Of a stretch of 23,444 bases of DNA, positions 1 through 23,444 are shown piece by piece; positions within the stretch are counted from its first letter, which is position 1; every line of letters begins with the position of its first letter. Where the stretch lies: IMG/VR virus record IMGVR_UViG_3300027797_000146, positions 1 to 23,444 of that record; one strand, written 5' to 3'. This DNA is from a virus. Made by a program: the position numbers and the translations under genes. The notes below the pieces were generated by a model, which was given only the letters and a program-made list of their open reading frames with translations, had not been told where the DNA came from and ran no database searches.

Positions 1-1278
1 TGCCAAGTCTAGGTGCTCAGAAGATGTCCATGAATCAGTTGCATCAATCCATGCAAAAGTTTTGTCTGTTGCACCCTTAAGAGTAAGACCACCACCATCT
101 GCTCCTGCATCTGTTGGAGATGCCACTGAACCAAGTGTAAGGTTCTTATCATCAATTGTGATTTCTGTTGAGTTAATTGTAGTTGTTGTACCGTTAACTG
201 TTAGGTCCCCTGAAAGAACCAAAGATGTTCCAGTTGCTGCACCAATGTTTGGTGTTACAAGTGTTGGAGTATTAGCAAAAACAAGTGCTCCAGTACCAGT
301 CTCGTCTGAAATAATTCCAGCAAGTTCTGATGAGGATGTTGCTGCAAGTACGTTTAACTTATCTGTTGTTACAACAAGTGTCTTTGATGACGGGATAGTT
401 GTACCGTTAACAGATGTAGCAGTAGCCACACCAATATCTGGTGTTGTAAAACTTGGGCTAGTAGTAAATGCTACTGTTCCAGATCCTGCTTCATCAGTTA
501 GTGCTGCTGCAAGGTTTGCAGAAGACGGTGTAGCAAGAAATGTTGCTACGCCAGTTCCAAGTGATGTAATTCCAGTTCCACCGTTAGCAACAGGAAGTGT
601 TCCTGTAACTCCAGTAGTTAATGAAACGTTTGTAATAGTATTACTTGAACCACTGATGGTTTTGTTAGTAAGGGTTTCTGTGCCTGCGAGGGTAGCAAAG
701 TTATCATCGGTAAGAGCAGTATTAAATTCTGCAGTTGTTCCACTTATAGTGTTACTTGATAGTGAAATTGTCTTGTTGGTTAATGTTTCGCTACCAGCAA
801 GTGATGCAAAGTCTGCATCTGACATTGCTGAGTTAAACTCTGCCTTTGTACCAGTAATAGTATTTGTTGTTAGTGAAATTGACTTATTTGTGAGTGTATC
901 AGTTGAATCTTTAAGAACAACTGTTCCAGTTGCATTAGGAAGTGTGATTGTGCGGTCTGCTGTTGGGTCTGTTACTGTAAGGGTAGTTTCGTAATCATCT
1001 GCAGTAGCACCTTCAAATGTAATTTCTGTTTGAAATACACCAACTGCTTGAGGGGCTGCCCACTTTATACCAGAAGTTTCTGCTGAGTCTGCTGTCAAAA
1101 TATAATTATTTTGTCCAACACCTAATCTAGCAATTGCATTATCTGCAGTACCAACTAGTAAATCACCTTTTGCATCTGCAATTTTATTTGTAAGAATATT
1201 ATGGCCTTCAACGGTTGCGGTTGCGCCCTCAACTACTAATCCAGCCTTTACTCTAAAATCTTTTGTTACTGTTGCCAT
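1..1278 (-). CDS. Partial phage tail fibre / minor tail protein with LTNKT repeats
   Basis: The frame is open from ATG 1278 to the window edge (426 codons, no stop), so the C-terminus is missing. The start follows AGGAGATAATAA, a good ribosome binding site. The N-terminus reads MATVTKDFRVKAGLVVEG, and the middle has three copies of a LTNK(T/S)IS motif, each followed by a T/S/N-rich beta stretch (for example SETLTNKTISLSSNTISGT). Such repeats are typical of trimeric tail fibre shafts of phages from aquatic and actinobacterial hosts. It lies 15 nt downstream of the next virion-like gene and is probably co-transcribed with it. The role as receptor-binding fibre or fibre shaft is inferred from repeats and neighbourhood. 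Plus-strand reading frames over this gene are its shadows. Confidence 0.8.
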   Translation of the reverse strand, partial: MATVTKDFRVKAGLVVEGATATVEGHNILTNKIADAKGDLLVGTADNAIARLGVGQNNYILTADSAETSGIKWAAPQAVGVFQTEITFEGATADDYETTLTVTDPTADRTITLPNATGTVVLKDSTDTLTNKSISLTTNTITGTKAEFNSAMSDADFASLAGSETLTNKTISLSSNTISGTTAEFNTALTDDNFATLAGTETLTNKTISGSSNTITNVSLTTGVTGTLPVANGGTGITSLGTGVATFLATPSSANLAAALTDEAGSGTVAFTTSPSFTTPDIGVATATSVNGTTIPSSKTLVVTTDKLNVLAATSSSELAGIISDETGTGALVFANTPTLVTPNIGAATGTSLVLSGDLTVNGTTTTINSTEITIDDKNLTLGSVASPTDAGADGGGLTLKGATDKTFAWIDATDSWTSSEHLDLA

Positions 1279-1293
1279 TTATTATCTCCTTGG

Positions 1294-1734
1294 TTAAGCC
1301 TTCAAACCAGTACGCATGTAGCGCAAGGTAATCGGGGTCTGACCCACCACGGGAATTACAGTTAGGTTAACTGTTCCTCCTGCCCTAGAGACGCTAATGG
1401 TGCCAATATTCCCATCATTGTCTACTGTTCCATATTCACTAACATTATCATTTGTTCCGTCAGGGACTATGGTCAATTCTGTTGTGAAGAATTTATCTCC
1501 ACTGCTTTTTTTGATTGAGACCACATACTTAACGGATCTCCATTCTGAAGCGGTAAAATTATCAAAGATTGTACTGTTCTCAATACCAGTAATTGTTACT
1601 TCGTTGTTACCCGCAGAGCCTAGGTCTGTTGCCTGTGCTGAGGTGGTGTCAATTAAATCAACATAGTCTGCTTGAGTTGGTCTATCACCTGTCTGAAACA
1701 GGGCCTTTACGCTTGATAATGATATTTTCGCCAT
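1294..1734 (-). CDS. Small virion-associated protein (fibre or decoration type)
   Basis: This encodes 146 residues. The N-terminus contains LFQTGDRPTQADYVDLID, a helical opening that recurs in phage structural proteins (TGD.PT..DF..LID). The rest is beta-strand-rich and ends in RYMRTGLKA. No catalytic motif is visible. The start codon sits exactly 6 nt after a TATAAT box and has no Shine-Dalgarno sequence, so it is probably translated from a leaderless mRNA. It lies just upstream of the LTNKT fibre gene, which suggests a role in the tail fibre or baseplate. The exact function is unknown. Confidence 0.7.
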   Translation of the reverse strand: MAKISLSSVKALFQTGDRPTQADYVDLIDTTSAQATDLGSAGNNEVTITGIENSTIFDNFTASEWRSVKYVVSIKKSSGDKFFTTELTIVPDGTNDNVSEYGTVDNDGNIGTISVSRAGGTVNLTVIPVVGQTPITLRYMRTGLKA

Positions 1735-1740
1735 GTGTAG

Positions 1741-1746
1741 ATTATA
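1741..1746 (-). promoter_or_regulatory. Extended -10 (TGATATAAT) of a leaderless promoter
   Basis: On the minus strand TGA-TATAAT is followed by CTACAC and then ATG 1734. The start of transcription is expected about 7 nt after the box, which coincides with the A of the start codon. No good -35 hexamer is visible, as expected for an extended -10 promoter. Confidence 0.6.
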
Positions 1747-1754
1747 TCATATTG

Positions 1755-2096
1755 TTAAAGTATATAGTTAGAGAAGCCAATTACTTGAACACCAATTCCT
1801 GGTGGATTACTTGGTCTATAGCCTTCAATTCCAATATTAGTTATTGTTAACCTAAATGGAAGAAAATCTGTTGCTATAATTGTTTTTGGATAACTTACTG
1901 ATATAACTCCGCTAGATACTGGTCCAAGATCTGATACCGTTGCAGTTGACGCAATAGTTGTTGCAGTAACTAAAAGACCTAAAGCAATGTTTGAGGCTAT
2001 TGCTGAGCCTTTTGAAATATTGTTTGCTGTTACTGTTGGTTTTATATCAGAGATAGTTAGGCTTCTATCAATATTAGTTATATTGATTGTTGCCAT
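1755..2096 (-). CDS. Hypothetical beta-rich virion-like protein
   Basis: This encodes 113 residues, rich in I, T, S and N, with no charged catalytic motif and no membrane segment long enough to be convincing. It starts 2 nt after the stop of the 2554-2099 gene, with only a weak GAAGTAAG upstream, so it is probably translationally coupled. Composition and position among fibre genes suggest a structural accessory, but I do not recognise the family. Confidence 0.6.
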   Translation of the reverse strand: MATINITNIDRSLTISDIKPTVTANNISKGSAIASNIALGLLVTATTIASTATVSDLGPVSSGVISVSYPKTIIATDFLPFRLTITNIGIEGYRPSNPPGIGVQVIGFSNYIL

Positions 2097-2098
2097 AA

Positions 2099-2554
2099 TT
2101 AACTTACTTCGTCTTGTTCTGTAACTTCACCAATCATAATCATTTCACCCTGACAGACTGTCCAAACACGATCAACACCATCTCTTAATTGAATATCAAA
2201 AACATCGCCTGTTCTTAATATTTTAGACTGGGAAGGAGATACAGTAACTGTAAATTCTCCAATTTCATCAAATTCTGTTTGGGTTGGGTAAACAGTAAAA
2301 AGCAAATCATCTCCAACATTGTCTGAATATCTTCTAAAGTCTCCTGATATATCCCAACCAGCAGTATCTCCAACAGATGTAGTGTCGTAATCTACTGGAT
2401 TTCCAAGATCATCTTCAACATAAACTCTAAAAGAAGCACTGTCTCCAATTACAACAGTCCAGTTAATAAGTGGTGGCTTATTTCCAATATTATAATTAGA
2501 CGGAGCCGTTACGCCATCTAGCGGTGTCTCGTTTGGGTTTCTATAAATAGCCAT
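2099..2554 (-). CDS. LtfC-like beta-sandwich tail protein
   Basis: This encodes 151 residues. The core INWTVVIGDSASFRVYVEDD followed by ..DYDTTSVGDTAGW matches the pattern of the LtfC/p132/Gp6-type beta-sandwich found in actinophage tail proteins: a 'GD.a.f.v...dd.g' opening, a W or F, and a terminal strand before the C-terminus. Two further proteins in this window share the pattern (16855-16439 and 15597-15235), so they look like paralogues. It is the head of a minus-strand unit: TATAAT lies exactly 6 nt before the ATG with no Shine-Dalgarno sequence, which suggests a leaderless transcript. The assignment rests on motif shape, not on a search. Confidence 0.65.
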   Translation of the reverse strand: MAIYRNPNETPLDGVTAPSNYNIGNKPPLINWTVVIGDSASFRVYVEDDLGNPVDYDTTSVGDTAGWDISGDFRRYSDNVGDDLLFTVYPTQTEFDEIGEFTVTVSPSQSKILRTGDVFDIQLRDGVDRVWTVCQGEMIMIGEVTEQDEVS

Positions 2555-2560
2555 TGTTAA

Positions 2561-2566
2561 ATTATA
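2561..2566 (-). promoter_or_regulatory. Extended -10 (TGGTATAAT) of a leaderless promoter
   Basis: On the minus strand TGG-TATAAT, then TTAACA, then ATG 2554. The geometry is the same as at 1741-1746. No clear -35. Confidence 0.6.
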
Positions 2567-2569
2567 CCA

Positions 2570-3097
2570 TTAAGCAAGTCCATTTTTCAATGCCCCCCAA
2601 GATCCATTACCTTTTGGCTGTCCAACAATAATAACGCCAGTTGATGCATTTGATTTGGCAACTACTGCTACAGCGCCTGATCCATCAGCAGGAACTGTAT
2701 CTGTCAAACCTCCACCATCAGCAACATAAAGTATATCTCCAGCAGAGTATGCTGCTGTATTTATATTTTCAAATACGCCAGATATGATTATTACACCATC
2801 AGAATTGCTTGTCATTGCTGCTTGTGTTATTCCAACTACTGGGAATGTTGTTAAATCGTTTGAATCACATTTTGCAACTGTTGGTTTTGTTGAGTACCCC
2901 GAAATATAAACTGGAGTTCCTTTTGCAATAGTTGATCCTGTAACATTTCTTACTTCTAGTGAAATAAAAGGAAGTCCAATGTTTGAAATAACATCTTCTA
3001 TGCGTTCTGCTAATGACTGAATATCCTCATGGACATTTACAGGGTCACTTAAAACGGGATAAGGAAGATCATAAGTTGTAGTTGCACCAGTAGCCAT
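2570..3097 (-). CDS. Phage structural / fibre-tip-like protein
   Basis: This encodes 175 residues. SDPVNVHEDIQSLAERIE near the N-terminus is a short helix common at the start of phage fibre proteins. The following domain (ISLEVRNVTGSTIAKGTPVY, then GI, GVF, GDILYV and VG strands) is the small beta domain with a 'GTPVYI.G' motif that recurs in phage tail fibre and capsid-accessory proteins. The C-terminal KGNGSWGALKNGLA may be the tip. The start has a -10 box 10 nt upstream and no Shine-Dalgarno sequence. Function is inferred from similarity of pattern and neighbours. Confidence 0.65.
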   Translation of the reverse strand: MATGATTTYDLPYPVLSDPVNVHEDIQSLAERIEDVISNIGLPFISLEVRNVTGSTIAKGTPVYISGYSTKPTVAKCDSNDLTTFPVVGITQAAMTSNSDGVIIISGVFENINTAAYSAGDILYVADGGGLTDTVPADGSGAVAVVAKSNASTGVIIVGQPKGNGSWGALKNGLA

Positions 3098-3107
3098 AGT
3101 ACTTATT

Positions 3108-3113
3108 ATTATA
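3108..3113 (-). promoter_or_regulatory. Extended -10 (TGGTATAAT), very short leader
   Basis: On the minus strand GTGGTATAAT is followed by 10 nt and then ATG 3097. The predicted leader is about 3-4 nt and contains no ribosome binding site. Confidence 0.5.
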
Positions 3114-3162
3114 CCACTTCCAGCATAAAAAACTAAAAAGTTATAGAAATGTTACCTAAAGT

Positions 3163-3192
3163 TTGACTTTGAGACCAAATTCATGTTATAAT
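3163..3192 (+). promoter_or_regulatory. Strong sigma-A-type promoter of the lysin gene
   Basis: TTGACT (3163-3168), an 18-bp spacer and a perfect TATAAT (3187-3192). The predicted start is near 3199. It drives the only gene on this strand for 5 kb around and is divergent from the gene starting at 3097. Confidence 0.75.
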
Positions 3193-3198
3193 TAATAC

Positions 3199-3222
3199 AT
3201 GCTACTAACAAGTAGCATTTTT
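3199..3222 (+). promoter_or_regulatory. Hairpin at the 5' end of the lysin mRNA, followed by a U run
   Basis: ATGCTACT / AACA loop / AGTAGCAT is a perfect 8-bp stem (3199-3206 with 3211-3218), followed by TTTTT (3218-3222). It starts at the predicted first transcribed base and lies upstream of the Shine-Dalgarno sequence AGGAGG (3230-3235). It could protect the 5' end of the mRNA, or act as an attenuator because the form is terminator-like. Confidence 0.6.
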
Positions 3223-3243
3223 AGTCTCTAGGAGGTTTTTATT

Positions 3244-3789
3244 ATGAGAAGAGATTTGAAGGCTTGGATTGGAATCCTAGCATTGGTTGGGGTTGTGGCA
3301 CCATTTAGCAACTTTGCCAATGCATCAAGTACGGAAAACAACTTACTAATTAAACAGGCTGAAAACCCTGCTGCCACCCACAAGGTGGCTTTTGTTGTTT
3401 CTAAAGCAAAAATGTTAGAACGTTATGAAAATAAAACACATCTTACAGATGTTGAATTAAAACAACTTCTATCCCTTGTAGGGTTTAGAGGTAATGATTT
3501 AGTAGTGGCTTGGGCTATAGCCAAGAAAGAATCTAATGGTCGTCCTTTAGCATTTAACGGAAACCATAAGACGGGGGATTCATCCTATGGGATGTTCCAA
3601 ATTAACATGATTGACAACCTGGGTCCAGATAGACGTAATAAGTTTGATCTTGACTCTAACGCTGAACTATTCAATCCCGTAAAAAATGCGGAGATTGCAT
3701 ACTATATGTCCAACGGTGGAGACGATTGGTCTTCTTGGAAGGGTATTACCCCAAGGACCAAAGAGTGGATGAAGAAGTTTCCTAAATAA
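3244..3789 (+). CDS. Exported lysozyme-like endolysin / lytic transglycosylase
   Basis: This encodes 181 residues. Residues 1-28 look like a Sec signal peptide: basic MRRDLK, then a hydrophobic core, with probable cleavage after ANA. Residues about 65-175 form a lysozyme-like (SLT/goose-lysozyme type) domain: VAWAIAKKESNGRP with the probable catalytic Glu96, GDSSYGMFQIN (111-121) and DWSSWKG (161-167). This enzyme class cuts the MurNAc-GlcNAc bond of peptidoglycan outside the membrane. The signal peptide suggests export by the host rather than release through a holin. It has a consensus promoter, AGGAGG 8 nt before the ATG, and its own terminator, so it is an autonomous unit. A virion-associated lysin or a resuscitation-factor-like wall enzyme are alternatives. 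Confidence 0.8.
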   Translation: MRRDLKAWIGILALVGVVAPFSNFANASSTENNLLIKQAENPAATHKVAFVVSKAKMLERYENKTHLTDVELKQLLSLVGFRGNDLVVAWAIAKKESNGRPLAFNGNHKTGDSSYGMFQINMIDNLGPDRRNKFDLDSNAELFNPVKNAEIAYYMSNGGDDWSSWKGITPRTKEWMKKFPK

Positions 3790-3805
3790 TTTTAGGTAAT
3801 AAAAT

Positions 3806-3835
3806 ACCCCCTTGGAGAAATCCTTGGGGGTTTTT
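3806..3835 (+). terminator. Intrinsic terminator, probably bidirectional
   Basis: ACCCCC (3806-3811) pairs with the GGGGGT at 3826-3831, and GGA with TCC around a GAAA tetraloop, with a TT/TT internal mismatch. TTTTT follows. It lies between convergent genes (lysin ending at 3789, sulfotransferase ending at 3871). The A-rich stretch on the other side would serve the minus strand. Confidence 0.85.
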
Positions 3836-3870
3836 ATTTATGTCAAGCAGACATATGACTTAAACGGTTA

Positions 3871-4341
3871 TTATAAATATTTTAGAAGTTCTTTATAACT
3901 TTGATACGCTTCTTTTGTTTCTTTAGTTACAAAAGATGTGTATTTTTCTTTACTTTCATCTTTATTTAATTTAGAAACATCAACGGGAACATAATCAACA
4001 TTAAGTTTGTCAGATACTTTTTTCAGAACAGTACTTGAGTCTGTAATCATTTCATTGAAATCAATAAGAACAACATTATCAATATTATTTAATAGTTCTT
4101 TGTGATAACGAGTATACCATTTTGCTATCTCGGAAACATTGTCATTTTTTCCAATGTAATTTTTCCAACTAAAAATAGAACTATACGGATCACGAACTAC
4201 AACCACTACATTCTCTAGGGTTAATTTAGAAGCGGTATGCTCAGAATAATAGACAGTATAATCTGGAAATGCTTTACTTAGAAGTCCTTGTAAAAAAGTA
4301 GTTCCAGAACGAGGAAAACCCTCTACTATGATAGAAGCCAT
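3871..4341 (-). CDS. Short PAPS-dependent sulfotransferase
   Basis: This encodes 156 residues. EGFPRSGTTFL (7-17) is the 5'-phosphosulfate-binding loop, and VVVVRDPYSSIFSW (46-59), with Arg50 and Ser54/57, is the 3'-phosphate-binding motif of sulfotransferases that use 3'-phosphoadenylyl sulfate. It is shorter than most family members (250-300), lacking much of the acceptor-binding part, but both cofactor motifs are intact. It overlaps the end of the 4661-4326 gene by 16 nt and is the last gene of cassette 2. A substrate cannot be read from sequence: sulfation of a phage adhesin glycan or of host surface sugar are both possible. Confidence 0.8.
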   Translation of the reverse strand: MASIIVEGFPRSGTTFLQGLLSKAFPDYTVYYSEHTASKLTLENVVVVVRDPYSSIFSWKNYIGKNDNVSEIAKWYTRYHKELLNNIDNVVLIDFNEMITDSSTVLKKVSDKLNVDYVPVDVSKLNKDESKEKYTSFVTKETKEAYQSYKELLKYL

Positions 4342-4661
4342 TGTAAGTCATCCTCACTCCAATACCAATCAATACCAGCATCTGGTTTAGCAACAGGGGC
4401 TATCCAATCTGTTTCTATTGTATCAAATATCCATGATGGATATGGCTTTGGTCGCACAAAAGCATCAAACTCTTGCATATATAAATACCCAATACTAGCA
4501 AACCTTTTACGAATTTTACCATTGTAAGATGTTTGTAACCAAATACCACCAAGGTTGCAATCAAGCGCTAAGTAGTCCTGTCCTCTATGTTCTTGTTCAT
4601 CTGGTACAACTAGTACTTGTAGAACAATGTTATTGCTGTCTATTTCTGCAAAATGTGCCAT
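4326..4661 (-). CDS. Tail-fibre assembly-like small protein (paralogue of 7358-7014)
   Basis: This encodes 111 residues. It begins MAHFAEIDSNNIVLQVLVV, a strand pair seen in a family common in aquatic phages. It ends with a tryptophan-rich tail: PKPYPSWIFD, then DWIAPV..P, then YWSEDDLQWL. The W-spaced C-terminus resembles tail fibre assembly (Tfa-like) proteins. The same pattern is present in the protein of 7358-7014. It starts 2 nt after the stop of the adhesin at 6220-4664, which fits a dedicated chaperone or capping protein for that adhesin. The function is inferred. Confidence 0.65.
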   Translation of the reverse strand: MAHFAEIDSNNIVLQVLVVPDEQEHRGQDYLALDCNLGGIWLQTSYNGKIRKRFASIGYLYMQEFDAFVRPKPYPSWIFDTIETDWIAPVAKPDAGIDWYWSEDDLQWLLS

Positions 4662-4663
4662 TT

Positions 4664-6220
4664 TTATTGATACCTAACTATGATAATTCCTGATTGACCT
4701 GAAAGATTTGGCTCGGCCCTACCGCCATTACCTGTGTTTGCCGTAGCAGCCCAACCTGTTCCAGCACCAGCATAGCCACCATCACCATTATTTTGCCCAC
4801 CATCGCCAGCAGCAAAGTAACGAGTAGTGCTAACAAGTACACCAGATGATGTTGCTACACCCCAGGCAGAATAAGTGCTTGTTCCATTTCCACCAGTACC
4901 AGAGGCACTTGTACCATTAGAGTTTCCCCCAGAACCTCCAGCACCGCCACCTCCACCGTTAGAATATTTTAAGTTTGGTGAATTTCCAGTAAGTGAGCCA
5001 TTGCCACCACTGTTTCCTTGCCCCGCAGTTCCTGCACCTCCACTATCTAAAATGTTTGCTCCACCAGTTGTGTAACGCATACATCCTCCACCACCAGAAC
5101 CACCAGATTTAGCATTAACACCATTTCCACTACCAGTCCAACCTCCACCTGCACCGCCACCGCCAACCGCAGCAGTAAGTGAAAGTGATCCTCCAGTAAA
5201 ATTTGAGTTAACTCCACTTGAGCCACCAACACCACTACCGCCACCTGAACCGCCTGCGCCACCTGCGCCAATCGTTGCAGTATAGGTTATTGCATTAGTA
5301 AGTGTTAAACTTCCTGTACTTAATGCACCACCAGCACCGCCAGCGCCTTGAGTACTACCACCTCCACCAGCAACACGTAATACTTCTGCACCAGTAATTG
5401 TGCTAGTTGGAGTAAAAGTTCCAGTAGATGTAAACTTGTGATAAACATAACCATCAGAAATATAAACAGTTCCACCTGTTGCTTTGGCTGCTAAAGGAGT
5501 AACTGAGTTAGATGCAGCAGTTGCTGGTGAATCACCGTTGGCGGTAACTGCTTTAAGTGTAATAGTTGTTGGAGTACCAAGAGTTAAACCTGTAATAGTT
5601 AATGGGCTAGTTGTTTGTGCTGGAGAAAATGCAGTATAAGTAGTTCCATCTGTAGAGTACTTGTAGTTTGTAATTGCTGAACCACCAGTAGAACCAGCGG
5701 TAAATGTAAGTTCAACATTACCTACAGTTCCTACTCCAGTTGCTGTTCCAATTGTTGGAGTCTGAGGTAGTGTTTGCGGTGTTTGGCTATTGGAAGCACT
5801 AGATGCTAATGCATTACCAAATCCATTACTTCCTGTAACTGTAAATGTATACGCAGTTCCAGCAGTTAAACCTGTAACTAAAATTGGGCTTGATGAACCT
5901 GATGCAGTAATTGATCCAGGAGATGACGTTACTACAAAATTTGTTGGCAACCCACCATTTGATGGTGGAGTAAAAGGAACACTTACAGCGCCAAGTTGTG
6001 CAAATGTTCGAGTTGAACCTTCTGAAGCAGTTGCAGTACCAATAGTAGATACACCTGGGGGAGCAGAACATACTTGCCATCCAGTGGCTGTATAAATTTC
6101 AAGAACGCCATTCTCGCCATTATAATATGCGGTACCAACAACAGGGGATGCTGGGCGTGATGCCGTATCACCTTCTGGAATCCCACCACTCTCAGGTAAA
6201 GGATAAACTGATTGAGCCAT
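4664..6220 (-). CDS. FN3 / glycine-rich adhesin (receptor-binding fibre), copy 2
   Basis: This encodes 518 residues. The start at 6220 is chosen because AGGAGATAGAATA lies directly before MAQSVYPLPES; the longer frame to 6277 would run across the promoter. Layout: a short N-terminal domain ending CSAPPG (about 1-60); two fibronectin-III-like domains (about 62-150 and 155-250, with ITNYKYSTDGTTYTAFSP in the second); then TSTGTFTPTSTITGAEVLRV and a C-terminal domain (about 290-518) dominated by GGGGAGG-type repeats. Glycine-rich sandwich domains of this kind form the receptor-recognising tip of some phage adhesins. It heads cassette 2 (adhesin, assembly-like protein, sulfotransferase) and is a diverged copy of 8725-7355. 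Confidence 0.8.
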   Translation of the reverse strand: MAQSVYPLPESGGIPEGDTASRPASPVVGTAYYNGENGVLEIYTATGWQVCSAPPGVSTIGTATASEGSTRTFAQLGAVSVPFTPPSNGGLPTNFVVTSSPGSITASGSSSPILVTGLTAGTAYTFTVTGSNGFGNALASSASNSQTPQTLPQTPTIGTATGVGTVGNVELTFTAGSTGGSAITNYKYSTDGTTYTAFSPAQTTSPLTITGLTLGTPTTITLKAVTANGDSPATAASNSVTPLAAKATGGTVYISDGYVYHKFTSTGTFTPTSTITGAEVLRVAGGGGSTQGAGGAGGALSTGSLTLTNAITYTATIGAGGAGGSGGGSGVGGSSGVNSNFTGGSLSLTAAVGGGGAGGGWTGSGNGVNAKSGGSGGGGCMRYTTGGANILDSGGAGTAGQGNSGGNGSLTGNSPNLKYSNGGGGGAGGSGGNSNGTSASGTGGNGTSTYSAWGVATSSGVLVSTTRYFAAGDGGQNNGDGGYAGAGTGWAATANTGNGGRAEPNLSGQSGIIIVRYQ

Positions 6221-6299
6221 TATTCTATCTCCTAAGTTTAATGATTTTATTATATCATATTTTAAATAAGGGTACAAACCATTATTTTGGCGGTATTTA
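6193..6299 (-). repeat. 107-bp repeated promoter/leader, copy 2
   Basis: This segment and 8698-8804 are nearly identical across the first codons of the adhesin, the ribosome binding site, the -10/-35 region and beyond. Differences are a few substitutions plus one inserted and one deleted G. The repeats are in the same orientation, 2.5 kb apart. Confidence 0.85.
6249..6277 (-). promoter_or_regulatory. Promoter of adhesin cassette 2
   Basis: On the minus strand TTGTAC (6272-6277), a 17-bp spacer and TATAAT (6249-6254), giving a leader of about 20 nt that carries AGGAG before ATG 6220. A GGCGGT / ACCGCC inverted repeat (6289-6294 with 6306-6311) lies just upstream. Confidence 0.7.
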
Positions 6300-6318
6300 C
6301 ACAGGACCGCCTATATGA

Positions 6319-7035
6319 TCATTTTAAGAATAACCCTACATTTGTATATTTGGCAGTGTGATATAACTCATAATCGTTGTGCATTAAAGACTCCAATAAG
6401 GAGATTTCTTTTGGGGTTAGAGATTCTCTAAATAGTTTAGATTTAGGGTTAATAATGTTATGTAGTGTACTATCAAGATACTCAGTTTTAGGCTCAAGGT
6501 TAAAGTGTTTACGAGATAACTCTAAACTTTTTTTTGCTGTACCGTGATTTATGTCATCCATCTTAAAAAGATAATCAACCTTAGACAGTCTTTCTTTAGC
6601 CAAAGCAAGATCAGAGTCTTCAACCTTATCGCTTAAACATATTCCATCAATATCAATAATTTTTTCATTACCGTTGTAAGATATAAATTTTGTCTGATAA
6701 TCAACAATTTCTTTTGTTGGATTGTTAAACATAAAATCTAGAAATTCTTTTTTGTATTCTTTAATATCTCCAGTTAAGTATTTCCTGTAAATATGTTGAT
6801 AATGACTAATTGTTCTTGAAATAGGGTCTCTAAGAATTGAAAAACTTAAAACATTATTGTTGTCTAAAGGTTTAAATGAAGCATGTCCATATCCATTAAC
6901 AATATCAGTATACTGTTGCCCACTGGCTATAAAGTCATGCTCAAGTAGCCTTATAACATTTGCGTAAAAAAATCTTCCAGCAGTTTTAGGTATATGAAAA
7001 AACCATAATGGCTTTATGCTGTTGTTCTGTTCCAC
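6319..7035 (-). CDS. Sulfotransferase (Sulfotransfer_2-like), cassette 1
   Basis: This encodes 238 residues. WFFHIPKTAGRFF (11-23) is the HIPKTAG form of the 5'-phosphosulfate loop, and SFSILRDPISRTISHY (64-79), with Arg69 and Ser73/76, is the 3'-phosphate motif. Both are typical of the carbohydrate sulfotransferase group that includes heparan 2-O-type enzymes. The start is a GTG at 7035, overlapping the end of the 7358-7014 gene by 22 nt, with GAGG about 10 nt upstream; no ATG precedes the cofactor loop. It occupies the same cassette position as the smaller sulfotransferase at 4341-3871 but belongs to a different branch, so it is unlikely to be a simple copy. The substrate is unknown. Confidence 0.78.
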   Translation of the reverse strand: MEQNNSIKPLWFFHIPKTAGRFFYANVIRLLEHDFIASGQQYTDIVNGYGHASFKPLDNNNVLSFSILRDPISRTISHYQHIYRKYLTGDIKEYKKEFLDFMFNNPTKEIVDYQTKFISYNGNEKIIDIDGICLSDKVEDSDLALAKERLSKVDYLFKMDDINHGTAKKSLELSRKHFNLEPKTEYLDSTLHNIINPKSKLFRESLTPKEISLLESLMHNDYELYHTAKYTNVGLFLK

Positions 7036-7358
7036 TTCTGATTAGCCTCATCCCACTCATAATTAACCCCGTGTGCTCCATACAAAAGTTCTGGATGTAC
7101 CGCAGGCGCTACCCAGATTTTTTTAGTGTTATCCCATAGCCAAGATGGATATGGCTGCGGTGGTTGGAATTCATTATCAGTAAAAATATTACCAATACCG
7201 CAGTTGGCATATTCATCGGTAATTTTAAATGCAGTTAATGGGTCTACTCCAGTTACTACTTCTTGTGCTTCTAAAAATATATTAATGTTTTCTGGCTCTT
7301 CTTCAAAATAAATAATAGAAACAACAACATTATCTTTATCAATAAATGCATAATTCAT
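7014..7358 (-). CDS. Tail-fibre assembly-like small protein (paralogue of 4661-4326)
   Basis: This encodes 114 residues from the ATG at 7358 (MNYAFIDKDN), which has AGGA 7 nt upstream and overlaps the adhesin stop as ATGA. The in-frame ATG at 7409 lies inside the adhesin and is not preferred. The C-terminal pattern QPYPSWLWD..KKIWVAP..HP...YEWDEANQKW matches the paralogue. It is a candidate dedicated assembly factor for the adhesin encoded just upstream. Confidence 0.65.
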   Translation of the reverse strand: MNYAFIDKDNVVVSIIYFEEEPENINIFLEAQEVVTGVDPLTAFKITDEYANCGIGNIFTDNEFQPPQPYPSWLWDNTKKIWVAPAVHPELLYGAHGVNYEWDEANQKWNRTTA

Positions 7359-8725
7359 CCTATTATTACCACCAATCCGCTTGTTCCTGCTTTTCCTGGC
7401 TGCGCCCATGTCGCTCCGCCAGCACCGCCACCTTTAGCAACTGCTACTGCATTTGTTGCAGCCTGTGCGCCTCCGCCATATCCGTTGATGCCAGCCCAAG
7501 GACTTCCTGGACCAGTTCCAGCATAAGAGCCAGAACCCGCTGGTGGATAGTTTGAGTTATTTCCGTTTCCATAACTTACATTAAGAGCACCAGTTCCGCC
7601 TAGACGACCACCCAAAGTTGCATTAGCGCCATTGCTTCCATTGTAGCCACCTATGCCACCACCATTACCACCTGCATCAGAAGTTGCTCCGCCACCTGAG
7701 CCACCATTGCCAAGGTTAGAAGAGTTGCCACCATAAGAACCACCCGCAGCAGAAACTAATGTAGTTCCGCTTCTAACTACAGATGTTGTTCCTCCATTAT
7801 TTGTGTTTGCTGGACCGCCAGCACCAATGTTAACTGTTAAAACATCTCCAGCAGTTAAATTTACGCTTGCTGAAGTATAGTAACCACTACCGCCACCGTT
7901 GGCTTGATTAGAGTTACCTCCGCTAGATCCGCCACCTCCAACTGCTTTAAGTGTATAGGTTCCACTAGCAGGTGCTGTAAAGGTTCCACTAGATGTAAAG
8001 GCAGTAACTGATGTTGGTGTAGCACTATTAGATGCGCTAGAAGCAACGGAGTCACCATTAGCGTTTACTGCTTTTAGTCTTAATGTGTATGAAACACCGT
8101 TTGTTAATCCAGAAACGGTTAATGGACTAGTTGTTTGTGCTGGTGAAAATGCAGTATAAGTAGTTCCATCTGTTGAATATTTGTAGTTTGTAATTGATTT
8201 ACCACCAGTAGAACCAGCAGTGAATGTTAAACTTAGCGTTCCACTTGCATTAAGATCTGTAGCAGTTCCGATAGTGGGAGCCTGTGGAACAGTTGTTAAT
8301 GCTGTAGTTACTGATGGAGAGGCAACGCTAGTTCCATAACCGTTATAGATTGTTCCAGTAAGACTCCAACTGCCACTATCGCCAACAGTAATTACAACTG
8401 GATCTGATGTAGAAGTTGCTGTGTATCCACCAGTAGATGAAATTGCTGTATAGCCTATTGAAGTTCCACCGATTGGATTTGGTGTAAAATCAACACTAGC
8501 CTGTGCAGAGCCGTAGGCCATACCAGTACCAACATCTGTTACTGCAATTGTTGGTTGACCAGGAGGAGCAGAACAAGGAACCCAATCGGATCCATTGTAA
8601 ATTTCTAATATTCCATTTGTTCCATTATAAAATACATCACCAGTAGCGGGGCTGCCTGGGCGAACACCTGTTGTGCCAGTGGGAATACCGCTACTTTCAG
8701 GTACAGGGTAAACTGATTGAGCCAT
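7355..8725 (-). CDS. FN3 / glycine-rich adhesin (receptor-binding fibre), copy 1
   Basis: This encodes 456 residues from ATG 8725, chosen for the AGGAGATAGAATA directly upstream and the match to copy 2. It shares the N-terminus MAQSVYP.PES.GIP, the CSAPPG border and a near-identical second FN3 domain (ITNYKYSTDGTTYTAFSP). The first FN3 domain is diverged. The glycine-rich C-terminus (about 275-456: TSSGTFTAPASGTYTLKAVG, then GGGGSSGG-type runs) is diverged and shorter. This is the pattern expected when the tip changes for receptor specificity while the attachment part is kept. It heads cassette 1. Confidence 0.8.
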   Translation of the reverse strand: MAQSVYPVPESSGIPTGTTGVRPGSPATGDVFYNGTNGILEIYNGSDWVPCSAPPGQPTIAVTDVGTGMAYGSAQASVDFTPNPIGGTSIGYTAISSTGGYTATSTSDPVVITVGDSGSWSLTGTIYNGYGTSVASPSVTTALTTVPQAPTIGTATDLNASGTLSLTFTAGSTGGKSITNYKYSTDGTTYTAFSPAQTTSPLTVSGLTNGVSYTLRLKAVNANGDSVASSASNSATPTSVTAFTSSGTFTAPASGTYTLKAVGGGGSSGGNSNQANGGGSGYYTSASVNLTAGDVLTVNIGAGGPANTNNGGTTSVVRSGTTLVSAAGGSYGGNSSNLGNGGSGGGATSDAGGNGGGIGGYNGSNGANATLGGRLGGTGALNVSYGNGNNSNYPPAGSGSYAGTGPGSPWAGINGYGGGAQAATNAVAVAKGGGAGGATWAQPGKAGTSGLVVIIG

Positions 8726-8804
8726 TATTCTATCTCCTAAGTTTAATGATTTTATTATATCATATTTTAAATAAGGGGCACAAACCATTATTTTGCGGTA
8801 TTTA
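8698..8804 (-). repeat. 107-bp repeated promoter/leader, copy 1
   Basis: Direct repeat of 6193-6299. It covers the start of the adhesin, its ribosome binding site and promoter, and reaches into the upstream side of the divergent glycosyltransferase promoter. Confidence 0.85.
8754..8783 (-). promoter_or_regulatory. Promoter of adhesin cassette 1
   Basis: On the minus strand TTGTGC (8778-8783), an 18-bp spacer and TATAAT (8754-8759), with the same leader and AGGAG as copy 2. One extra G in the spacer and a changed -35 make it probably slightly weaker than copy 2. Confidence 0.65.
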
Positions 8805-8818
8805 TATTTCATTGGCTG

Positions 8819-8824
8819 TATAAT
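8819..8824 (+). promoter_or_regulatory. -10 box of a leaderless promoter for the glycosyltransferase
   Basis: TATAAT, then CAGGGT (6 nt), then ATG 8831. There is no room for a ribosome binding site. The -35 region (near 8793-8801) is weak. Confidence 0.6.
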
Positions 8825-8830
8825 CAGGGT

Positions 8831-9793
8831 ATGAAGATAGCAATAACAGCCTATGTTGACAATAGCCCTAAGTTTGTAGATGAGTGTAATCTAATGACCT
8901 ATAGTGGTCGTGGGCTAGATTCTAGGTTTACCTTTGTTTTATATGCCCACCCAGATATTGTTGATAAGTTAGATCGTCATATGAATGTTAAGATTGTTCC
9001 CTATACCGTTCCAGATAGGCAGTTTTATAAAGACTATAAATTTGCTAGGTCCATGGTTTTTCCATATGATTTGCCTGGGCCACTAGAAGAATATGACTAT
9101 ATTTGTAAGACAGACACAGATGTATTTTTAACTCCTATGATGAATCACTTTCCATTTTCTACTAACAAAATATATGTTGGAAGAGGATATTATAGTGCTA
9201 CTCCAGGTTCTATAGAATCACTAAAAACTGCTGCAGTTCAATTTGGATATCCAGAATATAAAAGAATTGAAGATATGCATTCAACCATTATTGGTCCTAC
9301 ACAAGACATAATCAATATTATGAAACTTTCTGATGAACTAGAAGAAAAGATGTACTACGGACTAGAGTCTGATGGCGAATGGGGAGGAGATTCTTTGTTT
9401 AGGGGCTACATTGGAAATACATCTGGAGTTTGCTCTATGTATGCTATGGAAATAGTTCTTTCTTCTTTATACCCTGAAATTGTTGTAACAAATAAAATAG
9501 ACTCTGGATCTGATTGGGAAACTCCTTGGACTGATGTATATCATATGCACCAATATCACCATGACAACATATATTCAAAATTTCAAGCAAAGTGGGGAGC
9601 ATACTTAAACTTAGAACATAGAGACGGTATAAGTTCTGCAGACTATGCACTAAACACCTATATATCTAAACTAAGTTATATAAATAACAAGTCTGAATTT
9701 TTTAATAACCACGACGTATATTCTGAGCCAGCACCCCTAAACCCTTATTGGGGAGAAGGACTTTTAGTTAAATATAGTTTTAATAAAAAATAG
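8831..9793 (+). CDS. Putative GT-A-type glycosyltransferase
   Basis: This encodes 320 residues. It opens MKIAITAYVDNSPKFVDE and has ICKTDTDVFLTP (91-102), a DxD motif (Asp95-Asp97) that binds the metal and nucleotide sugar in GT-A enzymes. WGGDSLFRGYIG and later YHMHQYHHDN are possible acceptor or metal-binding parts. No membrane segment or signal is seen, so it acts in the cytoplasm. It is the only plus-strand gene between 3.8 and 17.5 kb, with its own leaderless promoter, and meets the 10607-9795 gene tail to tail with one base between the stops. It could glycosylate a virion protein, a surface polymer or DNA; nothing in the sequence decides this. Confidence 0.7.
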   Translation: MKIAITAYVDNSPKFVDECNLMTYSGRGLDSRFTFVLYAHPDIVDKLDRHMNVKIVPYTVPDRQFYKDYKFARSMVFPYDLPGPLEEYDYICKTDTDVFLTPMMNHFPFSTNKIYVGRGYYSATPGSIESLKTAAVQFGYPEYKRIEDMHSTIIGPTQDIINIMKLSDELEEKMYYGLESDGEWGGDSLFRGYIGNTSGVCSMYAMEIVLSSLYPEIVVTNKIDSGSDWETPWTDVYHMHQYHHDNIYSKFQAKWGAYLNLEHRDGISSADYALNTYISKLSYINNKSEFFNNHDVYSEPAPLNPYWGEGLLVKYSFNKK

Positions 9794-9811
9794 ACTATTG
9801 ATTTTCTATTT
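9788..9811. terminator. Weak AU-rich hairpin spanning two convergent stop codons
   Basis: AAATAGA (9788-9794) pairs with TCTATTT (9805-9811), and both stop codons lie within it. It is purely AT-rich apart from two G-C pairs, so termination would be inefficient. Confidence 0.35.
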
Positions 9812-10607
9812 CAGACTTTATTGACTCTGCAAAACTAATGCCTGGACTCCACTGAATACTGCTTCTATTATCTATGTTTGGAAGAACAGTTACATCTGGC
9901 AAACTTAATACAGTATAGGAAATGTTATATCCATTTTTTTTATATTCTTCTACAACATCAAGCATTGTTTTTTGTTCTCCAGTAAATATATCTGTAATTA
10001 AAAAATTATTATTCTGTATATATTCCATGGCTAAAAGATTTGCTTTTGCTATGTCTGAAATGTCAACATAGTCTCTTTTAGAATCTGGATTGTTTATTTT
10101 TATACTAGGTCTATTGTTAATTATTGAAAATATGTTAGTACCATTTTCATCACGAATAGTTTTGGTTTTTCCAACTAGATTAAAATATCTTAAGATGGCT
10201 AATCTCTTACATAAAAACTTTAATATTTTTTCTTCAATTAGTTTGGATTTAGCATAAGGATTTTTTGGACCATAGACTGCTGCTGAAGAAGCAAACACAA
10301 CTGGAATATTTAAAGCCCTTGAAACAATACCTACAAAAAAACTTGACAATAAATTATTTAAATAATAAGACATAGGATTTTTTATAGATTCAGGAATAGA
10401 CTTTTTAGCAGATAAATGAATAATTGCTTTTGGTTTTTTTAAAGATACATAAAACAATTTAAAAATGTTTCTTACATCGTTGCCACTTTTTTTATCAAAC
10501 TCTATAATACTGTATCCGTTATTGATTAAAAGTTCTGTTGTTGCTGTTCCAACATATCCAGAAGATCCAGTTACGACAACCCTAGCAATTGTCAAGAACT
10601 TCTCCAT
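9795..10607 (-). CDS. NAD-dependent nucleotide-sugar epimerase/dehydratase (SDR)
   Basis: From ATG 10607 this encodes 270 residues. VVVTGSSGYVG (10-20) is the TGxxGxxG dinucleotide-binding loop, HLSAKKSIPES follows the fourth strand, and PYAKSK gives the catalytic Tyr118-x3-Lys122. RDYVDISDIAKANLLA is typical of the extended SDR group that includes UDP-glucose 4-epimerase. It is shorter than usual (about 310-340), with a trimmed C-terminal substrate domain. A TTG at 10595, spaced 6 nt from GGAG, is an equally plausible start and would leave MTIARVVVTG. The gene overlaps the end of the GlcNAc-transferase-like gene, so the pair probably makes and uses one activated sugar. Confidence 0.78.
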   Translation of the reverse strand: MEKFLTIARVVVTGSSGYVGTATTELLINNGYSIIEFDKKSGNDVRNIFKLFYVSLKKPKAIIHLSAKKSIPESIKNPMSYYLNNLLSSFFVGIVSRALNIPVVFASSAAVYGPKNPYAKSKLIEEKILKFLCKRLAILRYFNLVGKTKTIRDENGTNIFSIINNRPSIKINNPDSKRDYVDISDIAKANLLAMEYIQNNNFLITDIFTGEQKTMLDVVEEYKKNGYNISYTVLSLPDVTVLPNIDNRSSIQWSPGISFAESIKSEIENQ

Positions 10608-11499
10608 TAATAAAATCAAGACCTGCAAAGGTTCCATATTCTGCTAAAGTTCTTTTTGTTCCAAGTAAATATTCTCCGACTGTTCCTTCTGTTAAGGTTT
10701 TATAAATAAGAGCCCTAGAGATTTTGTCTAACTCATCAAACTCATTAGAAAAATCTTGCCAAAGAAGTTTTCTTTTATTTATTTCTACATCAATATTGTG
10801 GTTATAGTATAAATGATACATGTATTGTTTATCTGGAACTAACAAATCAAAACCATTAGTGTAGGCTCTTGCTGCAAGCCAAATCTCTTCTCCATAAAAC
10901 GCTATATCTGTGTTAAATGGTAAAAACCCTTTTACTGTAAAAATAGATCCTCCAGAAACAGACTTTACAAATTGATTTTTATTCTCAACTGGTGTTGCTG
11001 TCTGTGATGGAATCCTTATTGCTTTAAACTGTTCTGGTTTTTCATTAAATTGTATATTACTAACATTATCTGAAAAGATTAAATCTTTTTGTATAAATTT
11101 TGAAGTTAGGGATGGGTACCAATAGTTTGCTGGATACATGGTTAGCAATGGTTTTTCAATTCCTTGAATTTGATAGTTTAAAACTGAATTTATTACAATC
11201 TCATCCCAGTTATCAACAAACCTTGAATGAGAATCACACTGTAAATAATAATCTTCTCCATCATAAAATTGATGAGCAAGGGCTCTACCCATTCCTAGCC
11301 CAATGTTATTAGGTGCTTTGCTTTCTGCATGTTTTACATTAGGCAAGTCTGGAACATTAATTTCTGATTCGTCAACATAAACTGTATGAACACCAAAATT
11401 AATTGTGTGGTTTCCAGAAGACTGCTTGATTGCATCTAGAATTGTAGGAGTTACTTCTAAGTCTCTGTATGCTGCTATCTGTATAAATATACTAGCCAT
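10582..11499 (-). CDS. GlcNAc-transferase-like glycosyltransferase (GT60 type)
   Basis: This encodes 305 residues from ATG 11499, which overlaps the radical SAM stop as TAATG and has GGGGAG upstream. It opens MASIFIQIAAYRDLEVTPTI and carries YLQCDSHSRF (86-94), the DSH.RF signature, plus PFNTDIAFYGEEIWLAARAY and NGFDLLVP. These match the GlcNAc family named after the Skp1 hydroxyproline N-acetylglucosaminyltransferase. That family adds GlcNAc to a hydroxylated side chain of a protein in the cytoplasm. Next to a threonine-rich protein gene and an epimerase gene, it is a good candidate for decorating a phage protein through O-linked sugar. The acceptor is inference. Confidence 0.78.
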   Translation of the reverse strand: MASIFIQIAAYRDLEVTPTILDAIKQSSGNHTINFGVHTVYVDESEINVPDLPNVKHAESKAPNNIGLGMGRALAHQFYDGEDYYLQCDSHSRFVDNWDEIVINSVLNYQIQGIEKPLLTMYPANYWYPSLTSKFIQKDLIFSDNVSNIQFNEKPEQFKAIRIPSQTATPVENKNQFVKSVSGGSIFTVKGFLPFNTDIAFYGEEIWLAARAYTNGFDLLVPDKQYMYHLYYNHNIDVEINKRKLLWQDFSNEFDELDKISRALIYKTLTEGTVGEYLLGTKRTLAEYGTFAGLDFINGEVLDNC

Positions 11500-12503
11500 T
11501 AGTCTCCCCAAATCGCATGTACGCATGTTCTGCAAAAACTTTCAAAAGATTTAACAGTCATACTCTTGTGCTCAATACTCATCCAGATATCACTAATTGG
11601 TTTTTCATTGATATTGCCAAATACCGTTTCAAAATCGTAATCATTGCAACAAATAAAGGTATCTCCATTAGCAGCAACGTGAAGCCATCCATTTGGCCTT
11701 CCACCAACTTCTATTCCATTGCCGCAGCCAATTACTCTTTCCTTGCCTCTTTTTTCTTTACTCTCAATAGCACTTTTATTTGTAATAATTTGATGAGTAT
11801 CTAGGTGACCGTTTCTATCAACAAGGTATGGCATTTCATAAACTTGAAGTCCTGGGAATTTATCAACCCAGCCATTCTTCATTCTTGCAAGGGTACCAGT
11901 ATTAGGATCCATGTCCATTTCTGGAGCATCTTTAAGTGTTTGAATCCATCCACCATATTCAACAAGAGAATTCTTATTAATGCCGTTTACCTGAATTGAC
12001 ATAGCCTTGCTTGCTACCATATCTGGTAACTGCTCTACTGCATATGTTACTTGTTCCATTAACTTATCAAACATTTTTACAGGCTTACCAGTTGCTTTTG
12101 ACCATTCTTCTGGTTCTGATGCGGGGATATTAAAACAAATTCCATGAACAACATCTTGATATTCTCTAATGAGATCAGTTCTTGCTTTTGTCAGAGGTGT
12201 TCCATTAGTCAATACAATGGTTCTTATTTTGTTCTTTCTTAGAACCTCCAACATCTCTGGAAAGTGCTTGTAAAGTAATACCTCATTGTAGTGTGCTGTA
12301 TAGATAAAGTCAAAGTTTTCAGAAACAAATGTGCCTTTACCTGCCATTAATTGATTAATAATACTTTCAAATACATCTATTGGCATGTTTGTTCTTTGTG
12401 CTAAAGGGTTTTCGGCATATCTAACTGGACAAAACCAACAACCTACATTGCAAAGGCCGTTTGGATCTATTTGTGCCATAGATATTTTATACTGGTACTT
12501 CAT
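11499..12503 (-). CDS. Radical SAM/SPASM enzyme
   Basis: This encodes 334 residues. GLCNVGCWFCPV has the CxxxCxxC triad (Cys18, Cys22, Cys25) that holds the SAM-cleaving 4Fe-4S cluster. The C-terminus has a SPASM-like part: WLHVAANGDTFICCNDYD, then FGNINEKPISDIW, then FCRTCVHA. SPASM enzymes carry extra clusters and often modify peptides or sugars. The start is 1 nt after the stop of the zinc-ribbon gene. In this operon it could modify the cysteine/threonine-rich protein encoded upstream or a sugar intermediate; the sequence does not tell which. Confidence 0.8.
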   Translation of the reverse strand: MKYQYKISMAQIDPNGLCNVGCWFCPVRYAENPLAQRTNMPIDVFESIINQLMAGKGTFVSENFDFIYTAHYNEVLLYKHFPEMLEVLRKNKIRTIVLTNGTPLTKARTDLIREYQDVVHGICFNIPASEPEEWSKATGKPVKMFDKLMEQVTYAVEQLPDMVASKAMSIQVNGINKNSLVEYGGWIQTLKDAPEMDMDPNTGTLARMKNGWVDKFPGLQVYEMPYLVDRNGHLDTHQIITNKSAIESKEKRGKERVIGCGNGIEVGGRPNGWLHVAANGDTFICCNDYDFETVFGNINEKPISDIWMSIEHKSMTVKSFESFCRTCVHAIWGD

Positions 12504-12504
12504 A

Positions 12505-12735
12505 CTACCACTTACCTATTGGACACTTTGCTGCTTCTAGTTTTGTTTTTATACTCATAATACATCCACACTTTTTACATTGGGATGTTAGTTTTATTAA
12601 TTCTGGACAACCTTGACATATTGACATTCTAGATGTTGCTAATTCATCAGATGCGTGTTTTGTCATTGGGTTAAGCAAGTCTAATGGAGTTACACCATTT
12701 TTTTCTTTATACTGTTCCCACCTTGATTTTGACAT
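12505..12735 (-). CDS. Small zinc-ribbon protein (DUF6171-like), copy 1
   Basis: This encodes 76 residues. The C-terminal half has CQGCPELIKLTSQCKKCGC, then a basic helix ending AAKCPIGKW: six cysteines in a C-x2-C-x9-C-x2-C-x-C-x11-C array likely to bind metal. The N-terminal half (SRWEQYKEKNGVTPLDLL) is different from that of its paralogue at 17777-17974. GGGGGA lies just before the ATG and a -10-like TATAAT about 30 nt upstream. It is one base from the radical SAM gene, which suggests a linked role. The biochemical function is unknown. Confidence 0.7.
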   Translation of the reverse strand: MSKSRWEQYKEKNGVTPLDLLNPMTKHASDELATSRMSICQGCPELIKLTSQCKKCGCIMSIKTKLEAAKCPIGKW

Positions 12736-12764
12736 ATATCCCCCGTTTTATAAACTATACTTTA

Positions 12765-12770
12765 ATTATA
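12765..12770 (-). promoter_or_regulatory. -10-like TATAAT upstream of the zinc-ribbon / radical SAM genes
   Basis: On the minus strand CAGG-TATAAT overlaps the stop codon of the previous gene. It would give a leader of about 22 nt carrying GGGGGA before ATG 12735. The -35 region is poor. Confidence 0.4.
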
Positions 12771-13194
12771 CCTGATCGTTTTCAGATGCTCTTGGATGGC
12801 TAGGATGCCATGGCAAAAGTCCAGTCATATCTCTATTTGTAATAACAAACTTCTCTCCATCAAAAAGAGCATTAGGAGATTGAACATATCTTCCAAATGG
12901 ATAATCTGACAACTTCAGTACTGTTGGATTACTTAGTAATATACTACCAAAATATTCACTAGTTTGCAACTCTCCAACAGTTTCACTATCTTTTATAAAT
13001 TTAATAGTTATACCAGCATAATCTGGGTATTCTGAAGAAATATCAATAACCTCTTCACTAGTAAGAAACATATCTGAGTATTCTTGCCAAACGGGAATGT
13101 CATATAAACACTCTCCATCTATTACCCATACTAAAGCAACTCCATCAATACCGTCGTTTCCTCTAGCATATAATATACTTGAATCTGTTAACAA
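12766..13194 (-). CDS. Hypothetical protein between the mucin-like and zinc-ribbon genes
   Basis: I prefer a TTG start at 13194 (142 residues) because GGGAGG sits 6 nt before it; an ATG at 13215 (149 residues) is the alternative but would lie on the Shine-Dalgarno sequence. The gene overlaps the end of the threonine-rich gene by 7 nt. The protein is mixed alpha/beta with clusters such as DGIDGVALVWVIDGECLYD and HPSHPRASENDQV. No known motif is recognised. Tight coupling to the threonine-rich gene suggests a partner in the same structure. Confidence 0.6.
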   Translation of the reverse strand: MLTDSSILYARGNDGIDGVALVWVIDGECLYDIPVWQEYSDMFLTSEEVIDISSEYPDYAGITIKFIKDSETVGELQTSEYFGSILLSNPTVLKLSDYPFGRYVQSPNALFDGEKFVITNRDMTGLLPWHPSHPRASENDQV

Positions 13195-14060
13195 TTTATT
13201 CCTCCCTGATAACATCTGTTAAATGGTGGGTTATTACATGCTGATCCTGATCCGCAATCAGTAGAACATCCAGTAGATGCACAACATCCAACAGAAACGT
13301 CAAGAGATGTACATGTTACTCCAGGTGCTGCAGTTGTTGTAGTTGCTGCAGTTGTAGTTGCTGCAGTTGTAGTTGCTGCAGTTGTAGTTGCTGCAGTTGT
13401 AGTTGCTGCAGTTGTTGTTGATCCTGCTCCTGGACAGTTTCCTGGGTATCCAGATGTAGGAACGCCATATCCTAGTGATGCGCAATAAGTTAAAGGTACT
13501 GCTGTAGTTGCAACAGTGGTTGTAGTTGCTGCAGTTGTTGTAGTTGTTGTAGTTGTTGTAGTTGCAGGGGCACAGTTTGGAGTAGCAGGATATGAGGTTC
13601 CGTATACTACAGAAACATTTGTTTCTCCAGTTTGAGATTGTGTACAGAATGAAGACAAAGCATCACGAGCATTTGATTCTGAAACATTGCTGCTTCCATA
13701 AATAACAGTACCATCACAACATCCAATTGCATACCAAGCATTAGGAGAAGCGGTTGTGGTTGTTGCAGCGGTTGTGGTTGTTGCTGCAGTTGTAGTTGTT
13801 GCAGCGGTTGTGGTTGTTGCTGCAGTTGTAGTTGTTGCTGCCGTAGTAGTTGTTGTTGGGGCAGGAGTTCCTGGGGCAGAAGTAGTTGTTGTTGCAGCAG
13901 TAGTTGTAGTTGTTGCTGCCGTAGTAGTTGTAGGGGCTGCAGTTGTAGTAGTTGCTGCTGCAGTGGTTGTAGTTGGTGCAGAAGTAGTTGTAGTAGGTGC
14001 AGGGGTTGTTACTAAACTTAAGAATATACCAATTGCGCTGGGGTTACGAAATAGTGGCAC
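13188..14060 (-). CDS. Threonine-rich mucin-like protein with cysteine-rich C-terminus
   Basis: This encodes 290 residues, GTG start with AGGGG 5 nt upstream. There are three low-complexity Thr/Ala blocks: about 18-105 (TTTTAA repeats), 167-187 (a run of Thr) and 214-244 (TTTAA repeats). They are separated by two small globular segments (about 106-165, with GCCDGT and YGTSYPATPNC; and about 188-213). The last 41 residues contain 8 Cys, suggesting a disulfide or modified module. Long Thr/Ala/Pro runs are typical of flexible, heavily O-glycosylated stalks. Downstream genes encode two sugar enzymes and a radical SAM enzyme, so a decorated virion stalk or fibre is a reasonable inference. Confidence 0.75.
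   Translation of the reverse strand: MPLFRNPSAIGIFLSLVTTPAPTTTTSAPTTTTAAATTTTAAPTTTTAATTTTTAATTTTSAPGTPAPTTTTTAATTTTAATTTTAATTTTAATTTTAATTTTASPNAWYAIGCCDGTVIYGSSNVSESNARDALSSFCTQSQTGETNVSVVYGTSYPATPNCAPATTTTTTTTTTAATTTTVATTAVPLTYCASLGYGVPTSGYPGNCPGAGSTTTAATTTAATTTAATTTAATTTAATTTTAAPGVTCTSLDVSVGCCASTGCSTDCGSGSACNNPPFNRCYQGGINC
13336..13410. repeat. Five perfect 15-bp tandem repeats (TTTAA codon block)
   Basis: The unit gttgtagttgctgca occurs five times in a row with no mismatch, encoding TTTAA on the minus strand. The unit is a multiple of three, so gain or loss keeps the frame. Confidence 0.95.
13750..13839. repeat. Five 18-bp tandem repeats (TTTTAA codon block)
   Basis: Units of the type gcggttgtggttgttgca with a few substitutions, encoding TTTTAA. 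More degenerate copies continue to about 14008. Confidence 0.9.
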
Positions 14061-14068
14061 GTTAACCC

Positions 14069-14653
14069 CTAAGCAAACTTAGATTGAGATGCCAGACATG
14101 TGAAGGTAGCAGAAGCAGTTTTTCTAATCTGTATCATATACACATCTGTTGCGTTAGCATTTCCTGCGGTAGGGGCTGTTCCACCCAGCCATTTAGGAGT
14201 AACGGCATTACCATCAATAGTATATGCAGTAGCATAATATGGTGTAGAACCGTTTGGATGTTCAAATGTAACTGTAATAGATTCGCCAATTGCCATTAAT
14301 GAGTTTAAAGTAGTTGAGGCATTTCCACGAATATTTAAAGTATAGTTTGCAGTTGAGTTTGATGTATAAATATGAACGGATGCTGTGCTTATATTAAGGT
14401 GTACAGTTCCAGTAGCAGCCGTTGCTGATATTGCTGCAGTTTCTCTTGGAGATGTTAGTGTTGTTATTTGTGTTTGTAAATTATTTAGTGTATAGGCAAT
14501 TGATGGGTTTACAAGGTTTGCGGTATTTGTATTTGCTGTGCTATATGCTGTAGAACCATAGTGGTAGAGTCTAAATGCCGCTTGAATGTCAGCATTGTCT
14601 GCATACCCAGGTATTTGTGTGGGATAAATTGAGCCTATAGATTCAGATGCCAT
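14069..14653 (-). CDS. Tail-associated structural protein
   Basis: This encodes 194 residues, with GAGGTGAAATGAC before the ATG. The opening IYPTQIPGYADNADIQAAF is followed by RLYHYGS, an N-terminal signature that recurs in fibre or tail proteins of aquatic phages. Then comes a predicted helix (LNNLQTQITTL) and a beta-rich C-terminal domain ending IRKTASATFTCLAS. It lies 8 nt before the threonine-rich gene, so the two are probably translated together and may attach to the same structure. Confidence 0.65.
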   Translation of the reverse strand: MASESIGSIYPTQIPGYADNADIQAAFRLYHYGSTAYSTANTNTANLVNPSIAYTLNNLQTQITTLTSPRETAAISATAATGTVHLNISTASVHIYTSNSTANYTLNIRGNASTTLNSLMAIGESITVTFEHPNGSTPYYATAYTIDGNAVTPKWLGGTAPTAGNANATDVYMIQIRKTASATFTCLASQSKFA

Positions 14654-14671
14654 GTCATTTCACCTCATTCA

Positions 14672-15235
14672 TTATAGCACAACCGAAACAAATAGATGAA
14701 CGGATGTTTCTGCACTAAGTGGACCCCAAGATCCATCATACTCCGATGCTTCAATATCTATTACTAAGTCAGTTCCAGATACGGCTACAGAAGATACTGA
14801 AGATGCAACTGGGGTTGAATTTATAATTGAATATTGAATACTAAAATTATCTGACTCTAGTCCAGTAACTGATGTGATATCTGTTATAGGAATAACTATA
14901 GATCCACTTCCAGCGCTTGCGTCACATCCCGCTACAAAATTAACTGTATGTATTTTTGAATATATTGCTGGATTAATATTTAAAACTTCTATCCATGTAT
15001 CTCCGCCAGGTTCTGAAACATATTGATATAAATATCCATAGTCTGCTCCAGGAGATGAGTTAACATATATATCATTTAATATTGGGTCTAAGGTTTCATC
15101 TAAATTTGGATTTCCTAATCCAACAAAAAATTTACTACCACGAGTTCCAGTTGGTCCAATATCAACAAGAAGTTCAATTGTCTCTGGTCCAGATAAAACA
15201 GTTAAGTCATCTGTGGATAATACTACGTCTGTCAT
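14672..15235 (-). CDS. Tail fibre-like protein with short Gly-X-Y segment
   Basis: This encodes 187 residues. The N-terminal part (PETIELLVDIGPTGTRGSKF) includes a two-triplet collagen-like turn, then GLGNPN and a beta domain with LNDIYVN and DYGYLYQY. The C-terminal half is beta-rich. The ATG overlaps the stop of the 15597-15235 gene as TAATG. Neighbours suggest a tail or fibre component; there is no enzymatic motif. Confidence 0.62.
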   Translation of the reverse strand: MTDVVLSTDDLTVLSGPETIELLVDIGPTGTRGSKFFVGLGNPNLDETLDPILNDIYVNSSPGADYGYLYQYVSEPGGDTWIEVLNINPAIYSKIHTVNFVAGCDASAGSGSIVIPITDITSVTGLESDNFSIQYSIINSTPVASSVSSVAVSGTDLVIDIEASEYDGSWGPLSAETSVHLFVSVVL

Positions 15236-15597
15236 TAAACGGCACCCGTAATATCATCAGTTACAGTAATTGATCCAGTAAGTAGTGTAAAGACAACATC
15301 TGGGGTTGGAGTTGTATTTGTAATTTGAACGTCATAAACATATGTTGTTCCAGCAGAAAGTTCTCTTCCTTGTTCAGGAGTAATTGTGCATGTAACAATA
15401 TCATTTGCTGTATCTATTGTTGCTGTTCCTGCAACCTGTGTGCCAGTGCTACCACGTCTATTTGCTATTGTAAATACTGCATTACCAGAATAGGCATCTA
15501 GTGCAAAGGTCGTTCCATTTGCATTTTTTGGACGGATGATAAATTGATACGTGTCACCACGGTAGTAACTAAAATTATATGTGCCTGGAAATGCCAT
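15235..15597 (-). CDS. LtfC-like beta-sandwich tail protein
   Basis: This encodes 120 residues with a strong AGGAGG 4 nt before the ATG. YNFSYYRGDTYQFIIRPKN, a later ITPEQ followed by AGTTYVYDVQIT, and LLTGSITV at the end give the classic order of the LtfC/p132/Gp6 sandwich: RGDT opening, 'T.EQ...L..G.Y.YDV', closing strand G.i.V. It is shorter and more canonical than the related proteins at 16855-16439 and 2554-2099. Confidence 0.7.
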   Translation of the reverse strand: MAFPGTYNFSYYRGDTYQFIIRPKNANGTTFALDAYSGNAVFTIANRRGSTGTQVAGTATIDTANDIVTCTITPEQGRELSAGTTYVYDVQITNTTPTPDVVFTLLTGSITVTDDITGAV

Positions 15598-15613
15598 TAT
15601 TCCTCCTAAGTTT

Positions 15614-15642
15614 ATTATACCATTAACAAACCGATATGTAAA
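15614..15642 (-). promoter_or_regulatory. Internal promoter for the 15597-13188 genes
   Basis: On the minus strand TTTACA (15637-15642), a 17-bp spacer and TGG-TATAAT (15614-15619), overlapping the end of the collagen-like gene. It gives a leader of about 10-15 nt with AGGAGG. Confidence 0.65.
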
Positions 15643-16360
15643 TACCTTTTAACCATAAGGTGCTTTCTGAATCTGTTCTTGCCTGTGGCCTTGCTCCGTA
15701 TCCTTTAATTCTTTGGTCATCAATATATACCGTTTGAGAAACTGACATATCGTAAGAATACTGGTATTTAAGGTTTGCCACATATGAGGTTGGAGAATTG
15801 TGATATTTTTCATTAAAAGTTCTAAACCATAACTCTGTATAGTTTGAATCAGTTGTTATTGTAAAGTCATATCTTAAATCAACCTTTGCCCCAAGTTTTA
15901 ATGCTTTAAAATTAAACATGCTGGTATCTGACAGCCAAAGTGATTTATGGTTTTTCATCATATAGGATTCATTTGATAGTTCAAGGTTTGGAATAAAATT
16001 AATAGAGACCCAACCATCGTCTCCTCTTTGTGGTCCTAAAATAGAAAGTCTATCGGATCCATTTTTATAATATGCCCATCCTGGATATTGTGCTGAAGGA
16101 GAATCATAGCCTTCTGCGCCCTTTCCTGGCTCACCACGCTCTCCTTGGGGGCCAGGCTTACCTTGGTCACCTTTTGGTCCTACTGGACCCGCAGGGCCGA
16201 TATCACCTTTTGGTCCTTGATCTCCACGTTCACCTTGAATTCCAGGAACTGCAACATATTGGATATCTAGTTCTTGTGGTGTTGATGATTTTACAGCATC
16301 TAAATAGTTTTTTTTCTTTAAAGGTTGAGGTGGATCCATGCTAGTTGCCATGGGAACCAT
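15623..16360 (-). CDS. Collagen-like fibre protein
   Basis: This encodes 245 residues. After a lysine-rich head (PPQPLKKKNYLDAV), residues about 40-83 hold uninterrupted Gly-X-Y triplets (GIQGERGDQGPKGDIGPAG and on to GKGAEG), which form a trimeric collagen-like rod. The C-terminal 150 residues are a beta-rich, aromatic domain (WAYYKNGSDRLSIL, YTELWFRTFNEKYH, KYQYSYDMS) likely to be the tip or trimerisation unit. The start context is poor; ATGs at codons 4 and 7 are alternatives. It follows a 26-codon gene by one base. Confidence 0.75.
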   Translation of the reverse strand: MVPMATSMDPPQPLKKKNYLDAVKSSTPQELDIQYVAVPGIQGERGDQGPKGDIGPAGPVGPKGDQGKPGPQGERGEPGKGAEGYDSPSAQYPGWAYYKNGSDRLSILGPQRGDDGWVSINFIPNLELSNESYMMKNHKSLWLSDTSMFNFKALKLGAKVDLRYDFTITTDSNYTELWFRTFNEKYHNSPTSYVANLKYQYSYDMSVSQTVYIDDQRIKGYGARPQARTDSESTLWLKGIYISVC

Positions 16361-16361
16361 T

Positions 16362-16442
16362 TTACTTTACTTTATAGGTCTTTGTTCCAACTTTGACTGT
16401 AGTTGGAAGATTAATTGGTTGTGAAGTTACTTTAACTATCAT
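16362..16442 (-). CDS. 26-residue peptide gene between two tail genes
   Basis: ATG 16442 overlaps the stop of the 16855-16439 gene as ATGA and the stop TAA is one base from the next ATG, so the frame fills the gap exactly. The peptide begins MIVKVTSQPINLP and ends VGTKTYKVK, basic with alternating polar/hydrophobic residues like two beta strands. It could be a real small virion peptide or a coupling element that carries ribosomes to the collagen-like gene, which has no good ribosome binding site. Confidence 0.5.
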   Translation of the reverse strand: MIVKVTSQPINLPTTVKVGTKTYKVK

Positions 16443-16855
16443 AGTGTTCCACTTACGTCTCCAAGAACACAAATTGTTCCAACAACTGGAGTCCATTTTG
16501 TAACTTCGTCTCCACCGCCACCTGATACTCCATCTCCAGGAATTGTGGCTTGAAGGTCAAACTTTAATTCTGCAACAACTGGCTTATATTTTGTTATTCC
16601 CCAGTTTTTTGTAGTGTTTGGTTTTGCAATAATGTAAACAACACCATCCTCATAAGACTCTACGGTTAATGTGTCCAGAGTATCGGATGCTGGATCATAT
16701 GAGGTTGCTAGAAAAGTCCAACCAGTGGTGTCATATTTTGTTACTTCATCATCTTCAAGAAATTCTACCTTAAGCGTTGCTGTATCTCCACGGACCACAG
16801 TCCATTGGATATTGGCTGGTGATGCACCAAGTTTTTCAATTAAAGGAGAGCACAT
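16439..16855 (-). CDS. LtfC-like beta-sandwich tail protein
   Basis: This encodes 138 residues. NIQWTVVRGDTATLKVEF and DTTGWTF align well with the 2554-2099 protein (INWTVV.GD and DTTSVGDTAGW). The C-terminus has a GDGVSGGGGDE linker and KWTPVVGTICVLGDVSG, again like the VCQGEMIMIGEV end of that paralogue. It is the first gene of the minus-strand structural unit. A TATAAT box 8 nt from the ATG and no Shine-Dalgarno sequence indicate a leaderless or nearly leaderless start. Confidence 0.65.
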   Translation of the reverse strand: MCSPLIEKLGASPANIQWTVVRGDTATLKVEFLEDDEVTKYDTTGWTFLATSYDPASDTLDTLTVESYEDGVVYIIAKPNTTKNWGITKYKPVVAELKFDLQATIPGDGVSGGGGDEVTKWTPVVGTICVLGDVSGTL

Positions 16856-16863
16856 AATATTAG

Positions 16864-16869
16864 ATTATA
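16864..16869 (-). promoter_or_regulatory. Extended -10 (TGGTATAAT) heading the structural unit
   Basis: On the minus strand ATGG-TATAAT is followed by CTAATATT and then ATG 16855. No good -35 is visible. Confidence 0.55.
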
Positions 16870-17139
16870 CCATAATTAAGAACTGGACACCCTAAGCGCA
16901 GTGGGGTGGGGGTTAGAACTCAGGGTGCCAGCCCTAACATTATAACATTAATTTATACCAGTAAACATAGAAGTATAACAAATTGTTATAATATGGACAT
17001 ATATTAAATTGTTATCAAAGAGTTATAATTAGCCAGGGTATTAATGGTTAAAACAAAGAACTTTTGGTGTATACTAAATATATATAAGAAAAGAATATAC
17101 TGTAGTTAAGGTTTTTAAAAGATAGTTTATATATAGTAG
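16870..17139. other. Non-coding AT-rich control stretch
   Basis: No convincing gene; the longest plus-strand frame here is 21 codons (ATG 17045). It holds an imperfect inverted repeat (GGACACCCT near 16886 with AGGGTGCC near 16923) around a G-rich core, a perfect dyad at 16974-16990, and several TATAAT-like boxes (about 16987-16993 and 17033-17038) that could fire toward the plus strand. Confidence 0.5.
16974..16990. promoter_or_regulatory. Operator-like perfect dyad
   Basis: TATAACAA-A-TTGTTATA is a perfect 8-bp palindrome around a central A. A further TTGTTAT half-site occurs about 25 bp away (near 17008). The right arm overlaps a TATAAT box, a typical repressor position. Confidence 0.45.
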
Positions 17140-17424
17140 TTATTTAGAACGAGAAACAAAGTCTAATAACACTTCGTACATATGATCAAGTTTATCACTA
17201 GTTGCCTTACGCAAAACCTTTGCTTCTTCTTGCTCACATTTAATTGATTTAATTTCATCACGCATACTGGTTCCGCCGTTTGTTTTAGTTTCGGCACGGA
17301 TATCTTGTACGGCTTCGGCAATAGGTTTGATTTGAATCTTTATGTACCAGCGAATCGCACCAACTATAATTGCGCCAATAGAAAGCAAAGCGAGAATAAA
17401 TTGTGCCCAGTCAGTTGCTGTCAT
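17140..17424 (-). CDS. Small membrane protein with coiled-coil tail (holin or anchor candidate)
   Basis: From ATG 17424 this encodes 94 residues. The ATG at 17442 overlaps the -10 box and is rejected. One membrane helix (FILALLSIGAIIVGAIRWYI, about 9-28) is preceded by a short polar N-terminus and followed by a charged, helical tail (about 30-94) rich in K, E, D and R. Single-helix proteins of this shape are found among phage holins and membrane anchors, but no specific family is recognised. It is not next to the lysin gene, which weakens the holin reading. Confidence 0.6.
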   Translation of the reverse strand: MTATDWAQFILALLSIGAIIVGAIRWYIKIQIKPIAEAVQDIRAETKTNGGTSMRDEIKSIKCEQEEAKVLRKATSDKLDHMYEVLLDFVSRSK

Positions 17425-17433
17425 AATAACACT

Positions 17434-17439
17434 ATTATA
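17434..17439 (-). promoter_or_regulatory. -10 box 9 nt from ATG 17424
   Basis: On the minus strand TATAAT, then AGTGTTATT, then ATG; the leader would be 2-3 nt. Confidence 0.45.
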
Positions 17440-17547
17440 CATTATATTTATTTAAATTTCGGCGGGATACGAGTTAAGCCGAAAAATAGAGTATACAAAC
17501 CTCCCCCTGACAACATAAGGCATTACATGCCTAACAATGTCAAACAC

Positions 17548-17576
17548 TGGACATATGCTCCCATATCTGCTATAAT
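17548..17576 (+). promoter_or_regulatory. Near-consensus leaderless promoter
   Basis: TGGACA (17548-17553), a 17-bp spacer and TATAAT (17571-17576), then 6 nt and ATG 17583. A perfect AGGCAT-TAC-ATGCCT hairpin (17518-17532) and a TTCGGC/GCCGAA inverted repeat lie upstream. Confidence 0.75.
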
Positions 17577-17582
17577 CGTATA

Positions 17583-17774
17583 ATGGAAATTACAACAACT
17601 AAAGAAGAACTAGTACAAAACCTTACTAAGTATTTTACTACCGACTTATCAAATAATCTTGATAAGGCTGGTTTGGATCAAGATGAAAAAGACGCAAATA
17701 TGGTTTTATCTAGAAAGAAGATCAATGCTGATGCAGAAAACATTGCTGCAGTGGTTTTTAAATCATTTGAGTAA
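17583..17774 (+). CDS. Hypothetical small acidic/helical protein
   Basis: This encodes 63 residues, starting at the predicted first base of the transcript. The protein is almost all helix-forming (MEITTTKEELVQNLTKYF, then KDANMVLSRKKINADAENIA), without cysteines or membrane segment. It lies 2 nt before the zinc-ribbon gene, with which it forms a two-gene unit. Family not recognised. Confidence 0.6.
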   Translation: MEITTTKEELVQNLTKYFTTDLSNNLDKAGLDQDEKDANMVLSRKKINADAENIAAVVFKSFE

Positions 17775-17776
17775 AT

Positions 17777-17974
17777 ATGTCAGATGATGTTAAGCCTTGG
17801 GACTTATTTAATGGTTCCCCCAGGTCGCCAGAAGAAGTTGCAGCACATAGATTAGAAATATGTAAAGGCTGTGATTTCTTTAGACCTATGACCCAAACAT
17901 GCAAGAAGTGTGGTTGCTTTATGGCTGCTAAGTCTATGCTTGCTAATGCTAAATGCCCAGTGGGTAAGTGGTAG
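17777..17974 (+). CDS. Small zinc-ribbon protein (DUF6171-like), copy 2
   Basis: This encodes 65 residues. CKGCDFFRPMTQTCKKCGC and the ending NAKCPVGKW give the same six-cysteine array as the 12735-12505 protein, including the invariant CKKCGC and KCP.GKW. The N-terminal part (KPWDLFNGSPRSPEEVAAHR) differs. The two are therefore paralogues that have joined different operons. Translation is probably coupled to the preceding gene since no ribosome binding site is visible. Confidence 0.7.
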   Translation: MSDDVKPWDLFNGSPRSPEEVAAHRLEICKGCDFFRPMTQTCKKCGCFMAAKSMLANAKCPVGKW

Positions 17975-18027
17975 GTTTTATATACCCTTGAATTTTATAT
18001 ATAACAAAAAGTTATAATATAAAACCT
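17973..18027. terminator. Large inverted repeat between convergent genes
   Basis: AGGTTTTATAT (17973-17983) pairs perfectly with ATATAAAACCT (18017-18027). An inner TATAAC-AAAAA-GTTATA stem can extend it. It lies between the zinc-ribbon stop and the stop of the minus-strand gene at 18039, so a bidirectional terminator is likely, though it lacks a GC-rich stem. Confidence 0.5.
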
Positions 18028-18038
18028 CTATTTGTTAA

Positions 18039-18209
18039 CTACTGATCAAAATCAATAATATCTTGTACAAAATTTATATCATGGTCTGATGAGGTTTGAC
18101 AAGAACATCCATTGCAACAGGTTTCTGAAAAAACCTTTATAGCCAGAGAAGATGATTCGCTCTCAAATAGTGGATATGTATTGTTGTCTACGTTATCTAG
18201 TATAGCCAT
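18039..18209 (-). CDS. 56-residue peptide with CCNGCSC cluster
   Basis: ATG 18209 lies exactly 6 nt after TGA-TAGAAT, the same leaderless layout as other operon heads in this genome. The peptide is acidic (LDNVDNNTY at the start, NFVQDIIDFDQ at the end) with a compact CCNGCSC metal- or crosslink-type cluster at 31-37. No family recognised. Confidence 0.55.
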   Translation of the reverse strand: MAILDNVDNNTYPLFESESSSLAIKVFSETCCNGCSCQTSSDHDINFVQDIIDFDQ

Positions 18210-18215
18210 AGGAAT

Positions 18216-18221
18216 ATTCTA
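18216..18221 (-). promoter_or_regulatory. Extended -10 (TGATAGAAT) of a leaderless promoter
   Basis: On the minus strand TGA-TAGAAT, then ATTCCT, then ATG 18209. Confidence 0.5.
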
Positions 18222-18336
18222 TCATATACCGTGCAAAATCTGAAAAATTTTATAAATAGGGTTTGGCCAAAATCTGAATATTTTGTATAGATGCATGATA
18301 CATACTTTTGTGTAAAATAAATCAATAAATTAGTGA

Positions 18337-18357
18337 GCACACTAGTAGGGTGTGTGC
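18337..18357 (-). terminator. Possible hairpin downstream of the small minus-strand genes
   Basis: GCACAC (18337-18342) and GTGTGC (18352-18357) can pair. There is no clean U run, only a T-rich stretch further on. Weak support. Confidence 0.3.
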
Positions 18358-18368
18358 AAAGATCTTGA

Positions 18369-18402
18369 CACTAGTGCCGTCAATAATTCTAACACTAGTG
18401 CC
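18369..18402. repeat. Two direct copies of ACACTAGTGCC with palindromic cores
   Basis: ACACTAGTGCC occurs at 18368-18378 and 18392-18402; each contains the palindrome CACTAGTG. A related CACTAGTA lies at 18340-18347. Flanking ATTCTAACA is also repeated (18385-18393 and 18411-18419). This could be a regulatory or recombination site. Confidence 0.5.
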
Positions 18403-18413
18403 ACCAAACTATT

Positions 18414-18512
18414 CTAACATTTGCAAGGGTCTATGCGGGTCTCATTTTCATCAAAAATAATGATACCCGTATCACCGCATGACTCGCATGTGTGTGCATA
18501 CATTGCGCTCAT
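18414..18512 (-). CDS. 32-residue zinc-finger-like peptide
   Basis: ATG 18512 overlaps the previous stop as TAATG. The peptide MSAMYAHTCESCGDTG followed by an acidic middle and an ending DPCKC has CxxC and CxC pairs 18 residues apart, suitable for one metal ion. It is the last gene of a three-gene coupled unit. Confidence 0.55.
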   Translation of the reverse strand: MSAMYAHTCESCGDTGIIIFDENETRIDPCKC

Positions 18513-18658
18513 TAGTTTTCCTCTTTCTCTAATAAGTATTGGTTATTTAGTGGGCGAGAGTTATTGGCAAACATAGCCTCTATCTTAGCCTTATCCTTTT
18601 CACGCTGGATAGCGTAGCGAGCCTGTTGCTCTGCTCTTATTCTTTCTAGTGTGCTCAT
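18512..18658 (-). CDS. 48-residue charged helical protein
   Basis: It overlaps its neighbours as ATGA (upstream) and TAATG (downstream). The sequence MSTLERIRAEQQARYAIQRE and KDKAKIEAMFANN is a long charged helix, likely coiled-coil or nucleic-acid-associated. No family recognised. Confidence 0.6.
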   Translation of the reverse strand: MSTLERIRAEQQARYAIQREKDKAKIEAMFANNSRPLNNQYLLEKEEN

Positions 18659-18750
18659 TTGTTAGCACCTTTCTTTAGTAGGGTTAGGGCTTGCGCTAGG
18701 CTTTCCTTGCGCTGGGCTTCTACATAAGCCTTGTATTCATCTAGTGTCAT
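18655..18750 (-). CDS. 31-residue helical peptide
   Basis: First gene of the unit, with AGAAAGG 8 nt before the ATG. MTLDEYKAYVEAQRKESLAQ is an amphipathic charged helix. It is preceded by a TGTCAG-type promoter (18786-18807), which supports it as a real gene. Confidence 0.55.
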   Translation of the reverse strand: MTLDEYKAYVEAQRKESLAQALTLLKKGANK

Positions 18751-18785
18751 TTATCTGACCTTTCTTTGTTAATCTTTATACTGGA

Positions 18786-18807
18786 AGTCTATCAGAGGGG
18801 ACTGACA
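18786..18807 (-). promoter_or_regulatory. TGTCAG-type promoter, minus-strand copy
   Basis: On the minus strand TGTCAG (18802-18807), TCCCCTCTGA (10 nt ending in the extended -10 TGA), then TAGACT (18786-18791). Same architecture as four plus-strand copies. Confidence 0.6.
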
Positions 18808-18822
18808 AATTAGCCTGTTTCT

Positions 18823-18833
18823 CGGGCGTGTCG
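18823..18833. promoter_or_regulatory. CGGGCGTGTCG motif
   Basis: GC-rich 11-mer that recurs in each intergenic module (also 21392-21402, 22971-22981 with one change, and inverted at 19054-19063 and 20382-20391 lacking one G). Confidence 0.6.
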
Positions 18834-18845
18834 GGAAAGTATTTT

Positions 18846-18861
18846 TGTGATGTGTGTCACG
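18846..18861. promoter_or_regulatory. CRP/GlxR-like site, one mismatch
   Basis: TGTGA-TGTGTG-TCACG; overlaps the stop codon of the 18973-18857 gene and lies upstream of the minus-strand TGTCAG promoter. Confidence 0.5.
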
Positions 18862-18973
18862 CTCCAAGCGTGAAGCATAGGATAACGGCTATCGCTACGC
18901 CTATGAAGGCTCCGATTATTCCGTAAGCGACATTCTCATCTAGGAAATCTTGTAATGCTGTAAATGGGTTCAT
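18857..18973 (-). CDS. 38-residue single-span membrane peptide
   Basis: ATG 18973 has GAAAGG 9 nt upstream. MNPFTALQDFLDENVAYG is followed by a 20-residue hydrophobic stretch (IIGAFIGVAIAVILCFTLGA) to the C-terminus, with small Gly/Ala residues spaced like a helix-packing motif. It has its own TTGACT promoter. It may insert into the host membrane early in infection; the function is unknown. Confidence 0.6.
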   Translation of the reverse strand: MNPFTALQDFLDENVAYGIIGAFIGVAIAVILCFTLGA

Positions 18974-19022
18974 GTTAGTGACCTTTCGTTTAGTAGTTAT
19001 ACTTTAACTATCTAATACTGCA

Positions 19023-19051
19023 AGTATAACATAGAAATGTCAAAAAGTCAA
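19023..19051 (-). promoter_or_regulatory. TTGACT...TATACT promoter, minus-strand copy
   Basis: On the minus strand TTGACT (19046-19051), a 17-bp spacer TTTTGACATTTCTATGT and TATACT (19023-19028). It is almost base for base the same as the plus-strand promoter at 20401-20429. Confidence 0.7.
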
Positions 19052-19082
19052 GACGACACGCCGTATAGATAGGCTATTTCTA

Positions 19083-19098
19083 TGTGATGTCCGTCACA
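19083..19098. promoter_or_regulatory. CRP/GlxR-like palindrome, perfect
   Basis: TGTGA-TGTCCG-TCACA, the consensus of CRP-family regulators, between divergent promoters. Confidence 0.6.
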
Positions 19099-19114
19099 GG
19101 GAGATCGAAAAAAG

Positions 19115-19123
19115 TTATCCACA
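19115..19123 (+). promoter_or_regulatory. DnaA box
   Basis: Perfect TTATCCACA in the context AAAGTTATCCACAGG. Confidence 0.6.
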
Positions 19124-19142
19124 GGGTGATGTGTATAACCTA

Positions 19143-19174
19143 TGTGACATGAAACACATGTGACTAATCTCACA
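19143..19174. promoter_or_regulatory. Tandem CRP/GlxR-like sites
   Basis: TGTGA-CATGAA-ACACA (19143-19158, one mismatch) is directly followed by the perfect TGTGA-CTAATC-TCACA (19159-19174). The latter is centred about 57 bp before the -10 box of the promoter at 19208-19229. Confidence 0.6.
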
Positions 19175-19207
19175 ATGTCCACAATGTCCGTTTTATACCC
19201 CTCAAAA

Positions 19208-19229
19208 TGTCAGACCCCCCTGCTACAAT
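19208..19229 (+). promoter_or_regulatory. TGTCAG-type promoter
   Basis: TGTCAG, ACCCCCCTGC (ending in the extended -10 TGC), TACAAT. Heads the 19286-20285 gene cluster with a leader of about 50 nt. Confidence 0.65.
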
Positions 19230-19285
19230 TACAGTATAAAGAAAAACAAGCGGTAAAGAAATCCGCTAAAAGAAAGGTGGTCACT

Positions 19286-19459
19286 ATGACTACATTAACA
19301 AAATGCGTTGAGCATAATCCTCAATACTCTGCTATCTCTGAGGTAGGAGATGAGCAATTTACTTTCTGTCAAGATTGTGAAAATAACATCTCGCGTTACT
19401 ACTATGATAGTGACCCTGAACAATTCCCTACATGGACAGATTGGTATTTAACTAAATGA
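19286..19459 (+). CDS. 57-residue cysteine-containing protein
   Basis: The start at 19286 is chosen because AAAGGTGG precedes it; the open frame back to 19160 crosses the promoter. MTTLTKCVEHNPQYSA, then FTFCQDCENN and an acidic aromatic tail. C...H plus CxxC could bind a metal. First gene of a tightly coupled cluster of tiny genes. Confidence 0.6.
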   Translation: MTTLTKCVEHNPQYSAISEVGDEQFTFCQDCENNISRYYYDSDPEQFPTWTDWYLTK

Positions 19460-19623
19460 TAAAAGAATACATAGATGAAAACGAATTCTATTTCATAAAA
19501 GATGAAATGAAATTCTGTTGTGATGAAAGCCAATTTATCCATGTGTGTAAAGCGCATGGCGAGCAACAAGGTTGCTACTATTGCGAATTTGACTATTCTA
19601 AAGAATGTGAGTGTGAAAACTAA
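19456..19623 (+). CDS. 55-residue cysteine-rich protein
   Basis: It overlaps the previous gene as ATGA and the next as TAATG. It has KFCCDES, HVCKAHGEQQGCYYCEFD and KECECEN: eight Cys and several His/Glu, so metal binding is likely. No family recognised. Confidence 0.6.
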   Translation: MIKEYIDENEFYFIKDEMKFCCDESQFIHVCKAHGEQQGCYYCEFDYSKECECEN

Positions 19624-19787
19624 TGAGTACCTATGTACCAATTAAATCAGTATGCGGTGCGGTTAGCACTAGCATAGACATCTATGACCTTGACCTTAAC
19701 CCTCATGGGGTTATCTGTTGTGATAATTGTAAATCTATCGTGCTATGCCGTAAGGCATGGGACTTTCTCTATAAGGGGGCTAAGTAA
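19623..19787 (+). CDS. 54-residue protein with CCDNC motif
   Basis: It overlaps both neighbours by one base (TAATG). MSTYVPIKSVCGAVSTSID, then GVICCDNCKSIVLCRKAWDF; cysteines at a CC..C...C spacing suggest a small zinc site. Unknown function. Confidence 0.6.
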   Translation: MSTYVPIKSVCGAVSTSIDIYDLDLNPHGVICCDNCKSIVLCRKAWDFLYKGAK

Positions 19788-19981
19788 TGAGTCTTACACT
19801 AATAAATAAAATCACTGTTGGAAAACTGTTTATCTCTAACGATCAAAACTTTCTTGTTAAAGAAATGCTTGAGGTTAATGATGAAACTGAATCAGTAATC
19901 GCAACACTTACTAATTCACAAGGTGAAGAGGTATTCTTTACAGGTGGATTCTCTCAATGGTTTGAGGGGTTGATTCAGTAA
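19787..19981 (+). CDS. Hypothetical 64-residue beta-rich protein
   Basis: It begins MSLTLINKITVGKLFISNDQ and ends GGFSQWFEGLIQ; alternating hydrophobic strands suggest a small SH3-like barrel. TAATG overlap upstream. No family recognised. Confidence 0.6.
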   Translation: MSLTLINKITVGKLFISNDQNFLVKEMLEVNDETESVIATLTNSQGEEVFFTGGFSQWFEGLIQ

Positions 19982-20128
19982 ATGGATAAACAAGATAAAA
20001 GACAATTAGCCTATGACTTAGCAAAAGAAAAATACGGAGATAACGCCCTCTCTGCCCTATGGGGTAGTGCTGGCGTACTACTTACCGAACAAGATTTAGA
20101 TACTATAATTAGAGTAATGGAGAAATAA
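19982..20128 (+). CDS. Hypothetical 48-residue helical protein
   Basis: The ATG directly follows the previous stop. MDKQDKRQLAYDLAKEKYGD, then LTEQDLDTIIRVMEK at the C-terminus: two charged helices around a glycine-rich turn. Confidence 0.55.
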   Translation: MDKQDKRQLAYDLAKEKYGDNALSALWGSAGVLLTEQDLDTIIRVMEK

Positions 20129-20218
20129 ATGAAAACACTACAAGAAAAATTAGACGCGGTTGCGTTAGAGTTAGAGCCAGTACTTTGGGAATTGCTAAAT
20201 GAAATTGAGGATAAATAA
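20129..20218 (+). CDS. 29-residue acidic helical peptide
   Basis: The ATG follows the previous TAA directly. MKTLQEKLDAVALELEPVLW then ELLNEIEDK: one amphipathic acidic helix. The tight coupling supports translation. Confidence 0.45.
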   Translation: MKTLQEKLDAVALELEPVLWELLNEIEDK

Positions 20219-20219
20219 A

Positions 20220-20285
20220 TTGTTAGTTATTCTAATTGCCATGACTTGTTTTGCTCTTGTAGTTTGGTTACATAACGGAGCATAA
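20220..20285 (+). CDS. Possible 21-residue membrane peptide (TTG start)
   Basis: TTG 20220 lies 9 nt after GAGG. The peptide MLVILIAMTCFALVVWLHNG is almost wholly hydrophobic, like very small phage membrane peptides. It fills the gap up to the terminator. Low confidence because it is so short and lacks an ATG. Confidence 0.3.
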   Translation: MLVILIAMTCFALVVWLHNGA

Positions 20286-20296
20286 TAAATAAAAAG

Positions 20297-20326
20297 TTTT
20301 TCAGGATTGATCCCCTGAAAAATTTT
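20297..20326 (+). terminator. Intrinsic terminator of the 19286-20285 cluster
   Basis: TTTTTCAGG (20297-20305) pairs perfectly with CCTGAAAAA (20314-20322), followed by TTTT. Confidence 0.75.
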
Positions 20327-20335
20327 CGATAAAAG

Positions 20336-20356
20336 TTATCCACAGGCTTATCCACA
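20336..20356 (+). promoter_or_regulatory. Two tandem DnaA boxes
   Basis: Perfect TTATCCACA at 20336-20344 and 20348-20356, same orientation, 12 bp apart start to start. Confidence 0.65.
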
Positions 20357-20363
20357 GGGTAAA

Positions 20364-20379
20364 TGTGGTGTATCTCACA
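20364..20379. promoter_or_regulatory. CRP/GlxR-like site, one mismatch
   Basis: TGTGG-TGTATC-TCACA, just before the TTGACT promoter. CGACACGCCG follows at 20382-20391. Confidence 0.45.
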
Positions 20380-20400
20380 TGCGACACGCCGAGGCAAGAT

Positions 20401-20429
20401 TTGACTTTTTGACATTTCTTTGCTATACT
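20401..20429 (+). promoter_or_regulatory. TTGACT...TATACT promoter, plus-strand copy
   Basis: TTGACT, a 17-bp spacer TTTTGACATTTCTTTGC, TATACT. A tandem partner to the TGTCAG promoter 100 bp downstream. Confidence 0.7.
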
Positions 20430-20464
20430 TCTAGTATAACAATTAAATAAGGACAGATAAGGCA

Positions 20465-20515
20465 ATGAGCCTAGCAAATAAATGTGACCAGTATCACAGT
20501 GAGCCTAGCGAATAA
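20465..20515 (+). CDS. Possible 16-codon leader peptide
   Basis: ATG 20465, preceded by ATAAGG, encodes MSLANKCDQYHSEPSE and stop. It lies between the two tandem promoters and encloses the CRP-like site. It may be a leader peptide or chance. Confidence 0.25.
   Translation: MSLANKCDQYHSEPSE
20483..20498. promoter_or_regulatory. CRP/GlxR-like palindrome, perfect
   Basis: TGTGA-CCAGTA-TCACA, centred about 52 bp before the -10 box of the promoter at 20527-20548. Confidence 0.6.
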
Positions 20516-20526
20516 GTGCCCTAAAA

Positions 20527-20548
20527 TGTCAGCCCCCCATGATAGGAT
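20527..20548 (+). promoter_or_regulatory. TGTCAG-type promoter
   Basis: TGTCAG, CCCCCCATGA (ending TGA), TAGGAT. Leader of about 27 nt with GAAAGGAAG before ATG 20582. Confidence 0.65.
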
Positions 20549-20581
20549 TGTCTTATCAACAAAACGAAAGGAAGTCTAAAA

Positions 20582-20779
20582 ATGACTTACACTATAACAC
20601 TAGAAACCTTTTCAGGTTCTACAAAAAAAATCAACCTTGCCTCTAAGGGTGCGGTTGCTCAATTCATCTCAACTTATCCAACTCAATTACCTGTTGGCGT
20701 ATCTGTTAAAGTCGCTTGCGACTCTCTCGGAATTAGTGGCACACTTCGTGGCACTTCAATCCCCTCTAACTCAAACTAA
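20582..20779 (+). CDS. Hypothetical 65-residue protein
   Basis: Good ribosome binding site (AAAGGAAG). MTYTITLETFSGSTKKINLA, then VAQFISTYPTQLPVGVSVKV: two strands, a helix and two strands, typical of a small alpha/beta fold. First gene of the second cluster. No family recognised. Confidence 0.6.
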   Translation: MTYTITLETFSGSTKKINLASKGAVAQFISTYPTQLPVGVSVKVACDSLGISGTLRGTSIPSNSN

Positions 20780-20799
20780 AGAATAGGAAAACTAAAAAA

Positions 20800-21006
20800 A
20801 TGGTACAAATTCCACACTCACTTCACTTCATCACAGAGGTAGACGAAACTCATCCAATAGGAATGCAATTAGTAAACCTTGAGGAATCAATGCGTACAGT
20901 ATTGCTTGAATCAATGCTAAAGGATTTGATTGCGCCTGCTCTCGGTCCAGTACTTGAGGAAATAAATGCTCGTGGCACTTATGCAATTCTTAAGGTGGCC
21001 GAATAA
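20800..21006 (+). CDS. Hypothetical 68-residue helical protein
   Basis: AGGAAAACTAAAAAA precedes the ATG. MVQIPHSLHFITEVDETHPI, then a long helix (VNLEESMRTVLLESMLKDLI) and NARGTYAILKVAE. No cysteines or membrane segment. The last base overlaps the next ATG (TAATG). Confidence 0.6.
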   Translation: MVQIPHSLHFITEVDETHPIGMQLVNLEESMRTVLLESMLKDLIAPALGPVLEEINARGTYAILKVAE

Positions 21007-21191
21007 TGATGACTCGTAAAGACTATGTAGAAACTGCAAAGATTCTAAATAAATTTGCTAATGACATTGACTCAAATGATTTTGACCAATTAATTTTTGA
21101 ATTCAGTGAATGGTTTGCTTCAGATAATCCTAGATTTGATGAAAATAAATTCTATGATGCTTGCGTGGATGGTCTTGAGGTGAATGTATGA
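21006..21191 (+). CDS. Hypothetical 61-residue acidic protein
   Basis: Starts ATGATG at the previous stop. MMTRKDYVETAKILNKFAND followed by acidic helices ending ACVDGLEVNV. The MTRKDY..TA.IL opening is common in small actinophage proteins of unknown function. Confidence 0.6.
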   Translation: MMTRKDYVETAKILNKFANDIDSNDFDQLIFEFSEWFASDNPRFDENKFYDACVDGLEVNV

Positions 21192-21337
21192 TTCTAGACA
21201 CTGGAACGCTAATTGCAATTGTGATTGCTCTTGCTGGATCTGTTGGAATGATGATTGCTTTTTGGAATCGTACAATTCAATTAGAAAAAGAAATTCGCAG
21301 ACTTCAAGTTATGTTGCGAACTGAGCGACTAAAATAA
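21188..21337 (+). CDS. 49-residue membrane/coiled-coil protein
   Basis: It overlaps the previous gene as ATGA. One N-terminal membrane helix (LIAIVIALAGSVGMMIAFW, about 8-26), then a charged coiled coil (RTIQLEKEIRRLQVMLRTER). The layout is that of the 17424-17140 protein in miniature. Could be a membrane anchor, anti-holin or exclusion-type peptide; unproven. Confidence 0.6.
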   Translation: MILDTGTLIAIVIALAGSVGMMIAFWNRTIQLEKEIRRLQVMLRTERLK

Positions 21338-21348
21338 AATAAAAGACC

Positions 21349-21382
21349 TGAGCATGTCTGTGCAAAACTGCTCAAGATTTTT
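21349..21382 (+). terminator. Intrinsic terminator of the 20582-21337 cluster
   Basis: TGAGCA (21349-21354) pairs with TGCTCA (21369-21374), followed by AGATTTTT. CGGGCGTGTCG follows at 21392-21402. Confidence 0.55.
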
Positions 21383-21419
21383 CGACCCGTTCGGGCGTGT
21401 CGTACACAGTTTACGGAAG

Positions 21420-21428
21420 TTATCCACA
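21420..21428 (+). promoter_or_regulatory. DnaA box
   Basis: Perfect TTATCCACA in the context GAAGTTATCCACAGG. Confidence 0.6.
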
Positions 21429-21440
21429 GGCCCAGGATTT

Positions 21441-21456
21441 TGTGAGTTTTATCACA
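21441..21456. promoter_or_regulatory. CRP/GlxR-like palindrome, perfect
   Basis: TGTGA-GTTTTA-TCACA, about 73 bp before the -10 of the next promoter. Confidence 0.6.
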
Positions 21457-21505
21457 TGGCTTGAGCGTCTCAATATTTGGAATTACTAGCGGGTAGGTTG
21501 ATAAA

Positions 21506-21527
21506 TGTCAGACATAAATGGTAGGAT
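21506..21527 (+). promoter_or_regulatory. TGTCAG-type promoter
   Basis: TGTCAG, ACATAAATGG (ending TGG), TAGGAT. This copy lacks the C-run of the other spacers. Confidence 0.6.
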
Positions 21528-21568
21528 TACATAGTAATAATAAATTAACTAAAGAAAGCAGGTTGCTC

Positions 21569-21778
21569 ATGTCAGCAAAACCTTACACAATAGAAAGCCT
21601 CTTAGAGGGAAAACACTATCGCTCACACACTCGCCATGATGAGGGCACTATCTTGTACGCAACAAAGCGTTCAGAGATTTGGTACGGCTCAGATTTTGAG
21701 GCATACGCCATTGAGGTTCGCTCAACCCGTGGAATTAAAAACTTTTGGGCAACAGTAGCCGTAAAGATTGGAGAATAA
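21569..21778 (+). CDS. Hypothetical 69-residue protein
   Basis: Start 21569 (MSAKPYTIESLLEGKHYRSH) chosen for GCAGG upstream; the open frame back to 21518 overlaps the promoter. Basic, with GTILYATKRSEIWYG and a beta-rich end (RGIKNFWATVAVKIGE). First gene of the third cluster. Confidence 0.6.
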   Translation: MSAKPYTIESLLEGKHYRSHTRHDEGTILYATKRSEIWYGSDFEAYAIEVRSTRGIKNFWATVAVKIGE

Positions 21779-21782
21779 ATAA

Positions 21783-21974
21783 ATGGGAAACTTACTAGAC
21801 TTTTTGGTTGATTGCGTTGATTGCAATGATGAGGGTGTCCTCTTTTTTGGTAATGGTGGCGAGGAATACGACTCAGAATTTTGCGATTGCAACAAGGGCG
21901 TGTCTCTTGAAAATGAATACTGCGAATGGTATGCTGAAAGTGTAATGAACGAAAACTATAAGGAGAATAACTAA
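21783..21974 (+). CDS. 63-residue zinc-binding-like protein
   Basis: MGNLLDFLVDCVDCNDEGVL and FCDCNKGVSLENEYCEW: CxxC and CxC pairs about 20 residues apart, strongly acidic. Like the rubredoxin-size zinc peptides common in phages. It overlaps the next gene as TAATG. Confidence 0.6.
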   Translation: MGNLLDFLVDCVDCNDEGVLFFGNGGEEYDSEFCDCNKGVSLENEYCEWYAESVMNENYKENN

Positions 21975-22192
21975 TGAACGAATACCTATACTCAGTTACT
22001 TGTACCTATGACTCATCACCTACGCCTAAATGGGTTGGGCGTTATAGTGACGCTTTATCTGCCGTTGAAGTTTATCAAAAATTTACAGACCACGGCTTTG
22101 CTAATGAATACTCAACAATTAACTTGTCTGAACCTTCAGGCAAAATGCACACAAAAACTTTTTACAAAACAGGAATGGTGGTAACACGATAA
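21974..22192 (+). CDS. Hypothetical 72-residue protein
   Basis: MNEYLYSVTCTYDSSPTPKW, then YSDALSAVEVYQKFTDHG and an end FYKTGMVVTR. Strand-helix-strand fold likely. One-base overlaps with both neighbours. Confidence 0.6.
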   Translation: MNEYLYSVTCTYDSSPTPKWVGRYSDALSAVEVYQKFTDHGFANEYSTINLSEPSGKMHTKTFYKTGMVVTR

Positions 22193-22356
22193 TGGAAATT
22201 TTTGAGTTTAACACTTTTATAGATGTTGAGGCAGAGTCGTATGATGAAGCCATAGATGTCTTTCAATTCCAATTAAAGTATGGAATAAATAAAGATAATG
22301 TTTATGTCGCAGACATAAAGCAATTAACTAACAACAACGAAAGCGTAGAGGTATAA
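22192..22356 (+). CDS. Hypothetical 54-residue acidic protein
   Basis: TAATG overlap with the previous gene. MEIFEFNTFIDVEAESYDEA, then DVFQFQLKYGINKDNVYVAD: beta-alpha-beta pattern (a 'v.AeS.deAi..f' helix as in small phage domains). No function known. Confidence 0.55.
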   Translation: MEIFEFNTFIDVEAESYDEAIDVFQFQLKYGINKDNVYVADIKQLTNNNESVEV

Positions 22357-22359
22357 ATA

Positions 22360-22683
22360 ATGGGACACAATACAGCGATGGACTTAGCAGAAAACTTAGA
22401 CATAAGCCTTGAACAGGCTATTGGCTATCACTTACAGGGTAATCACTATCCACCCGTTCCGCTTTCTATGGTGCAACCTTGCATTGATGCTATTGATGCA
22501 TACCATGAAAATGATGCCATGCGCCAGATTGCTATGCCAGACGGAGTATTCTATAAGGGAATGAGCCACGCTCCAGCGTTTGCAATTATTGAACAACACC
22601 ACTTAGACCCATGGTTGCCACAAGATGTTGCAGACTATTGGGAAGAAGATGCAGGCTATGAGTTAGGATTGGGATTAGAATAA
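22360..22683 (+). CDS. Hypothetical 107-residue protein, actinophage type
   Basis: The largest gene of the cluster. MGHNTAMDLAENLDISLEQA, then YHLQGNHYPPVPLSMVQPCI and EDAGYELGLGLE. The 'HLQGNHYPPVP..M' segment reminds me of conserved actinophage hypothetical proteins. Acidic, mostly helical. 3-nt gap upstream. Confidence 0.6.
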   Translation: MGHNTAMDLAENLDISLEQAIGYHLQGNHYPPVPLSMVQPCIDAIDAYHENDAMRQIAMPDGVFYKGMSHAPAFAIIEQHHLDPWLPQDVADYWEEDAGYELGLGLE

Positions 22684-22923
22684 ATGACTGCTACAATGGT
22701 AAATATGGAATTGATCCACGCAGATAACTTAACACCAGACCAGGTAATGCTTGGTGATTTAATTAAAATTGGTAACGACATTGTTGAAGTTATTTTTATT
22801 GAGTGTGACTCAACGGGAGATAACTATGACATACAAACCGAAAACGAATTTGGTGAAAAAGAAATGACTCAGTATAGTTACACTGATTTAATTTCGTTGT
22901 ATGTTTTTATTCAAGAAGAATAA
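22684..22923 (+). CDS. Hypothetical 79-residue beta-barrel-like protein
   Basis: Directly follows the previous stop. NLTPDQVMLGDLIKIGNDIV then EVIFIECDSTG and ENEFGEKEM: the 'GD.i...d..veV' pattern of small SH3-like barrels in actinophages. Last gene before a terminator. Confidence 0.6.
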   Translation: MTATMVNMELIHADNLTPDQVMLGDLIKIGNDIVEVIFIECDSTGDNYDIQTENEFGEKEMTQYSYTDLISLYVFIQEE

Positions 22924-22931
22924 CTAAAAAG

Positions 22932-22960
22932 ATTTTGTGTGCTTCCCCGCACAAAATTTT
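22932..22960 (+). terminator. Intrinsic terminator of the 21569-22923 cluster
   Basis: ATTTTGTG (22932-22939) pairs with CACAAAAT (22950-22957), followed by a short T run. CGGGCGTGGCG lies next at 22971-22981. Confidence 0.65.
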
Positions 22961-22995
22961 CGAACGCACTCGGGCGTGGCGGATTTACGTAAGAT

Positions 22996-23024
22996 TTGAC
23001 ATTTTCCCACGATTCTGGTAAGAT
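22996..23024 (+). promoter_or_regulatory. Consensus promoter, leaderless start
   Basis: TTGACA (22996-23001), 17-bp spacer ending TGG, TAAGAT (23019-23024), then 5 nt to ATG 23030. Confidence 0.7.
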
Positions 23025-23029
23025 TAAGT

Positions 23030-23170
23030 ATGAAAAAAAATGCTGAGGAATTACGCAGGCTTATGGAATTACGCCGTAGTAACGCTGCCTCTGCCGTACC
23101 AAATAAAAAGAAATATGACAGAAAAAAATGTCAGTCCCTTATGCTAAAATTAAAGAAAGAAAGCGAGTAA
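23030..23170 (+). CDS. 46-residue very basic protein
   Basis: MKKNAEELRRLMELRRSNAA, then a lysine/arginine-rich end (KKKYDRKK, KLKKESE). Could bind nucleic acid. Its start coincides with the predicted transcript start. The 3' part contains a TGTCAG-type promoter for the next gene. Confidence 0.55.
   Translation: MKKNAEELRRLMELRRSNAASAVPNKKKYDRKKCQSLMLKLKKESE
23129..23150 (+). promoter_or_regulatory. TGTCAG-type promoter inside a coding region
   Basis: TGTCAG, TCCCTTATGC (ending TGC), TAAAAT, lying within the basic-protein gene. The start would be near 23157, giving a leader of about 20 nt for ATG 23177. Confidence 0.5.
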
Positions 23171-23176
23171 CCCACC

Positions 23177-23444
23177 ATGACTCAACTACTAAGAAGCAAA
23201 GATAGGAAAGTAACTAATGCCGTCTCACCAAATGGAAAAACCCCAACAATTGCCAACACTTTCGGCCTACCCGCAGGAAAGGCTTATTCATGCCCTGGCG
23301 CTACGACTGTCTGTGAGACTGTTTGCTACGCAGGCAAATTGGAAAAGGTATTCCCAACAGTAAAGAAAAACTTATTACATAATTGGGAGTTACTAAAAGA
23401 CGCAGATCTTAATACTATGGAAGCGTTACTAACTCAAATGATAA
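23177..23444 (+). CDS. GP88-family phage protein, partial
   Basis: The frame is open to the window edge (89 codons); the C-terminus is missing. MTQLLRSKDRKVTNAVSPNG, then TFGLPAGKAYSCPGATTVCETVCYAGK. The 'LPAG..CPGAT..C...CYA' cysteine motif is that of the 'gene product 88' domain of mycobacteriophages and other actinophages, whose function is unknown. The conserved cysteines suggest a metal or Fe-S site. It is led by a TGTCAG-type promoter in the upstream gene, with no strong Shine-Dalgarno sequence. Confidence 0.7.
   Translation, partial: MTQLLRSKDRKVTNAVSPNGKTPTIANTFGLPAGKAYSCPGATTVCETVCYAGKLEKVFPTVKKNLLHNWELLKDADLNTMEALLTQMI

Follow-up and report, generated by a model that had tools for sequence, protein, structure and literature searches.

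To our knowledge, few systems are known for the glycosylation of phage virions. Phage glycosyltransferases are frequently assigned to DNA or host glycans. Among viruses, Mimivirus L230 is a collagen lysyl hydroxylase/glucosyltransferase, and like the variants of the cassette proposed below it is a case in which a virus encodes both the hydroxylation and the glycosylation of one of its own repetitive proteins; it differs in belonging to a giant virus, in targeting collagen Lys and in being a single bifunctional enzyme. Mycobacteriophages reportedly encode transferases that modify proteins of their own virions (Freeman et al. 2023). In eukaryotes, the Thr-rich mucins of Trypanosoma cruzi are composed of ∼50% Thr, 10% Ala, and 9% Pro and carry α-GlcNAc-Thr formed by a polypeptide GlcNAc transferase (PMC3769586). 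A related enzyme, the GlcNAc transferase for Skp1 hydroxyproline, belongs to a pathway whose enzymes are often fused (PMC8724618).

The window analyzed here, the whole 23,444-nucleotide stretch of viral DNA, encodes a set of genes that resembles each of these systems in part. As in T. cruzi mucin O-glycosylation (PMC3769586; Heise 2009, PMC2704902), a GT60-type transferase accompanies a protein of ∼50% Thr with Ala and Pro, and galactose-type sugars would likewise be added later. The cassette differs in being phage borne and, as proposed, cytoplasmic, in its Cys-tipped fibre, and in the linked zinc ribbon, radical SAM enzyme, and GT6-like enzyme, and its glycosylating activity is predicted. 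In common with the protist Skp1 pathway, which comprises a prolyl 4-hydroxylase (P4H) and the GT60 enzyme Gnt1 (PMC8724618), related phage cassettes combine a P4H-type oxygenase with GT60, and fusions between pathway enzymes occur in both. Unlike Skp1, where one residue is modified, the phage proteins offer a repeat stalk, the extending transferases come from other families, and the oxygenase is absent from the window itself. In the mycobacteriophages, the modified sites are the C termini of capsid and tail-tube proteins, whereas here a putative mucin-like stalk is found with GT60, a GT6-like enzyme, a radical SAM enzyme, and a ribbon. The pairing of enzyme and stalk mirrors eukaryotic GT60 biology, in both T. 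cruzi mucins and Skp1 hydroxyproline.

Gene content of the region

An earlier note had described a possible protein-glycosylation unit around a phage mucin. The six genes concerned, all on the minus strand, were found where it had placed them (Table 1), and their identities were borne out: Pfam supported Epimerase for EPI (E 1.6e-23), GT60, and Radical_SAM (E 3.8e-9) plus SPASM (E 6.9e-10) for RSAM, with a sub-threshold DUF6171 match for the ribbon. The unit extends further than had been described, however, as the convergent plus-strand gene for the DUF7164 protein, which had been overlooked, also forms part of it.

Table 1. Features of the proposed cassette and its surroundings
Feature	Position	Strand	Description
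THR	13188..14060	-	Fibre: N-terminal anchor, Thr/Ala stalk, Cys-rich C-terminal tip; putative glycan acceptor
phrog_5906 virion protein	14069..14653	-	Adjoins fibre THR; phrog_5906 E 2.2e-28
UNK	12766..13215	-	Small protein; putative tip partner or assembly factor
ZNR1	12505..12735	-	Six-Cys ribbon, DUF6171-like / phrog_13558
RSAM	11499..12503	-	Radical SAM/SPASM enzyme; Pfam
GT60-family transferase, DSH motif	10582..11535	-	PF11397; likely start 11499
EPI	9795..10637	-	GalE-like nucleotide-sugar 4-epimerase; TGxxGxxG, YxxxK
DUF7164 protein	8831..9793	+	Predicted GT-A glycosyltransferase, GT6-like fold; PF23741; convergent to EPI

The genes are tightly packed. THR and UNK overlap by 28 nt, UNK and ZNR1 are separated by 30 nt, and ZNR1 and RSAM are separated by 1 nt. 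Translated from the ATG at 11499, the start used in relatives, GT60 shares 1 nt with the RSAM stop, and the GT60 and EPI reading frames also overlap. The cassette genes are real and are evolving under purifying selection, with dN/dS values versus relatives of 0.06 to 0.10 for GT60, 0.03 to 0.06 for RSAM, 0.09 to 0.12 for ZNR, 0.19 to 0.24 for UNK, and 0.21 to 0.33 for EPI.

GT60 matched profile PF11397 with E 3.8e-33 and 115.9 bits against a curated cutoff of 21. In an alignment of 28 sequences, E216-E217 and H241 were invariant, as were D101 and H103 of the metal-binding DxH motif (28/28); no solved structure was close to GT60 in sequence. In RSAM, C18, C22, C25, C260, C285, C286, C324, and C327 were invariant among 31 sequences, accounting for the CxxxCxxC motif and the SPASM cysteines, and the nearest solved structure was BtrN. 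The best NCBIfam match of EPI was GalE (E 8e-26, under that model's cutoff), and ZNR1 matched phrog_13558 (E 1.4e-17). In one relative (L221:9326-10528), the ribbon is joined to the GT60 N terminus as a single protein.

The DUF7164 protein is predicted to be a second glycosyltransferase of the unit, with a GT6/ABO fold. Its AF2 model (pLDDT 78) has the GT-A fold of GT6 enzymes, and the top 50 Foldseek matches were all α1,3-galactosyltransferases or ABO transferases (best E 5e-9, probability 1.00, TM ∼0.5). The sequence matched only DUF7164 in Pfam and was 9 to 12% identical to these enzymes in structural alignment, and the protein was therefore filed as having a GT6-like fold and not as GT6. 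In relative L018, it is fused to GT60.

When the profiles were searched against bacterial genomes, RSAM had no relatives, and GT60 identified 54 loci at 24 to 30% identity with no ZNR, RSAM, or Thr-rich stalk nearby. Membership in the GT60 family alone is therefore no proof of a protein acceptor, and neither a host nor an origin can be inferred from these loci. The GT60 and RSAM proteins had no matches in the INPHARED phage collection, and hence no cultured carrier of the cassette was found. Two sulfotransferases lie nearby, from which sulfated glycans had been suggested. Each terminates its own fn3/Gly-rich fibre unit, distinct from that of THR, and the ST2-containing unit occurs by itself in L305/L306, leaving sulfation of the THR stalk unsupported.

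The fibre protein, its neighbor, and the tip

THR contains 100 Thr, 52 Ala, 20 Pro, 14 Cys, and no Lys among its 290 residues. The stalk, of 189 to 194 residues, has Thr and Pro fractions of ∼0.48 and 0.08 and is built of TTTTAAP-like repeats, the long Thr/Ser/Pro-rich repeat domain of a mucin-like protein. THR uses all four Thr codons (46 ACT, 42 ACA, 10 ACC, and 2 ACG), indicating that it is more than a DNA-level repeat. The N-terminal anchor, MPLFRNPSAIGIFL, is conserved and is common to MSPLFRNPSGIGV fibres from another phage backbone. THR and UNK had no matches in Pfam or PHROG profile searches. The adjoining phrog_5906 protein links THR to a known structural domain. In L007-type phages, the N-terminal part of this protein forms a fusion with the stalk, the N terminus of the L007 fibre being 54% identical to it over 65 aa, and its homologue in Roseobacter phage CRP-3 is annotated as a "putative structural protein." To judge from its conserved anchor, Thr stalk, Cys-rich tip, and phrog_5906 neighbor, THR is built like a virion fibre.

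Cys-rich tips of ∼25 to 45 residues terminate nearly every such fibre. UNK was found in 14/15 loci with a CTS..VGCC tip but in 15/54 loci without one, and given this covariation it is proposed to be a tip partner or assembly factor. Its AF2 model (pLDDT 88) consists of two beta-beta-alpha-beta units, with no convincing structural match in the PDB or among viral models. The earlier note had overlooked both this covariation and the P4H-type oxygenases of related cassettes.

Enzyme content and stalk composition in related phages

Co-occurrence of the gene set in other phages, proposed in the earlier note as a check, was observed in many relatives with several backbones. The order fibre-UNK-ZNR-RSAM-GT60(-EPI) recurs on unrelated phage backbones at GT60 identities down to ∼40 to 50%, with the cassette directly after Thr- or Pro-rich fibres. 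An anchored set of loci was picked by a lysozyme-like gene, independently of the cassette. With stalk classes and thresholds chosen after seeing the data, and with p values that overstate independence because independent stalk-class switches were few, tailoring enzymes were present in 15/16 anchored clusters with a stalk versus 2/11 without (Fisher p 1e-4), and GT60 was associated with Thr-rich stalks in anchored loci (11/15 versus 4/32; p 7e-5). On the GT60 tree, ∼4 stalk-class changes were counted against 10 phage-backbone changes, suggesting that the stalk follows the enzyme lineage.

The type of enzyme also varied with the stalk. GT60 was found with 18/18 poly-Thr stalks, mostly without prolyl hydroxylase, while most Pro-Thr or Pro-rich stalks were accompanied by a P4H-type oxygenase. 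Among GT60 loci, this oxygenase was associated with Pro-rich stalks (13/16 versus 4/20; p 6e-4, to be read with the same caution). In the anchored set alone, the association was not significant (33/42 versus 2/5; p 0.10), and that set was therefore not taken as proof of the link. Five loci with Hint-type tips have the oxygenase, mostly beside Thr-rich stalks. The best hmmsearch matches of the oxygenase profile were prolyl 4-hydroxylases (E 1.6e-14), and the oxygenase has an HxD...H...R motif with H80, D82, and R141 invariant. All 8 GT61 loci had V(V/T)PP-like or VTPA/VTPV stalks, and some V(V/T)PP-like stalks were accompanied by GT61. That enzymes change with stalk chemistry suggests a matched fibre-tailoring system, in agreement with the idea that the unit glycosylates a mucin-like protein of the phage, and the P4H-type oxygenases in the same slot with Pro-rich stalks imply hydroxyproline-linked variants.

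Proposed tailoring pathway and alternative explanations

The gene identities, purifying selection, recurrence, fusions, and enzyme-stalk matching make it probable that the region is a fibre-tailoring cassette, with THR as a tail or decoration fibre and with O-glycosylation of its Thr/Ala stalk taking place in the cytoplasm while virions assemble. GT60 would place the first sugar, an alpha-linked HexNAc (probably GlcNAc), on stalk threonines, and the GT6-like DUF7164 enzyme would extend the glycan with Gal or GalNAc, using a UDP-sugar provided by EPI. ZNR1 may keep acceptor and GT60 together, UNK may help the Cys-rich tip to assemble or act as its partner, and RSAM may add a further modification on either sugar or tip.

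It appears unlikely that the transferases instead target host surface glycans, in receptor masking, superinfection exclusion, or serotype-like conversion, with the fibre genes mere neighbors. Roles of that kind have been proposed for phage glycosyltransferases generally (PMC10202952), and bacterial GT60 homologues do occur without Thr-rich stalk neighbors; however, the cassette is missing from most stalkless fibres, its enzyme content tracks stalk repeat chemistry, a P4H-type oxygenase has no clear target on polysaccharide, and no flippase-type gene was recognized within the unit. The strong physical linkage, the few independent stalk-class switches on the GT60 tree, and the known variability of fibre islands (PMC10202952) would also fit hitchhiking, in which an unmodified stalk, serving as a flexible spacer, moves with the enzymes as a host-range island without biochemical dependence. 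Linkage fails to predict P4H-type oxygenases with Pro and GT60 with Thr, the low dN/dS, or the fusions among ZNR, GT60, and DUF7164, and we consider this explanation improbable. Thymidine hypermodification involves radical SAM enzymes, which would favor a cassette producing a hypermodified, glycosylated DNA base. Phage glycosyltransferases are able to modify DNA (Pyle et al. 2024, cited in PMC12619734), but the cassette is located in the fibre gene cluster and varies with the fibre, the unit contains no recognizable hydroxymethyl-pyrimidine or base kinase gene, and this reading is very improbable.

A further proposal, compatible with fibre glycosylation, is that RSAM modifies the Cys-rich tip by a thioether or other crosslink, which would leave the fibre carrying crosslinks in addition to glycans. 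SPASM enzymes make such crosslinks in some ribosomal peptides. Nearly all of these fibres end in Cys-rich tips, RSAM is missing from 4/5 deduplicated loci in which the tip is of the Hint type, and other SPASM enzymes recur in the same slot without GT60. Conversely, L030 and L018/L019 combine Cys tips with a cassette lacking RSAM, and L023 has a Hint tip yet retains RSAM; with these exceptions, a strict tie between RSAM and Cys tips was rejected as a rule. BtrN, the nearest structure, acts on an aminocyclitol, which favors a sugar substrate for RSAM. Modification of the tip is possible, but we lean against it.

A cassette in which the enzymes vary with the chemistry of the neighboring fibre yields a clear acceptor prediction for a widespread group of unassigned phage genes, covering DUF7164, DUF6171/phrog_13558, radical SAM/SPASM, and 2OG oxygenases. 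Small enzymes that work in the cytoplasm could also be drawn from the cassettes to produce glycoproteins of mucin-like and perhaps hydroxyproline-linked type in bacteria, and the cassettes bear on how phages vary their host-contact fibres. A literature search on phage fibre hydroxylation and glycosylation returned nothing matching, and hydroxyproline-glycosylated bacteriophage fibres were not described there. More tentatively, and as a reading slightly less likely than not, we propose an exchangeable stalk-tailoring code in which stalk repeat and enzyme family are inherited as matched sets, giving mucin-like or extensin-like, hydroxyproline-glycosylated fibres. Poly-Thr stalks would be paired with GT60, Pro-Thr stalks with prolyl hydroxylase and GT60, V(V/T)PP-like stalks with prolyl hydroxylase and GT61, and APTPV-like stalks with an O-fucosyltransferase-like protein.

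Gene content and predicted fibre architecture

All six genes that the earlier note placed at 9795-14060 of the window, a virus record of 23,444 bases, were confirmed there on the minus strand. Its domain guesses were also borne out: an epimerase, a GT60 transferase (PF11397), a radical SAM/SPASM enzyme (RSAM) and a DUF6171-like six-Cys ribbon, with an unknown protein (UNK) and a Thr-rich protein. The unit is larger than was then proposed, as the plus-strand DUF7164 gene belongs to it. Values of dN/dS were 0.03 to 0.10 for RSAM and GT60, indicating purifying selection, and Thr codons were mixed in the stalk, the Thr/Ala repeat of the Thr-rich protein.

Features of the window
Feature	Position	Strand
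Lysozyme-like (SLT_3)	3244-3789	+
Unit 2 sulfotransferase	3871-4341	
Unit 2 small partner	4326-4661	
Unit 2 fibre	4664-6277	
Unit 1 sulfotransferase	6319-7035	
Unit 1 small partner	7014-7409	
Unit 1 fibre	7355-8812	
DUF7164 (GT6-like)	8831-9793	+
Epimerase (GalE-like)	9795-10637	-
GT60	10582-11535	-
RSAM	11499-12503	-
Six-Cys ribbon	12505-12735	-
UNK	12766-13215	-
Thr-rich protein	13188-14060	-
phrog_5906 protein	14069-14653	
Second six-Cys ribbon	17777-17974	+

The second ribbon, also DUF6171-like, lies beside a small gene, away from any transferase. For the lysozyme-like gene, the closest annotated phage relatives were in Streptomyces and Prochlorococcus phages.

The Thr-rich protein looks like a fibre. 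Its conserved N-terminal anchor, MPLFRNPSAIGIFL here and MSPLFRNPSGIGV in a different phage backbone, is followed by the stalk and a Cys-rich tip. A Roseobacter phage protein homologous to the adjoining phrog_5906 protein carries a structural annotation, and the N-terminal 65 residues of the phrog_5906 protein match the fibre N-terminus of a related locus, L007 (54% identity), where a phrog_5906-like N-terminal domain is fused to the stalk. UNK was present in 14/15 loci with a CTS..VGCC tip versus 15/54 without such a tip; since a tip partner or assembly factor would be expected to covary in this way, UNK may have such a role. Other fibres end in Hint (hedgehog/intein-like) tips (L024:5086-7740, L029:5526-8072, L023, L026, L027, L184, and L191), which begin at Cys, end in VSGILIHNK and suggest that the fibre end undergoes self-cleavage or is transferred. 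The P4H-type 2OG-Fe(II) oxygenase is present in these loci, most of which lack RSAM.

Recurrence with stalked fibres

The co-occurrence analysis of GT60-like and Thr-repeat genes that had been called for was run, and the cassette was found to recur with stalked fibres. Searches yielded 31 loci with GT60 and 58 with RSAM as the query; nearly all of the latter kept the order ribbon-RSAM-GT60, and in some of them the oxygenase gene separates the ribbon from RSAM. L049, L050, and L077 depart from this order (as does L078, which is truncated). Because queries with cassette genes would be circular, anchors outside the cassette were also used, namely, the lysozyme-like gene (set 1) and, for a second backbone, a gene of its structural region (set 2). 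In the lysozyme-anchored set (37 complete loci in 27 clusters; stalks of 60 residues or more), tailoring enzymes occurred in 15/16 stalked versus 2/11 stalkless clusters (Fisher p = 1e-4), and GT60 alone in 6/16 versus 0/11 (p = 0.05).

Enzyme type and stalk composition

In the second backbone, a single fibre position with one anchor carries varying repeats (TTTTAAP, PT, VVPP, VTPP, PPPIIAT, or APTPV). Poly-Thr stalks (n = 18) were accompanied by GT60 in 18/18 loci and by the oxygenase in 2/18, Pro-Thr stalks (n = 13) by GT60 in 9/13 and the oxygenase in 10/13, and Pro-rich low-Thr stalks (n = 31) by GT60 in 4, the oxygenase in 25, and GT61 in 7, in a set of 69 deduplicated loci whose GT60 figures are biased because part of it came from GT60 or RSAM queries. 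All 8 GT61 loci had V(V/T)PP-like or VTPA/VTPV-type repeats. Across the 47 anchored clusters, GT60 was found in 11/15 with a Thr fraction of at least 0.30 versus 4/32 below it (p = 7e-5). Among GT60 loci, the oxygenase went with Pro (13/16 versus 4/20, p = 6e-4; 12/15 versus 0/16 with Hint-tip loci left out), a link that was no more than a trend in the anchored set alone (p = 0.10). The oxygenase carries an HxD..H..R motif, and the solved structures that match it best are those of prolyl 4-hydroxylases. Stalk class changed 4 times on the GT60 tree (shuffled mean, 11.6) and phage backbone 10 times (shuffled mean, 15.4), which indicates that stalk type follows enzyme lineage more closely than phage. 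Independent switches were few, and the classes were picked after inspection.

Both pairings have counterparts in known systems. In Trypanosoma cruzi, an alpha-GlcNAc transferase acting on Thr primes Thr-rich mucins of about 50% Thr, 10% Ala, and 9% Pro (PMC3769586), a composition close to that of the phage stalk, while the related Skp1 enzyme uses hydroxyproline as acceptor, after prolyl 4-hydroxylase, in a pathway whose enzymes are frequently fused (PMC8724618). Virion glycosylation is known in mycobacteriophages, on proteins other than the fibre considered here. Literature searches returned no description of a fibre-matched tailoring system, a silence that is a weak sign of novelty.

Consecutive 2OG oxygenase genes lie downstream of the fibre region in L049, L050, and L172-L176, with or without RSAM. 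A protein with weak O-fucosyltransferase similarity (L186:2517-3554 and relatives; PF10250, E = 2e-4, below the cut-off) mostly takes the place of GT60, beside mostly APTPV- or PT-like stalks. In SAR86 genomes (L101, L111, and L125), a bacterial GT60 homologue is directly beside an opposite-strand 2OG oxygenase gene.

Proposed modification of the stalk and the sulfotransferase units

The proposal of a glycosylation unit around a phage mucin is thus supported in its core by the comparative tests, at the level of sequence; sulfation of the Thr stalk is not. We infer the acceptor and all of the chemistry, and in the most likely scheme GT60 would prime stalk threonines with HexNAc, the GT6-like DUF7164 enzyme would extend with Gal or GalNAc supplied by the epimerase, the ribbon would recruit the acceptor, UNK would act for the fibre tip, and RSAM would make one further change. 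In a Foldseek search, the AlphaFold model of the DUF7164 protein (pLDDT 78) matched alpha1,3-galactosyltransferase and ABO transferases with E = 5e-9 and prob 1.00. In L017 and L020, the gene for this protein is flanked by those for GT60 and the epimerase. A DUF7164-GT60 fusion (L018, 594 aa) and a zinc ribbon-GT60 fusion (L221, 400 aa) tie the three proteins to one function. For the RSAM substrate, the evidence is divided: the relation of RSAM to BtrN points to a sugar, whereas the constant Cys-rich tips, with other SPASM enzymes recurring without GT60, point to a peptide.

Both sulfotransferases follow other, fn3/Gly-rich fibres and so give no pointer to the Thr stalk. Their units fit a general plan of fibre, small partner, and tailoring enzyme, and the unit 1 trio was found intact in L305 and L306. 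The N-termini of the two fn3/Gly-rich fibres are near-identical.
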